NCBI RefSeq assembly: GCF_021233435.1
Contig: NZ_CP089468.1
Span: 868,001 to 932,000 of the forward strand
DNA: 64,000 nucleotides
Direction: 5' to 3'
Origin: Halobacterium noricense
GTDB lineage: Archaea > Halobacteriota > Halobacteria > Halobacteriales > Halobacteriaceae
Shown: in pieces, positions 1 through 64,000 of the stretch
How the letters are laid out: each line of letters begins with the position of its first letter
How positions within the stretch are numbered: position 1 is the first letter of the stretch
Translations under genes and position numbers: made by a program
The notes under the pieces: generated by a model
Database searches by the model: none
What the model saw: the letters and a program-made list of their open reading frames with translations, nothing else
Told to the model about the DNA's origin: nothing

Positions 1-440
1 CCCCACTCGATTTCCTGCTCCTCGCCCGCGATGAAGCGCTTCGCGCGCTCGTCGCCGAGCACGATGACGTTCTGTTCGGCGTCGCGGCCGAACCGCTGGA
101 CGGCGTCGGTCGTGGGCTTCCAGTGCTCCTGCCGCGTGCGCAGGATTTTCAGGCCGAGCGCTTCGACGGGCACCGGCTCCCCGGGGTCGTAGGGGAGCGC
201 CCAGACCTTCCCCTTGCCCTTCTCCCAGAACGTGTACTCGTCGAAGGTGTCCTCGGGGACGGCGAACCGGTCGACCCACCAGTTCACGACGGCCTCGCGA
301 GACGGCCGACCTTTGACCGTCCGGTCGGCGTCCGTCTCGGGGAGGCGGTCGAACTGGCCGCTTCTGTTCCGGCGGAAGTGGTCGACACCGCTGTCACCAC
401 CGCTGTCGCTCTCGCTGGAACCGCGGTCGTCGTCAGTCAC
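1..440 (-). CDS. PUA-like RNA-binding domain protein, partial (C-terminus outside window)
   Basis: The gene starts with GTG at 440 and runs off the left edge, leaving about 146 residues. After an acidic Ser/Asp-rich leader, residues from about 45 onward (VNWWVDRF, FWEKGKGKVWALP, ALGLKILRTRQEHWKPT) resemble the PUA-like domain found at the C-terminus of RsmF-type m5C methyltransferases. Its start overlaps the stop of the upstream methyltransferase by four bases (GTGA), so translation is probably coupled. I infer that it supplies the RNA-binding half of that enzyme as a separate polypeptide. It could instead be an independent PUA protein. Confidence 0.7.
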   Translation of the reverse strand, partial: MTDDDRGSSESDSGGDSGVDHFRRNRSGQFDRLPETDADRTVKGRPSREAVVNWWVDRFAVPEDTFDEYTFWEKGKGKVWALPYDPGEPVPVEALGLKILRTRQEHWKPTTDAVQRFGRDAEQNVIVLGDERAKRFIAGEEQEIEW

Positions 441-1348
441 GCCGTCACCTCCAGTTTCGCGGCGAAGAACCCTCCCGTGTCGTTCTGGTGGGGGTAGTAG
501 CGGCGCGTCTTCGTCAGCGAGTCGTCGTACGTCTCGTCGTTCCACTCCGTGATTCCGGGCGAGGATTCGAGGCCGGTGTCGAACTCGACGAGCCGACAGT
601 CGCCGTCGGAGAGGGCGCTGTCGACGACGGCCTCGTTCTCTTCGGGGGCGAACGTGCACGTGGAGTACACCACGGTCCCGCCCTCGCGAGTGAGTTCGAT
701 GGCGCGTTCGAGGATGTCCGACTGGAGCGCACCGAGATTCCGGCTGGCACTCGCCCCCGCGCCGTCGAGGGCGTCGGCGTTCTTGCGGACGGTGCCCTCG
801 CAGGTGCAGGGCGCGTCGACGAGCGCGCGGTCGAAGGCGTCGACGTTCGGGAACGCGTCGAGCGTCGCGCGGCGAGCGTCCGTGTTCGTCACCGCCGCGC
901 ACGTGACGCCGAGGCGGTCGCAGTTCCCGCGCAGCGCGGAGAGGCGGCCGAGGTTGTCGTCGTTCGCGACGACCAGACCCTCGTCGTTCATCTCTGCCGC
1001 GATCTGGGTGGTCTTCCCGCCGGGCGCGGCACACGAGTCCCAAACGACCTCCCCCGGTTGCGGATCGAGAATCGCGGGCGGCACGGCCGACACTTCCTCC
1101 TGGCCGTGAATCCAGCCGTGGACGTAGGGCCACGTGTTCCCCGGTTTGCCGGTGGCGACGCCCAGCACGTCGCTGTTCCAGTCGCGGCCGTAGACGTCGA
1201 CGCCCTCGGCTTCGAGGGCGTCGACCACGCGGTCCCGGGTCGCCTTGATCGAGTTGACCCGGACCGTCGTGGGGAGGTGGCGTTCGCAGGCGTCGAGGAA
1301 CGCGTCGAAGTCGTCGACGAGCGGTTCGTATCGCGAGAGCGCGTCCAT
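437..1348 (-). CDS. NOL1/NOP2/sun-family RNA cytosine-C5 methyltransferase, catalytic domain
   Basis: A class I SAM-dependent enzyme expected to methylate C5 of cytosine in rRNA or tRNA. It has 303 residues and the full family signature: SAM motif CAAPGGKT at about 106-113, DAPC with Cys181 (motif IV) and YSTC with Cys231 (motif VI, the expected nucleophile). The family often carries a PUA-like domain on the same chain. Here the protein ends after the catalytic core and the next gene, overlapping by four bases, encodes a PUA-like domain. The substrate cannot be told from sequence. The start is ATG at 1348. Confidence 0.9.
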   Translation of the reverse strand: MDALSRYEPLVDDFDAFLDACERHLPTTVRVNSIKATRDRVVDALEAEGVDVYGRDWNSDVLGVATGKPGNTWPYVHGWIHGQEEVSAVPPAILDPQPGEVVWDSCAAPGGKTTQIAAEMNDEGLVVANDDNLGRLSALRGNCDRLGVTCAAVTNTDARRATLDAFPNVDAFDRALVDAPCTCEGTVRKNADALDGAGASASRNLGALQSDILERAIELTREGGTVVYSTCTFAPEENEAVVDSALSDGDCRLVEFDTGLESSPGITEWNDETYDDSLTKTRRYYPHQNDTGGFFAAKLEVTA

Positions 1349-1461
1349 TACCCCGGTGATACGCCCGACGGGCGCTTGTGGGTTACGCTCGCCGGCGGCG
1401 CCGGCCGCACTCCTCGCGCGCCGCCCCCGCCTTTAAGCCGTCTCCGGGAGTCGGTTCGCGC

Positions 1462-2208
1462 ATGGCGAGCATTCGCACCAAAACGGAGTTCGACCTCGAA
1501 AATCCGACGCTCGTCGAGGGGCTGCCGGGCGTCGGGCTCGTCGGCAAAATCGCCACCGACCACCTCGTCGACGCCTTCGAGATGGAGTACGTCGCGAGCG
1601 TGGACTGCCAGAACATCCCCCGCGTCTCCGTCTACGAGGAGGACGCGCGTGACGTCCTCCCGCCGGTCCGGCTGTACGCCGACGAGTCCCGGGACCTGCT
1701 CGCGCTCCAGTCGGACGTACCGCTGGCCCGCGACACCGGCGGCGCGTTCGCGGACTGCATCACCGAGTGGCTCGCGGACAACGACGCCACGCCGCTGTAC
1801 CTCAGTGGCCTCCCGATGCAGAACCTCGACCCCTCGAACGTCCCCGACGTGTTCGGCATCGCCACCGGTGACGCCGCGTCCCGTCTCGACGCCAACGACA
1901 TCGGGACGCCACCCGAACGCGGCCTCGTCAGCGGTCCGACGGGTGCGCTCATCAACCGCGCGGCCGAGAGCGACATCGACGCCATCGGACTCGTCGTCGA
2001 GTCCGACCCGCAGTTCCCCGACCCCGCGGCGTCCAAGCGCCTCCTCGACGAAGCTGTCGACCCGCTCGCCGACGTCGACGTCCCCACCGAGGAGCTCGTC
2101 GAGGAGGCCGAGCAGATTCGCGAACAGAAAAAGCGCCTCGCCGAGCGCATGCAGGAAGCCGAGGAGGAGGAGTCCACGCAAGCGCGCCCGATGCGGATGT
2201 TCCAGTAG
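1462..2208 (+). CDS. PAC2-family proteasome assembly chaperone homologue
   Basis: A 248-residue protein of the PAC2/PbaB-like superfamily, whose members assist proteasome assembly or act as ATP-independent chaperones. The N-terminal LVEGLPGVGLVGKIATDHLV segment is characteristic. The C-terminus (about 205-248) is a charged Glu/Lys/Arg helix ending in PMRMFQ. The start is ATG at 1462, preceded by a TATA-like TTTAAG at about 1431-1436, which fits a short-leader or leaderless transcript. The proteasome beta gene is 42 kb away, so genomic context does not add support. Confidence 0.85.
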   Translation: MASIRTKTEFDLENPTLVEGLPGVGLVGKIATDHLVDAFEMEYVASVDCQNIPRVSVYEEDARDVLPPVRLYADESRDLLALQSDVPLARDTGGAFADCITEWLADNDATPLYLSGLPMQNLDPSNVPDVFGIATGDAASRLDANDIGTPPERGLVSGPTGALINRAAESDIDAIGLVVESDPQFPDPAASKRLLDEAVDPLADVDVPTEELVEEAEQIREQKKRLAERMQEAEEEESTQARPMRMFQ

Positions 2209-2264
2209 CGTCGCGGCGGCTCCGAGTCTCGGCCGACGTGCGGGTAGCCCGACTCGCGTGGCGT

Positions 2265-2523
2265 CGTTCGACAGAAATGCACCGACCGGGAGTCTCGCGA
2301 GCACAGCGAGCGAGACATCGGTCGGAAACGACCGGCGGGAGTGCACCGACCGGGAGTGAGCAGTCCGAAAGACTGCGAACATCGAAAGACGCCACGCGTC
2401 TTTCGGGATTTGAACCGTTGTGAGACGTTCCTGCTCGCTACGCTTCGCGGGCTGCGACTCACAGGGTTCAGAATCCCTGTGCATTTCGTCTCACTCCGTT
2501 CGACAGAAATGCACCGACCGGGA
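2265..2523. repeat. Duplicated tRNA-Gly 3' ends with intervening hairpins
   Basis: A 27-base sequence at 2265-2291 recurs exactly at 2497-2523. It covers the last 14 bases of tRNA-Gly plus 13 bases beyond its 3' end. A third copy of the acceptor end, GCACCGACCGGGA, lies at 2343-2355, and a T-arm fragment CGGGATTTGAACC at 2404-2416. Between them are hairpins, including one at 2383-2405 with 10-base perfect arms around CAC. The 3' end of a tRNA gene is a usual target of site-specific integrases, so the two 27-mers may be old attachment sites. Confidence 0.75.
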
Positions 2524-2581
2524 TTTGAACCCGGGCCATGAGCTTGGAAGGCTCAGGTCCTAGCCACTAGACCATCGGTGC
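2510..2581 (-). tRNA. tRNA-Gly (anticodon TCC)
   Basis: A 72-base cloverleaf on the minus strand with a perfect 7-bp acceptor stem (GCACCGA with TCGGTGC), discriminator A at 2510, anticodon stem TGAGC/GCTCA with loop CTTCCAA, and T arm CGGG-TTCAAAT-CCCG. The anticodon TCC reads GGA and probably GGG glycine codons. No intron is present and CCA is not encoded. Partial copies of both gene ends lie on either side. Confidence 0.95.
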
Positions 2582-2609
2582 GCTGCGCTTCGCTTGCGCG
2601 CCGTGGCTC

Positions 2610-2696
2610 GCAAAACATTCGGTTTTGCTCACCATCGGTGCTCGTTCCACTCGCACCGCGCATCGGCGAAATCCGTTCGCCTCAACATCGGTGCTC
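2610..2696. repeat. Copies of tRNA-Gly 5' end alternating with hairpins
   Basis: On the 5' side of the tRNA gene the first 11 bases of the gene recur at 2631-2641 (ACCATCGGTGC on the plus strand), and a shorter copy CATCGGTGCTC lies at 2686-2696. Each follows a small inverted repeat: GCAAAAC/GTTTTGC at 2610-2628, and GGCGAA/TTCGCC at about 2665-2681. The stretch 2582-2728 has no credible gene. Confidence 0.65.
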
Positions 2697-2728
2697 ACGT
2701 GCCAGTTCCTCCCGGTCGCTTAAGGGCG

Positions 2729-3424
2729 TTACTCTTCGCCGTGGACGACGCCGTAGCAGTTCCCGCTGGCAGTGAACGTTTCGGCGACGGCGAGCGAGCT
2801 GGCCGCGAGGTCCGCGCGGAACTCCTCGGGGCTGTAGACGTGGTAGAAGCGCGGGACCGTCTCGCCGCCGGGGAGCGTCCAGTCGACGGTGGTGTCGAAT
2901 CCCTCCACGCTGATCTCACTGCCTTCGGCCGTTCGACTTTCCGAGGGGTTTCGCGCCTCGCGGTCGAATTTGTCGTGGGTGGTGCTCCACGCGCTCACGA
3001 GGGCGTCGCCGTCGGCGGTGAGCACGCGCGCGAGTTCGTCGAGGCTGGCGACGCGGGCGTCCCGGTCGGGGAGGTGGTGGATGGTCGCGATGTACACTGC
3101 CAGGTCCGCGACATCCGCGGCGAGCGGGAGGCGTTCGGCGTCGCCGGCGACGAGGGCCGCGTCGAAATCGTGGTCGGCGGCGCGCTCGCGAGCTTCGTCG
3201 AGGAGGCCGCGGCTGGCGTCCACGCCGACTGCGCGGTCGGCGCATTCCGCGAGTAGTTCGGTGTGGCGGCCGTTCCCGCAGCCGACGTCGACGGCGACGC
3301 TGCCGGTGCGGTCGGCGAGGAACGTCTCGATTTCCGGCCACGGGTACTCGCGGGTCTTCGAGAAGTGCTCGGCGATGCGGTCGTAGGTGTGGTGGATGTC
3401 AGTAGTGTCAGTCACGAGAGTCAC
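2729..3424 (-). CDS. Class I SAM-dependent methyltransferase, Trm9-like
   Basis: A 231-residue methyltransferase with the SAM-binding motif VAVDVGCGNGRH and the acidic VGVD strand. The N-terminus (TYDRIAEHFSKTREYPWPEI) and the later FYHVYSPEEF segment resemble the Trm9/ALKBH8 group, which finishes wobble-uridine modification in tRNA, so a tRNA substrate is possible but unproven. The chosen start is GTG at 3424, which overlaps the pilC stop as GTGA. A second GTG lies three codons later. The overlap makes it the third gene of the pilB-pilC operon, although no functional link is obvious. Confidence 0.75.
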   Translation of the reverse strand: MTLVTDTTDIHHTYDRIAEHFSKTREYPWPEIETFLADRTGSVAVDVGCGNGRHTELLAECADRAVGVDASRGLLDEARERAADHDFDAALVAGDAERLPLAADVADLAVYIATIHHLPDRDARVASLDELARVLTADGDALVSAWSTTHDKFDREARNPSESRTAEGSEISVEGFDTTVDWTLPGGETVPRFYHVYSPEEFRADLAASSLAVAETFTASGNCYGVVHGEE

Positions 3425-5535
3425 CCGAGGAGGACGAACGTACCGTACGCGAGCGCGAGCATTACAGTGGCGTGTTTCGCGCCCGCCTTCACGCTTCCCT
3501 GTCCCATTTGCCCGGCGACGAGCCCCGAGCAGACCGCCTGCACGAGCCCCGTGTGGAAGAAAACGAGGCTGTACGCGTCCTTCGTGGCTTGCGTGAGTTG
3601 GGCCGTCCGCGAGAACGCGCCCGAGCCACCCCCACCGGGGAGCTGGTCGGTGGATGCGGTGGCGTCCACGACCGGGATGTTCGGGATGAAGATGACGTCG
3701 AGCGCGACGATGATGGCGAAGAAGACGAAAAAGGAGATGTAGATGACGACGAGGTACGTCAGCAGTTCGCTGCGGCGGTCGCGTTCGAGCCGCCGGGTCG
3801 CCTTCGCTTCGTTGGCGGCGATGCGCAGGACGGGGCCGAGGTCGCCGCTGGCCTGCATCGCGTTCGTCGTCAGCGTCACGACGCGGGAGATGGCGGGGGT
3901 GTCCGTGCGGTCGCGGAAACGGCCGAACGCGTGCTCGACGCGTGCGCCCCACTGCACGTCCGCCCACGTGCGTTCGAGTTCCGTGGTGAGCGCGCCGAGG
4001 TCGCTGCCGACGACGCGCCCGAGGCTCTGGACGACCGGCATCCCGACCTCGTTCGTGGACGCGAACCGGTCGAGGAAGTCCGGGACGCCCGCCTCGACGG
4101 CTTTCACGCGGCCTCGGTGGAGTTCGTATGCGATCGTGAACGTCCCGAGCACGAACAGCGTCGCGTGGACGAGCGGGTCGTCGTACGCCGTGAGGTCGGT
4201 GACGCCAGCCGACGCGAACGGCCACCACCGGACGACGAGGTAGAGCCCGGCGAGTGGCGTCGTCGCGTACAACAGCATGGTCGGGGATTCGCGGACGACC
4301 GACAGCGGGTTGCGCAGCCGGTAGAGTATCGGCCGCAGCGTCTCGTAGACGTCGAGGCGCTGGCGATTGAGCTCCGTCTCCGTCGCCGTGCCCGCGGTCT
4401 CCCCACCGTCCGTGCGCGCCGCCGACCGCCGCGGGATGGACTGGAAGCGCGTGGCAGCCGCCGACGCTTCCTCGCCGGTGACCGTGCCGCCGGTCGCGGT
4501 CTCGGTGATGCTGTCGAGGTAGACCACGAACCCGAGCGTCGCCATCGGAATCAGCAGGTACGCGGTGAACTGCAGGAACGTCAGCGTGTCTCCGAGCGTG
4601 AGACCGACGACGACGAGGATGGTGATGAGGAACAGCGGGCCGGCGACCAGCAGCGTGACGTAGGCCTCCGCCAGCGTCGCGAGCAGTTCGAGGAACTGCG
4701 CCTGCTGGGCTTCGGCTTCCTCCGCGTAGTAGTCGTACTGGCGCTCGAGGAACCCCGGGAGGTTGCGGCCGCTCTGGAGGACGCTCGTGAGGTTCTCCGC
4801 GAACTCCGAGAGTTCCTCGCTCGGCGTGCGCTGACCGAGCCGGCCGAGCGCGCGCAGGATGTCCGCACCGTACATGTCGACGTCCTTGACGACGATGGCC
4901 ATCTCCTCGGCGCTCTCCCCGTAGACGTCGCGGTTGCGCGCGAGAATCCGCAACACCTCGGGGAGCGCCATCCCGCTCCGCGAGAGCGCGTAGAGGAACG
5001 CGACCGTGCGCTCCATCGAGACGTCGATGCGGCGCTCGCGCTCGCCCGCCCGGTAGCTCGGCATCGACCACCGGAGCTGGTAGGCGGCGTACGCCGCCAG
5101 CACGCCCAGTGTCGCGCCCGAGGCGAGGAAGAGCACGAACAGTTCGCTCACCGCGAACCCGCCGACGCCGTCCACGAACAACCCCTGTACGGCTGCGGGG
5201 AACCGCGACTGGAGGCTCGCGGGGGCGCTCCCGAGGAACACGAGCACGCTCGCGACGAGGTAGACGCCGAGGATGCTGCCCGCGAGCGCGCCGACCGTCG
5301 CGTAGAAGAACGTCCGCGCGGCGTACACGCGGTACGTCTGCGGGACGTGTGCGCCCTGCAGCGCGGCGACCTGCTCGGGGTTGGCTTCCCGGCGGCGACG
5401 CGCGAGCCCGCCGAACGCCGCCAGCGACACCCGAGAGACGAAGCGGTCTATCGGACGGGCGACCGGCGCGGCCGCGAGCGCGAACAGGACGCCGAGCACT
5501 GCGACCAGCGGCGCGAAGACCAGTGGCGACGCCAT
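3421..5535 (-). CDS. pilC: Type II secretion/archaeal pilus membrane platform protein (PilC/TadC family)
   Basis: A polytopic membrane protein of 704 residues with two T2SSF-type halves. The first cytoplasmic helical domain covers roughly residues 160-270 (SMERTVAFLYALSRSG), and the second roughly 470-590 (GVPDFLDRFASTNEVG). Each is followed by a pair of membrane helices, and two more helices lie at the N-terminus. Such proteins anchor the assembly ATPase and the growing type IV pilus in the membrane. The start is ATG at 5535, straight after the pilB stop. A GTG at 5550 would overlap pilB by 14 bases. No pilin or prepilin peptidase lies in the window. Confidence 0.88.
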   Translation of the reverse strand: MASPLVFAPLVAVLGVLFALAAAPVARPIDRFVSRVSLAAFGGLARRRREANPEQVAALQGAHVPQTYRVYAARTFFYATVGALAGSILGVYLVASVLVFLGSAPASLQSRFPAAVQGLFVDGVGGFAVSELFVLFLASGATLGVLAAYAAYQLRWSMPSYRAGERERRIDVSMERTVAFLYALSRSGMALPEVLRILARNRDVYGESAEEMAIVVKDVDMYGADILRALGRLGQRTPSEELSEFAENLTSVLQSGRNLPGFLERQYDYYAEEAEAQQAQFLELLATLAEAYVTLLVAGPLFLITILVVVGLTLGDTLTFLQFTAYLLIPMATLGFVVYLDSITETATGGTVTGEEASAAATRFQSIPRRSAARTDGGETAGTATETELNRQRLDVYETLRPILYRLRNPLSVVRESPTMLLYATTPLAGLYLVVRWWPFASAGVTDLTAYDDPLVHATLFVLGTFTIAYELHRGRVKAVEAGVPDFLDRFASTNEVGMPVVQSLGRVVGSDLGALTTELERTWADVQWGARVEHAFGRFRDRTDTPAISRVVTLTTNAMQASGDLGPVLRIAANEAKATRRLERDRRSELLTYLVVIYISFFVFFAIIVALDVIFIPNIPVVDATASTDQLPGGGGSGAFSRTAQLTQATKDAYSLVFFHTGLVQAVCSGLVAGQMGQGSVKAGAKHATVMLALAYGTFVLLG

Positions 5536-5536
5536 A

Positions 5537-7186
5537 CTACTCGGCGACACCCGGCGCGTTCACGACGACGTCCTCGTCGAATTCGGCCTGGACGCGGTCG
5601 ACGACGCGCTGCGGGTCGGCGTAGTACTCGTTGATGACGGCCGTGAACTGCCGGTAGTCCGTGACGTCCTGCTCGGTGAGGTACCGGAGGACGCGCTTGC
5701 GGTTCCGGAGTTCGCGCAGCAGTTCGCCCCGCGACCAGCCGCGCTCGTCCCGAATCTCGTCGAGCACCACCGAGTCGCGCTGCTCGAAATCGTCGTCAGT
5801 GGGGTTCCACTCGAACGCCGTCGAGTAGTCGAGGTCGCCGGTGCGCTGGTCGATGCCCTCGATTTCCGCGATAACGCGGTTCCGGCGCACGCGCTCGCCG
5901 CCGACGTGCGTGAGCGTCTGCACGCAGAGGATGTCGAGGCTCTGAATCATCGCCCGCGGGACGTTGATGGGCTCGTTCTCCAGGCGGTTGATGACCGTCT
6001 GCACGCTGTCGGCGTGCATCGTCGAGTACGTCGTGTGGCCGGTGTTCATCGCCTGGAACAGCGTGATCGCCTCGTCGCCGCGCACCTCGCCGACGATGAT
6101 GTACTCGGGGCGGTGGCGCAGCGCCGAGCGCAGCAGGTCGTACATCGTGACGTCCTCGCCCTCGCCGATGGACTCTCTGGTGACCGAGGAGAGCCAGTTC
6201 TCGTGAAACAGCGTCAGTTCGCGGGTGTCCTCGATGGTGAGCACCTTCGAGCGCGGCGGCACGAACATCGAGATGGCGTTCATCGACGTCGTCTTCCCGG
6301 AGGCGGTGCCGCCCGCGAACAGCAGGCTCTTGTTGGACTCGATGGCGAGCCAGAGGTACGCCATCTGGTCGAGGTCGAACGTGTTGTAGTCGACGAGCGT
6401 CGCGGGCGTGAACGGGTCCTCGCTGTACTTCCGAATCGTGAACGCCGACCCGCGCGGCGTGACTTCCTCGCCGAGCGCGAGCTCCGCGCGGGAGCCGTCC
6501 GGGAGCGTGGTCTCCGTCACGGGGTCGCCGATGGAGATGTGGCGGCCGGACTGCTGGGCGAGGCGCACGACGAACCCGTCGAGTTCCTCCTGCTCGTAGG
6601 AGACGTTCGTCTCCACGTCCGTGTACTGGTCGTGGTAGACGAACAGCGGGACGCCGTAGCCGTCGCAGGAGATGTCCTCGATGTGGGGGTCGCGCATCAG
6701 CGGGTCGAGCTTCTCGAACCCCTCGAAGGCGCGGTGAAGGTAGTAGAACAGCCGGTAGAACGCGTTCGGACCGACGTCGATTCCGTACTCCTCGACGAGC
6801 CGCTTCATCTGCCGCTTCAGGACGGCTTCGGGGTCGTCGGGCTCGTACTCGGCGTCGTAGATGAGCGCGTCCCGGATGTCGTCGTACAGCGTCTCCAACA
6901 GCTCCTGCTCGAAGTCGTCGAGCGCTGGTTCGACGACGTGGTAGCGGTACTCGTCGTTCTCGGCGTCGTGGCCGACGTAGACGAACGCGTACGGCGCGTG
7001 CACCCAGTAGCGGTCGACCTCCTCGTAGCCGTCGAGGCCGTCGAAGTCGACCAGCGGCCCGTGGGCGGCGGGGTCGTACTCGACGAGTTCGACCGTGGAC
7101 CCGCGGACGACGTCGACGACGCGCTCGGCGCGCTGTCGGACGGCTTCGAGTTGCCGGTCGATGTCCGCGAGGAAGTCGTTGGGCAT
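5537..7186 (-). CDS. pilB: Type IV pilus/secretion assembly ATPase (PilB/GspE family)
   Basis: The cytoplasmic motor ATPase for archaeal type IV pilus assembly, 549 residues. Walker A is GGTASGKTT at about 292-300, the Asp box is TIEDTREL, Walker B is IIVGEVRG at about 363-370, and the His box is [11 protein letters not shown]. The N-terminal 150 residues are very acidic. It is the first gene of a pilB-pilC-methyltransferase operon on the minus strand. A TATA-like TTTAAG lies about 30 bases before ATG 7186. It may serve adhesion pili or another secretion filament. Confidence 0.92.
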
Positions 7187-7248
7187 CGATTACTACCTCC
7201 ACGTTCGCCCGCGTCACCTTAAAGGCTGGCTGCCGGACCGCCGCCGGG

Positions 7249-8175
7249 CTACACGACGCCGTTCGCGAGGCGCTCGCCCTCGGCGATGCGGCGGACGTTC
7301 TCGCGGACGAGCGCCGCCATTCTCCGGGGGTAGTCGCGGGTCGCCGCGGCCGCGTGCGGCGTCACGACCACTTCGTCCATCTCCCACAGCGGCGAGTCCT
7401 CGGGCAGCGGCTCCGTCTCGAAGACGTCGAGCGCCGCGCCCGCGAGGTCGTCGGCTTCCAGCGCGTCCACGAGCGCGTCCTGGTCGACGACCGGGCCGCG
7501 CGCGACGTTCACGAGCACCGCATCGTCGCGCATCGCGTCGAGTTCGGCTTCGCCAATCATGCCCGCCGTATCGTCGGTGAGCGGCACCGCGAGCGCGACG
7601 AACTTCGCGTCCGCGATGGCCTCGTGGAGGTCCGGGCTCGGGTAGACGGTGTCGACGTGGTCGACGGGCGTCGGCGTGCGCTTGACGCCGACGACGTCCA
7701 TCCCGAGCGCGTCCGCCCGCGCCGCGATGCCCTGGCCGAGCGTGCCGAGGCCGACGACACAGAGCGAGGAGCCGGCGAGCGTGAACGGTTCGTCCCACGC
7801 TGGCCACTCCCAGTGCTTCTCAGCCTGCTGGTCGCGGTACGCGTGGAGCCGGCGCGCGAACGAGAGCATGTAGCCGGCGACGGTCTCGCCGACGCTGTCG
7901 CCGTGCGTGCCCGTGCTGTTCGTGAGCCGGATGCCCGCGGCTTCCAGGTCGTCGAACGGGAACCGGTCGACGCCCGACTGCACGGAGTGAATCCACTCCA
8001 AGTCGGCGTCGAGGAAGGCGTCGTCGTACGCGAACGTCACGAGCGCGTCGACGTCGTCGAGGTCGTCGGACGTGACCACGGTCACTTCGGGGTCGACGTC
8101 GGCGAGTTCGTCGACCAGCACTGTCGGCGGGAACAGAGTCTCCACGGACGCGTGAATCCCGATGCGCGTTACCAT
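7249..8175 (-). CDS. D-2-hydroxyacid dehydrogenase
   Basis: An NAD(P)-dependent 2-hydroxyacid dehydrogenase of 308 residues. It shows the nucleotide-binding GLGTLGQGIA motif near residue 143, the catalytic Arg in VNVARGPVVD, Glu in DVFETEPL and His in TPHAAA. These enzymes reversibly reduce 2-ketoacids to D-2-hydroxyacids, and haloarchaeal examples accept several branched substrates. The substrate cannot be deduced here. The gene is transcribed alone, with 62 bases separating it from pilB. Confidence 0.9.
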   Translation of the reverse strand: MVTRIGIHASVETLFPPTVLVDELADVDPEVTVVTSDDLDDVDALVTFAYDDAFLDADLEWIHSVQSGVDRFPFDDLEAAGIRLTNSTGTHGDSVGETVAGYMLSFARRLHAYRDQQAEKHWEWPAWDEPFTLAGSSLCVVGLGTLGQGIAARADALGMDVVGVKRTPTPVDHVDTVYPSPDLHEAIADAKFVALAVPLTDDTAGMIGEAELDAMRDDAVLVNVARGPVVDQDALVDALEADDLAGAALDVFETEPLPEDSPLWEMDEVVVTPHAAAATRDYPRRMAALVRENVRRIAEGERLANGVV

Positions 8176-8226
8176 GTCGGGGGGTTGCTCACCCGGCCTC
8201 TACAGTTTGTCGATGCCCGTGGTAAT

Positions 8227-8457
8227 TCACCGCGTCGCGATGTACGAGATGGTGAAGAGGACCACTGCCGCCGTCGCCACGTTCACGAGCGTGAACGCCA
8301 TCGCGCCGATGAACTCCAGCCCGCCCACGACGACGAGCGCGAACAGCGCCGACAGCACCGCGTTGATTCCCTGCGCGACCCACGGGCTCCCCTCGGAGCG
8401 CTCCGCCGCCTCGCTGAACCCCACCTCGTCTCGCTCGCCGCGGTCGTCTTCGCTCAT
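8227..8457 (-). CDS. Small two-helix membrane protein, unknown function
   Basis: A 76-residue protein that I do not recognise. The first 28 residues are charged and acidic. Two hydrophobic helices follow (about 31-50 and 54-73), ending in a short IATR tail, so it is probably an integral membrane protein. It is divergent from the small zinc protein at 8539. The length, codon use and clear hydrophobic pattern support a real gene. Confidence 0.65.
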   Translation of the reverse strand: MSEDDRGERDEVGFSEAAERSEGSPWVAQGINAVLSALFALVVVGGLEFIGAMAFTLVNVATAAVVLFTISYIATR

Positions 8458-8538
8458 ACGTCGAATCGCGGGGGTGGCGCACTTAGCTCTTGGCCGGCGG
8501 AACCCGGGAACTAAGGCAGTCGAATGCTATGATTAGAC

Positions 8539-8778
8539 ATGGGCATCGTCAACAAGGTTTCGGCCGCGCTGTCGGGGAGCGCGGGGTCGGGGGCGGACGA
8601 CGTGGAAGTCGACGCCTCGCGGGGTGCGTACTGGTGTGACGACTGCAGCGTCCGCGTGCGGGACGTAACTATCGAGGACGAGGGACTGGACCGCGACGAG
8701 GCAGGCACGCCGCTGTGTCCGGACTGTGGCGACCCGATGCGATTCGAGCGCACGTACGCCGACGGCTGCGCCTGCTGA
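8539..8778 (+). CDS. Small zinc-ribbon-like protein
   Basis: A 79-residue protein with two Cys pairs, WCDDC (about 33-36) and CPDC (about 62-65), spaced like a zinc ribbon, and a terminal CAC. Haloarchaea carry many such short two-CPXC proteins, mostly of unknown role and some regulatory. The gene ends one base before the stop of the CobW-type gene on the opposite strand, so the two are convergent without a gap. A role in metal sensing is only a guess from that neighbour. Confidence 0.7.
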   Translation: MGIVNKVSAALSGSAGSGADDVEVDASRGAYWCDDCSVRVRDVTIEDEGLDRDEAGTPLCPDCGDPMRFERTYADGCAC

Positions 8779-10008
8779 CTACTGGGTCGCGGGCTCGGGC
8801 TCCCGCAGCACGACCTCCGCCTCGTTCTCCGTGCCGAACGGACCGTCCGGGAGCGGCGCCACATTCTCCCACTCTTCGTCCGTGACGAGCGCGTCGTCGA
8901 GCCGCTCCCGGAGCGCTGCCTCCTCGACGTCCGTCCCGATGACGACGAACTCCGTCCGGCGGTCGCCGTGCTCGTCGTCCCACTCCAGGCTCGGGCGGTT
9001 CGACCGGTAGAGGTCCTGTTCGACCTCGGGCAGCGACGCAATCCACGGGCCGCGCGCGGTCACGCGCACCGACGGCCCGGCCTGTCCGACGGTCTGCCGG
9101 AGGTCGTTGCCCGCGACCCACAGCGTCCCCTTCGAGCGCACGACGCCGTCTGGGAGTGTTCGTAGGACTTCAGCGACTCGCTCGGGGTGGAACGGCCGCC
9201 GTGCCCGGTACGTGAACGACGACACGCCGTACACCTCGTCGGGGTGGCGGTGGCCGTGGTGTTCGTCCTCGTCGTGGCCGTGGCCCTCGTGGTCGTCCGA
9301 GTCGAGCGCGCGCTTCCAGCCGGGGAGGTCGCCGACCTCGCTCTCGTCGAAGCGCTCGACGTCCAGCAGCCACGACGGGGCGACTTCCGAGAACGACGTG
9401 CGCACCGTGTCTGCGTCCGGCTGGAGCGCCGCCACCAGCGCCTCGGCTTCGTCGAGTTCGGCGTCCGTGCAGAGGTCGACCTTGTTGAGCACGACCGCGT
9501 TCGACACCTCGATTTGCTCCACGAGGAGGTCCGACAGCGGCCGGCCGTCCTCGTCGGTGCCGACACGCTCGGGCGTGCCGTCGCCGCCGAACGTGTCCAC
9601 GAGCAGCCGACTGTCCACGACCGTCACGAGGCCGTTCACGCGATATTTCGCGGCGACCCGCGACTCGGTGGTGAACAGCCGCGCCACGGGCGCGGGCTCG
9701 GAGATGCCCGAGGATTCCACGACGAGGTGGTCGAAGTCGCGGTCGCCCGCGAGCCGCACCACCGCGGTTTCGAGGTCGTCCTGGAGTTCACAGCAGATGC
9801 AGCCGTTCGACAGCTCCGCGACGCCCTCGGCGACGTCTAATTCCGAGCCCTCCGCCACGAGGTCGGCGTCAATATTCACGTCGCCCATGTCGTTGACGAG
9901 CACGGCGACGTCGCGGTCGCCCGAATTGGCGAGCAAGTGATTCAGTAGTGTCGTCTTCCCGGCCCCGAGACTCCCCGACAGTATCGTCACCGGACTCCGT
10001 TCGCCCAT
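8779..10008 (-). CDS. CobW/COG0523 family GTP-dependent metallochaperone
   Basis: A GTPase of 409 residues in the P47K/CobW family, which delivers metals such as zinc or cobalt to client proteins. It has the P-loop GSLGAGKTT at about 12-20, the metal-binding CICC at about 70-73, NKVD for guanine specificity, and a C-terminal CobW_C domain from about 270. A His/Asp/Glu-rich loop lies between the domains (about 238-262) and should bind metal. The start is ATG at 10008. The open frame continues upstream of it with no family sequence. Confidence 0.88.
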   Translation of the reverse strand: MGERSPVTILSGSLGAGKTTLLNHLLANSGDRDVAVLVNDMGDVNIDADLVAEGSELDVAEGVAELSNGCICCELQDDLETAVVRLAGDRDFDHLVVESSGISEPAPVARLFTTESRVAAKYRVNGLVTVVDSRLLVDTFGGDGTPERVGTDEDGRPLSDLLVEQIEVSNAVVLNKVDLCTDAELDEAEALVAALQPDADTVRTSFSEVAPSWLLDVERFDESEVGDLPGWKRALDSDDHEGHGHDEDEHHGHRHPDEVYGVSSFTYRARRPFHPERVAEVLRTLPDGVVRSKGTLWVAGNDLRQTVGQAGPSVRVTARGPWIASLPEVEQDLYRSNRPSLEWDDEHGDRRTEFVVIGTDVEEAALRERLDDALVTDEEWENVAPLPDGPFGTENEAEVVLREPEPATQ

Positions 10009-10068
10009 GCGTGTGAGTACGTGCCAGTCGCCTTGAACCTCGTGCTTCTCGGGGCCGCTCGCCGGGCA

Positions 10069-10342
10069 GTGTTCAGATAAGCAGACGAAAGTAGCGGAGA
10101 CGACGTTGCCTTTTGAAAGCCCTCGGCAGTCTCGACTCCCGCGGCTCGCTGCGCGCGTTCGCTCCCGCTGGTCGCTCACGTGCTTACTTCGCCGGGGTTC
10201 GTCGAGACCACCTCGCCCTTTCAATCCGCCGGAAATCTCCGATTTCCGAGGCCTCGGGAGAGCGTTGCTCTCCCGGCGACCACCAGGGAATCGGCTGATT
10301 CGACGGCTGAAGCTGCAGTCAGACCAATCCTTATCTGAACAC
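10069..10342. mobile_element. MITE-like non-coding element with 13-bp terminal inverted repeats
   Basis: The left end GTGTTCAGATAAG (10069-10081) is the exact reverse complement of the right end CTTATCTGAACAC (10330-10342). An 11-base direct repeat, CCGCTCGCCGG, flanks it at 10055-10065 and 10345-10355 and may be a target duplication. The 274-base interior has no credible gene. It contains triloop hairpins at 10230-10248 (8-base arms, TCC) and 10255-10275 (9-base arms, GTT). A related block lies at 16188-16590. The rest of the gap 10009-10403 holds only the promoters of the flanking genes. Confidence 0.7.
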
Positions 10343-10403
10343 CACCGCTCGCCGGCGGACGACCGCGACAGCTTTTACCGCGCGAGGCCGTACCACCGAT
10401 ACG

Positions 10404-10700
10404 ATGAACGTCGCCGAGCGGATCGCGGCCTACCGGGAAGTCGTCGAGGAGTGGCTGCGCGGCCTCTACCACGGCATGATTTCCCACCCGGCGTACGAGA
10501 AAATCGAGAAGGAAGCCGAGGACATCGAGGACGCGTTCCTGCTGGCCTGTTTCCCGGACGCCTTCGGCATTCCCTCGCCGGTCTCGTACTACACTGCCGA
10601 GATTCTACCGTACATCGAGGACGAGTTCGAGGCGTGGGAGCGACGCCTCTGGGACCGCCAGACGATGCTCGAACGCAAGGGCCAACAGTACCACTTCTGA
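10404..10700 (+). CDS. Conserved haloarchaeal-type small protein, unknown function
   Basis: A 98-residue acidic, helical, soluble protein that I do not recognise (YREVVEEWLRGLYHGMISHPAYE near the N-terminus, ending KGQQYHF). It carries no signal peptide or metal motif. A TTTTA at about 10374-10378 lies 26-30 bases before ATG 10404, as for leaderless genes. Its stop overlaps a micro-ORF that in turn overlaps the Get3/ArsA-type ATPase gene, so the three look like one operon. A role near membrane-protein targeting is possible from context only. Confidence 0.72.
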   Translation: MNVAERIAAYREVVEEWLRGLYHGMISHPAYEKIEKEAEDIEDAFLLACFPDAFGIPSPVSYYTAEILPYIEDEFEAWERRLWDRQTMLERKGQQYHF

Positions 10701-10774
10701 TGACCGCGACACCACCACGCCGACCGCTCGCACAGCGACCGACCGACAGCCCGACCCCGGAGGGGACACGGTGA
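10700..10774 (+). CDS. Possible 24-residue micro-ORF linking two genes
   Basis: ATG at 10700 shares its A with the TGA stop of the preceding gene, and its own TGA at 10772-10774 overlaps the GTG start of the ATPase. The peptide is basic and proline/threonine-rich and resembles nothing I know. The double overlap suggests that ribosomes terminating on one gene could pass through it to the next. It may instead be chance in an intergenic stretch where the ATPase start is really reached directly. Confidence 0.3.
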   Translation: MTATPPRRPLAQRPTDSPTPEGTR

Positions 10775-11745
10775 AGCCGTTCGTCTTCTTCGGCGGGAAG
10801 GGCGGCGTCGGCAAGACGACCGTCTCGTGTGCGTACGCGCAGAAGTGCGCGGACGCGGGCGTCGAAACCCTCGTCGTCTCCACGGACCCCGCCCACTCCG
10901 TCTCGGACGTCTTCGACCAGCAGTTCGGTGACGCCCCCGAATCGGTCGAGGGCATCGATGGGCTCTCCGCGCTCGAAATCGACCCCGACGAGGAGGTCAC
11001 CGCGCACCTCGACGACATCCGCAACCGGCTCTCCGACCAGGTGTCGGCGTCGATGGTCAACGAAATCAACAAACAACTGGAGATGGCCCACCAGACGCCG
11101 GGTGCGTACGAGTCCGCGCTGTTCGACCGCTTCGTCGAGGTGATGCGGAACAGCGACCCCTACGACCGCGTCGTCTTCGACACCGCGCCCACCGGGTCGA
11201 CGCTGCGGCTGCTCGGCCTCCCCGAGTTCCTCGAATCGTGGGTCGAGCGCCTGATGCACAAGCGCCGGCAGAGCATCGACCTCTTCGAGAAGGCCGCGGT
11301 CGGCAACAACGAGCCGCGGCGCGTGATGGACGGCGATCCCGTGCTGGCGCGCCTCCAGGAGCGCAAGGAGTTCTTCGAGTTCGCGGGCGGCGCGCTCCGC
11401 GAGGACGCCGCGTTCTTCCTCGTGTTGAACCCCGACCAGCTCTCCGTGAACGAGACCGAGCGCGCCATCGCGGACATGGACGACGAGGGGCTCGCGGTCC
11501 GGGGCCTCGTCGCGAACAAGCTCACGCCGTCGCCGGACGACGACGAGAACGGCCGCGGCGCCCGCTACCTCCAGGACCGCGTCGAGACCGAGCGCGAGCG
11601 CCTCGCCCACGTCCGGGAGTCGCTCTCCCCGCCGCTGCTCGCGGAGATTCAGTCCCGCACCCGCGAAGTGAAGGGCGACCTCCTCACTGAGGTCGCCGAC
11701 GAACTCGACGTCGAGGTCGCCGTCGAGGAACCCGCGTTCGTCTGA
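10771..11745 (+). CDS. ArsA/Get3 (TRC40) family ATPase
   Basis: A SIMIBI-class ATPase of 324 residues. The deviant Walker A is GGKGGVGKTT at about 8-17, switch I is STDPAHSVSDVF, and switch II is DTAPTGSTLRLL. Homologues either power arsenite export or, in the TRC40/Get3 branch, shield tail-anchored membrane proteins. A single ATPase domain without an ArsB neighbour favours the Get3-like role, and the methionine-rich groove region cannot be judged by eye. The start is GTG at 10771, in agreement with the usual MKPFVFFGGKGG N-terminus. Confidence 0.88.
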   Translation: MKPFVFFGGKGGVGKTTVSCAYAQKCADAGVETLVVSTDPAHSVSDVFDQQFGDAPESVEGIDGLSALEIDPDEEVTAHLDDIRNRLSDQVSASMVNEINKQLEMAHQTPGAYESALFDRFVEVMRNSDPYDRVVFDTAPTGSTLRLLGLPEFLESWVERLMHKRRQSIDLFEKAAVGNNEPRRVMDGDPVLARLQERKEFFEFAGGALREDAAFFLVLNPDQLSVNETERAIADMDDEGLAVRGLVANKLTPSPDDDENGRGARYLQDRVETERERLAHVRESLSPPLLAEIQSRTREVKGDLLTEVADELDVEVAVEEPAFV

Positions 11746-11896
11746 CCGGCCGGTCTCACAGTGGTGACAGCCCGGTGCCCTCGGCTTTAGCCGTGGGAGG
11801 AAGCGCGTCCGCTCGGTGACCCAACCACCGGCTACGGCAGGACTGGCCCCCTCGTCCTTCAGAATCCTTTTGAATCACTATATCTGCGTATGATGT

Positions 11897-13137
<1,241 letters not shown>

Positions 13138-13160
13138 CGGTGGGTTAGCTTACTAAGAGG

Positions 13161-13182
13161 CGAACGTTTAAGTGGACGTTCG
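13161..13182 (+). promoter_or_regulatory. Inverted repeat overlapping the cstA TATA box
   Basis: CGAACGT at 13161-13167 and ACGTTCG at 13176-13182 form a perfect 7-bp inverted repeat with an 8-base spacer. The TATA-like GTTTAAG lies inside it and ends about 40 bases before the cstA ATG. A repressor bound here would block TBP/TFB, so this is a good operator candidate. It abuts the right end of the tnpB element. Confidence 0.5.
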
Positions 13183-13211
13183 GTAATCAGTGTCACGAAG
13201 GTACGTTACAA

Positions 13212-15065
13212 ATGACACAGGTAATATGGATTGTGGCAGCGGTCTTGGTCACGTTCTCGGTGGGGTACGTGGGGTACTCGAAGTACCTCTCCCGATTCGT
13301 CGACCTCGACAACTCACGTGACACGCCCGCCCACAAGTACGAAGACGGCCAGGAGTACGTTCCGGCGAAGAAACCAGTACTGCTCGGACACCACTTCTCC
13401 AGCATCGCGGGCGGCGCGCCCATCGTCGGCCCGATTACGGCCGGCGCTATCTGGGGATGGGTGCCCGCACTCGCGTGGGTCGCCGTCGGCAACCCGCTGA
13501 TGGGGGCCGTCCACGACTTCATCTCGCTGTCCGGCTCGATGCGACACGAGGGGAAGTCCATCGGCTACATCATCGGCGAGTACGTCGGCGAACGCGGGAA
13601 GAACATGCTGCTGTGGTTCGCGTTCATCACCATCATCCTCGTCGTCGCGGTGTTCGCGCTCGTCGTGGGTATCGTGCTGAACGCGTACCCGTCGGCAGCG
13701 ACCGCGAGCTTCGTGTACATCGCGCTCGCGGTGCTGTTCGGCGTCTACCTCTACCAGCTCGACGGCCCGTTCATCCCGGGGACCATCGTGTTCGTCGCCG
13801 GCGTGTTCGCGGGCGTCTGGCTCGGTATCCAGTACCCGTTCGCGTTCTTCGAGCTGGCAGGTGACGCAGCACACCCCGCGAGCACGTTCATCCTCTTCGA
13901 GGGAACGGGCTCGTGGGTGCCCGGTGCCGGCGCGCTCGGCGGCAACACCGCCGCCTGGGTGCCGGTGATTCTGCTGTACGCCGCGCTCGCCAGCGCGCTC
14001 CCGGTCTGGGTGCTGCTCCAGCCGCGCGACTACCTCTCGTCGTTCCTGCTGTACGCGGGTGTCGGCGGCGCGCTCGTCGCTATCGTCGTCGGCACGTTCC
14101 TCGGCACGTCCAGCCAGCCGCTGGTCATCTCCGAGAGCATCGAGCCGTTCACCGGCTTCCTCGGAGTCGAGAGCGTCTCGCCGTATCCGTTGTTCCCGCT
14201 GCTGTTCGTCACCATCGCGTGCGGGACCATCAGTGGCTTCCACTCGCTGGTCTCCTCCGGGACGACCGCCAAGCAGCTGAACAAGGAGAGCGACGCGCGC
14301 CTCATCGGCTACGGCGGCATGCTCGGTGAAGGCCTGCTCGCCGCAGTCGCGCTGTCCACGCTCGCCATCGCCGGCATCGCCTCGGACGCGGCCGCCGGCG
14401 GCATCGGCGGCGCGCTCCCGAACTTCGCTGCAGGTGGCGGCGTCATCCTCACGAGCCTCGGCATCCCCGCCAGCTACGGTGGGCCGTTCATGGCGCTCGT
14501 GCTCGTGAGCTTCCTGCTCACGTCCACCGACACGGCCGCGCGCCTCGGCCGCTACATGATGGAGGAAATCGTCGGGACGCAGGGCAGCGGCACGGACACC
14601 GGCTTCTCGGGCGGTATCGGTTCGTTCGCCCGCGGTCGGTACACGAACCCCGTCGTGCAGTGCGGTATCGCGTACGTGCTGGTCATCTCCGGCGAGTGGG
14701 CGACCCTCTGGGGCCTGTTCGGCGGCGCCAACCAGCTGCTCGCCGCGCTCGCGCTGCTCACCGGGACGGTGTGGCTCGCCAACTGGGACGAGTCCAAGCA
14801 GCTCGTCAGCACGGGCGTGCCGATGGCCATCATGGTCGTCATCACCGTCCTCGGGCTCTCGTGGCTGGCGTTCTACGAGAACCTCTACGTGAACCTGATT
14901 CAGGGCGGCGCGACCGGCCTCGGCGGTCAGGTTTCGGCGGCGGTTCAGATGGTGCTCGCGGTCGTGCTCATCTACCTCGCGCTGTCGCTGGTGCGCATCG
15001 GCTACGACAACATCTCCAGCGTGCGCGGTGGCCGCGAGCCCGCAGCGGAACCGAGCGACGACTAA
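13212..15065 (+). CDS. cstA: Carbon starvation protein CstA-family transporter
   Basis: A 617-residue membrane protein with many hydrophobic helices and the CstA signatures GHHFSSIAGGAPIVGPITAG (about 59-78) and GNPLMGAVHDF. Bacterial homologues take up peptides or pyruvate during carbon limitation. The haloarchaeal substrate is not known to me. The gene stands alone, with the tnpB element ending about 60 bases upstream and a palindrome around its TATA box. The ATG at 13212 follows a leader of about 15-20 bases. Confidence 0.9.
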   Translation: MTQVIWIVAAVLVTFSVGYVGYSKYLSRFVDLDNSRDTPAHKYEDGQEYVPAKKPVLLGHHFSSIAGGAPIVGPITAGAIWGWVPALAWVAVGNPLMGAVHDFISLSGSMRHEGKSIGYIIGEYVGERGKNMLLWFAFITIILVVAVFALVVGIVLNAYPSAATASFVYIALAVLFGVYLYQLDGPFIPGTIVFVAGVFAGVWLGIQYPFAFFELAGDAAHPASTFILFEGTGSWVPGAGALGGNTAAWVPVILLYAALASALPVWVLLQPRDYLSSFLLYAGVGGALVAIVVGTFLGTSSQPLVISESIEPFTGFLGVESVSPYPLFPLLFVTIACGTISGFHSLVSSGTTAKQLNKESDARLIGYGGMLGEGLLAAVALSTLAIAGIASDAAAGGIGGALPNFAAGGGVILTSLGIPASYGGPFMALVLVSFLLTSTDTAARLGRYMMEEIVGTQGSGTDTGFSGGIGSFARGRYTNPVVQCGIAYVLVISGEWATLWGLFGGANQLLAALALLTGTVWLANWDESKQLVSTGVPMAIMVVITVLGLSWLAFYENLYVNLIQGGATGLGGQVSAAVQMVLAVVLIYLALSLVRIGYDNISSVRGGREPAAEPSDD

Positions 15066-15142
15066 CCGACCGCTCCACGGTCCTTCTTTCCTGTCTCTCC
15101 CTCGAACCCCGCAGCGGCGGGTCCGGCGGTCGCTGCCGCCGC

Positions 15143-15757
15143 CTACGTCCAGAAGCGCTTCGCGAACTGCGAGAAGAAGCCTTCGCGCTCGCGCTCGACG
15201 TCGCCCCAGAGCGCGAACGCGTCCGCGACGTCCGCCTGCTCGCTTGCGACCGCGTCCTCGTCGTCGGGCGCGACCACAACAAGATTCACCTCGTAGTGGC
15301 CGTAGTAGCCGTACTTCAGGAGCGTGCGGTCCCGGAACCCCTCGACGAACGATGCGACGTCGTCGGGGAGTTTGTCGGCGACGAGCACGAACGTGAACTT
15401 CGTCTCGTAGTGCTCCTCGTCGGCGTCCACCCAGTCGTCGGCGAGGTCGTGGCCGAACGCGACCAGCGCTTCGAGATCCGCGACAGTCGGCCGGCCGGTC
15501 CGGCGCGCGAACACGTGCTCCTCGGTCTCGTGGTCGGCGTAGCTCAGCGCGGGGTGGAAGAACTGCTTCTGGTTGAGCACGCGCAACTCCCCGTACAGGT
15601 CGAAGCGCTCGCCGCGGACGGCGTCGTCGCGTTCGAGGTCGTAGCTGTACATCAGCCGGTCGCTGACGCGGTCGAAGTACTCGTCGTCCCACGTCGGCAC
15701 GTTCTCCCGAATCTCGGCGGGGAGGTCGGCGGGCTCCGGGCTGTCGGCTTCAGTCAT
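15143..15757 (-). CDS. Conserved protein of unknown function downstream of a cupin
   Basis: A 204-residue acidic soluble protein that I do not recognise. Visible features are ENVPTWDDEYFDRVSDRLMYSYDLE near the N-terminus, NQKQFFHPALSYADHETEEHV in the middle, a hydrophobic ETKFTFVLVAD strand, and a basic C-terminal FSQFAKRFWT. Its start overlaps the cupin stop by eight bases, so the pair is an operon and probably acts together. Confidence 0.7.
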   Translation of the reverse strand: MTEADSPEPADLPAEIRENVPTWDDEYFDRVSDRLMYSYDLERDDAVRGERFDLYGELRVLNQKQFFHPALSYADHETEEHVFARRTGRPTVADLEALVAFGHDLADDWVDADEEHYETKFTFVLVADKLPDDVASFVEGFRDRTLLKYGYYGHYEVNLVVVAPDDEDAVASEQADVADAFALWGDVEREREGFFSQFAKRFWT

Positions 15758-16133
15758 CCTCGCTGGGGTCGTACGCGACCGCGTCGTCGGGGGCCGGCGG
15801 CGCCCCCACCGCCAGCAGTTCGACGCGCTCCTCGGCGTCCTCGGGGTTGTGCGCGCGCTGCGGACTCTCCGGGCCGACCGTGAACAGGTGGCCCTCCGGC
15901 ACCTCGTAGGTCTGTTCGGGGGTCTCCACGTACAGCGTGCCCGAGAGCACGAAGAACGCCTCCTCTTGGGTCTCGTGGTAGTGGTACGCCAGCGGCACCT
16001 GCTCGCCGGGGTCGGCGCGGAACAGGTTCATCGCCATCTCGTCGAGGTCGCCCGCGTCGGTCAGCGAGCGGTACTCGCACGGCCGTCCCTCCGGTACTTC
16101 GACGTCGTCGGGGTCGACGATTCGGTAACCCAT
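15750..16133 (-). CDS. Cupin-domain protein
   Basis: A small single-domain cupin of 127 residues. Motif 1 is HYHETQEEAFFVLSG with the His-His-Glu metal ligands, and motif 2 is near PEGHLFTVGPESPQRAHN. Such proteins bind a metal and often a small carboxylate or sugar. A specific reaction cannot be inferred. The start is ATG at 16133. A GTG at 16148 would also be in frame, but TTTTAA at 16156-16161 places transcription initiation near 16133. Confidence 0.8.
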   Translation of the reverse strand: MGYRIVDPDDVEVPEGRPCEYRSLTDAGDLDEMAMNLFRADPGEQVPLAYHYHETQEEAFFVLSGTLYVETPEQTYEVPEGHLFTVGPESPQRAHNPEDAEERVELLAVGAPPAPDDAVAYDPSEDD

Positions 16134-16155
16134 GCCTGAAGATACCACACGCGGG

Positions 16156-16161
16156 TTAAAA
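16156..16161 (-). promoter_or_regulatory. TATA box of the cupin operon
   Basis: TTTTAA on the minus strand is centred about 25 bases before ATG 16133. This spacing implies a leaderless transcript and decides the cupin start. Confidence 0.55.
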
Positions 16162-16187
16162 GCTCGTCGCGTCCGCGCTCTGCGATA

Positions 16188-16590
16188 GTGTTCAGATTTG
16201 TATACAAACCTGATGGAGAAGACGTAGCCTTCTGAAAGCCCTCGGGCGTCTGCGCTGTCGGAAGACGTTCCGGCTCACTGCGTTCGCGGGCTGCGACTTC
16301 CGTTGTCACGCTTGCGGTGCTCGCGTAACTCCCGCGACTCGCTGTGCTCCTCAGTCGCTTTGCTCCCTGCGGTGCTTGCATCGTCCTCAGAACGCTACGC
16401 GTTCTGATGGGTGGTTCGAGAGGACGAAGTCCTCTCGTCATCCCGAGAGACGCCGTCGGCGTCTCTCGGTCGACTGCGGAAGACGCGACGCGTCTTCCGA
16501 ACGTCGGGGTTCCCGCAGACGCCCTCGCCCTTTCAATCCGCCAGGGAAATCGGTTGATTCACTGGCTAGTTTCAGTAGTGTTCGGGCCTC
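16188..16590. mobile_element. MITE-like, hairpin-rich non-coding block related to 10069-10342
   Basis: This 400-base gap has no gene. Its left end GTGTTCAGAT (16188-16197) and the following GAGA-GACGT-GCCTT-TGAAAGCCCTCGG pattern match the 10.07 kb element. So do CTCGCCCTTTCAATCCGCC (16524-16542) and AAATCGG-TGATTC near its right end. The right inverted repeat is not intact. In between lie four perfect triloop hairpins: 16387-16407, 16417-16437, 16443-16469 (12-base arms) and 16477-16499. A near-perfect 20-base palindrome centred on TTTGTATACAAA lies at 16193-16212. Confidence 0.6.
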
Positions 16591-16633
16591 CGCGGGCGGC
16601 AGAACTATGGCCGTTCGTGTGTGAGTAGTACGC

Positions 16634-16855
16634 ATGGAAGAGAAGCAGCCGACCGAGGCGTGTGGCCGCTGCTCGATGACGACCGTCGTCGACGCGGTCG
16701 ACGCTAACAGCGACGACCCGCCCCGCGACCCGTTCGTGGACGCGCGCATCGAAGTCGAGGAGTCCGCCGTGCGGCGCGTGTCGCCGGTCGCGTGGCTGCA
16801 GAACGCGACTGCACGGCTGAACGCCGCCGTCCAGCGGCTCACGTACGGCCAGTGA
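16634..16855 (+). CDS. Small hypothetical protein with a CGRC motif
   Basis: A 73-residue acidic protein, not recognised. A single CGRC pair at residues 10-13 could bind metal or be redox-active. The remainder is polar and predicted helical at the C-terminus (WLQNATARLNAAVQRL). It follows the MITE-like block directly, with no clear TATA box. Reading-frame quality is good, but the short length keeps confidence moderate. Confidence 0.55.
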   Translation: MEEKQPTEACGRCSMTTVVDAVDANSDDPPRDPFVDARIEVEESAVRRVSPVAWLQNATARLNAAVQRLTYGQ

Positions 16856-16914
16856 CTGCACGCTGTCGGGGGCGTTACGTTCATTTCCCCGTCCGTCCTA
16901 CTCACCCGTAGGGA

Positions 16915-17385
16915 ATGCGCCGGGATTACTTCGAACTGGACGTCGCGAACGTCGACTGGGTCGACGAGGAGGGTGACCCCGAGAAGCCGAACGTCACCAT
17001 CGAGTTCACGGGCGCAGCCGCGGAACTCGAAGACCGACTCACGGACCGGGACGGCGAACGCCTCGACGCCGAGGAGACGGACGCCACGTTCCGGTTGACC
17101 GACGACGTCGACGACCCGGACGCCGGGGGCGTCGTCGCCGTCACGAACCGCATCACCGGGGAGTTCGTCCTCGAACTCAACCAGGACGCCGACGACGTCC
17201 TGCAGTTCGTACGGGCGGCACGCCGGTACGGCGAGGCGACTGGCGACGACGGCCAGTACCGCGTCGAGATTCTCGTCGACGGCGAGCAACTGGTCGTCTA
17301 CGAGAAGTCGACGTTCCTCGTCTACAGCGAGGACGGCGACCTGCTGCGCAGCCACAGTCTCATCCCGAGCGGCATCGAACTCTGA
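16915..17385 (+). CDS. Conserved haloarchaeal protein (probably DUF5793 family)
   Basis: A 156-residue, highly acidic, soluble protein with the N-terminus MRRDYFELDVANVDWVDE and alternating strands such as PNVTIEFTG, GVVAVTNRITGEFVLEL and YRVEILVDGEQLVVYEKS. I associate this pattern with the haloarchaeal DUF5793 family, whose function is unknown; that assignment is from memory. Its neighbours (a CGRC protein and GlmM-like mutase) do not suggest a role. The ATG at 16915 is 59 bases from the preceding gene. Confidence 0.72.
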   Translation: MRRDYFELDVANVDWVDEEGDPEKPNVTIEFTGAAAELEDRLTDRDGERLDAEETDATFRLTDDVDDPDAGGVVAVTNRITGEFVLELNQDADDVLQFVRAARRYGEATGDDGQYRVEILVDGEQLVVYEKSTFLVYSEDGDLLRSHSLIPSGIEL

Positions 17386-17439
17386 TTCTCTCGGCCGGGA
17401 ACAGCCGAACCTAAGTGAGCGCGGGCGCTCCCCCCGCGT

Positions 17440-18798
17440 ATGAACCTCTTCGGCACGGCAGGGATTCGAGGGAACGCGGTCGCCGACGTGACCCCGGAGT
17501 TGGCGGTCGCGGTCGGGGCCGCGGCCGGCGCGGACGCTCGCGGCGACGACGAGGCGTTCGTGGTCGCCAGGGACGGCCGCGAGACGGGGCCGGCGCTAGC
17601 GGCGGCGATGAGCGCGGGCCTGCAGGCAGGCGGGATGCGCGTGCTGGACGCGGGCGTGCTGCCGACGCCGGCGCTGGCGTACGCCTCGCAGGGCCGCCGC
17701 GGCGTCCAGTTGACCGCGAGCCACAACCCGCCGGAGGACAACGGCATCAAACTGTTCGTGGACGGCTCCGAGTACGACCGCGAGCGCGAGCTCGCCATCG
17801 AGGACCGCGTGGAGAGCGACCCCGAGTACGCGTCGTGGGCGGAGTGGGGCGAGCCCGAGTCCATCGACGTGCTCCCGGACTACCGCGAGGCGGTCGCCGA
17901 CTACGCCAGCGAGCACGGCGCGCCCCTCGACGGGCTGACGGTCGCCGTAGACTGCGGGAATGGCGTCGCGGGGCTGGCGACGCCGCAGGTGCTGCGGGAA
18001 CTCGGCGCGCACGTCGTCACGCTGAACGCGAACGTCGACGGCCATTTCCCCGGTCGCCCGAGCAAACCGACGCCGGAGACCATCGGCGACCTGATGGAGT
18101 TCGTGGCGGACGGCGACGCTTCGTTTGGCATCGCGCACGACGGCGACGCCGACCGCATCGTCGTCGTGGACGGCGATGGCGAGGTCGTCCACGAGGACAC
18201 CGTACTCGCGATTCTCGCGGAGCACTACACGCGCGCCAGCGACGCCGCCGACCCGGTCGTCGTCACGACGCCGAACGCCTCCGCGCGCATCGACGAGCGC
18301 GTCGGCGAAGCGGGCGGGCGCGTCGAACGCGTTCGCCTCGGCGCGCTCCACGAGGGCATCGCGTCGGCCCGCGCGGACGGCGGCGACGTCGTCTTCGCCG
18401 CGGAGCCGTGGAAGCACGTCCACACCGCGTTCGGCGGCTGGATAGACGGCGTCGCGTCGGCGGCCGTGCTCAGCCGGCTGGTCGCGGACGCGGCCGGCCT
18501 CGCGGCGCTGCGCGAGCCCGTGACCGAGCGCCCGTACCGGAAAGTCAGCGTCGAGTGCCCGGACGACGCCAAGGCGGCGGTGATGGCCCAACTTGCCGAG
18601 GACCTGCCCGCCGAGTTCCCGGACGCCGACGTCGACACGGAGTACGGCGTGCGCCTGGCGTTCCCGGACGCGTCGTGGACGCTCGTGCGGCCGAGCGGGA
18701 CCGAGCCCTACGTTCGCGTGTACGCCGAGAGCGACGACGTGGACGACCTCGTGGAGTCGGTCGTTGCTGTCGTCGAGGACGCGGTCGCTGCGGCCTGA
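17440..18798 (+). CDS. glmM: Phosphohexomutase, GlmM-like
   Basis: A 452-residue alpha-D-phosphohexomutase with four domains. Phospho-serine Ser94 lies in TASHNPPEDNG, the Mg2+ loop is DGDADR at about 234-239, and the phosphate-binding loop is RPSGTEPYVRV near 410. The sugar-recognition loop reads EPWKH instead of the bacterial GlmM EQSGH, so substrate (glucosamine-, mannose- or another sugar phosphate) is open. It lies 77 bases upstream of the nucleoside importer. That neighbour makes pentose-phosphate chemistry conceivable but is not evidence for it. Confidence 0.85.
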   Translation: MNLFGTAGIRGNAVADVTPELAVAVGAAAGADARGDDEAFVVARDGRETGPALAAAMSAGLQAGGMRVLDAGVLPTPALAYASQGRRGVQLTASHNPPEDNGIKLFVDGSEYDRERELAIEDRVESDPEYASWAEWGEPESIDVLPDYREAVADYASEHGAPLDGLTVAVDCGNGVAGLATPQVLRELGAHVVTLNANVDGHFPGRPSKPTPETIGDLMEFVADGDASFGIAHDGDADRIVVVDGDGEVVHEDTVLAILAEHYTRASDAADPVVVTTPNASARIDERVGEAGGRVERVRLGALHEGIASARADGGDVVFAAEPWKHVHTAFGGWIDGVASAAVLSRLVADAAGLAALREPVTERPYRKVSVECPDDAKAAVMAQLAEDLPAEFPDADVDTEYGVRLAFPDASWTLVRPSGTEPYVRVYAESDDVDDLVESVVAVVEDAVAAA

Positions 18799-18839
18799 CA
18801 ACGCGCCCACGTTTTGCCGCTATCCCCCACAAACGACGG

Positions 18840-18872
18840 TTTTATCACCGCACGAATGCCTCCTTTGAGGCA
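18840..18872 (+). promoter_or_regulatory. TATA box and palindrome before the nucleoside-importer operon
   Basis: TTTTATC at 18840-18846 is a TATA box that would start transcription near 18869. TGCCTC (18857-18862) and GAGGCA (18867-18872) form a perfect 6-bp inverted repeat with a 4-base spacer over that site. It ends three bases before ATG 18876. The GAGG is also the only Shine-Dalgarno-like sequence. It could be an operator or an RNA hairpin that hides the ribosome site. Confidence 0.45.
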
Positions 18873-18875
18873 AGT

Positions 18876-20024
18876 ATGTCCAACTTCGACAGGCGGGAGT
18901 TCATCAAGGCCACAGCCGGCATCGGCACGGTCGGGCTCGCGGGGATGGCGGGCTGTACGGGCGGTCCTTCCGGCGGCGACGAGACGGAGACGACTACCGA
19001 GGAGTCCACGGGTACGACCGAGGACTCCGAGGGGACTACCACCGCGGAGTCGGACGTCACCAACGTCGGGATGGTGTACGCAACCGGCGGGCTCGGCGAC
19101 GGGTCGTTCAACGACCAGGCTCAGTCCGGCATCGAGCAGGCCGCCGAGGACTTCAACGTCGACTTCAACGAGTCCCAGCCGGATTCGGTCTCCCAATTCA
19201 GCGACTACCAGCAGCAGTACGCCGGTTCGACGGACCCCAACTACGACCTCGTCTCCTGTATCGGGTTCCTCCAGGCTGACTCCCTCTCGGAGACGGCCGC
19301 GAACTACCCCGACCAGGACTTCCAGATCGTCGACGAGACCGTGGACGCCGACAACGTCGGCAGCTACGTGTTCCGCGAGCACGAGGGCTCGTACCTCGTC
19401 GGCGTGCTCGCCGGCCACCTGACCACGATGAGCTTCAGCGCGGGCGCGGGCTCGACGCAGTCGGACTCCACGAACGTCGGCTTCGTCGGCGGCCGCGAGA
19501 GCGACCTCATCCAGAAGTTCGAAGCCGGATTCGAGGCCGGTGTGAAGGCGACCAACGACGACATCGACGTCCAGACGTCGTACGTCGGGAGCTTCAACGA
19601 CACCACCGCCGGCCAAGAGGCCGCACTCTCGATGTACAACTCCGGCAGTGACATCATCTTCCACGCCGCCGGAAACACGGGAACGGGCGTCCTCCAGGCC
19701 GCACAGGACGAGGGCCGCTTCGCCATCGGCGTCGACCGCGACCAGTCGGTCACGAAGGACAGCTACGCCGACGTCATCCTCGCGAGCATGGTCAAGCGCG
19801 TCGACACTGCGGTGTACAACGCCGTCGAAGCGACGATCAACGGCAACTTCGAAACCGGCACGACGACGACGCTCGGCCTCCAGGACGACGGCGTCGCCTG
19901 TGTCTACGGCCAGCAGCTCGAATCCGAGATTCCCGGCGACGTCAAGACGGCGGTCAGCGACGCCCGCCAGAGCATCATCGACGGCGAGACCTCCGTCCCC
20001 CAGGACCCCTCCAACGTCAACTGA
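18876..20024 (+). CDS. BMP-family substrate-binding lipoprotein of a nucleoside ABC importer
   Basis: The extracytoplasmic binding protein, 382 residues. It has a twin-arginine signal (DRREFIKATAGIGTVG) followed by lipobox GMAGC with Cys27 as lipid anchor, then a Thr/Glu/Ser-rich linker to about residue 60. The BMP (PnrA/TmpC) domain follows, with GGLGDGSFNDQA and the later HAAGNTGTGV and GVDRDQS segments. Family members bind purine and other nucleosides. It heads the operon with one ATPase and two permeases, and catabolic genes downstream support nucleosides as the ligand. Confidence 0.9.
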   Translation: MSNFDRREFIKATAGIGTVGLAGMAGCTGGPSGGDETETTTEESTGTTEDSEGTTTAESDVTNVGMVYATGGLGDGSFNDQAQSGIEQAAEDFNVDFNESQPDSVSQFSDYQQQYAGSTDPNYDLVSCIGFLQADSLSETAANYPDQDFQIVDETVDADNVGSYVFREHEGSYLVGVLAGHLTTMSFSAGAGSTQSDSTNVGFVGGRESDLIQKFEAGFEAGVKATNDDIDVQTSYVGSFNDTTAGQEAALSMYNSGSDIIFHAAGNTGTGVLQAAQDEGRFAIGVDRDQSVTKDSYADVILASMVKRVDTAVYNAVEATINGNFETGTTTTLGLQDDGVACVYGQQLESEIPGDVKTAVSDARQSIIDGETSVPQDPSNVN

Positions 20025-20061
20025 CGGGACCGACGTCGCTCACAATCACATTCTGCACGCA

Positions 20062-21633
20062 ATGACGCAAACGGATACGGCCGTCCGACTCGAAGACATC
20101 ACGAAACGATTCCCGGGCGTCGTCGCGAACGACAACGTCGACTTGCCCGTCGAGCGCGGCTCCGTGCACGCGCTGCTCGGCGAGAACGGCGCTGGGAAGA
20201 CAACCCTGATGAACGTCCTCTACGGTCTCTACCAGCCGGACTCGGGCCGTATCGTCGTCGACGGCGAGGCACGCGACTTCGACTCCCCGCGGGACGCCAT
20301 CGACGCCGGCATCGGGATGATTCACCAGCACTTCATGCTCGTGGACACGATGACGGTGGCGGAGAACATCGCGCTCGGCAACGAGCCCCGGAAGTGGGGC
20401 GGGCTCGCGGTCGACCGCGAGGCGGCGCGCCGCGACGTCGTCGAGCTCAGCGAGCGCTACGGGTTCGACGTCGACCCCGACAAGACCATCGCCGACGTCA
20501 GCGTCGGCGTCCAGCAGCGCGTCGAGATTCTGAAGGCGCTGTACCGCGGCGCGGACGTGCTCATCCTCGACGAGCCGACCGCCGTGCTCACGCCCCAGGA
20601 GGTCGAGGACCTCTTCGACGTCCTCGACGAGCTCACCGACCAGGGGAAGACGGTCATCTTCATCACGCACAAGCTCGGCGAGGCGATGCACGCCGCCGAC
20701 GATGTCACCGTCCTCCGGGACGGGAAGAACGTCGGCACCGTCGACGCCGACGAGACCACCCGCGAGGAACTCGCAGAGCTGATGGTCGGCCGCGAGGTCG
20801 TCCTCGACGTCGAATCGACGCCGCCGTCCGTCGGCGAGACCGTCCTCGACGTGGACGCGCTCTCCGTGCTCGACGACCGCGAGGTGCCCGCCGTCACGGA
20901 CGTCTCGTTCGTCGTCCGCGAGGGCGAAGTGTTCGGCATCGCCGGCGTGGATGGCAACGGGCAGGCCGAACTCGTGGAAGCAGTCACGGGCCTGCGCGAC
21001 CCCGAAGCCGGGGCTGTCGAGTTCGACGGCCGCGACGTTACTGATGCCCCCCGCCGCGACCGCATCGACAGCGGCATGGCGTACATCCCCGAGGACCGTC
21101 AGGAGCGCGGGCTCGTGATGGACTTCGACCTCGTGGAGAACGGCATCCTCGGCAGCCAGCACGGCGCGCCGTTCGCGTCCGGCGGCACCATCGACTGGGA
21201 CGCCTCCCGGACGCACGCCGAGGACATCGTCGAGGAGTACGACGTGCGGCCGCCGAACGCTGACACGGAAGCCGTCGCGCTCTCCGGCGGTAACCAGCAG
21301 AAATTCATCGTCGGCCGCGAGTTCGAGCGGGACCCGCGCCTCGTCGTCGCCACGCACCCGACGCGCGGCGTCGACATCGGCTCACAGGAGTTCATCCACG
21401 ACCGCCTGCTCGAACTCCGCGACGAGGGCCGGGGCGTCCTGCTGGTCTCCTCGAAGCTCGACGAAGTGCAGGGGCTCTCGGACCGCCTCGCCGTCATGCA
21501 CGACGGCGACGTGATGGCGGTCGTCGACCCCGACGACATCGACGAGGAAGAACTCGGCCTGCTGATGGCCGGCGAGTACCCCGAGGGGTACGAGCCACGC
21601 AGCGAGCGCGACGCTGAGGGGGTGGCGCAGTGA
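20062..21633 (+). CDS. ABC importer ATPase with two nucleotide-binding domains (nucleoside type)
   Basis: The 523-residue energising subunit has tandem ATPase domains like RbsA, YufO and MglA. The N-terminal domain has Walker A GENGAGKTT (40-48) and Walker B ILDEPT but a degenerate signature VSVGVQQ. The C-terminal domain has a degenerate P-loop GVDGNGQAE but an intact LSGGNQQK. This gives one complete composite ATP site, as is normal for the family. It follows the lipoprotein by 37 bases and overlaps the first permease by four. Confidence 0.92.
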   Translation: MTQTDTAVRLEDITKRFPGVVANDNVDLPVERGSVHALLGENGAGKTTLMNVLYGLYQPDSGRIVVDGEARDFDSPRDAIDAGIGMIHQHFMLVDTMTVAENIALGNEPRKWGGLAVDREAARRDVVELSERYGFDVDPDKTIADVSVGVQQRVEILKALYRGADVLILDEPTAVLTPQEVEDLFDVLDELTDQGKTVIFITHKLGEAMHAADDVTVLRDGKNVGTVDADETTREELAELMVGREVVLDVESTPPSVGETVLDVDALSVLDDREVPAVTDVSFVVREGEVFGIAGVDGNGQAELVEAVTGLRDPEAGAVEFDGRDVTDAPRRDRIDSGMAYIPEDRQERGLVMDFDLVENGILGSQHGAPFASGGTIDWDASRTHAEDIVEEYDVRPPNADTEAVALSGGNQQKFIVGREFERDPRLVVATHPTRGVDIGSQEFIHDRLLELRDEGRGVLLVSSKLDEVQGLSDRLAVMHDGDVMAVVDPDDIDEEELGLLMAGEYPEGYEPRSERDAEGVAQ

Positions 21634-22967
21634 GTTTCTCCGAGCGCGCCCACAACCTGCTCGGGCGGCTCGTCCGCGCCTCCGCGTTCGAGCGCTTCCT
21701 CATCAGCACGTCCGCACTCCTGCTGTCGGTGTTCATCGGCGCGCTCATCATCCTCGGTGCCGGCCGGATGACCGACTGCGCCAGCGCCGCCTACACCATC
21801 GCTGTCCCCGGGAAGTTCGTCACGACCACGCTCCCGGGACTCGTACCCGGCGTCGTCAAGAGCGTCCTCCCCGGTGGCCTGTGGCCGTCGCAGGCCGTCT
21901 TCGCGATGGGGTTCTGTTACGACCCGTTCGCGGTGTACGACCTGCTGTTCCTCGGCGCGCTCGGGGACGTCCTCAGCAACCCGCTGAACAGCCAGTTCGC
22001 CACCACCATCGCCGAGACCACGATTCTGATGTTCACGGGCGTCGCCGTCGCGGTGGCGTTCCGCGCGGACATCTTCAACATCGGTGTGCAGGGCCAGCTC
22101 GTCGTCGGCGCGCTCACCACGGGCGTCGTGCTCACGTACGTCGCGCCGCCGTTGGCCGGCCTCGGCGTGCTCGCGACTATCGTGTTGCTCCCGCTGGGCC
22201 TCCTGCTCGGCGGCGTCGCGGGCGGCGCGTACGCGGCGGTCCCGGGTGCGCTGAAAGCGTACGCGGACGCCAACGAGGTCATCACCACTATCATGCTGAA
22301 CTTCGTCGCGACGTCTATCGCGCTGTTCCTCGTCTCCCGCGAGAAGTACTTCAAGGACCCCGAGAGCTTCGCCAACCAGACGGTGAACCTCCCGGACGTC
22401 GCGCTGTTCCCGTCGTGGCTGTTCCGCGCCCGGGACGACGTCTCCCTGCTCGCGTTCGCGTTCGCGGTCGCCGTGCTCGTCGGCATCTGGTACCTGCTCC
22501 AGCACACGCCGTTCGGCTACGACCTCCGCACCAGCGGCCTCCAGCCGGACGCCGCCGAGTACGGGGGCGTCGACGCCGACCGCACCATCGTCTCCAGCAT
22601 GACGCTGTCGGGCGCGCTCGCCGGCATCGGCGGCGCCGTCTACGTGCTGATGGTGCTGGGGAACTTCCAGACCGGCGTCCCGGACTACGGCTTCGACGGC
22701 ATCACCGTCTCCATCCTCGCCGGAAACAACCCGCTCGGCGTCGGCCTCGCGGCGTTCCTCTTCGGCGTGCTCAAGAGCGGGTCCATCGTCGTGCAGGTCG
22801 GCTCGGACGTTCCGCCGACGCTGGTCGGCGTGCTCCGCGGACTCATCATCCTGTTCGTCGCGATGCCGGAGTTCTTCCGGATGATGGGCCAGAAATTCGG
22901 CTCGTTCGGCCAGCCCGGCGAGCCGGTTGCTACCGACGGCGATACCGGAGGTGGGAGCGATGAGTGA
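21630..22967 (+). CDS. Nucleoside ABC importer permease 1 (BPD_transp_2 family)
   Basis: A membrane permease of 445 residues with about ten hydrophobic helices and the family segment TTIMLNFVATSIALFL at about 215-230. A long extracytoplasmic loop, FVTTTLPGLVPG to VYDLLF, follows the first helix. It starts at GTG 21630 within the end of the ATPase gene (GTGA overlap), so translation is coupled. It pairs with the next gene to form the membrane channel. The closest characterised relatives I know are YufP-type guanosine/nucleoside permeases. Confidence 0.9.
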   Translation: MSFSERAHNLLGRLVRASAFERFLISTSALLLSVFIGALIILGAGRMTDCASAAYTIAVPGKFVTTTLPGLVPGVVKSVLPGGLWPSQAVFAMGFCYDPFAVYDLLFLGALGDVLSNPLNSQFATTIAETTILMFTGVAVAVAFRADIFNIGVQGQLVVGALTTGVVLTYVAPPLAGLGVLATIVLLPLGLLLGGVAGGAYAAVPGALKAYADANEVITTIMLNFVATSIALFLVSREKYFKDPESFANQTVNLPDVALFPSWLFRARDDVSLLAFAFAVAVLVGIWYLLQHTPFGYDLRTSGLQPDAAEYGGVDADRTIVSSMTLSGALAGIGGAVYVLMVLGNFQTGVPDYGFDGITVSILAGNNPLGVGLAAFLFGVLKSGSIVVQVGSDVPPTLVGVLRGLIILFVAMPEFFRMMGQKFGSFGQPGEPVATDGDTGGGSDE

Positions 22968-24156
22968 CGACCACTGGATCGTCGAGACCGCTCGCAGCGC
23001 CGTCCTCGATGCCTACGACCGACTGTTCGTCGGGCGGAGCCCCCTCCAGCAGGCGGTCATCGGTATTGTGCTGCTGGCCGCCGTCGGCCTCGTCGCCGCC
23101 GGCGTCCTCGCGCCGCAGTCGGACGCCGGCCGCCTGTTCGCCGTGCTCACGGCCGACTCCACGCTCGCCGCGACGCTGCGGCTCTCGGTCCCCATCGCGT
23201 TCGCCGCGCTCGGCGGCATCTTCGCCGAGAAGAGCGGCGTCATCAACATCGGCCTCGAAGGCCTGCTCATCATCGCCGCGTTCGTCGGCATCTGGGCGAC
23301 CGACGTGACCGGCAGCGTCTGGTACGGGCTGGTCGGCGGCGTCCTCGCGAGCACGCTGCTGGCGGGGCTGTTCGCCATCGTCTGCATCGAGTTCCGGGCC
23401 GACCAGATTATCGCCGGCCTCGCGGTCTGGCTCATCGCGCTCGGCCTCGCGCCGTTCCTCTCGTCGGTCATCTACGGCTCGAAGAACTCCACCAGCGTCG
23501 ACACGTTCCCGACGCTGACGGACATGGGGATTCCGTTCGTCTCCGAGCTCGTCACGTGGGAACTCGGGTTCGTCGTCGACCTGCCGGTCGGCGGCGTCCT
23601 CGACCTCCAGTCGTCGCTAGTCGGCCTGCCGTTCTTCGGCGCGCTGTTCGACGCCAGCCCGCCCGTCTACCTGATGCTGCTGGCGGTCGCGCTGTCGTGG
23701 TACACGCTCCACCGCACCGCGTTCGGGCGCTGGGTCGAAGCCAGCGGCGAGAACCCGAAGGCGCTGGACACCGCGGGCGTGAACGTCCACCGCGTCCGGT
23801 ACGCCGCCGTCCTGCTGTCGGGCGTGCTCGCGGGCGTCGGCGGCGCTGCGCTCGCGCTCGGCGTCGGCCAGTTCACGGGCAACGGCCCGACGATGGTCAA
23901 CGGCAAGGGGTTCATCGCCATCGTGGCGTACCTCTTCGGGAACTACAACCCCGTGGGGGCGCTGGCTTCCACGATGCTGTTCGCGGGCCTCGACGCCACC
24001 CAGCTCACGCTGCAAGCCCGCGACGTCTTTCAGGTGCCCACGGAGCTCGTGCGCACCATCCCGTACGTCACCGTCATCGTCGTGCTCGCGCTGTTCGGCC
24101 GCACGCGCATCCCGTCGGCGGGCGGCGAGCACTACGAATCCGGCGAGGACGAGTAG
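22960..24156 (+). CDS. Nucleoside ABC importer permease 2 (BPD_transp_2 family)
   Basis: The second permease, 398 residues, is of YufQ type, with GGIFAEKSGVINIGLEGLLI near residue 85 and FRADQIIAGLAVWLIALG near 148, both typical of the family. About nine membrane helices are visible. The start is ATG at 22960, which overlaps the end of permease 1 by eight bases. An upstream in-frame start at 22927 lacks support. This is the last transporter gene before the cytidine deaminase. Confidence 0.9.
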   Translation: MSDDHWIVETARSAVLDAYDRLFVGRSPLQQAVIGIVLLAAVGLVAAGVLAPQSDAGRLFAVLTADSTLAATLRLSVPIAFAALGGIFAEKSGVINIGLEGLLIIAAFVGIWATDVTGSVWYGLVGGVLASTLLAGLFAIVCIEFRADQIIAGLAVWLIALGLAPFLSSVIYGSKNSTSVDTFPTLTDMGIPFVSELVTWELGFVVDLPVGGVLDLQSSLVGLPFFGALFDASPPVYLMLLAVALSWYTLHRTAFGRWVEASGENPKALDTAGVNVHRVRYAAVLLSGVLAGVGGAALALGVGQFTGNGPTMVNGKGFIAIVAYLFGNYNPVGALASTMLFAGLDATQLTLQARDVFQVPTELVRTIPYVTVIVVLALFGRTRIPSAGGEHYESGEDE

Positions 24157-24201
24157 GCCGAACGCGGCGGCTTTTTGTCGCGGCTCGCCGAACCCCGTCG
24201 T

Positions 24202-24597
24202 ATGGACGACGACGAACTTCTCGCTGCCGCTCGCGACGCCCTGGCGGAAGCCTACGTGCCGTACTCCGAGTACCCGGTCGGCGCGGCAATCGAGACCGCC
24301 GACGGCGAGGTGTACGTCGGGACGAACGTCGAGAACGCGAACTTCTCGAACAGCCTCCACGCCGAGGAGGTCGCCGTCGGGTCGGCGGTCCGCGACGGCC
24401 ACCGCGAGTTTGCGAAGGTCGTCGTCACCTCCGAAGCCCGGGACGCCGTCACGCCGTGTGGGATGTGCCGGCAGACGCTCGCGGAGTTCTGCGACGACGA
24501 CGTACCCGTGCTCTGTGACACCGGCGACGGCTTCGAGCGCTACACCATCGGCGAACTCATCCCGGACACCATCACGCCAGAGATGCTCGGGCACTGA
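24202..24597 (+). CDS. cdd: Cytidine deaminase
   Basis: Deaminates cytidine and deoxycytidine to uridine and deoxyuridine. It has 131 residues, the size of the tetrameric family. The zinc site is complete, with Cys86 and Cys89 in PCGMC as ligands together with Cys53-equivalent His53 of HAEE, and Glu55 as proton shuttle. It lies 45 bases downstream of the nucleoside permease and 73 bases upstream of uridine phosphorylase, which accepts its product. The three steps of uptake, deamination and phosphorolysis are thus adjacent. Confidence 0.92.
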   Translation: MDDDELLAAARDALAEAYVPYSEYPVGAAIETADGEVYVGTNVENANFSNSLHAEEVAVGSAVRDGHREFAKVVVTSEARDAVTPCGMCRQTLAEFCDDDVPVLCDTGDGFERYTIGELIPDTITPEMLGH

Positions 24598-24670
24598 GCG
24601 GCGACCGCTCGACCGCTCCCGCTGCCGGAAACACGAAGACACTTTGCCCGTCGCCGGCGAAACCGGTGGC

Positions 24671-25492
24671 ATGCCCGGCGACAGCGAGGACCCTAACGAC
24701 GAGGTCCAGTATCACGTCGAACTCTCCCCGGGGGACGTCGCGGACGCGGTGTTGCTCCCCGGCAACCCCGAGCGCCTCGACAAAATCACGCCGCTGTGGG
24801 ACGATCACGACGAGGTCGCCCACCACCGCGAGTACCGCACCGCCACCGGCAGCTACGACGGCACGCCCATCTCCGTGACTTCCACCGGCATCGGGTCGCC
24901 GTCGGCCGCCATCGCCGTCGAAGAACTCGCGCGCATCGGCGTGGACACGTTCATCCGCGTCGGCTCCTGTGGCGCGCTCCAGGCGGAGATGGAGCCCGGC
25001 GACCTCGTCATCACGCGCGGCGCGGTCCGCCAGGAGGGGACCAGCGACGAGTACGTCCGCGAGGACTACCCCGCGGTCGCGGACACCGAGGTCGTCTCCG
25101 CGCTCGTCGCCGCCGCCGAACGCCTCGGTCACGACTACCACGTCGGCCTCACGATGAGTTCGGACTCCTTCTACGCGGGCCAGGGCCGGCCCGGCTTCGA
25201 GGGGTTCGAGGCCGCCGGCAGCGACGACCTCATCCAAGAACTCAAGGACGCCAACGTCGCAAACGTCGAGATGGAGGCGTCGGCCATCCTCACGCTCGCG
25301 AACGTCTACGGCCTCCGCGCGGGCGCCGTCTGCTCGGTGTTCGCCAACCGCGAGACCGGCGAATTCCTCACCGAGGGCGAGTCCAACGCCGCCGAGACGG
25401 CGAGCCTCGCGGTCCACCTACTCGCGAAGATGGACCAGAAGAAAGCAGAAGCCGGCGTCGACCAGTGGCACGCCGGCATGAGCCTGGAGTAA
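24671..25492 (+). CDS. udp: Uridine phosphorylase-type nucleoside phosphorylase
   Basis: A PNP/UDP-family enzyme of 273 residues that splits nucleosides with phosphate into base and (deoxy)ribose 1-phosphate. It has the VLLPGNPERLDKI phosphate loop, STGIGSPSAAI, RVGSCGAL and the ribose-binding VEMEASAI. Length and motifs match uridine phosphorylase, but purine specificity cannot be excluded. Haloarchaea have a described non-carboxylating pentose bisphosphate pathway that uses ribose 1-phosphate, and this gene could feed it. That link is an inference. Confidence 0.88.
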   Translation: MPGDSEDPNDEVQYHVELSPGDVADAVLLPGNPERLDKITPLWDDHDEVAHHREYRTATGSYDGTPISVTSTGIGSPSAAIAVEELARIGVDTFIRVGSCGALQAEMEPGDLVITRGAVRQEGTSDEYVREDYPAVADTEVVSALVAAAERLGHDYHVGLTMSSDSFYAGQGRPGFEGFEAAGSDDLIQELKDANVANVEMEASAILTLANVYGLRAGAVCSVFANRETGEFLTEGESNAAETASLAVHLLAKMDQKKAEAGVDQWHAGMSLE

Positions 25493-25519
25493 TCCTGCGA
25501 GCGCGCTGTTAGGGTGCGT

Positions 25520-25620
25520 ACTCGGGGCACGCGCACCCGCTCGGCTTCCTCGACGTAGGCGTCGTGCCACGACGGGTCGTGCGGTTCGAGCGCGACGGCG
25601 TCGCGGGGGAGCCCGACCAT
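25520..25620 (-). pseudogene. Remnant of a GrpB-family (UPF0157) gene
   Basis: From ATG 25620 the minus strand encodes VALEPHDPSWHDAYVEEAERVR, which matches the N-terminus of GrpB-family nucleotidyltransferase-like proteins (about 170 residues). Similarity stops after about 30 codons and the frame runs into the end of the phosphorylase gene. Only the 5' fifth remains, so the gene has been deleted. Confidence 0.6.
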
Positions 25621-25627
25621 CCGACTG

Positions 25628-25783
25628 TTACTCGTCGCCTCTCGCGTCGCCGGAGAGGAAGATGCTCTCTTTGCCGGCGTGGAAGCGGTCGAGCGCACGC
25701 ATCGTCCCGATGTACGACCCGATGGCGATGACCGTGACGACGGCGAGGAGGACGAACCCGTACCAGACCAGTTGGGCAGCCAT
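25628..25783 (-). CDS. Small single-helix membrane protein
   Basis: A 51-residue protein with a short N-terminus, one hydrophobic helix (about 6-26, WYGFVLLAVVTVIAIGSYIG) and a charged cytoplasmic tail that includes RFHAGKESIFLSGDARGDE. It is unrecognised but has a clean signal-anchor design. ATG at 25783 is preferred over an in-frame TTG ten codons upstream. It lies between the GrpB remnant and the oxidoreductase with its own orientation. Confidence 0.55.
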   Translation of the reverse strand: MAAQLVWYGFVLLAVVTVIAIGSYIGTMRALDRFHAGKESIFLSGDARGDE

Positions 25784-25889
25784 GCCTGTACTGAGGCCAG
25801 CGTCTACCTTCAACGTTCGGCGAGACTTCGAGAGTATCTGCCCAGGGGCTGCGGTAGTCAGCGTTCGGAAAACGGAGGCATTACTGCGG

Positions 25890-27059
25890 TTAGAGCGCGT
25901 CCCAGGCCTTCATCGCGCGCGACCACGACGTAATCTTCGCAATCCAGCGCGCGGCCGCGCCCTTCTTCAGCAGCTTCGCGGGCGTGCTGTTGAACGTCCG
26001 GACGGGCGCGGCGACGCCGTTCACTTCGACGTCGTGCGCGATGGCGGTTTCGCCGATGGAGACCAGCGTCCCCTGGTCGTCGTACGTCCACGTGCGCAGC
26101 GGGCGGTCGTCGATGGCGCGCGAGATGTTCTCGGCGGCGACGTCGGCGGCCTGCCAGGCAGCCTGCGCGGTCGGCGGCGCGACCTCGTCGTCGCCCTGTT
26201 CGACGAGCGAGCAGTCCCCGACCGCGAACACGCGGCCGTCCTCCGTCTGGAGGTTCGAGCCCGCCTGCAGGCGGTTGTGCTCGGCTTCGAGGTCGACGTC
26301 GGAGAGCTCGCTGGGGCCGGTGACGCCACCCGTCCAGAGGAACACGTCGGAGGAGAGGTCGTCGCGCTCGTCGAATTCGAGGCTGTCCTCGGTCGCCGCG
26401 GTGATGGGGTCGTCGGTGAGAATCTCGATGCCGCGTTCCTCCAGGCGGTGGCGGAGCGCGCCCTGAATCTCGCTGTCGCCCGGCGGGAAGATTTCGGGCA
26501 GCGCCTCCACGAGCGTGACGTCGATGGGCGCGTTGTGGCGGTCGCGGAACTCCGCGAGTTCGCCCGCGCTCTGGATGCCAGAGAGGCCCGCGCCGCCGAC
26601 GACGACCTGCGCGCGGTCCTCGCGGGTGGCTTCCTTCGCGGCGGCCTTGACGTCCTCGTGGATTTCGAGGGCGTCGTCGAGGCCCTTCAGCGTGTGGGGG
26701 TGTTCGCCCATCCCCTCGATGCCGTAGGTCGCCGTCTCGGAGCCGATGCCGACGAGGAGGTAGTCGTAGTCGATGGCGTCCCCCTCGTCGAGTTCGACGG
26801 TGCGGTCGTCGGTGTCGACGTCGACGACTTCGTCGTGGACGAACCGCGTCCCGTGGGATTTGATGTCCTCGACGGGAATCGTAATCTTGTCCTCGACGCC
26901 CGGGTCGCGGATAATGCGGTGGGCTTCGTGGAGGACGAGGTGGTAGTCGGTCTCGGAGACCCAGACGAGTTCCGTGTCGGGGTCGAGTTCGGCTTCGAGC
27001 TTCGACACGGCACCAGCGCCAGCGTAGCCGGCACCGAGAACGACGACTCTGGTTGTCAT
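25890..27059 (-). CDS. NDH-2-like FAD/NAD(P)-dependent oxidoreductase
   Basis: A two-dinucleotide-fold flavoprotein of 389 residues. The FAD motif is VVVLGAGYAGAG at 4-15, the NAD motif is VVVGGAGLSGIQSA at about 153-166, and the second FAD contact is VFAVGDCS near 290. This layout fits type II NADH dehydrogenases or sulfide:quinone-like oxidoreductases that reduce membrane quinones. The cysteines expected of sulfide:quinone reductase are absent, which favours NADH dehydrogenase. The basic C-terminal helix (LLKKGAAARWIAKI) could bind the membrane. Confidence 0.85.
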   Translation of the reverse strand: MTTRVVVLGAGYAGAGAVSKLEAELDPDTELVWVSETDYHLVLHEAHRIIRDPGVEDKITIPVEDIKSHGTRFVHDEVVDVDTDDRTVELDEGDAIDYDYLLVGIGSETATYGIEGMGEHPHTLKGLDDALEIHEDVKAAAKEATREDRAQVVVGGAGLSGIQSAGELAEFRDRHNAPIDVTLVEALPEIFPPGDSEIQGALRHRLEERGIEILTDDPITAATEDSLEFDERDDLSSDVFLWTGGVTGPSELSDVDLEAEHNRLQAGSNLQTEDGRVFAVGDCSLVEQGDDEVAPPTAQAAWQAADVAAENISRAIDDRPLRTWTYDDQGTLVSIGETAIAHDVEVNGVAAPVRTFNSTPAKLLKKGAAARWIAKITSWSRAMKAWDAL

Positions 27060-27108
27060 ACGGAAGCCTGTGTGACCCGGTGATACAAAGGCTTTGAAAC
27101 GCCGCTCG

Positions 27109-27642
27109 TCAGTGCTCGGGCTCTTCGGCGGGCGCTTCCATCGAGTCGATTTTCAGGATGAGGATGTTCGCGGTGTCGTCTTTGCCGTCCAGCGTCCCCT
27201 CGATGACGAGCTTCGACAGCGGCGTCGGCCCGACGGTGACGCTGTCGCCCTCGTGGAACTCCCGGATGGAGCCGCGGAGGTGGATTTCGGCGCGGCAGAG
27301 TTCGGGGTGGTGGACGCTCGTCAGGCCGATTTCCTCGACGTTCGCGTCTTCGAGGAGTTCGCCCTCGTGGCGTACGGGAACCTCGGCGGCCGTGTCCAGT
27401 TTCTGGATTTCCAGCGCCTCGTAGGCGTTGACAGTCGGCTTGTAGCCGCCCTTCGGGCCGGGGACGCCCTCGACGAGCTGGAGCGCTTTCAGGCTCTGCA
27501 TCTGGTTCCGGATGGTGCCCGGGTTGCGGTCGACCTCCTCGGCGATGTCCTCGCCCTTGACGGCCTGCTCGCGCTCGGTGTAGAGGTCAACGAGCGCGCG
27601 CAGTATCGTCTTCTGACTGGAGGTCAGTTCAATCGATGACAT
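27109..27642 (-). CDS. Winged-helix transcriptional regulator
   Basis: A 177-residue regulator. The N-terminal winged helix (LTSSQKTILRALVDLY ... RNPGTIRNQMQSLKALQLVEG) is followed by a beta-rich C-terminal part (VRHEGELLEDANVEEIGLTSVHHPELCRAEIHL, DSVTVGPTPLSKLVIEG), which may sense a ligand. Haloarchaeal relatives are labelled Rrf2/TrmB-like HTH proteins, and the target is unknown. ATG 27642 is chosen because a TATA box (ATTTATG, 27667-27673) lies about 28 bases upstream. The ATG at 27669 falls inside that box. Confidence 0.75.
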   Translation of the reverse strand: MSSIELTSSQKTILRALVDLYTEREQAVKGEDIAEEVDRNPGTIRNQMQSLKALQLVEGVPGPKGGYKPTVNAYEALEIQKLDTAAEVPVRHEGELLEDANVEEIGLTSVHHPELCRAEIHLRGSIREFHEGDSVTVGPTPLSKLVIEGTLDGKDDTANILILKIDSMEAPAEEPEH

Positions 27643-27666
27643 ACGATTGGTTTGGCCGGTGTTTTC

Positions 27667-27673
27667 CATAAAT
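27667..27673 (-). promoter_or_regulatory. TATA box of the winged-helix regulator
   Basis: ATTTATG on the minus strand sits about 28 bases before ATG 27642 and predicts a leaderless transcript. It rules out the upstream ATG at 27669 as the translated start. Confidence 0.5.
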
Positions 27674-27743
27674 CCCCCGATGGGGAGACCACCTGCAGGC
27701 GGCGAAGCGGTAGGTTTTACGGCACGACCGCCAATTCACGCGC

Positions 27744-28664
27744 ATGGACGGAAATCGCGTTCTCGTCACCGGTGGCGCGGGGTTCATCGGGTCGAACCTC
27801 GCGAACCACCTCGCCGCGGACAACGACGTCATCGCGCTCGACAACGGCTTCCTCGGGACGCCGGAGAATCTCGACGATGCCGTCGAGTACGTCGAAGCGG
27901 ACGTGCTCGACGACGACCTGCCGACGAACGTCGACGTCGTCTACCACCTCGCCGCGCTCTCGTCGCGACAGATGCTCGAAGAGAACCCGCGCGAGGGCGC
28001 TCGCGTCAACATCGAAGGGTTCGTGAACGTCGTCGAACAGGCCCACGACGACGGCTGCGACACCATCGTCTACGCATCGACGTCGTCGGCGTACGGCAGC
28101 CGCACCGAACCCAGCCCCGAGGACATGGAACTGGAGGCCGCGACCGGCTACGACGCGTCGATGCTCGGCCGCGAGCGCTACGCGGAGTACTACAACAACT
28201 TCTACGACGCCCTCTCGTGTGCGGGAATGCGGTTCTTCTCGGTCTACCAGGGCTACGGCGGCAACGAGGCCCACAAGGGCGAGTACGCCAACACCGTCTC
28301 CCAGTTCACCGAGAAGATTGCGAACGGCGAGTCGCCCGTGCTGTGGGGCGACGGCACTCAGACCCGCGACTTCACGCACGTCGACGACATCGTGCGCGGG
28401 CTCGTGACGACCGCCGAGCACGATGTCGCGGGCGTCTACAACCTCGGAACGGGCGAGGCGTACTCGTTCAACGAGATGGTCGAGCTCATCAACGACGCGC
28501 TCGGCACGAACGTCGAACCCGAGTACGAGCCGATTCCGCTGGAGAACTACGTCCACGACACGTGCGCGGACATCTCCAAAATCGAGGAAGCCACCGGCTG
28601 GGAACCCCAGATTTCCTTCGAGGAGGGCGTCGAGCGCGTCGTCGAACCCTACCGCGACGACTGA
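27744..28664 (+). CDS. NAD-dependent epimerase/dehydratase (extended SDR)
   Basis: A 306-residue extended short-chain dehydrogenase related to UDP-sugar 4-epimerases. The NAD motif is TGGAGFIGS at 9-17, the catalytic Ser/Thr region is YASTSSAYG at about 110-118, and the catalytic Tyr is Tyr136. The active-site pattern reads YDASM, so the lysine of YxxxK is replaced by Met140. SVYQGYGGNEAHKGEYAN and TRDFTHVDDIV are typical substrate-side motifs. The product is unknown, with cell-surface glycan synthesis the likely context. No other glycan genes are adjacent. Confidence 0.82.
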   Translation: MDGNRVLVTGGAGFIGSNLANHLAADNDVIALDNGFLGTPENLDDAVEYVEADVLDDDLPTNVDVVYHLAALSSRQMLEENPREGARVNIEGFVNVVEQAHDDGCDTIVYASTSSAYGSRTEPSPEDMELEAATGYDASMLGRERYAEYYNNFYDALSCAGMRFFSVYQGYGGNEAHKGEYANTVSQFTEKIANGESPVLWGDGTQTRDFTHVDDIVRGLVTTAEHDVAGVYNLGTGEAYSFNEMVELINDALGTNVEPEYEPIPLENYVHDTCADISKIEEATGWEPQISFEEGVERVVEPYRDD

Positions 28665-28732
28665 TTCTACCGACGCGCGCTTCGCCGTCGCGGAACCGCA
28701 CGCACTAAGGGTCGCTCGCCGTAGCTACGCGC

Positions 28733-29638
28733 ATGGCCAAGACCGTCCACGTCATCGGCGCACCGATGGACTACGGCTCGGACCGACGCGGGGTCGACAT
28801 GGGCCCGTCGGCGATTCGCTACGCCGACCTCGCCGCGGAGCTCGACGCGGCGGGCGTCGACGCCGTCGACACCGGTGACCTGCTCGTCCCCCGGGCGGAG
28901 GCGCGCGAGCCCAGCGACGGGCGCGCGAAGTTCCTCGACGAAATCGAGGAGGTCACCGCCCGACTCGCCGACGAGGTCGCGGACACGCTCGCGGACGGCG
29001 CGTTCCCGCTCGTGCTCGGCGGCGACCACGCGGTCGCCATCGGGTCGCTGTCGGGGAGCGCGCGGGACGCCGAAATCGGCGCGCTTTGGCTGGACGCCCA
29101 CGGGGACTTCAACACGCCCGCAACCTCGCCGAGCGGGAACGTCCACGGGATGCCCCTCGCGGCGGCGCTGGGCCGCGGCGAGTTCGCGGACACCGAGTGG
29201 GCGAACGCTGCCGGCCTCCGGGAGGAGAACGTCGCGCTCGTCGGCCTCCGGAACCTCGACCCCTCCGAGCGCGACGCCATCCGCGAGAGCGAGATGACCG
29301 CGTTCACGATGAGCGACATCGACGAGCGCGGCGTCACCAGCGTCGTCGACGAAGCCCTCGACATCGTGACCGCGGGCACCGACGGTGTGCACGTCTCGCT
29401 GGACGTCGACTGGCTCGACCCGGACGAAGCCCCCGGCGTCGGGACGCCCGTCCGCGGCGGCGCGACCTACCGGGAAGCCCACGCGGCGCTGGAAGCGATT
29501 GCGCAACGGGACACCGAGGAGGAGTGTCTACGTTCGCTGGAGGTCGTGGAAGTGAACCCGATTCTGGACGAGTCGAACCGGACCGCGGACATCGCGGCGG
29601 AACTGGCCGCGAGCGCGCTCGGCAAACGAATTCTCTAA
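28733..29638 (+). CDS. rocF: Arginase (ureohydrolase family)
   Basis: Hydrolyses arginine to ornithine and urea. It has 301 residues with all binuclear Mn ligands visible: His99 in GGDHA, Asp121/His123/Asp125 in DAHGDFN, and the SLDVDWLDP Asp pair near 223-225. The N-terminal GAPMDYGSDRRGVDMGPSAIRY, SGNVHGMP and C-terminal VNPILDESNRTA fit arginase better than agmatinase. Other ureohydrolases (formimidoylglutamase, agmatinase) remain possible. It is a single gene, 69 bases after the epimerase. Confidence 0.85.
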   Translation: MAKTVHVIGAPMDYGSDRRGVDMGPSAIRYADLAAELDAAGVDAVDTGDLLVPRAEAREPSDGRAKFLDEIEEVTARLADEVADTLADGAFPLVLGGDHAVAIGSLSGSARDAEIGALWLDAHGDFNTPATSPSGNVHGMPLAAALGRGEFADTEWANAAGLREENVALVGLRNLDPSERDAIRESEMTAFTMSDIDERGVTSVVDEALDIVTAGTDGVHVSLDVDWLDPDEAPGVGTPVRGGATYREAHAALEAIAQRDTEEECLRSLEVVEVNPILDESNRTADIAAELAASALGKRIL

Positions 29639-29644
29639 ACGTAC

Positions 29645-29852
29645 CTTTTGCTGCGGTCGCGCGCCTGCGGCGCGCTCCCTGGCAAAAGCTACGCTAAAAG
29701 CACTCCTCCCTCCAGCGCACCGCTTCGCGGTGCTTAGTCGGTCGTCGGCCTGCGCTCACTCGCTTCGCTCGTTCGCGCAGTGAACCGCGTCGCTCGGGTC
29801 CGTTGGACCGCTCGCTCGCGGATGCGATTTCGATAGAAAAGTTGGTGAGCCG
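29645..29852. repeat. Intergenic hairpin repeat between convergent genes (CTTTTGCT type, copy 1)
   Basis: Seven bases after the arginase stop begins CTTTTGCT, then a triloop hairpin at 29659-29675 (arms GCGCGCC/GGCGCGC around TGC), then GGCAAAAG and CTAAAAGCACTCCTCCCT. Copy 2 follows the 53.10 kb gene with the same order of motifs. A further triloop hairpin lies at 29717-29733 (arms GCACCGC/GCGGTGC). The block separates convergent arginase and gyrA genes, so a role as bidirectional terminator is plausible. No gene is seen in it. Confidence 0.6.
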
Positions 29853-32354
29853 TTACTCGTCGGCTTCGCTCTCGTCTTCTTCGTCGCCGTTCTCGTTCTC
29901 GCTGGGGCGGTAGACGGAGACGTCGGCGACTTCGTCGCCTTCCTCGACGTCCATCACTTTCACGCCCTTCGTGTTCCGGCCGACCGTCGAAACCTCGTCG
30001 ACCGGGAGCCGGATAATCTGGCCGCCCTCGCTCATCGCGACGAGGTTGTCCTCGTCGCTGACTGTGTCCAGAGAGACGACGTTGCCGTTGCGCTCCCCGG
30101 TCTTGATGTCCACGAGCCCCTTGCCGTTCCGGGACTGCTTGCGGTACTCCGACAGCGGCGTGCGCTTCCCGTAGCCGTACTCGGTGACGGTCAGCAGGGT
30201 GCGCTCGTCGTCGGGTTCGACCGGCGCGAGGCCCGCGACCCGGTCGTCGCCTTCGAGGTCCATCCCGCGGACGCCGCGGGCGTTGCGGCCCATCGCGCGG
30301 ACGTCCGTCTCGTCGAAGCGAATCGCCATGCCGTGCTCGCTGCCGAGCACGACGTCGTGGCTGCCGTCCGTGACCTCGACGTCAGCGAGCTCGTCGCCGT
30401 CTTCGAGGCTGATGGCGATGATACCCGTCGAGCGGATGTTCTCGAACTCGCCGACGGTCGTGCGCTTCACGTAGCCGTGGCGGGTCGCCATCGTGAGGTA
30501 CTCCTCGTCGGACTCGAAGTCGAGGTCGTCGGCGGTGACGACCGCGGAAATCTCCTCGCCGTCGTCGAGGTCGAGGATGTTCACGGCAGAAGTGCCCCGC
30601 GCCGTGCGGGACATCTCCGGCACCTGGTGGACCTTCAGGCGGTAGACCTGGCCCTGGTTCGTGAAGCAGAGCAGGTAGTCGTGGGTGCTCGCGGTGAACA
30701 CCGCGGAGACGCGGTCCTCGTCTTTGAGGTCGGTGCCGATGATGCCCTTGCCGCCGCGGTGCTGGGCGTCGAAGGTGTCCGCGGGCACGCGCTTGATGTA
30801 GTCGCTCTCGGAGAGCACGACCACGACGTCCTCCTCGGGGATGAGGTCCTCGTCGGTGACCGTGCCCGTGTCCTCGATGAACGACGTGCGGCGCTCGTCG
30901 GCGTACTGCTCTTTGATGTCGCGGAGTTCGTCCTTGATGACCGAGAGGAGTTCCGCCTCGCTGCCCAGAATCTCCTCGAGGCGCTCGATGCGCGCGGTGA
31001 CGTCCTCGTACTCGGACTCGATTTCGGCGGCCTCCATCGACGTGAGGCTGCCGAGCTGCATCCGGACGATGTGGTCGGCCTGCGCCTGCGTGAACCCGAA
31101 TTCGTCCTTGAGGGCTTCCTTGGCGTCGTCGCGGTCCTCGGCGTTCTGGATGGTCTCGACCACGTCGTCGGCCTGCTCTAAGGCCTTCAGGCGGCCTTCG
31201 AGGATGTGCGCACGGTCCTCGGCTTCCGCGAGGTCGTGCTCGGAGCGCCGCCGCACCACTTCCTTGCGGTGGGCGACGTACTCCTCGAGCATCTCCTTGA
31301 GCGTGAGGACCTTCGGCTGGCCGTCCACGAGCGCGAGGTTGATGACACCGAACGTGCGTTCGAGGTGGGACTCCAGCAGGTGGTTCTCCACCACGTCCGT
31401 GTTCGCGTTCCGTTTGAGTTCGACGACGATGCGGATGCCGTTCCGGTCGGACTCGTCGCGGAGGTCGCGCACGCCGTCGAGGTCGCCGTCGCGGACGTCG
31501 TCGGCGATGCGCTCGACGAGCTTCGACTTGTTCTGCTGGTAGGGCAGCTCCGTGATGACGATGCTGTCACTCGAATCGCCCTCCTCGACGTGGTACTCGG
31601 CGCGCATTCGGACGCGGCCGCGGCCCGTCTGGTAGGCCTGCTTGACGGCCGAGCGCCCGACGATGTTCCCCGCGGTCGGGAAGTCAGGTCCCTTCACGTG
31701 GTCCATCAGGTCCACGACCGTGCAGTCGGGGTTGTCGATGAGGTGGACGGTCGCGTCCACGACCTCGCCGAGGTTGTGCGGCGGGACGTTCGTCGACATC
31801 CCGACCGCAATCCCCGAGGAGCCGTTGACGAGCAGGTTCGGGAACGCCGACGGTAGCACCGTCGGCTCCTGCAGGCGGTCGTCGTAGTTCGACTGGAAGT
31901 CGACAGTGTCCTTCTCGATGTCCGTCAGCAGCTCCTCCGCGATGGACGCCATGCGGGCTTCCGTGTACCGCATCGCCGCGGCCGGGTCGCCGTCAACGCT
32001 GCCGAAGTTCCCCTGGCCGTCCACGAGCGGGTGGCGCATCGAGAAGTCCTGAGCCATCCGCACGAGCGCGTCGTAGATGGCGGAGTCGCCGTGCGGGTGG
32101 TAGTCGCCCATCGTGTCCCCGACGATGTTCGAGGACTTCCGGTGGCTGGAGCCACTGGAGATTCCCGCCTCGTGCATCGCGTAGAGGATGCGGCGGTGGA
32201 CGGGCTTGAGGCCGTCCCGGACGTCCGGGAGCGCGCGGCCCGCGATGACGCTCATCGCGTAGTCGATGTACGACTGTTCCATCTCCTCGTCGACGCGGAC
32301 GTTCTTCACGCGGTCCGCGACGTCGTCGGGTACGTCTGGTGATTCGGAACTCAT
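29853..32354 (-). CDS. gyrA: DNA gyrase subunit A
   Basis: The DNA-breaking and wrapping subunit of the bacterial-type gyrase that supercoils haloarchaeal DNA, 833 residues and full length. Catalytic Tyr130 lies in AAAMRYTE. The quinolone region [15 protein letters not shown] keeps Ser91 and Asp95, equivalent to E. coli Ser83 and Asp87, so it looks wild type. The GyrA box variant QHRGGKGI precedes six-bladed C-terminal repeats, and the tail is acidic. It follows gyrB by one base. No intein is present. Confidence 0.97.
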
Positions 32355-32355
32355 G

Positions 32356-34438
<2,083 letters not shown>

Positions 34439-36838
34439 ATGACGTCCTTCCAGTCGACACTCGGCGAGGAGGAGGGCATCGCGGAGGAGCTCGCCGCGAG
34501 CCAGCGCGAGATCTCCATCGCCGAGTTCTTCGAGAAGAACAAGCACATGCTCGGCTTCGACAGCGGAGCCCGAGGGCTGGTCACGGCCGTCAAGGAGGCC
34601 GTCGACAACGCCCTGGACGCCACCGAGGAAGCCGGCATCCTGCCCGACATCTACGTCGAAATCGAGGAGGGCCGTGACTACTACACCCTCGTCGTCGAGG
34701 ACAACGGCCCCGGCATCACCAAAGAACAGATTCCGAAAATCTTCGGGAAGCTCCTGTACGGCTCGCGCTTCCACGCCCGCGAGCAGTCCCGCGGCCAGCA
34801 AGGAATCGGGATTTCAGCGGCTGTACTGTACTCTCAGCTGACTTCCGGCAAACCCGTCCGCATCGAGAGCCGCACGCAGGATTCGGGCGTGTCCAACTAC
34901 TACGAGCTCATCATCGACACGGACACCAACGAGCCCGAAATCAGCGTCGAGGAGGAGCTCTCCGCGGCGGGGAGCGACCTCCGCGGGACCCACGGCACGC
35001 GCATCGAGATGGACCTCGAAGCGAACATGCGCGCTCGCGGCCAGCTCCACGATTACGTGAAGCACACCGCGGTCGTCAACCCCCACGCGCGCATCGAACT
35101 GCAGGAGCCGAAGGGCGAAATCAAGGCCGAGCGCGCCGAGGGCGCGGGCCTCCCCGAGGAGACCGAGGAGATTCGCCCCCACCCGCACGGGGTCGAACTC
35201 GGGACACTCATCAAGATGCTCGGCGACACCGACTCGCACTCCGTCTCCGGGTTCCTCCAGTCGGAGTTCACCCGAGTCGGGAAGAAAACCGCCGACGGAA
35301 TCGTGGACGCGTTCCGCGACCGCCACTACGGCCGAGAACTGCGGTGGCGGCCGCCGGGCATCGACGCGGAGACGGACCTCGAAGCCGCCGTCGTGGACGC
35401 CGTCTCGAACAAGGGTGCCGACGACACCGCGGCGTTCGCCGAGCGCGTCGCCGACGCCATCGAAGATGCGGAGCGCGTCGCGTACTCCGAACTCGAAGCG
35501 CTCGTCGCCGACGCCGCCGAAGAGTCCGAGGAGGCTTCGGGCAAGACGTTCGGCGACACCGTTCAGGAGCACGTCGTCGACGCGGTGTGGACGGCGCTGA
35601 CTGAGGACCGCGCGGCCGACGTCTTCCTCGCGGTCGACGCCGCGACGACCGTCCAGAAGGACGACGCGACCGTGCGCGGGCTCGCCGAACGCATCGCCGA
35701 CAAGTTCGGCAGCGACACGCCCCGCGACCGCGTGACGCGCGCCGAATTGGCGGAGTTCGTCTACCGCGCCGCGGAGATGACCGAGGAGGTCGAGGACGCG
35801 ACCGTCGGCGACACCGCCCGCGAGAACGTCGTCGAGGAACTCTGGACCGACATGGCGACCGTGCCCGACGACCTCCCGAAGACCAAGGACGTCGCGGGCG
35901 ACCGCGACACCGCCAGCGAACTGCTGGACGCGATGGCGAGCGTCGACGTGATGGCCCCGCCGACCTCCTGTCTGTCGCCCATCAAGGACGACCTCGTGGA
36001 GGCCGGCCTCCGCAAGGAGTTCGACGCCGAGTTCTACTCCGCGGCCACCCGCGACGCCGAGGTCCACGGCGGCGACCCGTTCATCGTGGAAGCCGGCATC
36101 GCGTACGGCGGCGAACTCGAAGACCAGGGCGGCGTCGACCTGCTGCGGTTCGCGAACCGCGTGCCGCTGGTTTACCAGCGCGGCGCGTGCGCGACCACGA
36201 ACGTCGTCAAGGACATCGGCTGGCGGAACTACAATCTCGACCAGCCCGGCGGCAGCGGCCTCCCGCAGGGTCCCGCCGTCATCATGGTTCACGTCGCCTC
36301 GACGAACGTGCCGTTCACCAGCGAATCCAAGGACGCCGTCGCGTCCGTCGAGGAAATCGAGGACGAAATCGAGCTCGCGGTCCGCGAGGCCGCTCGCGAC
36401 CTCAAGTCCTTCCTCAACAAGCGCCAGTCGATGCGCAAGCGCCAGCAGAAACAGAACGTCATCATGGACATCCTCCCCACGATGGCGGGGAAAGTCTCGG
36501 ACATGACCGGCAACGAGCCCCTCGACGTCGACGACTCGCTGGCGCGCATCATGAACAACGTCCTCGTCGAGCGCGAACTCGACGACGGCGAGGTGACGCT
36601 GCGCGTCGAGAACCACGGCAGCACGGCCGCGGACGTCGACGTCACGGACATCGTCACCGCCAAGCCCGCGGACGCCTCCGACGGCAACGTCGTGGAGATG
36701 GACGGCGAGTGGTTCGTGAAGTGGTCGCCGTCGATCTCCGGCGGCGACACCGCGGAACTGACGTACAGCGTCCCGGACGACGCGGAGTTCGACCTCTCCG
36801 TGCAGGGCGTCGAGGACGCCCGCCTCACTGTCAACTAA
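34439..36838 (+). CDS. top6B: DNA topoisomerase VI subunit B
   Basis: The ATPase and transducer subunit of archaeal topoisomerase VI, 799 residues against about 530 in Sulfolobus. The GHKL motifs are Asn57 in [16 protein letters not shown] at 88-93 and [11 protein letters not shown] at 117-127. Extra length lies between about 305 and 505, after the H2TH-type segment ([20 protein letters not shown]). It contains two similar units at about 333-384 and 415-469 (FAERVADA...VVDAVW and LAERIADK...VVEELW). The C-terminus adds a beta-rich domain, also seen in some euryarchaeal B subunits. Confidence 0.95.
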
Positions 36839-37947
36839 TGAGCGACGCAAACACCCCAGACACCCCGAAGGGCGACGACGCCCGCGACCAGCTCGTCGAG
36901 CTGGCCGAACAGTTCTACGACCAGTTCGAGCGCGGCGACGTTCCGAAGATGTCGCTGCCCACGCGCTCGAAGTCCAACATCGAGTACGACGAGGACTCCG
37001 ACGTGTGGGTGTACGGCGACCGTACGAGCACGCGCTCGGCGAACTCCGTGCGCGGCGCGCGCAAACTCCTCAAGTCCGTTTACACCATCGACTTCCTCGC
37101 CCAGCAGCTCGACGAGGACCGCTCGTCGACGCTACGTGAACTCTACTACCTCTCCGAGTCGTGGGACGAGGAGGAAGCCCAGTTCAACGACCAGAGCGAG
37201 TCCGACAAGCTCGTCGAGGACCTCGAAATCGTCTCCGGCGTGAAGCGCGAGGACTTCCACATGCGCCCCGAGGAATCCGGCGCGAAGGTGATGGGGCCAC
37301 TGCGCATCCGCGAGCAGACCAACCGCGGCGACCGCGAGATTCACTGCCAGGACGACGTCGGGCAGGGCGGCTACCAGATTCCGAACAACCCCGACACCAT
37401 CGAATTCATGGACTGTGACGCGGAGTTCGTGATGTGCGTGGAGACCGGCGGGATGCGCGACCGCCTCGTCGAGAACGGCTTCGACGACGAGTACGACTGC
37501 CTCGTCGTCCACCTCGGCGGCCAGCCTGCGCGGGCGACGCGCCGGCTCACCAAGCGCCTCCACGACGAACTCGGCCTCCCTATCACCGTGTTCACTGACG
37601 GTGACCCGTGGTCGTACCGCATCTTCGGCTCCGTCTCCTACGGCTCCATCAAGTCCGCGCACCTCTCGAAGTACCTCGCCACCCCGGAAGCGCAGTTCGT
37701 CGGCATCCGCCCGCAGGACATCGTCGACTACGACCTGCCGACGGACCCGCTCGGCGATTCCGACGTGAACGCCCTCGAATCCGAACTGGAGGACCCGCGC
37801 TTCCAGAGCGACTTCTGGACGGAGCAAATCGAACTCCAGCTCGACATCGACAAGAAGGCCGAACAGCAGGCACTCGCCTCCCGCGGCCTCGACTTCGTGA
37901 CGGACACCTACCTGCCCGAGCGCCTCGACGAGATGGGCGTCCTGTAG
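36838..37947 (+). CDS. top6A: DNA topoisomerase VI subunit A
   Basis: The DNA-cleaving subunit of Topo VI, homologous to the meiotic Spo11 nuclease, 369 residues. The winged-helix active site reads [10 protein letters not shown] with the tyrosine pair at 103-104, the second being the expected nucleophile. The Toprim domain has VETGGM and [10 protein letters not shown]. It overlaps top6B by one base (TAATG), so the two subunits should be made in equal amounts. The N-terminal 40 residues are an acidic haloarchaeal extension. Confidence 0.97.
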
Positions 37948-38025
37948 TCGGGCCGCCGTCCTCGTTTTCCGCGTCTCGGTTGCCGCCGGGGATAGCGACT
38001 TGAACCTGCGGGACGCGTCGCCGCT

Positions 38026-39210
38026 ATGGACCACCGCCCGGCGCTCCGCGACCACCCGGTCGTGGTCGCCAGCATCCTCGGTACGGCCGTCGCATCGGGC
38101 GCGTACGAAATCGTCCCCGCGAGCACGACCCCGGTGTTGTCCGCGCAGCTCGGCGCGAGCGCCGCGGAAGTGAACTGGCTCGTCAGCGTCATGCTCGGCG
38201 TCGCCGTCGTCGCCAGCCTCCCCGCGGGGGCCGTCGTCGACCGGTTCGGCGCGCCACGTAGTTTCGCGTTCGCGACCGCCGTGTTTCTCGTCGGCGGCGC
38301 CGCGAGCTGGCAGTTCACCCAGCAGGGAGCCTACTGGCCCGTGCTGTGGTCGCGCGTCGTCGCCGGCCTCGGCTTCGTCCTCCTCTGGAACACCGGCCTC
38401 ACCGTCTTCGGGCAGTTCCGGAACGCCGCGACCGCCACCGGCCTGTTCACCGCCAGCGGCCCAATCGGGTTCGCTGTCGGCCACCTCACGGGCCCGACCA
38501 TCGTCGCCGAGTACGGCGCCGCCTCGGTCTTCCTCGTCTACCCGCTGTTCTTGCTGCCCGCGCTCGCCGGCATCCTCCTCGGCTGGGAGAGCGACCTGTC
38601 GGGCGGCGGCACCGGGAAGATTCCCGCGCTCGGCGACGTGCTCGACGTCGCGCGCAACCGCGCCGTCCTGTTAATCTGCGTGCTCGGGTTCGTCGCGTAC
38701 TCGCTGTACCTCTTCGTCAACAGCTGGGTGCCGACGTACCTCACCAGCGAATTGGGCCTGTCACTCGCACAGAGCGGCGCGCTCACCGCGACGTTCCCGC
38801 TCCTCGGGGCCGGTGCGCGCGCCAGCGGCGGCGTCGTCACCGACCGGCTGTTCGGCGGGCGCGCCCGCCCGGTCGTGCTCGCGTCGCTGGTCGTTTCGGG
38901 TATCACGCTCGTCGGCATCGCGCTCTCCGAGACGTACCTCGTGGTCGCGGCGTTCCTGCTCGTCGGCGGCTACTTCGTGCAGTTGAGCCTCGGCCTCTTC
39001 TACGGCGTCGTGCCGCGCACAGTTTCCGACGACAGCGTCACCACGGCCGTCGCGTTACTCACGAGTCTCGGTCTGTTCGGCGCGTTCAGCGCGCCCCTAA
39101 TCGCTGGCGAGGTGATTCAGGCAACCGGCTCGTACGCCGCCGCGTTCGGCTACGCGCTCGCGCTCACGGTCGTCGGGTTCGCGCTCGCCGTGCCGTACTT
39201 CCACGACTGA
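38026..39210 (+). CDS. Major facilitator superfamily transporter
   Basis: A 394-residue transporter with about twelve hydrophobic segments in two halves separated by the cytoplasmic loop GWESDLSGGGTGKIPALGDV. Motif A of the family is present as GAVVDRFGAPRSF after the second helix. I cannot assign a substrate. Members with this look include anion, sugar-acid and drug exporters. The gene is monocistronic and ends three bases before the convergent HAD hydrolase gene. Confidence 0.85.
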   Translation: MDHRPALRDHPVVVASILGTAVASGAYEIVPASTTPVLSAQLGASAAEVNWLVSVMLGVAVVASLPAGAVVDRFGAPRSFAFATAVFLVGGAASWQFTQQGAYWPVLWSRVVAGLGFVLLWNTGLTVFGQFRNAATATGLFTASGPIGFAVGHLTGPTIVAEYGAASVFLVYPLFLLPALAGILLGWESDLSGGGTGKIPALGDVLDVARNRAVLLICVLGFVAYSLYLFVNSWVPTYLTSELGLSLAQSGALTATFPLLGAGARASGGVVTDRLFGGRARPVVLASLVVSGITLVGIALSETYLVVAAFLLVGGYFVQLSLGLFYGVVPRTVSDDSVTTAVALLTSLGLFGAFSAPLIAGEVIQATGSYAAAFGYALALTVVGFALAVPYFHD

Positions 39211-39213
39211 CCG

Positions 39214-39993
39214 TCAGTCCAGCAGGTCGGGCACGTCCGCCAGCGAGTCACGGACGTAGTCGGGCTGGACGTCGCTGTCCGCGAGGTCGGCGTCGCCGCT
39301 GACACCCGTGCGAACGAGCACCGTCGTCATCCCGGTGCGCTCGCCCATCGCGACATCCGTGTCGAGGCGGTCGCCCACGAGCACGCACTCGTCGCTCGGG
39401 ACGCCGATGCGGTCGGCGGCGAGGCGCGCGGTCGTCGCCGACGGCTTCCCCAAGACTGCGTCGGGCTCCCGGCCCGTGACGCCCGCGACCGCGCGGATGA
39501 TGGCCCCCGACCCGGGCATCCGTCCGTCCTCGGTGGGAATCGTGGTGTCGCGGTCCGTGCCGACGAACGCCGTCTCCTCGCCGAGCGCGTCGAGGGCGGC
39601 CTGCAGGTCGCGGTAGTGAAACTCGCGGTGGTAGCCCGCAACGACCACGTCTGCGGCGTCGGGGTCGTCGGTCAACGGCACGTCGGCGTCTCGCAGTTGG
39701 TCGACGATTGAGGCTTCGGCGATGGGAAACGCGGAGTCGTCGGCGTGGTTCTCGTGGAGGTACGCGACGGTCGCCGCCGTCGACGTGAGAACGTCGTCGG
39801 CGGTTGCGTCGACGCCCAACTCGCGGAGCCGCACCGCGTACTCGCGGGGCGGCACGGTCGGATTGTTCGTCAGGAAGAGCACGCGGTCGAGGCGCTCCCG
39901 TAGCGCGGCCACGGCAGCGGCGGCGCCCGGGAGCAGGGTTTCACCGCGGAGGACGGTGCCGTCGAGGTCCACGACAGCGCCACGAACGTTCAT
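39214..39993 (-). CDS. HAD-IIA family phosphatase (NagD-like)
   Basis: A 259-residue haloacid dehalogenase-type hydrolase. Motif I is VVDLDGTVLRG with nucleophile Asp9 and acid Asp11, motif II is FLTNNPT, the C2-type cap lies between about 75 and 175, motif III is the Lys in GKPSATTA, and motif IV is VGDRLDTDVAMG. Relatives dephosphorylate nucleotides, sugar phosphates or p-nitrophenyl phosphate. A physiological substrate is not evident. It lies 39 bases from the DNA ligase gene in the same direction, so it could share its transcript. Confidence 0.88.
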   Translation of the reverse strand: MNVRGAVVDLDGTVLRGETLLPGAAAAVAALRERLDRVLFLTNNPTVPPREYAVRLRELGVDATADDVLTSTAATVAYLHENHADDSAFPIAEASIVDQLRDADVPLTDDPDAADVVVAGYHREFHYRDLQAALDALGEETAFVGTDRDTTIPTEDGRMPGSGAIIRAVAGVTGREPDAVLGKPSATTARLAADRIGVPSDECVLVGDRLDTDVAMGERTGMTTVLVRTGVSGDADLADSDVQPDYVRDSLADVPDLLD

Positions 39994-40032
39994 ACCGCTC
40001 TTTGGGCGGCTAGCGTGTTTAACGCACCGCCG

Positions 40033-41751
40033 TCAGCCCTGCTGCTCGGCGAGGCGTTCGACGCGCTCGATGGTGTCGGCGTTCTCCGGGGGTTTGTCCT
40101 CGCGGACGGTGACGAACCGCGGGAACCGGAGCGCGTACCCCGACTCGTAGGTCGGCGACGTCTGAATCTCCTCGTAGCCAACCTCGAAGACGACGGCGGG
40201 TTCGAGGTCGACTTCCTGGCCGTCCTCGCTGCGGACGTGTGGCTCCAGGCGGTCCGTGAGGTCCGCGAGTTCCTCGTCGGTGATGCCGGTCGCGACCTTC
40301 CCGATGGTCGCGTACTCGCCGGTCGCCTCGTCGCGCGCGGAGAGCATGAACGTCCCGAGGAACGACGCACGCCGGCCCTCGCCCCACTCCGCGCCCGTCG
40401 CGACCAAGTCCAGCGTCTCCACGTCGGGCTTGCGCTTCAGCCAGTGCTTCCCGCGGTCCCCGGGCGTGTACGCCGCGTCCGGGTCTTTCAGCATGATACC
40501 CTCGTGGCCCGCTTCGAGGGCGCGCTCCTCGAAGGCCGCAATCTCGTCGGCGTCGTCCGTGACCTGAATTTCGGAGACCGCCGAGTCGTCATCAACGACG
40601 TCGCGGAGGCGCTGGTGGCGCTCCCGAAACGGCTCGTCCAGCAGGTCTTCGCCGCCGTCGGACGTCGTCCGACGAGCCCCCGATTTTCCGCCGGACTCGG
40701 GGACACCCGCGTGCAGGCAGTCGAAGGCGTTCAGTTCGACGCGAATCTCGTCGCGCATCTGCTCGACGTCGTGCTTGCGCCGGAAGCGCTTGAGAATCTC
40801 CTGGAACGGCAGCGGGCTCCCGTCGTCGTCGACCGCCACCGCCTCGCCGTCCAGAATCACGGGCGCGTCGACGTGGTCCTCGACGAACTCCACGAGCTCG
40901 GGGAGCGCGTCCGTGACGTCCTCCATGTTCCGCGAGTACAGCGACACCTCCTCGCCGTCCCAGTGGACCTGGACGCGCGCCCCGTCGAACTTCGTCTCCA
41001 CGGCAGCCTCGTCCCACGAGTCGAGGGCGTCGGTGACGGTACCGGCCTGTGCGAGCATCGCCTGCACGGGCCGCCCGACTTCTAGGTGCATCGTGTCGAG
41101 GCCGTCCACGCCCTCGTCGCGGGCGGTGACGGCCACGAGCCCGTAGTCGTTCGACACCTGGAGCGCGCGCTCCGCGGCTTCGACGGGGACGTCGAACGCC
41201 TCCGCGATGGCGTCCCGGACCGCGCCCTCGCCGACGCCGATGCGCATCTCCCCGAGCACGAGGCGCGCGAGGTATCGTGCCTCCTCGCCCGAGCAGTCGT
41301 TGAACAGCCCGAAGAGGAGCGTCACCTTCTCGTCCTGGCTGCCGTCGCCCTCGGCGGCCGCGAGCGCGGTCAAGTCCTCGTACACCTCGGCGACGGTCAG
41401 GTCGTCGTCGCCGCTGTCTGCCGCAAACGCGCCGAGTCCCGCCTGCCCGCCGAGGTCGAGGTTTCCGGCGACTTCGCCGATGTCGCCGGTCTCCGCGAGT
41501 CGGTCCTCGACGTCCTCGACGGCGACGTTCGTCGACGCCGCGCGGGCCAGCGCCTCGTAGCAGAGCCGCGGCCCGATGTCGAGTTTCGTCTCCGAGTGCG
41601 CCGGGAACACCCGCCCCTGGACGAACCGCGCGACCACCGCCAGGTCGTCGCCGGCCTCGCCGAACAGGGCCGCGACCTTCGTGACGACGTCGAGGTCCGC
41701 GTCCGTCGCCTCGATGTCGGCGGCGTGCGCGGCGAACGAACCGAATTCCAT
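40033..41751 (-). CDS. lig: ATP-dependent DNA ligase
   Basis: An archaeal ligase I-type replication and repair ligase of 572 residues. The N-terminal DNA-binding domain covers about 1-230. The adenylated lysine is Lys254 in ETKFDGARVQ, followed by ILDGEAVAVD, EGIMLKDP and the motif V WLKRKPD. A C-terminal OB domain completes the enzyme. The start is ATG at 41751; longer in-frame starts are ignored because a TATA box (GTTTTAAC, 41777-41784) lies 26-33 bases upstream. A polar insert, PESGGKSGARRTTSDGG, lies in the adenylation domain. Confidence 0.95.
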   Translation of the reverse strand: MEFGSFAAHAADIEATDADLDVVTKVAALFGEAGDDLAVVARFVQGRVFPAHSETKLDIGPRLCYEALARAASTNVAVEDVEDRLAETGDIGEVAGNLDLGGQAGLGAFAADSGDDDLTVAEVYEDLTALAAAEGDGSQDEKVTLLFGLFNDCSGEEARYLARLVLGEMRIGVGEGAVRDAIAEAFDVPVEAAERALQVSNDYGLVAVTARDEGVDGLDTMHLEVGRPVQAMLAQAGTVTDALDSWDEAAVETKFDGARVQVHWDGEEVSLYSRNMEDVTDALPELVEFVEDHVDAPVILDGEAVAVDDDGSPLPFQEILKRFRRKHDVEQMRDEIRVELNAFDCLHAGVPESGGKSGARRTTSDGGEDLLDEPFRERHQRLRDVVDDDSAVSEIQVTDDADEIAAFEERALEAGHEGIMLKDPDAAYTPGDRGKHWLKRKPDVETLDLVATGAEWGEGRRASFLGTFMLSARDEATGEYATIGKVATGITDEELADLTDRLEPHVRSEDGQEVDLEPAVVFEVGYEEIQTSPTYESGYALRFPRFVTVREDKPPENADTIERVERLAEQQG

Positions 41752-41845
41752 TACGCTCCGATAGCCAGTTCCCGCAGTTAAAACGCGCGAACTGCACTCA
41801 CCCACCCACCGCGCTTATTAGGCGCGGGGCGACAAGCCCCACGCC
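41752..41845. promoter_or_regulatory. Divergent promoters of DNA ligase and GCS2-like genes
   Basis: Within 94 bases the minus-strand TATA GTTTTAAC (41777-41784) serves lig, and the plus-strand CTTATTAG (about 41813-41820) serves the GCS2-like gene. Both are about 30 bases from their ATG codons. No additional operator is seen. Confidence 0.45.
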
Positions 41846-43375
41846 ATGACAGGCCCGGACCTCGTGGAGCGAGTGCGCGACACCCTGGACGTGGACGCCG
41901 AGGCGTTCCAGCAGCAGGTCCGCGAGGACGCCGAGGTCGTGAAAGCCGAAGTCGCCGCGGGCACGTTCGACAACCCGCAGGCTATCGTCGGCCTCGAATA
42001 CGAGTTCTACGCGGTCAACGACGAGGGGTCGCTGGCGCGCGTGCCGCGGCGCGTCCTGGAGTTCGTCGGCTTCGAGAAGGAACTGGGCCTCCACAACGCG
42101 GAGATGACGACGAGTCCCCAGCCGTTGAACGAGCACGGGCTGCGCGCCCAGGAGATGGAGGTGCGGGCGAACCTCGACGCCGCCGAGGAGCCGATGGACG
42201 CGGAGGGCCTGCACCTCGTCAGCGACGGTATGTGGACGATACCGCCGGAAGGCGAGACCGCCCGCGACTACCTCACGGACAGCGTCTCCCGGGACGGCGT
42301 CGAAATCGCGACGAACATGTCGGCGTCCGCGCGCTACCACGCGATGGCCAACACCGACCAGCCCGCGGGGATGCGCCTCGACGCCCCGCACGTCTCGCTG
42401 GAGGCGGACACCGTGATGCCCGAAGCGCTCATCACGTCCATTCAGCCCCACTACCAGGTGCCACAGGCTGTCGACCTGCCGACGTACTTCCGGTACGCGC
42501 TCCGGTTCGCGGCGCCGCTGCTGGCGCTGTGCGTGAACTCGCCGTTGTTCCCGCCGGACCTCTACGACGACGAGGCCACACCGGAGGAGATTCTCGTCGA
42601 CGGCTGGCAGGAGTCCCGCATCGACGTCTTCGAGACGGTGTTGAACGTCCCCGGCGAACAGCAGAAGGTCCGGTTCCCCGAGGACTTCGAGAGCGTCGCG
42701 GACGCTGTCGACCGGGTCGCCGAAGGCGAGACCATCGTCCCGATGCCGGTGTCGGGGAGCGGGCGCTTCGACGACGAGTTCGCGCACTGGCGGCGCAAGC
42801 ACGGCACGTTCTGGCGGTGGGTGCGTCCGGTGTTCGGCGGCTCCTCGAAGGAGAACGCGAACGCCCGCATCGAATTCCGGCCCATCGCCGGCCAGCCGAC
42901 CGTCCGCGACACCATCGCGGTACAGGCGGCGTTCGCGGGCCTCCTGGAGAACCTCCCGCGGACCGAACATCCGCTGTACGACCTCCACTGGGAGACCGCC
43001 CGCGAGAGCTTCTACGACGCCGCGCGCAACGGCCTTGACGCAGACCTCGCGTGGATAACCAGCGACGGCGACCGCGTCACCGACACCGCGGCCATCTACG
43101 CCGACCTCTTCGAACAGGCCGAAGCCGGCCTGCGGCGGCGTGGCCTCTCGAACGAGCAGGCCGCGAAGTACCTGTGGCCGCTGCGCCAGCGCGCCCGCCA
43201 CGAAATCACGCCCGCGGCGTGGAAGCGCGACCGCGTCCGGAGCGCGCTCTCGGACGGCAACTCCTTCGAGAACGCGGTGTACGCGATGCAGTGCGAGTAC
43301 TTCGAGAAGCAACGCGAGACGCTCCTCGACGGGAATTTCGCGGACTGGCTCGGACGGGGCGACGGCCTCGACTGA
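41846..43375 (+). CDS. Glutamate-cysteine ligase superfamily (GCS2-like) protein
   Basis: A 509-residue protein with features of the glutamate-cysteine ligase/carboxylate-amine ligase fold: GLEYEFYAVND near residue 50, an H-N-A-E-M segment (LHNAEMTTSPQ) near 92, and NARIEFRPIAGQPT near 335. Haloarchaea accumulate gamma-glutamylcysteine, but the characterised GshA is shorter as I recall, so this may be a paralogue with another amine or thiol substrate. Residues beyond about 360 form a long helical extension. The reaction is unproven. Confidence 0.72.
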   Translation: MTGPDLVERVRDTLDVDAEAFQQQVREDAEVVKAEVAAGTFDNPQAIVGLEYEFYAVNDEGSLARVPRRVLEFVGFEKELGLHNAEMTTSPQPLNEHGLRAQEMEVRANLDAAEEPMDAEGLHLVSDGMWTIPPEGETARDYLTDSVSRDGVEIATNMSASARYHAMANTDQPAGMRLDAPHVSLEADTVMPEALITSIQPHYQVPQAVDLPTYFRYALRFAAPLLALCVNSPLFPPDLYDDEATPEEILVDGWQESRIDVFETVLNVPGEQQKVRFPEDFESVADAVDRVAEGETIVPMPVSGSGRFDDEFAHWRRKHGTFWRWVRPVFGGSSKENANARIEFRPIAGQPTVRDTIAVQAAFAGLLENLPRTEHPLYDLHWETARESFYDAARNGLDADLAWITSDGDRVTDTAAIYADLFEQAEAGLRRRGLSNEQAAKYLWPLRQRARHEITPAAWKRDRVRSALSDGNSFENAVYAMQCEYFEKQRETLLDGNFADWLGRGDGLD

Positions 43376-43444
43376 ACGGCGGACGCGCCGCTACGGCCGT
43401 GAGAAAAACGGAGGAGAGGGGGACGAAGGTGGTCGAGGCGGCCG

Positions 43445-44176
43445 TTACAGGACGTCGTCGACGTCCTTGTGGCCGACAATTTCGACGTTCTCGGGCGTAA
43501 TCTTCGTGACGTGGATGCCGTTGCCGGAGGCGGTGTCGCGCTCGCTGGCGGAGTCGATGGCCTGCGCGGCGACGGTGACGGCCTCGTCGGTGGTGAGGTC
43601 GTCGCTGAACTCCTGTTCGAGCACACCGAGCGCGTACGGCATGCCGGAGCCCTGCGCGGTGTAGTTGTCCGAGAGCGAACTCCCGGAGGGGTCGAGGCTG
43701 AAGACGTGGCCGCCCTCGTCGTCGACGCCGCCCAGAATCGGGACGACGCGGAAGAACGGACCGCCGCGGAGGAGGTTCGACGCCATGGTGGCGAGCGCGC
43801 TGACGGACATGTACTCGCCGCGGCGGGCCTCGTAGAGGTTCGCTTCCGCGCGCAGCGAGCGGATGAAGCTCTGCGCGCCGCCGACGGAGCCGGACATCGA
43901 GAGCGCCGCGTTGGGCTGAATCTCTTCGACCTTCTGGACGTCCTTGTTGGAGACGACGCGGCCGCCGAGGCTCGCGCGCATGTCGGAGGCCATCACGACG
44001 CCGTCCTCGGTGGTGAGGCCGACGATGGTGGTGCCGGTCTTGTTGACGTACTCGTCGTCAGCGCCCGAGCGGTCGTTGTCGGGGAGGGAGCCGACTTCCG
44101 GCTCGTAGGGGTTCTGGGTGCCGCCGAACCGTGCCTGGTTCCGGGCGAACTCCGAGCCCTCGTTGCTGTTGAACAT
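43445..44176 (-). CDS. psmB: Proteasome beta subunit
   Basis: The proteolytic subunit of the 20S proteasome, made as a 243-residue precursor. A 48-residue acidic propeptide ends in NKTG, and autocleavage would expose Thr49 (TTIVGLTTEDG) as nucleophile. The catalytic Asp of ASDMRA and Lys of VVSNKDVQK follow. The C-terminal SASERDTASGNG region matches the family. A minus-strand TTTTATCC around 44202-44209 lies about 30 bases before ATG 44176. The alpha subunit is not in the window. Confidence 0.95.
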   Translation of the reverse strand: MFNSNEGSEFARNQARFGGTQNPYEPEVGSLPDNDRSGADDEYVNKTGTTIVGLTTEDGVVMASDMRASLGGRVVSNKDVQKVEEIQPNAALSMSGSVGGAQSFIRSLRAEANLYEARRGEYMSVSALATMASNLLRGGPFFRVVPILGGVDDEGGHVFSLDPSGSSLSDNYTAQGSGMPYALGVLEQEFSDDLTTDEAVTVAAQAIDSASERDTASGNGIHVTKITPENVEIVGHKDVDDVL

Positions 44177-44272
44177 TACCAGACGTTACCAGTCCGGGAC
44201 GGATAAAACCATCTTTTCCGGGGATTCGCGACGCGGGAGAATCAGGCGATAGCGGCCGTCTCCGCCGGGTCT

Positions 44273-44446
44273 TCAGTTCGCAGCGCGGGCCTTGTACGCT
44301 TGCTCGGTGCGCTCGACGAGGCGGCGGACCGGGAGCGTGACGCCGGCGCGGCGAGCGAGTAGCGCGACGGGCAGCAACGCGATGCCCAGAGCGAGGGTGG
44401 ACTGGTACAGCGTGAACAGCGCGAGTCGGGTGGCACGGTCGAACAT
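44273..44446 (-). CDS. Small single-helix membrane protein
   Basis: A 57-residue protein with one long hydrophobic segment (about 7-29, LALFTLYQSTLALGIALLPVALL) and a basic C-terminal tail (RRLVERTEQAYKARAAN). It is not recognised. A strong TATA box on the minus strand at 44475-44482 is about 30 bases before ATG 44446, which is good evidence that it is expressed. It lies 96 bases beyond psmB in the same direction. The 252 bases up to 44698 hold only promoters as far as I can see. Confidence 0.65.
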   Translation of the reverse strand: MFDRATRLALFTLYQSTLALGIALLPVALLARRAGVTLPVRRLVERTEQAYKARAAN

Positions 44447-44474
44447 CGGGATGGTCTCCGCCAAGGCGTATCCG

Positions 44475-44482
44475 TATAAATA
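44475..44482 (-). promoter_or_regulatory. Strong TATA box of the 57-residue membrane protein gene
   Basis: TATTTATA on the minus strand closely matches the archaeal TATA consensus. Its distance of about 30 bases from ATG 44446 predicts a leader of a few bases. Confidence 0.6.
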
Positions 44483-44698
44483 CTTTCCGGACGGGCGCAT
44501 AAGGGTGACCTGGCGCTGTACTGCGATTATCGGCTTGGGCCGTTCGGCCGGGCCGCAGTCCCGCCGCAGCAAGCGCGAATCGTAACCGCGCCGTTGCCAC
44601 CGCGACACCACGCCATAAGTTATGCAGACGTTTCTCGTCACGTCCGCCCGGGACGGCCAAACCACAAAGCACGACATTCCGCGCCCCGTTGAACGAAT

Positions 44699-45067
44699 AT
44701 GAGCAACTACGTCGTTGCGATGGAAGCTGCCTGGCTGGTGCGTGACGTCGAGAACTCCGACGACGCCATCGGCGTCGCCGTGAGTGAAGCCGGCAAACGA
44801 CTGAACGACCAAGACCTCGACTACGTCGAAGTCGAGGCCGGCGTCACCACCTGCCCCGCGTGTGGCGAACCGCTGGACGCCGCGTTCCTCGCGGCGAACA
44901 CCGCGCTCGTCGGGCTCGTCCTCGAACTCACCGTCTTCAACGCGGACAGCGTCGAGCACGCCGAGCGCATCGCGAAGAGCGAAGTCGGCGGCGCCCTCCG
45001 CGACGTCCCCCTCGAAGTCATCGAGGTCGTCGAGGAGGGCGGCGAGGGCGAAGCCGAGGAGCAGTAA
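44699..45067 (+). CDS. UPF0212/DUF555 family protein
   Basis: A 122-residue conserved euryarchaeal protein of unknown function, with the family N-terminus NYVVAMEAAWLVRDVENSDDAIGVAVSEAGKRLN and a zinc-ribbon-like CPACGEPLDAAF near residues 52-55. Only one CxxC pair is present, so metal binding would need a dimer or a partner. The C-terminus is Glu/Gly-rich. It is followed after 41 bases by a CBS-domain regulator with its own TATA box. Confidence 0.85.
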   Translation: MSNYVVAMEAAWLVRDVENSDDAIGVAVSEAGKRLNDQDLDYVEVEAGVTTCPACGEPLDAAFLAANTALVGLVLELTVFNADSVEHAERIAKSEVGGALRDVPLEVIEVVEEGGEGEAEEQ

Positions 45068-45078
45068 CCTCCCGAACC

Positions 45079-45086
45079 TTTATCAA
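45079..45086 (+). promoter_or_regulatory. TATA box of the HTH-CBS regulator
   Basis: TTTATCAA lies 23-30 bases before ATG 45109, which points to a leaderless transcript. It favours that ATG over the out-of-frame ATG at 45105. Confidence 0.55.
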
Positions 45087-45108
45087 TAACTGTCGGTTAT
45101 TCGCATGC

Positions 45109-45648
45109 ATGCGTTTGCCGACGCCGAAGGACCTGCGCGAACGGCGCACCTCCCTCGAGCTCACGCAGAGCGAACTCGCCGAGCGCGCGGGCGTCTCACA
45201 GCCGCTCATCGCCCGCATCGAGGGCGGTGACGTCGACCCCCGCTTGTCGACGCTGCGCCGCATCGTCGAAGCGCTGGACGAAGCCGAGGGCGACGTCGTC
45301 CGCGCGGAAACACTCATGCACGAAGATGTCGTCAGCGTCGCGCCCGACGACGCCGTCAGCCACGCCGTCCAGAAGATGCAGGACGCTGGCTACTCGCAGC
45401 TTGCGGTCATCACGAACGGGGTTCCTGTGGGTTCCATCAGCGACAGCGACGTCGTCCACGCTGGCGAGGACGTCGGCGACCACCCCGTCCGGGACGTGAT
45501 GAGCGAGAGCTTCCCCACCGTCTCCGAGGACGCCACGCTCGACGAGATTTCGAGCCTGCTGGACCACTACAAGGCCGTGATGGTCACGAAGGACGGCGAG
45601 ACCGTCGGCATCATCACGCAGGCCGACGTCGCCGCGCGCATCAGTTAG
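45109..45648 (+). CDS. HTH (XRE-type) regulator with two CBS domains
   Basis: A 179-residue protein. Residues 6-55 form an XRE-type helix-turn-helix (LTQSELAERAGVSQPLIARIEGGDVDPRLSTLRRI). Two CBS motifs follow, at about 65-118 (TLMHEDVVSVAPDDAVSHAVQKM) and 125-179 (VRDVMSESFPTVSEDATLDEI), which in other proteins bind adenine nucleotides. This is a typical archaeal design for energy-state-dependent regulation. Targets are unknown. It converges on purM and their stop codons overlap by four bases. Confidence 0.88.
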   Translation: MRLPTPKDLRERRTSLELTQSELAERAGVSQPLIARIEGGDVDPRLSTLRRIVEALDEAEGDVVRAETLMHEDVVSVAPDDAVSHAVQKMQDAGYSQLAVITNGVPVGSISDSDVVHAGEDVGDHPVRDVMSESFPTVSEDATLDEISSLLDHYKAVMVTKDGETVGIITQADVAARIS

Positions 45649-46631
45649 AGCGACAGCCCGCGAATCTCGACGCTCGACGCGTCGCTCTCCACTACTTCGC
45701 CGATTTTCTTGCCGTCAGTCGCGGCCACGAGCGCGTCGGCGTCCGCCGGGTCGACGGCGACGACGAACCCGGTGCCCATGTTGAACGTGCGGTGCATCTC
45801 CTCGTCGCTGACGTTGCCGGCGTCCTGTACGAACGCGAAGATGTCCTGCGCTGGTAGCGGGTCCGTAACCTCGTAGCGGAACGCGCCCATGCGTTCGAGG
45901 TTCGTCCAGCCGCCACCGGTGACGTGGGCCGCGGCGTGCACGTCGTATTCGTGCAGCGCATCGAGCAAGTAGGTGTAGAGGCGGGTCGGCTCCAGCAGCG
46001 CCTCGCCCACCGTCTCGTAACCGTCGCCGGGAAACGGCTCGTCGAAGCCGCCCGCACGGTCGGCGGCCTCTCGTGCGAGCGTGAGCCCGTTCGAGTGGAT
46101 GCCCGACGACGCGAACCCGACGAGGACGTCGCCTGCTTGTGCTTCTCCGGCGAGCAGGTCGTCGTCGGTCGCGATGCCGGCGACGGTGCCGGCGAGGTCG
46201 AAGTCGTTCACGACCTCCGGCATTACCGCCGTCTCGCCGCCGACGAGCGCGACGCCGGCTTCCTCGGCTCCGGCCGCCAGTCCTTCGCCCAATTCGGCAG
46301 CGCGCGTCTCGTCGGGCACGTCCACCGCGAGGTAGTCCACGAACGCCGCGGGCTCGACGCCCGCCGCGACGAGGTCGTTGACGTTCATCGCGATGCAGTC
46401 GATTCCAACCGTGGAGTAGTCCTCCACCGCGACTGCTACGAGTAGTTTGGTGCCGACGCCGTCGGTCGCGAGCGCGAGGTACTGGTCGCCGAGGTCCACC
46501 AAGCCCGCGTACTTGGTGGTGTCCCCGACCTCGGAGACCGCGCCGACCAGCGCCGCGGTCGCCGCCTCGCTGTCCTCGATGTCCACGCCCGCCTCGGCGT
46601 ACGTGAGTTCGTCGTCGCTCCCGTCGCTCAT
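45645..46631 (-). CDS. purM: Phosphoribosylformylglycinamidine cyclo-ligase (AIR synthetase)
   Basis: The fifth step of purine synthesis: ATP-dependent closure of FGAM to aminoimidazole ribotide. It has 328 residues and the family motifs TYAEAGVDIE at the N-terminus, ATDGVGTKL, NDLVAAGVEP, GGETAVMPEV and ASSGIHSNGL. The C-terminal HVTGGGWTNLERM and FNMGTGFVVAV contain the remaining active-site glycines. The homologous ATPase purL lies 11 kb away. It is a single gene, convergent with the CBS regulator. Confidence 0.95.
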   Translation of the reverse strand: MSDGSDDELTYAEAGVDIEDSEAATAALVGAVSEVGDTTKYAGLVDLGDQYLALATDGVGTKLLVAVAVEDYSTVGIDCIAMNVNDLVAAGVEPAAFVDYLAVDVPDETRAAELGEGLAAGAEEAGVALVGGETAVMPEVVNDFDLAGTVAGIATDDDLLAGEAQAGDVLVGFASSGIHSNGLTLAREAADRAGGFDEPFPGDGYETVGEALLEPTRLYTYLLDALHEYDVHAAAHVTGGGWTNLERMGAFRYEVTDPLPAQDIFAFVQDAGNVSDEEMHRTFNMGTGFVVAVDPADADALVAATDGKKIGEVVESDASSVEIRGLSL

Positions 46632-46684
46632 ACACGAGCGTGCGCATGTCGGGGCGAAAAGCGTGCCGGTCTATGCGCGGATGA

Positions 46685-47278
46685 CTACACTCCGAGGAAC
46701 AACACCAGCGCCGGGCCAATCGTAATCACGGCGGCGGCCGCGTACACCGCCTTGTTCCACTGCAGGACGGTCGCGCCGTCCAGCGGGCCGAACGGAATCA
46801 TGTTGAACCCCGCCAGCAGCACGTTGATGAACAGGCCGCGCCACCCGATGTCGGGCGCGACGACGAACACGCCCAGCGAGACGACTGCGAGCGCGACGTT
46901 CGTCAGCGGACCCGCGAGCGCGATGAGGCCGTGTTCGCGGGGCGTGATGCGACCTCTGTGGTGGACCGCGCCCGGTGCCGCGAACAGGAACCCGGCGAGG
47001 CCGCCGGCGACGGCGAGCGCGAGCATCCCGAAGTCAGCGCGGAACTCCGCGTGCTGGCCGAAGTGGACCGCGACGACCTTGTGCGCGAGTTCGTGCAGGA
47101 GGAACGCGACGCCGACCGTCGCGAGGCTCAGCGCGAACTCTTCGAGGAACACCGCGCTCGCCAGCACGTCGGTGATCGTCGTTACGGAGACGGGGACGTA
47201 CAGCAGGCTGAACGCCAGCCCGAGCGCCAGCCACGCGACGAGGAGGTCCCGGAGTTCGCGGCTGCTGAAGTTCACCAT
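46685..47278 (-). CDS. Membrane zinc metalloprotease, M50 (S2P-like) family
   Basis: A 197-residue integral membrane protease. HELAH at 62-66 in the second or third helix supplies the zinc ligands and the catalytic Glu, and NMIPFGPLDG at 159-168 supplies the third ligand, as in site-2 proteases. About five hydrophobic segments are present and there is no PDZ domain, so it is a minimal form. Such enzymes cut transmembrane substrates. It starts seven bases inside the end of the TraB-domain gene, so the two are co-translated. Its substrate is unknown. Confidence 0.87.
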   Translation of the reverse strand: MVNFSSRELRDLLVAWLALGLAFSLLYVPVSVTTITDVLASAVFLEEFALSLATVGVAFLLHELAHKVVAVHFGQHAEFRADFGMLALAVAGGLAGFLFAAPGAVHHRGRITPREHGLIALAGPLTNVALAVVSLGVFVVAPDIGWRGLFINVLLAGFNMIPFGPLDGATVLQWNKAVYAAAAVITIGPALVLFLGV

Positions 47279-48777
47279 ACCAGTCCCCAGATGGCGTCGG
47301 CGCTGTTCTGTGCGCCCCGCACCATCGCGTCGGTGACCGCGCCGACGCTGTCGAAGGGGCCGCCGATAAGCGGCAAGACGACGAACGGGAACAGCACGCT
47401 CGCGACGATGCTGCCGATGTTCGTCATCGCGACGACCGCGATGAGCCGGAACAGCGGCACGTCTATCATCTGCCCGAGCAGGTCCCGAATCGGCGTCTCC
47501 TGGTCGTCCATGAGTTCGTTCAGCGTGCCGATGTCGGCGACCCGCACGGAGAGGTAGCGCAGTTCGACGTAGCCCGTGAACCAGCCCGGCGCGAGCAGCG
47601 GGTTGACGCTCGTCAGCCACGCCACCGCGCCGCCGACGCCCGCGCTCGTCCAGTGGGCGCCCGCGAACTTCGCGGCCCCCATCGAGATTATCCCGTTGAA
47701 CAGAAACCACGCGCCGAACACCTGCAGGAGCACCGTGTTGTCCACGCCCGCCATCACCAGCAGGACGAAGAAGGCGAGGAAGCCGACCGTAATCAGCAGG
47801 CCGAACAGCCGCGCGACCGAGAAGCGCTTGCTCTGCGTGCCGGTCAGCGACTCCATCGGCGGCAGGTCCTCGGGGTGGTCGAGGTAGTGCTCGACGCCCT
47901 CGCGGTGGCCCGCGCCCAGCACCGCGACGACGTGTTTGCCCTGCGCGCGCAGCGCGACGAGGTTGTGCGCGATGTAGGCGTCACGCTCGTCGATGAGCGC
48001 CTGTGCGCCAGCGGGGCTGAACCGCCGGAACTCCTCCATCATCGCCGATACCACGTCCGCGTCCGTGAGGTCGTCCATCGAGAACTCCTCGACGTCCTCG
48101 GGTTCGGCGCGCGCGAACAGCACGACGAACACCGCGCCGAACACGAACGCGCCGACGCCCGCGAACAGCACGGCCTCCGCCAGGCCCGACAGCACGACCA
48201 GCGCCGTCTCCACGACGCCGATTGTCGCGGGTGGCGGCGGCAGCAGGAACGGGCCGGCGACGAACTCCGCGCCGACGCCGACGACGAAGCCGACGAACGC
48301 GCCGAAGCCGAGCCCGAGCGTCCGGCTGTCGGTGACGCCCAACGCGAGTTCGCCGACCAGCCTGAGTTTCTCGACGCCGGTCATGCGCGCCCAGAAGCGC
48401 TGAATCGTCACCTGGATGTCGCGGTCGACGAGCGCGACGTCCGCGCCGATGCGCTCGGCGGCGTCGATGCCCGCCTTCATGTCCGCGCCCGGCTCGATGC
48501 CGAACTTGTCGCCGAGGCGCTGCTGGACGTACGACAGCAGCCAGTACGCCAGGAACTGGAACGCCATGCTCCCTTTCAGGAGGTCGCTGGCGTCGAGGTC
48601 CTCGGGCGCGTCGCCCTGCATCTGCCGGTAGCGGCCCTCGTCTAACTCGACGGCGACCGTGTCCGGGTTCTCCGCCTCGACGACCCGCTCGACCTCCTCG
48701 ACGCTGTCCGCGGAGACGTGGGCGGTCCCGACGACCCGAACGGAGCCCTCGCGGGTCGCCGCGGATTCCTCGCTCAT
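47272..48777 (-). CDS. TraB/PrgY-family membrane protein
   Basis: A 501-residue protein. The N-terminal TraB domain has VVGTAHVSADSVEEV near residue 14, VAVELDEGRY near 40 and a second conserved VLGAGHREGV near 275; the His and Glu residues may form a metal site. From about 145 on there are several hydrophobic helices, including a paired segment before the GAGH motif and four or more after it. PrgY blocks peptide-pheromone activity in Enterococcus, and the archaeal role is not known. ATG 48777 is favoured over further upstream starts. Its overlap with the M50 protease suggests a shared pathway. Confidence 0.82.
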   Translation of the reverse strand: MSEESAATREGSVRVVGTAHVSADSVEEVERVVEAENPDTVAVELDEGRYRQMQGDAPEDLDASDLLKGSMAFQFLAYWLLSYVQQRLGDKFGIEPGADMKAGIDAAERIGADVALVDRDIQVTIQRFWARMTGVEKLRLVGELALGVTDSRTLGLGFGAFVGFVVGVGAEFVAGPFLLPPPPATIGVVETALVVLSGLAEAVLFAGVGAFVFGAVFVVLFARAEPEDVEEFSMDDLTDADVVSAMMEEFRRFSPAGAQALIDERDAYIAHNLVALRAQGKHVVAVLGAGHREGVEHYLDHPEDLPPMESLTGTQSKRFSVARLFGLLITVGFLAFFVLLVMAGVDNTVLLQVFGAWFLFNGIISMGAAKFAGAHWTSAGVGGAVAWLTSVNPLLAPGWFTGYVELRYLSVRVADIGTLNELMDDQETPIRDLLGQMIDVPLFRLIAVVAMTNIGSIVASVLFPFVVLPLIGGPFDSVGAVTDAMVRGAQNSADAIWGLVW

Positions 48778-48894
48778 TACGTCCACGTTAGTTGTGGCGG
48801 CCTTACGCTTGTCGGATGGGCGACGTACCGGCCGCTGTCCGGGGTTCGCCCCCACTCGGAAGCATTCAAGCCGCCCCGCCCAGAACCACGAGGC

Positions 48895-49350
48895 ATGAGC
48901 GAGACGGCGCGCCTGATGGACTCCTACACGGAGATGACGGAACTGCTGTTGCCCAACGACACGAACAACCTCGGCCGCGCGCTCGGTGGCGCGGTCCTGC
49001 ACTGGATGGACATCTGCGCGGCCATCGCGTCGATGCGGTTCTCCGGCCGACAGTGCGTCACTGCCTCCATGGACCACGTCGACTTCATCGCGCCCATCGA
49101 GATGGGCGAGGTCGCGGTCGTGGAGGCGTTCGTCTTCGACGTCGGCCAGTCCAGCATCGAGGTGAAAGTCGAAGTCCGCGCCGAGGACCCCGTGGAGGGC
49201 ACGGAGCGCAAGACCACGACGTCGTTTTTCACGTTCGTCGCGCTCGACGACGACGGCAAGCCCACCGAGGTGCCGCGGCTGGCCTGCGACACGGAGGCCG
49301 AGGCGGCGCTCCGGCAGGACGCCCTCGACGCCCACGCCGAACAGCAGTAA
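48895..49350 (+). CDS. Acyl-CoA thioesterase, hotdog fold (YciA/BFIT type)
   Basis: A 151-residue single hotdog-domain thioesterase. The catalytic region NNLGRALGGAVLHWMDICAAIAS and the helix after it are typical, with Asn and Asp as likely active residues, and VDFIAPIEMGEVAVVEAFV forms the central strands. It hydrolyses acyl-CoA, with chain length unknown. The start is ATG at 48895, divergent from the TraB gene by 117 bases. It ends one base before the histidine kinase gene on the other strand. Confidence 0.87.
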   Translation: MSETARLMDSYTEMTELLLPNDTNNLGRALGGAVLHWMDICAAIASMRFSGRQCVTASMDHVDFIAPIEMGEVAVVEAFVFDVGQSSIEVKVEVRAEDPVEGTERKTTTSFFTFVALDDDGKPTEVPRLACDTEAEAALRQDALDAHAEQQ

Positions 49351-51027
49351 TCAGTCGAGGCGCGGCACGTCGAGCGTGACGACCGCGCCGGTCGGCTCGT
49401 TGTCCGCGAACGTCACGTGCCCGCCCGCGATGTCCGTCCCCCAGTGAATCAGCCAGAGGCCGAGCCCGCTGGCGTGGTCGAGTTGCGTCTCCGTCCCCCG
49501 CTGTAGCACTTCGTACTCGCCCTCGTGGATGCCGGGGCCGTTGTCGGCGACGCGAATCTGCACGCGGCCGTCGTGCGTTTCGACGCTGATGTTCACGCAC
49601 GCGTTCTCGTTCGTGTTGTGCTCGGCGGCGTTTTCGAGGGCGTTCCAGACGACGGGGCCGAGCGTGGCCGGCACGCGACAGTCCGCGGGGAACTCGGCGA
49701 CGTCGACGGTCACCCCGGGGAACGCGTCGCGGAGCCGCTCGACGCGGCCGTCGAGCAGTTCCCGGACACTGACCGGCCGTGTCGGCTCCTGCTCGCGTTC
49801 GAGGAGGTCGATGATGACCCGGGCCTTCTCCCCGAGCCCCGCGATTCTGGACGCGCGCTGCTCCACGATGTCCACGGCCTCGCGCTCCTCGTCCGTGTCG
49901 ACGGACAGCTGGCCCACGTAGCCGAGAATCATCTGGGTGTCGGTGCGGATGTTGTGGCGGAACGCGCGGTTCAGCACCTCCAGTCGTTGCTTCTGCCGGA
50001 AGTACCGGCTGACGTCGTGGAGCGTGACGACGCGCCCGATGAGCCGGTCGCGGACGTCGTGGATGGGCGTCACCGAGACGTCGAACGGCGTATCGTCGCC
50101 GTCGACGGCGATTGTGACGTGCTCCGGCCGGCACTCGCCGTCGAGCGGGCCCAGCGACGGCAGCATCGACGCCACCGACTCGCCGATGGCGTCGTAGCGC
50201 GACCGCCCCAGCAGCGGCTCCGCGCTCTCGTTGGCGTCCACGACGTAGCCGTGCCTGTCGACGACGACGGCGGCGTCGTCCATCCGCTCGAAGACGAGCC
50301 GGCGCGCCCGCCAGTTCGGGGCGGGGCTCGCGCCGAACAGCTGGAACTGCGTGAGCGCGCCGAGGAACGCCACGCCCGTGACGGCGAACGCGATGGGTGT
50401 GGGGTCGAATTCGGGGAGCGGGAGCATGCCCGCGACGGAGAGGACGTTCGTCACCCACGGCGTCAGCGACCCGAACAGCAAGGCGGTGCTCTGCCCGCGG
50501 AACAGCACCGCGTTGCTCCGAATCAGGTCGACGAGTGGGACGAACCCGAGCACGCCGAGCACGTACGTGTACGCCGCGACGACCCAGTACCACGGCCCGC
50601 CGGTGCGGTGGAGCAACACGAGGTCGCCGTACGAGACGACGCTCGTCGAACGGTAGAGCAGGTCGTGGGACCCGCTGGTCGCCGCCAGCACCACCGTCAC
50701 CGCGGGGATGACGGCGAGCACCGCGACCACGTGCGAGCGGACGTACTCGTCGCGGCCGGTGTACGCAAGCGCGAACAACAGCCACGCCAGTGGGATGACG
50801 ACGACGCCGACCCACTGGACGTCCGACCACAGCAGCTTCCGCGCGAGCGAGTCGGCCTGCAGTTCGAACACCAGAAACGCCGTCCACCAGCCGACCCCGC
50901 CGAGCATGAGCACGAGCGCGGACGCGCCCGGTTCCGGCCGCTCGCGCCACGCGAGCAGCCCGGCGGCGAAGCTGACCGCGATGCTGACCAGCAGGACCAC
51001 GGTCAGGAGTTCGAGGAGCGCGACCAC
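49351..51027 (-). CDS. Membrane sensor histidine kinase with 7TM and PAS domains
   Basis: A 558-residue sensor. Seven N-terminal helices (about 1-225) resemble the 7TM histidine-kinase input domain. A PAS domain follows (about 240-350, RMDDAAVVVDRHGYVVDANESAE). The phosphoacceptor region is NRAFRHNIRTDTQMILGY with His near 373, typical of haloarchaeal kinases. The ATPase has NALENAAEHN, DNGPGI and GLGLWLIHWG. No response regulator is adjacent, which is common for this group. The start is GTG at 51027, fixed by a TATA box 28 bases upstream. Confidence 0.9.
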   Translation of the reverse strand: MVALLELLTVVLLVSIAVSFAAGLLAWRERPEPGASALVLMLGGVGWWTAFLVFELQADSLARKLLWSDVQWVGVVVIPLAWLLFALAYTGRDEYVRSHVVAVLAVIPAVTVVLAATSGSHDLLYRSTSVVSYGDLVLLHRTGGPWYWVVAAYTYVLGVLGFVPLVDLIRSNAVLFRGQSTALLFGSLTPWVTNVLSVAGMLPLPEFDPTPIAFAVTGVAFLGALTQFQLFGASPAPNWRARRLVFERMDDAAVVVDRHGYVVDANESAEPLLGRSRYDAIGESVASMLPSLGPLDGECRPEHVTIAVDGDDTPFDVSVTPIHDVRDRLIGRVVTLHDVSRYFRQKQRLEVLNRAFRHNIRTDTQMILGYVGQLSVDTDEEREAVDIVEQRASRIAGLGEKARVIIDLLEREQEPTRPVSVRELLDGRVERLRDAFPGVTVDVAEFPADCRVPATLGPVVWNALENAAEHNTNENACVNISVETHDGRVQIRVADNGPGIHEGEYEVLQRGTETQLDHASGLGLWLIHWGTDIAGGHVTFADNEPTGAVVTLDVPRLD

Positions 51028-51050
51028 TGGTGTTCGCGAGAGTGTGCGCC

Positions 51051-51058
51051 ATCCTAAA
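51051..51058 (-). promoter_or_regulatory. TATA box of the histidine kinase gene
   Basis: CTTTTAGG on the minus strand is about 28 bases before GTG 51027. It supports a leaderless message with a GTG start. Confidence 0.5.
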
Positions 51059-51108
51059 AGCCGTGCCGTCCCGCGAAGGTTGCGGTCCTCGTGGCGACCC
51101 AGTCGCGG

Positions 51109-52032
51109 TTATCCGAGGGCGACCAGGGAGAGCACGGCGCCGACGACGACGTATTCGAGTTCGGGCGCGACGGTCAGCCACGCGCGGTCGGCGTAGCGCG
51201 CCAGCAGGCTCGTGACGACCAGCGAGTAGACGAGGCCGACGCCGAGCGCGAGCGCGACCGACACCGAGAGGTAGCCGGCAGCCAGGGCGTACGCGAGGAC
51301 TGCGGCGGTAATCGCGTCGACGGCGTAGAGGACGAGTCGCGTCCGTTCGAGGCCGAGCACCACGGGAAGCGTGCGGACGCCGGCCTCCCGGTCGCCCTCG
51401 CGGTCGCGGACGTTCGGGAGCTCGGTGTCGACGAACGACCGCAGGAAGAAGTACGCGAACACGAGCGCGACGGCGGGCGTCACGCCGCCGTCGGCGAACG
51501 CCACTGGCAGGAACGTCAGCGACACCGCCCACGCCAGCGCGACGACGGCCGTGTTGACGACGAGAACGTCCTTCAGCCGGCAGAAGCGCGAGCCGAGCTG
51601 CGGCAGCCAGTCGCTGGCGTACAGCACCCAGAACGCGCCGGGGAGCAGCGCCAGTGCCAGCGCCAGCGGACCGCCGAGCATCGCGAGCGCGATGGCGAGT
51701 CCGTACGCGAGCGCCGCTGCGACGTACAAGACGTCTTCGTGCCGGCGCACGAACGCGGCCTGCTCGGGTTTGTCGACGGCGTCGTCGTCGACGTCGGCGA
51801 TGCGGTCGTTCGCGTAGACGGCGAACGTAATCAGGCCGACGACGGCGGGTGCGGGGCTCAGCGGCAGTGACAGCACCGCCATCGCGATGCCGACTTCGAT
51901 GACCGTGACCACCGAGAGGTACGCCGAACTGTACAACAGAACCGTCCAGAGGTGTTTCGCGCGAGCGAGCTGTGCGACAAACCACGTCGAGTCGCCGGAG
52001 AGCGCCGCCCGGCAGTGTTGTTTCCGTGACAT
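51109..52032 (-). CDS. UbiA-family prenyltransferase
   Basis: A 307-residue membrane prenyltransferase with about eight or nine helices. The two Asp-rich Mg-diphosphate sites are NDRIADVDDDAVD near residue 75 and the second NVRDREGDREAGVRTLPV near 208. The family makes quinones, archaeal ether lipids and, in haloarchaea, C50 carotenoids through lycopene elongase. No carotenoid, quinone or lipid gene is adjacent, so the acceptor is open. The N-terminal 30 residues are polar. The promoter region upstream (52090-52140) is unusually AT-rich. Confidence 0.85.
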   Translation of the reverse strand: MSRKQHCRAALSGDSTWFVAQLARAKHLWTVLLYSSAYLSVVTVIEVGIAMAVLSLPLSPAPAVVGLITFAVYANDRIADVDDDAVDKPEQAAFVRRHEDVLYVAAALAYGLAIALAMLGGPLALALALLPGAFWVLYASDWLPQLGSRFCRLKDVLVVNTAVVALAWAVSLTFLPVAFADGGVTPAVALVFAYFFLRSFVDTELPNVRDREGDREAGVRTLPVVLGLERTRLVLYAVDAITAAVLAYALAAGYLSVSVALALGVGLVYSLVVTSLLARYADRAWLTVAPELEYVVVGAVLSLVALG

Positions 52033-52190
52033 CGTTCGGTCGTCAGGTCGGCAACAGCAGCCACCAGTCTGACGTGCGAACAGACCGTCTATAGCGGCTT
52101 AGTTTTACGTTCATTTTATCATCTATCAAATGTGAAAATACGGTAGCCCACAGGCTTATCCGCGCTGTCGCCGTCTGTTCGACCACGACG

Positions 52191-52304
52191 ATGACAGGCG
52201 TCAAACAAGACCGTGTCGAGGGGGTCGAGCAGGCAGCCGACCGCGTGACGAACCTCCTGGCTGGGGGGACCGCGAGGGTGAGTGACCGTGGAGGGAAACG
52301 ATGA
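52191..52304 (+). CDS. Possible 37-residue protein upstream of a small conserved gene
   Basis: ATG 52191 opens a 37-codon frame (MTGVKQDRVEGVEQAADRVT...) whose TGA overlaps the ATG of the next gene as ATGA, the usual coupling signal in this genome. The peptide is amphipathic and not recognised. CTTATCC at about 52156-52162 is a candidate TATA box about 30 bases upstream. This start and overlap favour translation, but similarity evidence is absent. Confidence 0.45.
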   Translation: MTGVKQDRVEGVEQAADRVTNLLAGGTARVSDRGGKR

Positions 52305-52606
52305 CTGAACACGCGAAGAACCTCCTGCGGAAGATCGACGAAGCGGCCGTGGAGGCCCTCGACGTCGCGGACCGCGAGCAGGCCAAGCAGAAGGGCGGCT
52401 CCCAGCGCGAGGCCTACGAGAAGGGACTGAACGAGGTCGAACGCATCGCCGGGCGGGCGCAGGCCCGCGAACTCGCGGAGTGGATTCAGGACCAGATACA
52501 GGAGCGCGAGACGTTCCCCTCCGCCCGCGAAGTCCGCAACCACGGCGCGCAGATCTGCCGGAAGAGCGGCCACGACGTCTCGACGAACGACTGGCTGGGC
52601 GCGTAG
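52301..52606 (+). CDS. Conserved small helical protein, unknown function
   Basis: A 101-residue, strongly helical, charged protein (AKNLLRKIDEAAVEALDVADREQAK, then GLNEVERIAGRAQARELAEWIQDQIQE) ending in RKSGHDVSTNDWLGA. I know no function. Its ATG at 52301 overlaps the preceding 37-codon frame. The acidic, codon-biased composition matches neighbouring real genes. Confidence 0.7.
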   Translation: MTEHAKNLLRKIDEAAVEALDVADREQAKQKGGSQREAYEKGLNEVERIAGRAQARELAEWIQDQIQERETFPSAREVRNHGAQICRKSGHDVSTNDWLGA

Positions 52607-52654
52607 CGGTCGGCGACGCGCAGGCTTTTCCCCGCCGACTACCTACTCCTGGCC

Positions 52655-53104
52655 ATGGCTCTCGACGCGCCCGCGCCCGACCCGCCGGAGTTGGAGGGCG
52701 ACCCCGACGAGTACGACGACGTCACCGTCCAGGGCACCGACTACCACCGCGACGACCTTCAAGAGTTCCTGGAGGACGGCGCGTGGGCGGAAGCCTTCGA
52801 GACGTGGGCGGCGGAGACGGAGTTGACCCGTGAAGCGTTCGACATCGCCGTCGACCTGGGGATGTTCGACCGCTTCGACTTCTTCTGGGACGATTTCGCC
52901 GACCGCGTGGGCTACCACGCGCCCGGGCTCCCGGAGAACTGGCGCGAGCGCAACATCCACCCGGAACTGAACTCCTGGGAGACCGTCTCGGCCATCAACG
53001 CGTCGCTGGCGGAGCTCGGCGCGGAAGCCTCCCGGCTGCTCAAGGCTGAGTACGTCGACTGGGAGGCCGAGTACGACGCGCCCGACGACCTGCCGGACTT
53101 CTAA
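52655..53104 (+). CDS. Conserved acidic protein, unknown function
   Basis: A 149-residue soluble protein with very low pI, rich in Asp, Glu, Trp and Phe (DLGMFDRFDFFWDDFADRVGYHAPGLPENW). No known domain is visible. It follows the small helical gene by 48 bases in the same direction and is terminated by a CTTTTTGCT-type repeat. Its haloarchaeal composition supports a real gene. Confidence 0.72.
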   Translation: MALDAPAPDPPELEGDPDEYDDVTVQGTDYHRDDLQEFLEDGAWAEAFETWAAETELTREAFDIAVDLGMFDRFDFFWDDFADRVGYHAPGLPENWRERNIHPELNSWETVSAINASLAELGAEASRLLKAEYVDWEAEYDAPDDLPDF

Positions 53105-53108
53105 CGCA

Positions 53109-53265
53109 CTTTTTGCTCTGCGTGAGGCGCGCTTTGCGCGCCTCACTCGGCAAAAACTTGCGGAAAAAGCGCTTCGTCCTCCCTACGGTCGTCCTCGCGC
53201 CGCCGCTCGCGCGCTACACGCGCTCGCGGCGTGACCTTACCCTAACTACCGCTTTCTTCGTGGTT
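53109..53265. repeat. Intergenic hairpin repeat between convergent genes (CTTTTTGCT type, copy 2)
   Basis: Five bases after the preceding stop come CTTTTTGCT, a triloop hairpin at 53122-53146 with 11-base perfect arms (GTGAGGCGCGC) around TTT, then GGCAAAAAC and GGAAAAAGCGCTTCGTCCTCCCT-like sequence. The order and spacing match copy 1 at 29645. It lies between convergent genes (149-residue protein and gatA). No gene is visible in the rest of the gap. Confidence 0.6.
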
Positions 53266-54537
53266 TCAGTCCTCGACCGCCGCGGCAGCGTTGATAATCG
53301 TCTCCTCGCCGAACGCCGGGCCGACGAGCTGGAGGCCAACTGGGAGGCCGTCGGCTTCGCCCGCCGGCACCGAGATGGCGGGGAGGTTGGCGAGGTTCAC
53401 GGGCGTCGTGTTCGCGTCCGCGAGGTACATCTTCAGCGGGTCGTCGAGGCTCTCGCCGAGCTTCGGCGGTAGAATCGGCATCGTCGGGGACGCGAGCACG
53501 TCGACGTCCTCGAACGCCTCGTCGAAGTCCTGTTTCACCCACGCGCGGGCCTCCTGTGCTTGCTTGTAGTACTTGTCGTGGTAGCCCGCCGAAAGCGCGT
53601 ACGTCCCGAGGAGGATGCGGCGCTTGACCTCGTCGCCGAAGCCCTCCGAGCGCGCCTTCGCGAACGACTCGTTCCAGTTGCCCTCGTAGCCACCAGAATG
53701 GCCGTACCGGACGCCGTCGAACCGCGCCAGATTCGAGGACGCCTCCGACATCGCGATGACGTAGTACGCCGCGACCGCGTACTCCGCCGAGGGGAGACTG
53801 ACTTCCTCGACCGTCGCGCCCTGCTCGCGGAGGTCTTCGATTGTCGCGTCGAACGTCTCCACGACCGCGTCCTCGGCACCCTCCACGAGTTCCGTGGGGA
53901 CGCCGATGGTGAGGCCCTCGACGTCGCCGTCGGCGGCGCTCGCGAAGTCCGTGTCAGCGCCCTCCTCTCGGGTGGTGCCGTCGTTCTCGTCGGGGCCCGC
54001 AACGACGTCCAGCAGCGCCGCGGCGTCCTCGACGGTCGGCGCGATGGGGCCTATCTGTTCGAGGCTGTTCGCGTACGCGACCAGGCCGTACCGGGAGACG
54101 AGCCCGTACGTCGGCTTGATGCCGACGACGCCGCAGAAGGCGGCGGGACACCGAATCGAACCACCGGTGTCCGTCCCGAGCGCGAGGTCGGCGTCTCCCG
54201 CCGCGACCGCCGCCGCGCTGCCGCCCGAGGAGCCACCTGGGACGTAGTCCTCGTCGACCGGGTTCTTCGTCGCGCCGAAGTACGACGTCTCCGTGGTCGT
54301 CCCCATCCCGAACTCGTCCATGTTCGTCTTTCCGGGGATGGTCGCGCCCGCGTCCTTCAGGCGCTCGACGACGGTGGCGTCGTACGGCGGCACGTACGCT
54401 TCGAGCATCTTCGACCCACAGGTCGTGCGGACGCCCTCGGTGGAGATGTTGTCCTTGACGGCGACGGTCTTCCCGGCGAGCGGGCCGTCCCCGCTGCCCT
54501 CGATGACGTCCTCGGTGATGTACGCGTTCAGGCTCAT
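53266..54537 (-). CDS. gatA: Glu-tRNA(Gln)/Asp-tRNA(Asn) amidotransferase subunit A
   Basis: The amidase subunit that releases ammonia from glutamine for transamidation of mischarged tRNA, 423 residues. The amidase triad is Lys28 in VAVKDNIST, with the cis-Ser and nucleophilic Ser in the Gly/Ser-rich GGSSGGSAAAVAAGDADLAL and GTDTGGSIRCPAAF. The start is ATG at 54537, sharing TAATG with gatC. The family is normally 450-490 residues, so this one is compact. The gatB gene is not in the window. Confidence 0.93.
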   Translation of the reverse strand: MSLNAYITEDVIEGSGDGPLAGKTVAVKDNISTEGVRTTCGSKMLEAYVPPYDATVVERLKDAGATIPGKTNMDEFGMGTTTETSYFGATKNPVDEDYVPGGSSGGSAAAVAAGDADLALGTDTGGSIRCPAAFCGVVGIKPTYGLVSRYGLVAYANSLEQIGPIAPTVEDAAALLDVVAGPDENDGTTREEGADTDFASAADGDVEGLTIGVPTELVEGAEDAVVETFDATIEDLREQGATVEEVSLPSAEYAVAAYYVIAMSEASSNLARFDGVRYGHSGGYEGNWNESFAKARSEGFGDEVKRRILLGTYALSAGYHDKYYKQAQEARAWVKQDFDEAFEDVDVLASPTMPILPPKLGESLDDPLKMYLADANTTPVNLANLPAISVPAGEADGLPVGLQLVGPAFGEETIINAAAAVED

Positions 54538-54812
54538 TACGACACCTTCGGGCCCTTGAAGCGGCCGTCCTCGCTGTCGTCGGCGTTCCGCAGCGCTTCC
54601 TCCTGGCTCAGGCTCTGCTCGACCTCGTCGCTGCGCATCACGTTCACGAGGTCGGGTTCGGCCTCGACTTCGGGCACCTCGTCGAGTGCTTCGAAGTGTT
54701 CGAGGATGTCGCCGAACTGGTCGGCGAACTGCGCGCGCTCCTCGTCGTCGAGGTCCACGCGCGCGAGGTCCGCGACGTGCTCGACCTCGTCGGCGTCCAC
54801 AGAATCGCTCAT
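54537..54812 (-). CDS. gatC: Glu-tRNA(Gln)/Asp-tRNA(Asn) amidotransferase subunit C
   Basis: A 91-residue accessory subunit that stabilises GatA-GatB. It has the family pattern VEHVADLARVDLDDEERAQFADQFGDILEHFEALDEV and the C-terminal LRNADDSEDGRFKGPKV. Its stop overlaps the gatA start by one base, giving coupled translation. It is divergent from tfb across a 169-base region that holds both promoters. Confidence 0.93.
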   Translation of the reverse strand: MSDSVDADEVEHVADLARVDLDDEERAQFADQFGDILEHFEALDEVPEVEAEPDLVNVMRSDEVEQSLSQEEALRNADDSEDGRFKGPKVS

Positions 54813-54981
54813 GTCTCCGGAATTGCGCGTGCCGTCGGTAAGCGTTTCGATGCCCCATGGCACCCGTTCTGTGTGGGGATTTCTGCCACAGTCCTTTTGT
54901 GCGGTCGGCCCTACTCTGTTACACGTATTAGACGTTTTCTCGACCACAGAACCCGCCCACAGCTCCCATCCCACAGCCCCC

Positions 54982-55965
54982 ATGAGTGACACCACGCGAA
55001 CCCGCGAGAAGCGCGAGGAAGCCGAGAGCGAGAGCGAGGAGTCCACAGAGGAGGTCGACGCCGACCTCCACTGCCCCGAGTGCGGCGGCCGCCTCGTCGT
55101 CGACGAGGAGCGCGGCGAGACGGTCTGCGAGGACTGCGGGCTCGTCGTCGAGGAGGAGACCATCGACCGCGGGCCCGAGTGGCGCGCGTTCGGCAGCGAG
55201 GAGAGCGACCAGAAGTCCCGCGTCGGCGCGCCCACCACGAATCTGATGCACGACAAGGGATTGTCGACGAACATCGGCTGGCAGGACAAGGACGCCTACG
55301 GCAACAGCCTCTCCAGCCGCCAGCGCCAGAAGATGCAGCGGCTCCGCAAGTGGAACGAGCGCTTCCGTACGCGCACCTCGAAGGAACGCAATCTGAAGCA
55401 AGCCCTCGGCGAAATCGAGCGGATGGCCTCCGCGCTCGGTCTCCCGAAGAACGTCCGCGAGACAGCCTCCGTCATCTATCGCCGCGCGCTCAACGACGAC
55501 CTGCTCCCCGGCCGCAGCATCGAGGGCGTCGCCACGAGCGCGCTGTACGCGGCCGCGCGGCAGGCGGGCGCACCCCGCAGTCTCGACGAGGTGGCGAACG
55601 TCAGCCGCGTCGAACGGGACGAAATCGCGCGCACCTACCGCTACGTCGCCCGCGAACTCGGCCTCGAAGTCGCGCCCACGGACCCCGCCAGCTACGTCCC
55701 GCGGTTCTGCTCGGAACTCGGGCTCTCCGACGAAGTCGAGCGCCGCGCTCGCGACCTTCTGGAGAGCGCCGAAAAGGCAGGCCTCTACTCAGGGAAATCC
55801 CCGGTCGGGCTCGCGGCTGCGGCCGTCTACGCCGCCAGCCTCCTCGTGGACGAACGCATCACGCAGAGTCAGGTCAGCGACGTCGCAAACGTCAGCGAAG
55901 TCACCATCCGCAACCGCTACCACGAGATTCTGGAGGCCGGCGGCGAGGCGAACGTCGAAGCCTGA
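54982..55965 (+). CDS. tfb: Transcription initiation factor IIB (TFB)
   Basis: Bridges TBP-bound promoters and RNA polymerase. It has 327 residues. The acidic N-terminal tail leads to a zinc ribbon with CPEC (31-34) and CEDC (49-52), then the B-reader GPEWRAFGSEESDQKSRVGAP, and two cyclin folds (about 135-220 and 230-320). The second cyclin fold ends in the recognition helix QVSDVANVSEVTIRNRY. Haloarchaea carry several TFB paralogues with different promoter sets, and which one this is cannot be read from sequence alone. The start is ATG at 54982. Confidence 0.95.
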   Translation: MSDTTRTREKREEAESESEESTEEVDADLHCPECGGRLVVDEERGETVCEDCGLVVEEETIDRGPEWRAFGSEESDQKSRVGAPTTNLMHDKGLSTNIGWQDKDAYGNSLSSRQRQKMQRLRKWNERFRTRTSKERNLKQALGEIERMASALGLPKNVRETASVIYRRALNDDLLPGRSIEGVATSALYAAARQAGAPRSLDEVANVSRVERDEIARTYRYVARELGLEVAPTDPASYVPRFCSELGLSDEVERRARDLLESAEKAGLYSGKSPVGLAAAAVYAASLLVDERITQSQVSDVANVSEVTIRNRYHEILEAGGEANVEA

Positions 55966-56011
55966 CGCTCCGGGAGCGTAACCCCTATCCGCCGCGTCGC
56001 GAACCTCCGCT

Positions 56012-56482
56012 ATGGAGACGACGCGTCACTTCACCGCCACCGTCTACGTCGTCAACGACGGCGCTACTGCGCTCCACGAACACGACCGCCTCGGCCTCAC
56101 GATTCCGCCGGGCGGCCACGTGGACCGCGACGAACTCCCCCACGAAGCGGGCAAACGCGAAGTCGAGGAGGAGACCGGCCTGAAGCCGACGCTGCTCGGT
56201 GAGGCTCCGGACGTGCCCGCGCCCGACGGCTTCGCGCTGCCGTCGCCGCGCTACCAGCTGTGTTACGACATCAACGTCCACGAGGACGGCAGCGTCGGTC
56301 ACCAGCACATCGACCACGTCTACTTCGCGACCGTCCCCTCGCGGGACATCGACCCCGCGGACGGAGAGCAAGGACCTGAAGCGTGGGCGTGGTACGACCC
56401 CGATGACCTCCGCGAGAGCGACCTCGACGCTGACACCGTCCAAATCGCGCTGGAGGTCATCGAAGTGGCGAGCGAAGCGTAG
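56012..56482 (+). CDS. Nudix hydrolase
   Basis: A 156-residue Nudix protein with a full Nudix box from GHVDRDE through REVEEETGL (about 35-57), so the Mg-binding glutamates are present. Family members cleave nucleoside diphosphates linked to another moiety. This one lacks extra domains that would point to a substrate. PSRDIDPADGEQGPEAWAWYDPDDLRE is the usual C-terminal W-loop. It follows tfb by 46 bases and may share its transcript. Confidence 0.87.
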   Translation: METTRHFTATVYVVNDGATALHEHDRLGLTIPPGGHVDRDELPHEAGKREVEEETGLKPTLLGEAPDVPAPDGFALPSPRYQLCYDINVHEDGSVGHQHIDHVYFATVPSRDIDPADGEQGPEAWAWYDPDDLRESDLDADTVQIALEVIEVASEA

Positions 56483-56532
56483 CCCGGTAGTCCAGCCGGC
56501 TCTCGAGGACCTGCGTCGTGGTCGCCGACCTC

Positions 56533-57216
56533 TCAGAAGAACTCCGCGAGGCGGTTCTTCACGCGGCGCTTCGCGCCGCCCGCCGCCTGCCGGAAGCTGA
56601 TGTGCCACGGCGTGCGCTTGCCCTCGACGCTCGTTCGGCCGTCCCGGATGGCGTCGAGGACGCTGTCCAGCGAGCGGTCGTCGGCGCCGACGCGCGTCAC
56701 CGCCTGCCCCACCATCTCCGCGATGTGGGCGTCGCTGCCCGCGGTCATCGGGAGGTTGTGGGCGCGCGCGAACCGCTCGGCCTTCCGGTTCGCGCGGCCC
56801 GTGAGCAGCCGCGAGTTGTACACCTCGATGGCGTCCGCGGACGCCAGCGTCGCCGTCGAGATGTTCGGCGCGACGCCGCTACGTGAGGACTGGAACGGGT
56901 GCGGGACGATGGCGAGGCCGCCGCGGTCACGAATCGCGTCGAGCGTGTCCACGAACGGCTCGCCCGACGGCACCGCCTCTTCGACGCCGATGGCGAGTAC
57001 GTGGCCGTCGGCGCTGGTCACCTCCATCCCGGGGATGCCGACGAGGCCGTACTCCTCGGCGAGGTCGGCGGCCCGCAGGCTCGCCTCGATTTCGTCGTGG
57101 TCGGTGACAGCGAGCGCGTCGAGCCCCACCGCCTGCGCCTGCTCTAAGAGCATCTCGACGGGGTCGCGGCCGTCGTAGGAGAGCTCGGAGTGCGTGTGGA
57201 GTTCGACGGAAAGCAC
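56533..57216 (-). CDS. PHP-domain metal-dependent phosphoesterase
   Basis: A 227-residue protein with the PHP metal-binding series HTHSELSYDG (His7, His9), TDHDEI near 40, a Glu in GMEVTS, PHPF near 104 and GSDAHI near 165. These residues bind three metals and hydrolyse phosphoesters such as 3',5'-nucleotides or histidinol phosphate. The short stand-alone form suggests a TrpH/YciV-like nucleotide phosphatase, but that is not certain. It is divergent from purL. Confidence 0.85.
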   Translation of the reverse strand: MLSVELHTHSELSYDGRDPVEMLLEQAQAVGLDALAVTDHDEIEASLRAADLAEEYGLVGIPGMEVTSADGHVLAIGVEEAVPSGEPFVDTLDAIRDRGGLAIVPHPFQSSRSGVAPNISTATLASADAIEVYNSRLLTGRANRKAERFARAHNLPMTAGSDAHIAEMVGQAVTRVGADDRSLDSVLDAIRDGRTSVEGKRTPWHISFRQAAGGAKRRVKNRLAEFF

Positions 57217-57346
57217 GACTGGAGGTTACGTAGGGGTGGGCAAAAGCGCCCCGGTACGGAAACGTCGGGCGGGAGCGAGCACCATGACTGTTCACGTCCG
57301 TGCACATGGAAACGACTAAACGCTCGCGGAAGGACCACGAAGGTGA

Positions 57347-59509
57347 ATGCCACTCGTCGAATCGGACCGACGCCTCGTCGAAGCGGAACTGGGACGGGAC
57401 CCGACGCGGGCGGAGGCCGCGCTGTTCGAGAATCTCTGGAGCGAGCACTGCGCGTACCGCTCCTCGCGCCCGCTGTTGTCCGCGTTCACCACCGACAGCG
57501 ACGACGTCGTCGTCGGGCCGGGCGACGACGCCGCCGTGGTGTCGGTCCCCGGCACGGACCAGTTGGTGACGTTCGGCGTCGAGAGCCACAACCACCCCTC
57601 CTACGTCGACCCCTACGACGGCGCGGCGACGGGCGTCGGGGGCATCGTCCGCGACACGCTCTCGATGGGCGCGTACCCCATCGCGCTCGCGGACGCGCTC
57701 TACTTCGGCGGCTTCGACCGCGACCACTCCCGCTACCTCCTCGACGGCGTCGTCGAGGGCATCAGCGACTACGGGAACGCCATCGGCGTCCCCACGGTCA
57801 CGGGGAGCACGCAGTTCCACGACGGCTACGAGGGCAACCCGCTCGTGAACGTCGCGTGCGTCGGCCTCGTCACCGAGGACCGCCTCGTCACCGCCGCCGC
57901 GAAAGAGCCCGGGAACAAGCTCGTACTCGTCGGGAACGCGACCGGCCGTGACGGCCTCGGCGGCGCGAGTTTCGCCAGCGAGGACCTCGCGGAGGACGCC
58001 GAGACGGAGGACCGGCCCGCGGTGCAGGTCGGCGACCCGTACACGGAGAAACTCCTCGTGGAGGCCAACGAGGCGCTCGTCGACGAGGACCTCCTGATGG
58101 CCGCCCGCGACCTCGGCGCGGCGGGGCTGGGCGGCGCGTCTTCGGAGCTGGTCGCGCTGGGTGGCCTCGGCGCGCGCATCGACCTGAACGAGGTCCACCA
58201 GCGCGAGCCGAACATGAACGCGCTCGAAATCCTGCTCGCCGAGTCCCAGGAGCGCATGTGCTACGAGGTCCGCCCGGAGGACGTCGAGCGCGTGCAGGAA
58301 ATCGCCGAGCGCTTCGACCTCGGCTGCTCGGTCATCGGCGAAGTCACCGAAGGGAACTACGTCTGCGAGTTCGAGGGCGAGGCGCAGCGCGCCTCGGAAG
58401 AGGCGAGCGGCGACAGCCGCGAGCCAGAGACCGTCGTCGACGCGCCCGCGGAGTTCCTCGCGGACGGCGCGCCGATGAACGACCTCGAACGCGAGGAGCC
58501 CAGCGAGCCCGAGACGGACCTGCCGGACGTCGACGTCGACGAGGCGTTCGACGCGGTGCTGTCGAGTCCGAACACGGCGAGCAAGCGCTGGGTGTACCGC
58601 CAGTACGACCACGAGGTCGGCAACCGGACGCTCCGGCGGCCCGGCGACGACGCCGCCGAACTCGCGCTCCACGAAGTGGCTGAAGCAGGTGGCGAGGAGA
58701 CCGCACTCGCGTTCTCCGCGGGCACGAACCCGAACTGGACCGACGCCTCGCCGTACCGCGGCGCGTACGCGACGGCCGTGGAGAACGCGACGAATCTCGC
58801 GGCGGTCGGCGCTGAACCGCTGGCCGCGGTGGACTGCCTGAACGGCGGGAACCCCGAGAATCCCGACGTCTACGGCGGGTTCGCGGCGGCAGTCGACGGC
58901 CTCGCGGACGGCTGCCGCGCGGTCGACGCGCCGGTCGTCGGCGGGAACGTCAGCCTCTACAACGACTCCAACGCGGGCCCCGTGCCGCCGACGCCGACGC
59001 TCGCGATGCTCGGCGTCCGGCAGGGCTACGACGCGCCCGGGATGGCGGCCGCGGGCGAGGGCGAGTTCGTGCTCGTCGGCGGCCACGACGAGACGCTCGG
59101 CGGGAGCGAGTACCTCGCACAGTTCGACGGCAGCGCGCCGTTCCCCGACGTGGAGGATAGCAGCGTCGCAGCAGTCCGAACGGCCGCGACGCACGACGCG
59201 ACGCTTGCCGTCCACGACGTCAGCGACGGCGGCCTCGCGGTCACGCTCGCCGAGATGGTCGGGGAGAGTGCGGGCGTCGAGGTAGACGTTCCGAGCGTCG
59301 GCGCGCTGTTCTCGGAGGCCCCGGGGCGCGCGGTCGTGGAGACGACCGACGTCGACGTGCTCCGCGACGCGGTGGACGCGCCCGTCGTCGACCTCGGCGA
59401 GACGACTGACGACGGCGTGCTATCCCTCGCTGTGGCTGGCGAGTCCGTCGACTACGACCACGAGGAAATCGTGGACGCACGGCGCGTCCTCGAACGCGAA
59501 CTCGACTAG
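57347..59509 (+). CDS. purL: Phosphoribosylformylglycinamidine synthase subunit II
   Basis: The synthetase subunit of FGAM synthase (fourth purine step), 720 residues, the size of small PurL working with PurS and PurQ. It has [17 protein letters not shown], the ATP-binding region GPGDDAAVV, and [40 protein letters not shown] and later GGNVSLYN come from its two PurM-like halves. An acidic insert of about 60 residues near 350-410 separates them. The purS and purQ genes are not in the window. Its TAG stop lies in a CTAG that also ends the opposite gene. Confidence 0.95.
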
Positions 59510-59646
59510 AAGAACGCCGGGAAGAGGTACGCCACTGCGACGCCGACGAGCAGTACGAGGAGGCCGACGCCGACCTGGCTCGTGGTGTACTCCTGCATCG
59601 GTGACGTGACGCGACCCGAATCGTCGTGAGCGTGGTCGTCTGACAT
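59506..59646 (-). CDS. 46-residue tail-anchored membrane protein
   Basis: ATG 59646 opens a 46-codon frame. A His/Asp-rich start ([20 protein letters not shown]) is followed by a single hydrophobic C-terminal helix (about 24-46) ending PAFF. Haloarchaea have similar short proteins with the GRVTSPMQ motif, so I take it as real. The function is unknown. It shares CTAG with the purL stop, so both strands use TAG there and the genes overlap by three bases. Confidence 0.7.
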
Positions 59647-59659
59647 GCGCGGCGATTGG

Positions 59660-59874
59660 ATGGGGGCCTACTTGGCAGTACCGAACCCGTGCGACCTGTT
59701 CGACGCCGAACGTCTCGTCGCCGCCCAGCCAGCCGCGCTCTCGGACTGCCTCGGAGTCCCGGGGAATCGCGGTGACAGCGCCGACCTGCTCGTCGGTCGC
59801 CCCGCGAACGCGACCGCGCGGCCGAGCGCCGCCTGCGAGAGCGGCGAGTCGTCGAACGCGACGACGTACGTCAT
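59660..59874 (-). pseudogene. Truncated, frameshifted universal stress protein (UspA family)
   Basis: From ATG 59874 the minus strand reads MTYVVAFDDSPLSQAALGRAVAFA, a clear UspA start. After about 25 codons (near 59800) the matching sequence continues in another frame (ATDEQVGAVTAIPRDSE, then ERGWLGGDETFGVEQVA), consistent with a one-base loss. The similarity then stops. The C-terminal half, which carries the nucleotide-binding loop, is absent. Confidence 0.7.
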
Positions 59875-59948
59875 GACGTATCCCTCACGTCCGGCCGTTG
59901 GATGCCGGAGACGAAACCACTATCGGCGGTTCCCTCGAACTGCACAGT

Positions 59949-60758
59949 ATGCTGACCAAGCGCGTCATCCCGTGCGTCGACGTCGACTTAGACGACGACG
60001 GGAACGCCGCCGTCTACACGGGCGTGAACTTCGAAGACCTCGAGTACACGGGCGACCCCGTGGAGATGGCGAAACGGTACAACGAAGCGGGCGCCGACGA
60101 GTTCGTCTTCCTCGACATCACCGCGAGCGCGGAGGGCCGCGCGACGATGCTGGAGACCGTCGAGCGCGTCGCCGACGAGGTGTTCATCCCGCTGACCGTC
60201 GGCGGCGGCATCCGCGAGAAGGACGACATCAAGGAGACGCTGCGCGCGGGCGCCGACAAGGTCTCCATCAACACGGGCGCGCTCGAACGCCCCGAACTCA
60301 TCACGGAGGGTGCGAAGGCGTTCGGCAACCAGTGCATCGTCATCAGCGTGGACGCGCGGCGGCGCTACGACGAACAGGGCGAGCACTACGAGCAGGTCGA
60401 CGGCGAGTCCTGTTGGTTCGAGGCGACCGTGAAGGGTGGGCGCGAGGGGACCGGCCGGGACGTCGTCGAGTGGGCGCGCGAAGCAGAGGAGCGCGGCGCG
60501 GGCGAGCTGTTCGTGAACTCCATCGACGCCGACGGGACGAAGGACGGCTACGACCTGCCGCTGACGGGTGCGGTCTGTGACGCCGTCTCGACGCCGGTCA
60601 TCGCGTCCTCGGGCTGCGGGTCGCCCCAGGACATGGCCGACGCCTTCGACGCGGGTGCGGACGCCGCGCTCGCCGCCTCGATTTTCCACTACGGCGAGTA
60701 CACCATCGAGGAGACCAAGCAGTACCTCGACGAACACGGCGTGCCGGTCAGGCTGTAG
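59949..60758 (+). CDS. hisF: Imidazole glycerol phosphate synthase subunit HisF
   Basis: The cyclase half of the histidine pathway's fifth step. It makes imidazole glycerol phosphate and AICAR using ammonia from HisH. It has 269 residues and a TIM barrel. The catalytic aspartates are in CVDVD (residue 11) and ISVDARR (near 130), with phosphate loops [10 protein letters not shown] and [11 protein letters not shown]. The start is ATG at 59949 ([11 protein letters not shown]); the longer frame begins inside the divergent promoter. No other his genes are nearby. Confidence 0.95.
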
Positions 60759-60835
60759 GAGCGACGGCTGCGACGTCGATATTCCGTACTCGACACTGCG
60801 AATGATTTATCACTAAAGTCCAATATAGCGGTAGT

Positions 60836-61240
60836 ATGTCTCACTCTGGTGCACCCGGGTCGGGGGACCCGGAAACTGCCCAGTGTTCCCCTGATGGACC
60901 GCTCGACCCGGGGCGCTCGGCTGTGGACGCCGTCGAATGCGATTCCACGCGGTTCGTGAACCTCGCGCACGCCTCTATGGGGATTCAACCGACGTACCTC
61001 GTGTTGACCGACAGCGACGCTGACGCCACGCAGTTGTCACTCACGGACGTGCTGTCGATGCCCGAGATACAGAACGCGGTCGCGTACTTCGGCGCGGACA
61101 CCGACAGCGTCCGCGTGCGCACCCAACCCGGTCGTCGCGTCGCCCTCGAAGAACACGTCGACGCACTCGCCGAGCGCAGCTCCGACCCCGCCTTCGAGTT
61201 CGGCGGGCGGTGCTTCGAGCTGTCGGTCGTCGTCGGTTAG
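60836..61240 (+). CDS. Hypothetical protein, possibly HalOD1-like output domain
   Basis: A 134-residue acidic protein. A Ser/Gly/Pro-rich N-terminus is followed by a compact domain from about residue 40 ([38 protein letters not shown]) that ends in [15 protein letters not shown]. The final strand resembles the end of haloarchaeal HalOD1 output domains, but the match is weak. It has its own AT-rich promoter region (60800-60830) and converges on rpoL, with stop codons overlapping by four bases. Confidence 0.6.
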
Positions 61241-61521
61241 GCCGCTGCTTCGAACGTGTCCGCGAAGTCCCGGAGCTCGTCGCTCATCCGTTCTGCCGCC
61301 GACTGAAGCGCGTCGAGGGGGTCGGTGCCCTCCTCGGTCTTGATGGTGAGCACCGGCTCGGTCTGACCGCCGGACTGCTCGGGGTTCATGTCGTACGAGG
61401 CCGCGACGACGCCCTCGGTTTCGATGAGCGAGCCCTTCAGCCCGTTCATGAAGGTGTGGTCCTCCCCGGCAATCTCGATAGTGAGTTCCGCGTCTCCCTT
61501 CTCGATAACCCGCAGGTCCAT
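61237..61521 (-). CDS. rpoL: DNA-directed RNA polymerase subunit L (Rpo11)
   Basis: A 94-residue assembly-platform subunit of archaeal RNA polymerase, equivalent to eukaryotic Rpb11. It has the family pattern [30 protein letters not shown], then [14 protein letters not shown], and a C-terminal helix [22 protein letters not shown]. It would pair with the RpoD subunit. The start is ATG at 61521. In-frame codons upstream are ignored because they lack family sequence. Confidence 0.95.
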
Positions 61522-61613
61522 GCGTGTCGGTTCGCTCGTGGCGCGTTTCAACGTTTCGAACCGTCGGCTCGCGGGCGGACGGTTTATGCCGCCGGGGCCA
61601 GCCACGTAGTGGT

Positions 61614-63383
61614 ATGAACGTCTCGCCGGTGGTCGTCGTCGCTGCGACGACGCTCGCTCTCCTCGCGGTGACTGTCGCGGTGCCGCGGTTCCGTCGCTTC
61701 TCCTCGCTCACGCGCGCCGCACCCGTCGCCGTGCTCGTCGGCATCGCCGCCGCGGCGGCGCTGGAAACGGTCGACGTCTGGACCGCTGCCGCGTACGCGG
61801 CCGTCGTCACGTTCGTCGCGACAGGCGTCGGCGTGCTCTCCGTCGGCGAAGGTCGTGCCGCCGTGCGTCGCATCCGCAGCCGACTCCTGTTCGGGATTCC
61901 GTGGGGCACACTCTTGGTCGTCGTCGCGGTCGCCGCGTTCTACCTGGTCGTCCAGTTCGGCGCGGCGGGCGCGCCGCTGGTCGTGCCGTTCGTCTCGTGG
62001 TCGTACTTCTACCCGCTGGGGACGGTCACGTCGGCGTTCGCGCACGCCAGCCTCGGCCACGTCACGGGGAACCTCGTCGCGACGGTTGCGCTCGCGCCGC
62101 TGGCGGAGTACGCGTTCTCGCACTACCCGACTGAGCGCGGCGAGTCCTCGTTCGGCTCGTGGCGCACCAACCCCTACGTTCGCGCGCTCGTCGTCTTCCC
62201 GGCGGCGGTCTTCGGCGTCGGCCTGCTGACCGGCGTATTCTCGTGGGGCGCGACAATCGGCTTCTCCGGTGTCGTGTACGCGTTCGCGGGGTTCGCGCTC
62301 GTGCGCTTCCCGCTGGCGACCGTGCTCGCCGTGTCGGTTCGCGAGGTGCTGTCGCTCTTGTGGACGGTCGTCCACGACCCGATTACGTACGCCTCCGCGT
62401 CGCCGTCGTTCTCGACGCCGTGGTGGGCCGGCATCTCCGTGCAGGGCCACCTCTTCGGCTTCCTCGTCGGCGCAGTGCTCGCCGCCGCGCTCGTCGTCCG
62501 CCGCGAGAACCGCCCCTCCGCTGCCCGCATCTGGTTCGGCGCGGTCGTGCTCGCGGCGTCGATGTCGCTGTGGGCGGTGTGGTGGTACGGCGCTGCCGAC
62601 GAGTACGTGCTCTTCCGCGCGCTCGGCGTGCTGCTGGTCGCCGCGCTCGCTGTCCTCCTGACTGCGGCCGTGCGCGCCGACACGAGCACGCTGTTCGGCG
62701 ACGTCTCCACGCGGAAGGCCGCGTTCGTCGTGTTGCTGCTCCCCGTCGTGACGATGTCGATGGTCGCCGTGCCGGTGAACCTCACCACCGTCGCGGACGC
62801 CGACCTCCCCGGCGACCCCGTGGAGATCCGCGGCTACGAGGTGACCTACGCCGAAGACGTCACCAACGAGCGCGTCTCCGGCGTGGACGTCCCGTACTTC
62901 TCGCAGGCGACGAACGTCTCCGCGAGCGGCGTCATCGTCGCCAACCCCGAGCGCGACATCTGGACGCAGGAGGTGAGCGCGAGCAGACTCGGCTTCTACG
63001 GCGACCAGTCCGTCACCGTCGGCGGCGTCGGCTGGAAGGAGTCCGTCGGCGTCCACCGCCGCGGCTGGGTGCCCGCGGGCGCCAGCGCCGTCTACAACGT
63101 CTACGTCACGCCGCCCGAGGGCGAGACGCGCCACGTCTACAGCTCCGAGAACGCTACCGCGGACCCGGTCGTCGCCGGCCGACAGGTGCGCGTGACCTCG
63201 TCGAGCGGCGGCTTCGACCTCGACGTCCTGCGCAACCAGACCGTCGTCGGCTCGACGGGGATTCCACAGCAGAACGAGACCACTGACGCGGCCGGGCTGA
63301 CGTTCGTGCGGAACGGGAGTCGGGTGCTGACGGAGCACGAGAACACGACGATTCGCATCGCGAGCCGGGAGACCTACGAGTAG
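61614..63383 (+). CDS. Rhomboid intramembrane serine protease with C-terminal extracytoplasmic domain
   Basis: A 589-residue membrane protein. The rhomboid core has [10 protein letters not shown] (His144, His149, Asn153), the catalytic Ser218 in GFSG, and His279 in GHLFG. Together with additional N-terminal and later helices, about eleven hydrophobic segments lie before residue 395. The remaining 190 residues (from [20 protein letters not shown]) are polar, acidic and carry several N-x-S/T sites, so they are probably outside the cell. A TATA-like TTTATG is at 61583-61588. Substrates are unknown. The gene overlaps the convergent methyltransferase by 10 bases. Confidence 0.87.
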
Positions 63384-63994
63384 TCCGCCCACTCGATGCG
63401 GAAGGCTTCGACGTCGAGGCGCTCGCGCTCGCTCGTGTGGAACTCGAACTGCCGCGCGACGTCGAGTTCCGCGGCGAACGCGTGCGTGACCTCGCCGCCC
63501 TCGTCGGCGGCGAACGACTCCACGAACGACTTGCTGCCGGCGTTGTGAATCGAGTAGGAGGCGCCGGCGATCTCGGCGGTCGCGACGAGGAACGCGCGGT
63601 CGGCGTGCTCGCTGCCGCGCTGGGCGCCGAACGGCGGGTTCATCACGACCGTATCCACCGTTTCCAGCGGCGGCCGCGTCGCGTCCCCGAGCAGCCAGTC
63701 GACGGCGACCGCGGGGTCGACGCGGGGTTCGTTCTCGCGCGCGACTGCGAGTGCGTCCGGGTCGCGCTCGACGGCGAGGACGCGCTCGGGATTTCGCGTG
63801 GCAGCGCCGAGCGCGAGCATCCCCGTGCCAGTGCCGAGGTCGGCGACCGTGCAGCCGGCGAGGTCGCCGTGGAGGTCCGCGAGGTGGAGGAGGTGGGCGG
63901 CGAGGTCGGCGGGCGTCGAGTACTGTTCGAGCGCGGCGCTCGGGTTGCGGAACCCTTCGACCGCCGAGAGGCGCTGTTCGAGCGCGCGCTTCAT
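63374..63994 (-). CDS. METTL5-like N6-adenine RNA methyltransferase
   Basis: A class I methyltransferase of 206 residues with the METTL5-group QYSTP (24-28) before the fold, SAM motif VADLGTGTGML (50-60), VERD acidic strand and catalytic NPPFG (119-123), which is typical of enzymes that act on the exocyclic N6 of adenine. Human METTL5 modifies 18S rRNA, so a small-subunit rRNA role is plausible here. The start is ATG at 63994, six bases from the window's edge, so an upstream start cannot be ruled out. It ends in [19 protein letters not shown]. Confidence 0.87.
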   Translation of the reverse strand: MKRALEQRLSAVEGFRNPSAALEQYSTPADLAAHLLHLADLHGDLAGCTVADLGTGTGMLALGAATRNPERVLAVERDPDALAVARENEPRVDPAVAVDWLLGDATRPPLETVDTVVMNPPFGAQRGSEHADRAFLVATAEIAGASYSIHNAGSKSFVESFAADEGGEVTHAFAAELDVARQFEFHTSERERLDVEAFRIEWADYS

Positions 63995-64000
63995 ACCCGG

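Follow-up and report, generated by a model that had tools for sequence, protein, structure and literature searches.

The window analysed here is a stretch of 64 000 nt (64 kb) of the Halobacterium noricense genome (G000, contig C1, 868001–932000), and near its start lies a tRNA-Gly(TCC) gene with partial copies of itself on both sides. Exact copies of the last 14 nt of the tRNA are found at 2278–2291 and 2342–2355, and a search allowing up to two mismatches gave no further copy in the window besides the gene itself. The T-arm segment GGTTCAAATCCCG was found again outside the gene at 2404–2416 only, and 2265–2291 is an exact 27-nt repeat of 2497–2523. All exact copies in the window are confined to the tRNA-Gly locus and lie on the same strand. 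The parts of the locus are as follows, where X(+) and X(-) denote direct and inverted copies of tRNA sequence and A and B are hairpins; the evidence for each part is given in brackets.

2265–2291, minus: last acceptor copy and start of the native trailer TTTCTGTCGAACG, as in empty sites (empty site in G004)
2292–2341, minus: a different hairpin unit with two hairpins, CCGGTCGTTTCCGACCG and GTCTCGCTCGC..GCGAGAC (found behind tRNA-Gly with no B unit in G008, G009 and G012)
2342–2355, minus: second part of X(+), a copy of the acceptor 3′ end (exact match)
2356–2403, minus: two small hairpins dividing the T-arm part of X(+) from its acceptor part (sequence)
2404–2416, minus: first part of X(+), a direct copy of the tRNA T-arm (exact match only here and in the gene; boundary profile)
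2420–2462, minus: hairpin B, a 5-bp covarying stem GTGAG/CTCAC with the conserved loop TCGCAGCCCGCGAAGCGTAGCGAGCAGGAACGT (covariance model R1, below; stem covariation)
2464–2477, minus: X(-), an inverted imperfect T-arm copy (pairs with 2404–2416; family-wide specificity of X(-) for its own tRNA)
2480–2509, minus: hairpin A of the main unit, directly past the tRNA 3′ end, with apex CGAAC-GGA-GTGAG (sequence; layout common to relatives)
2510–2581, minus: tRNA-Gly(TCC) gene, the proposed target of all insertions (ARAGORN; Rfam tRNA, 67.8 bits)
2582–2630, minus: 5′-side unit, consisting of a hairpin, a short inverted copy of the tRNA 5′ end (∼2599–2605) and a second hairpin (sequence)
2631–2641, minus: exact copy of tRNA nt 1–11 (exact match)
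2642–2694, minus: second 5′-side hairpin (∼2642–2683) and an outer copy of tRNA nt 1–11 with one mismatch (2684–2694) (sequence)

A sequence-only reading had described a tRNA-Gly gene embedded in copies of its own ends, and the sequence search located these copies on both sides. Two of the three acceptor copies it counted are extra copies, the third being the gene's own end at 2510–2523. It noted the single 3′-side T-arm copy and the two 5′-end copies, each next to a small hairpin, and overlooked the inverted T-arm copy at 2464–2477 together with the hairpin that this forms with 2404–2416 (z = −2.95 in a DNA fold, a value reached by 2 of 200 shuffles). The interruption of X(+) by the small-hairpin pair is seen likewise at tRNA-Gly-CCC (L031) and in G002. 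The 5′ copies are explained by a separate unit at tRNA-Gly, and this 5′-side arrangement recurs upstream of tRNA-Gly in other genera, across several families.

The copies are beyond chance. At 197 tRNA loci, a perfect downstream copy of the tRNA's own last 20 nt was present in 47%, against 0.2% for tRNAs of other isotypes, and upstream copies of the 5′ end (at least 11 of 12 nt) in 8.6% against ∼0.2%; since the loci were partly picked for having 3′ units, only the 5′ figure escapes this bias.

BLAST of the locus against its own genome found the segment 2404–2478 again behind the tRNA genes for Gly-CCC, Ser-GGA, Glu-TTC, Ala-CGC and His-GTG, in the last case as two in tandem. Seven aligned copies share the arrangement X(-)-stem-loop-stem-X(+), with two-sided changes in 8 of 22 predicted pairs, and were used to build a covariance model, R1, which scores 91.4 bits over 2403–2478. 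The model gave 21 matches in its own genome (E below 0.001), two of them B cores with no adjoining tRNA, and 1 to 31 matches per genome in 11 further members of the genus. Matches were obtained in 112 of 116 Halobacteria genomes sampled, covering 42 of 45 genera, with about 1 to 32 units per genome; the four genomes without units are G034, G036, G045 and G077. In a phylum-wide sample there was no R1 match in 124 genomes outside the order, and 2 of its 24 Halobacteria were also without one. A pattern restricted to the B loop and free of tRNA sequence recovered at least 79 stretches from ∼85 000 species genomes, all haloarchaeal by title. The units measure about 75–150 bp and are ordered tRNA 3′ end-A-X(-)-B-X(+). 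At the tRNA-Gly locus only the tRNA itself exceeded the gathering score in Rfam 15, and nucleotide BLAST against plasmids and phages gave short matches only, or none. The family is apparently undescribed, being absent from Rfam and from the open-licence PMC papers searched.

B-type hairpin cores also occur away from tRNA genes. A nested hairpin cluster at 16230–16560 of the window lies between inverted copies of GGCGTCTGCG and includes, at 16260–16301 (minus strand), a B-type core GGAAG-TCGCAGCCCGCGAACGCAGTGAGCCGGAACGT-CTTCC with neither T-arm copies nor a tRNA. A second tRNA-less core of this type is at G000:C1:2664722-2664763 (L055). Beside hairpin clusters in L054, L055 and L059, and at 16520–16545 of the window, there is a dispersed sequence close to GGCGGATTGAAAGGG(C)GAGG, possibly another repeat family.

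The units are anchored to tRNA genes. Of 143 R1 matches, 129 follow a same-strand tRNA (31 isoacceptors) on its 3′ side at a distance of no more than 700 bp, and six of the remaining 14 are weak opposite-strand echoes of units already counted. Among the matches listed for the B-loop pattern, 71 of 85 are placed in this way, and most of the rest stand behind a tRNA 3′ end that is truncated or was not called. A single unit (L148) is inverted relative to its tRNA. X(+) is close to an exact copy of the 3′ end of the neighbouring tRNA, which it matches better than any tRNA of another isotype in 104 of 122 units (permutation score 2447 versus 1369 ± 28). X(-) is also specific for its own tRNA (1461 versus 1175 ± 16), resembling the neighbour's T-arm and not its acceptor. 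Across 109 units the identity block of X(+) runs from G52/G53-T54 to the mature tRNA 3′ end, giving a direct repeat of ∼20–22 bp.

Units form tandem arrays of up to five (L163), with four in L090, and in some arrays (L091, L164) neighbouring units are identical. In the L163 and L167 arrays the main unit alternates with a second class having the inner flanks GAATCAGA...CGTGGTTC, so that these arrays hold members of at least two unit families. X(+) copies farther from the tRNA in an array were not significantly more decayed (p = 0.09). The array layout is compatible with a CRISPR-like growth, in which Cas1 would copy a repeat.

Comparison of relatives, the check proposed in the sequence-only reading, showed that some sites are empty and others filled, and all of them have the tRNA gene. 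Within the genus, the tRNA-Gly(TCC) locus has a B unit in G000, G001, G002, G003, G007 and G010, the other hairpin unit in G008, G009 and G012, and no 3′ unit in G004, G006 and G011. On both flanks of the tRNA, G011 and G001 form an empty/filled pair, sharing the promoter-side sequence and the downstream gene, and at Val-cac and Arg-gcg two related species whose downstream sequence is the same have different numbers of units. For each such pair gain or loss are both possible, because the X(+) repeats also permit deletion. Repeated rearrangement, raised in the sequence-only reading, is borne out insofar as repeated insertion is involved.

Two further tRNA-Gly copies in the genus have a different composition. 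Downstream of the tRNA-Gly at 1605–1676 (minus strand) of L003 (G010), the duplicated 3′ half includes the anticodon arm, which two hairpins divide from the T-arm; such hairpins thus also enter other parts of tRNA copies. At 1443–1515 of L014 (G009), a tRNA-Gly copy, probably a pseudogene, has the hairpin GCACTGTGAGCGCCGAAGGCGCGACC in place of its 5′ half.

X(-), B and X(+) fold into a hairpin with a conserved apex and an asymmetric internal loop, where CT stands opposite mostly TNC (CT/TCC or CT/TTC in 53 of 88 units). In the variable part of stem B, 245 of 264 cells were Watson–Crick pairs, compared with 110 ± 8 after shuffling; two were G·T and two A·C. G·T pairs were rarer here than in the stems of the neighbouring tRNAs (5.1%, p = 5 × 10−4), a comparison that is based on three stem positions and does not amount to proof. 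Stem changes between close relatives were two-sided in 14 cases versus one-sided in 6, the pairs not being independent. Near the centre of the loop, 60 of 88 units have on the tRNA-sense strand the apex C-GNA-G, which is typical of DNA mini-hairpins; on the other strand it was seen in 0 of 88. Some B loops contain GCGAAGC, an exceptionally stable DNA mini-hairpin. The near absence of G·T, the one-strand C-GNA-G apex and the conserved internal-loop mismatch point to a unit recognised as a DNA hairpin rather than as an RNA. The class of DNA mini-hairpins to which the GCGAAGC type belongs has been described (PMC10527192).

Integrase elements were found at the same tRNA genes as the units, in each case with the element between the tRNA and the unit. 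A phmmer search with a single haloarchaeal integrase query gave integrase-like ORFs in 6 of 79 loci, none in an intI-like position. Integrase linkage as a general rule was rejected, given the 73 of 79 loci without such an ORF and the position of the elements. Exact matches to two B-loop patterns were absent from viral contigs. In L130 (G000:C1:221000-236000), a virus-like integrated element at ∼2325–14400 starts with a tyrosine integrase (2382–3365) adjoining a unit and itself includes five tRNA genes (Leu, Val, Ala, Thr and Leu; 8003–8535). Inside this provirus there was no unit and no inverted T-arm or B hairpin.

The units were compared with known systems. They share with integron attC sites a hairpin of two boxes separated by an unpaired spacer (here a 12-bp T-arm box, the CT/TNC internal loop and a 5-bp second box), strand asymmetry, a box that is a copy of the crossover sequence, and tandem arrays in which a box is repeated. 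However, they have no gene cassette, no linked integron integrase was seen (79 loci, one haloarchaeal integrase query), their box is the T-arm of the host tRNA and differs with each tRNA, and their loop is conserved where that of attC is variable. The integron R-box consensus, RYYYAAC/GTTRRRY, is not matched by the unit boxes, which are GTTCAAAT or GTTCGAAT, following the tRNA. The folded attP of CTXphi, recombined by XerCD at dif, also has inverted core copies around a loop and forms tandem arrays at one chromosomal site, but the units are not phage, have no dif site, use many tRNA targets and are only about 75–150 bp long. REP sequences, Rickettsia palindromic elements, MITEs and haloarchaeal PATEs are similarly short, gene-less and hairpin-forming, with many copies per genome; we know of no such palindromic dispersed element with ends matched to each host tRNA. 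The X(+) direct repeat sets the units apart from PATEs and IS605 derivatives, PATEs having no target duplication (PMC3119063). Tyrosine recombinases that target tRNA genes habitually take the block from the T-loop to the tRNA 3′ end, and the archaeal integrative elements concerned duplicate this block and leave the gene intact, as here, but are kilobase-sized and carry an integrase gene (PMC8371274). The identity block of an att scar is present in the units, whereas the same site was not found in integrative elements or viruses (L130 provirus; viral contigs, two exact B-loop patterns). Because the box consensus, presence in a mobile element and absence of target duplication each fail to agree, we file the units under none of attC, integrase scar or PATE. 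In structure and array layout they resemble attC, in the duplicated block the tRNA integrases, and in size and lack of genes the palindromic repeats.

The account that we prefer, with a probability of roughly 0.4, is that the 3′ flank consists of non-autonomous DNA-hairpin cassettes, inserted into the T-loop by a putative trans-acting recombinase in a manner analogous to integron attC. The recombinase would recognise the folded single-stranded X(-)/B/X(+) hairpin and join it to a tRNA gene at the T-loop, with a crossover near G53/T54, as the integron integrase acts on folded attC and XerCD on the folded CTXphi attP. Such a crossover would restore the tRNA and leave the old 3′ end downstream, and so add one X(+) per insertion; the layout X(+)-A-X(-)-B-X(+) is the product expected if the folded site recombines with the T-loop as attC does with attI. 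Homologous recombination between X(+) repeats would let arrays grow or shrink, and the 5′-side unit at tRNA-Gly may represent a related insertion at the gene's opposite end. Cassettes served in trans are favoured by the position of the integrase elements between tRNA and unit, the L130 element without a unit, and the viral contigs without B-loop patterns. Against this account, recombination alone does not explain the match of X(-) to its own tRNA, the two B cores without T-arms stand at non-tRNA sites of the genome, the unit boxes depart from the integron consensus, X(+) shows no significant decay along the arrays, and the similar arrangement at the tRNA-Gly 5′ end fits less well. A wider claim is more doubtful, namely that of a class-wide integron-like process by which tiny gene-less DNA hairpins, folded as single strands, would recombine with the T-loop of almost all types of tRNA gene and build arrays that carry and continually renew an inverted copy of the host tRNA.

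Template switching during replication better accommodates the resemblance of each X(-) to its own tRNA. Hairpin-primed snap-back at a tRNA gene would generate X(+)-X(-)-X(+) inverted duplications and quasi-palindrome correction would keep the stems perfect, the units being by-products made with no recombinase. This would also account for two-sided stem changes without G·T intermediates and for similar arrangements at the tRNA 5′ end. We nevertheless regard it as unlikely, as the B loop is conserved class-wide at unlinked genes, and so is the internal loop with its mismatch, which correction should erase, and the start is fixed at G53/T54. That units almost always lie 3′ of a tRNA in the same direction, with a conserved structure, would suit a structured RNA in the pre-tRNA trailer, with a role in tRNA maturation or regulation. 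The scarcity of G·T pairs, an apex of the DNA mini-hairpin type, a range of zero to five units per tRNA between related species and the lack of a matching Rfam family make such a function quite improbable.

Ordinary tyrosine-integrase scars, that is double-stranded attachment sites remaining after loss of a tRNA-targeting element, would give the T-loop to 3′ end block usual for these integrases (PMC8371274), and integrase elements do occupy the same tRNA genes. Yet integrase-like ORFs were few (6 of 79 loci, one query) and their elements lay between tRNA and unit, the viral contigs lacked both B-loop patterns, and an inverted T-arm with a conserved hairpin is foreign to such scars. This origin is decidedly improbable, and the sequence-only reading was right to see more than a simple integrase scar. 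Its other suggestion, that the flanks are decayed tandem tRNA copies, draws on the partial copies on both sides. It does not hold for whole copies, and we give it hardly any credence: the copies run sharply from T54 to the tRNA 3′ end, with this boundary fixed in 109 units and upstream tRNA sequence missing, and the same A-X(-)-B-X(+) unit is common to 31 isoacceptors.

The units are thus a sequence family, for which we found no name, that belongs to one archaeal class and is located at genes ranking among the most conserved in the cell. If the cassettes do recombine as single strands, they would be a natural case of this beyond integrons and filamentous phages, raising the questions of which enzyme acts and whether the X(+) repeats shield tRNA genes as decoy attachment sites. 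Under the same condition, the family would also account for many of the tRNA fragments beside haloarchaeal tRNA genes.

Follow-up and report, generated by a model that had tools for sequence, protein, structure and literature searches.

A one-end-truncated MITE of IS6-family type with a four-hairpin cassette in Halobacterium noricense, and block replacement within its palindromic core family

The stretch of Halobacterium noricense DNA analysed here, called the window, comprises 64,000 nucleotides (G000:C1:868001-932000) of a genome of 3.3 Mb (G000, the own genome) and contains two short elements, E10 and E16, both on the plus strand. E10 (10065–10346) is an intact 282-bp MITE with two hairpins and a perfect 8-bp TSD, GCTCGCCG, which is confirmed by an exact empty orthologous site (L128) in G004, the relative with the top protein identity in two gene searches (97% and 99%). 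Its core module (10115–10227, plus strand) scores 116.8 bits with the covariance model R1, and the hairpin search located its triloop hairpins at 10230–10248 and 10255–10275. Hairpins with a stem of at least 8 and a loop of 3–5 bases number 24 in the window, against 1–17 in ten shuffles, and six of the 24 fall within the approximately 680 bases of E10 and E16. Elsewhere in the window, the 3′ end of a tRNA-Gly gene (2510–2581, minus strand) recurs as short repeats at 2267–2360 and 2499–2525, with a perfect hairpin (2383–2405) between them, an arrangement that resembles the scars of integrative elements at tRNA genes. A TnpB/IS1341-type gene (11897–13137) is apparently split into two frames, as judged by eye from the translations.

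E16 (16184–16576, plus strand) is a MITE of IS6-family type without a right end. Its left terminal inverted repeat (16184–16200, plus strand) is a degraded version of the family form GGYRGTGTTCAGATAAG, with an exact AGTGTTCAGAT match at G000:C1:884187, and begins 4 nt before position 16188, where the earlier note had placed it. The left half of the core, with a subtype-specific insert, follows at 16232–16386 (plus strand), of which 16232–16385 is 86% identical to locus L208 of G004. The core right end (16502–16546, plus strand) terminates in CCTCGCCCTTTCAATCC and is 97.8% identical to L135 and L208. Between these parts lie the four perfect triloop hairpins that the earlier note had described: hairpin 1 at 16387–16407 (stem 9, loop TAC), hairpin 2 at 16417–16437 (stem 9, loop GAA), hairpin 3 at 16443–16469 (stem 12, loop GTC), and hairpin 4 at 16477–16499 (stem 10, loop GAC). 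Consistent with this layout, the core model matches E16 in two pieces, 16322–16401 (41.9 bits) and 16458–16539 (34.1 bits), with hairpins between them. E16 can be aligned collinearly with a TSD-flanked 431-bp copy at G000:C1:1581832-1582262 (248/326 and 50/60 columns), its similarity to intact copies ends at 16576, and from 16580 onwards the sequence matches that beside the empty site of the relatives; the right inverted repeat has thus indeed been lost, as previously proposed.

The cupin gene next to E16 is present in eight relatives. By eye, three of them (G004, G009, and G010) have an empty orthologous site; in G006 the neighbours are those of the own genome and the element is absent, although the junction has diverged, and in G002, G003, G005, and G012 the cupin gene has other neighbours. 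Comparison by eye with the empty sites revealed a duplicated target segment around E16, with a left copy GTCCGCGCTCTGCG at 16171–16184 and a right copy GTTCGGGCCTCCGCG of approximately 15 bp at 16580–16594. Since this duplication measures approximately 15 bp and not the 8 bp of the intact copies, the insertion or the truncation of E16 was no plain IS6 event.

The backbone of these elements is that of the IS6 family. Two elements of 697 bp and approximately 690 bp with GGYRGTGTTCAGATAAG ends encode IS6-family transposases (NF033587, E 4.1e-59 and 2.5e-58; PF13610), and the intact MITE copies share these ends with the resident IS, only the degraded left one being retained in E16. Among the own loci examined, 16 elements are bounded by both ends with at most two TSD mismatches, and 15 of them have a perfect 8-bp TSD. 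Their lengths are 113, 227–228 (the hairpin-free MITE form), 281–285, 391, 431, and 545 bp, in addition to the 697-bp IS, the MITE copies of 113–545 bp being too short for a transposase gene. For ten of the tested core sequences, ends and TSD together scored 14, compared to a maximum of 9 in 206 controls with swapped flanks. For most cores outside the own MITEs no TIR or TSD was found and, therefore, the IS6 link cannot explain the whole core family. At L097 (G057:C7) the core lies between different IS6-like ends, GGTAGTGGTAACTTAG, with the TSD GCGAGCAT; as these differ from the family ends, at least two MITE backbones may carry the core. By eye, an apparent second insertion sequence separates two portions of a MITE copy at L046 (G000:C1:1580700-1584200) that has a GTATGAGG repeat at its flanks, as if inserted into that copy. 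A hairpin-rich copy at L224 (G000:C1:2369000-2372100) is apparently nested in an older element, which is present without this copy at the G004 locus L204.

The core itself is palindromic and approximately 110 nt long. The covariance model matched it in 49 of the 294 phylum genomes searched, with at most 12 candidates scored per genome; all 49 are listed as belonging to the same genus, family, or order, four members of the order are listed with no match, and, as far as the order of this listing indicates, the core is apparently confined to the Halobacteriales. BLAST matches of E10 occur in 32 of 59 relatives, mostly through query positions 56–171. In the own genome the model matches at least 58 places, a lower bound because 150 of 6938 candidates were scored, and in G004 it matches 33. 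An exact scan of named genomes for core motifs returned at least 120 stretches, and the 80 matches listed are all haloarchaeal by title. Ten haloarchaeal plasmids from eight genera carry part of E10 (38–41% of the query). A phage origin of E10 was considered and rejected, the phage collection having given no match.

A comparison of 52 own cores with 30 of the 33 core loci of G004 and five other G004 loci indicates how the core evolves. Of the 27 own cores that match G004 on both flanks, two correspond to the vacant E10 and E16 sites, which leaves 25. A core-bearing ortholog in the G004 set is lacking for all 14 MITE-type cores, and most other full-length cores have one. Seven of the 21 ortholog comparisons were excluded for want of a clean alignment of the core ends (6331/L207, 390810/L214, 1985704 twice, 450959, 451150, and 146403), a criterion chosen after the data had been seen. 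The 14 clean pairs have outer flanks that are approximately 87–99% identical; their interiors are 93–100% identical in four pairs and 47–79% in ten, and in 10 of the 14 the core ends and flanks have been kept and the interior replaced as a block. The own core at 150447, for example, agrees with L185 at 59/60 positions of the left flank, 10/10 of the 5′ end, and 13/13 of the 3′ end, and at 61/97 of the interior, and the closest arms to those of L185 are found at L186, a different G004 site. The arms of L187 in G004 are nearest to those of the G009 locus L112; as the left flanks of these two loci are also alike (by eye), this suggests that it was the own lineage that changed at that site. In the pairs 2664469/L186 and 2667663/L194 the outer arms are the same and the tip is different. 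Replacement from other copies explains these interior differences better than point mutation. A strict recombination test, which looks for identical arms and identical tips in each of their four possible combinations, found no such set in 87 roughly parsed cores, and the shared core ends, 10–13 bases long, are short for homologous recombination. At five further loci (L072, L142, L189, L063, and L078) the end of one core arm now complements the other and the usual internal mismatch is lost, as would be the case if one arm had served as the template for the other.

The consensus fold, derived from 52 chosen sequences, contains 24 pairs, of which 20 have changed on both sides, with few one-sided changes. 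In a test set of 46 distinct sequences from the own genome and G004, all from loci outside model building, the covariation score was 0.648, compared to 0.169 for shuffles and 0.071–0.099 for slid pairs. Such strong covariation, together with conserved sequence blocks, would be expected if the core were a structured RNA gene or a cis-acting RNA that is spread by mobile elements and selected for RNA folding. The inner helix P4 offers further support, as it contains a conserved G-U pair (52/52 in the model set and 44/45 in a second set) and additional U-G pairs, which would suit an RNA or a protein site with sequence specificity and speak against a purely DNA reading of that helix. However, in helices P2 and P3 we counted 10 G-U and 15 A-C among 930 pairs in the first set, and 22 G-U and 16 A-C in the second and, consequently, wobble pairs are not clearly preferred there. 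The tRNAs of the own genome have 27 G-U among 683 pairs (32 tRNAs), a weak control because ARAGORN may report only accepted pairs. Moreover, both strands of the core fold well, whole arms are swapped between orthologs, and Rfam, in which only tRNA matched the window at gathering score, gave for seven core loci at E ≤0.1 a single mir-M7 match far below the cut-off. The gene context is also varied: by a rough GC3 caller, 38 own core matches comprise 17 between codirectional, 11 between divergent, and 4 between convergent genes, 5 "inside" a called frame, and 1 unclear case. We consequently regard an RNA identity of the core as unlikely, in spite of the covariation. A general role as bidirectional terminator was rejected, since merely 4 of the 38 sites lie between convergent genes.

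Folding as DNA, with copying between arms or copies, is favoured by two observations: wobble pairs in P2 and P3 are about as rare as A-C, unlike in tRNA, and both strands fold well. We tentatively propose that the core may represent a dispersed family of palindromic DNA in the Halobacteriales that evolves by exchange of whole interiors at fixed sites, with short conserved anchors and hypermutable tips, i.e., a shuffling of DNA cassettes whose covariation imitates that of RNA.

REP/BIME sequences, which are linked to RAYT transposases, are likewise dispersed extragenic palindromes. The core resembles these in being dispersed, mostly intergenic, and palindromic, and in that some copies form facing pairs (by eye, the right ends face each other in 4/4 close pairs of the own genome and 3/4 of G004), so that cores could be thought of as akin to REP sequences, with a Y1 (HUH) transposase mobilising them as single-stranded DNA. 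They are, however, longer (approximately 110 nt), the six own-genome loci with Y1 genes contained no core match, because of which a REP/RAYT linkage was rejected, and the end-bounded copies have IS6-type ends and 8-bp TSDs. Mobilisation by a Y1 enzyme thus seems quite unlikely.

Hypermutable tips are most evident in the hairpins. Eleven hairpin families were searched in the own loci and ten of these retained at least three copies. Deviations from the commonest form were found at 76/306 loop sites, 33/1020 flank sites, and 32/1852 stem sites, the stem count being low by design because arms with more than one mismatch are missed by the search. Triloops vary approximately ten times as much as neighbouring bases, often by inversion: counted by hand, 14 of the 37 loops that deviate have the sequence of the most frequent loop in reverse complement. 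The hairpins are often paired through a short linker, in 47 distinct pair forms, although a few of these look like chance pairs in genes.

In E16 the four hairpins form a cassette at the foot of the apical part of the core, which is its position in the E16 subtype. This cassette recurs at other sites, with identities of 132/140 to 134/142 in L046, L047, L051, and L054, and L221 is a fifth copy with the same four hairpins and linkers. Over the five copies the linkers differ at 0/155 positions and the triloops at 17/60 (Fisher p 6e-11). Two stem pairs have changed on both sides with pairing kept and three were counted as one-sided, two of the latter resembling halves of one symmetrical deletion; the cassette of L051 contains a symmetrical insertion. 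Because the same hairpins and invariant linkers occur in five other copies, the cassette must have arrived with the element, and the suggestion of the earlier note that hairpins accumulate in such elements after insertion fails for E16. Parts of it survive: when E16 is aligned with L208, which has a core of the same subtype, the cassette stands out as a single clean indel within the core, and at an old orthologous site it is present in the own copy (L221) and lacking in G004 (L208), so that hairpin load does change after a site has been occupied. This difference is explained by copy-to-copy exchange as well as by fresh accumulation. Differences in hairpin load between copies, and the different core positions that hairpins occupy in other genomes (e.g., at L106 and L108), are also what one-by-one accumulation in each element after insertion would produce. 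Nevertheless, with an identical set of hairpins and linkers elsewhere, and with E16 itself missing at three orthologous sites, we deem such accumulation improbable. E10 and E16 are different subtypes and not stages of one process.

The likeness of their left-end and internal segments, reported in the earlier note, is borne out by local matches of 43/51 (E16 16502–16551), 49/64 (16188–16251), and 18/20 (16328–16347), with a top score of 57, whereas 500 dinucleotide shuffles averaged 20.7 and reached 30 at most. The direct identity is modest and E16 is absent among the 74 BLAST matches of E10 within the own genome, so the relation becomes clear through other copies, but with these scores and 326 columns of collinearity with an intact copy, a chance likeness in GC-rich DNA can be dismissed with near certainty.

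Taken together, E16 is probably an IS6-mobilised MITE truncated at one end, with the order-wide palindromic core as its body and a four-hairpin cassette that was present before insertion. Judging from the shared ends, the resident IS6-family transposase would move the MITEs in trans. While their DNA is single-stranded in replication or repair, the palindromes may fold, and one arm or a different copy would then serve as the template, by template switching or short-tract gene conversion; such folding and subsequent copying would be the reason why hairpin arms and tips stay perfect and get exchanged. A candidate for opening the tips is a hairpin nuclease similar to Mre11-Rad50, whose action would account for their variable and often inverted loops; Mre11-Rad50 is reported to cleave hairpins (PMC6265447).

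Haloarchaeal IS6-family MITEs are already known from the available sections of earlier accounts, which describe two, of 227 and 336 bp, and give the names MITEBth2 and MITEHarch3 (PMC7986276; PMC6807381). Like these, the MITEs of this study have IS6-type ends, an 8-bp TSD, and no transposase, and their hairpin-free form measures 227–228 bp; neither a core nor a hairpin cassette is mentioned in those sections. Identity with MITEHarch3 is a lead only, taken from the name and lengths. MITEHsal2 of Halobacterium salinarum, 411–413 bp long with TSDs of 8 and 6 bp in the part of the report available (PMC10264941), is by that description alike in genus, size range, and TSD length and may be a relative. 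For Haloquadratum walsbyi, the accessible text on SMR-A describes an approximately 110-bp repeat with inverted ends, many copies, no target duplication, and unknown mobilisation, which targets near-terminal palindromes of IS605-type elements, SMRs being highly conserved (PMC3119063). By description, SMR-A is similar to the core in length, inverted ends, absence of a target duplication, and copy number; the cores studied here, however, are diverse. Double-hairpin elements and GC clusters, known from fungal and sponge mitochondrial DNA, are small intergenic repeats that form hairpins. The hairpins are alike, but those described here lie inside archaeal MITEs, and we do not claim kinship. No account of the core, of its spread across the order, or of the block exchange turned up in a literature search outside subscription journals and ISfinder.

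When base pairs covary strongly, selection on an RNA is the usual conclusion. In this family, joint replacement of the two arms of a DNA palindrome can account for much of the covariation. As two closely related genomes show such replacement at matched sites, the process is measurable, and the changes in the triloops record, under natural conditions, how hairpins are opened and copied in an archaeon.
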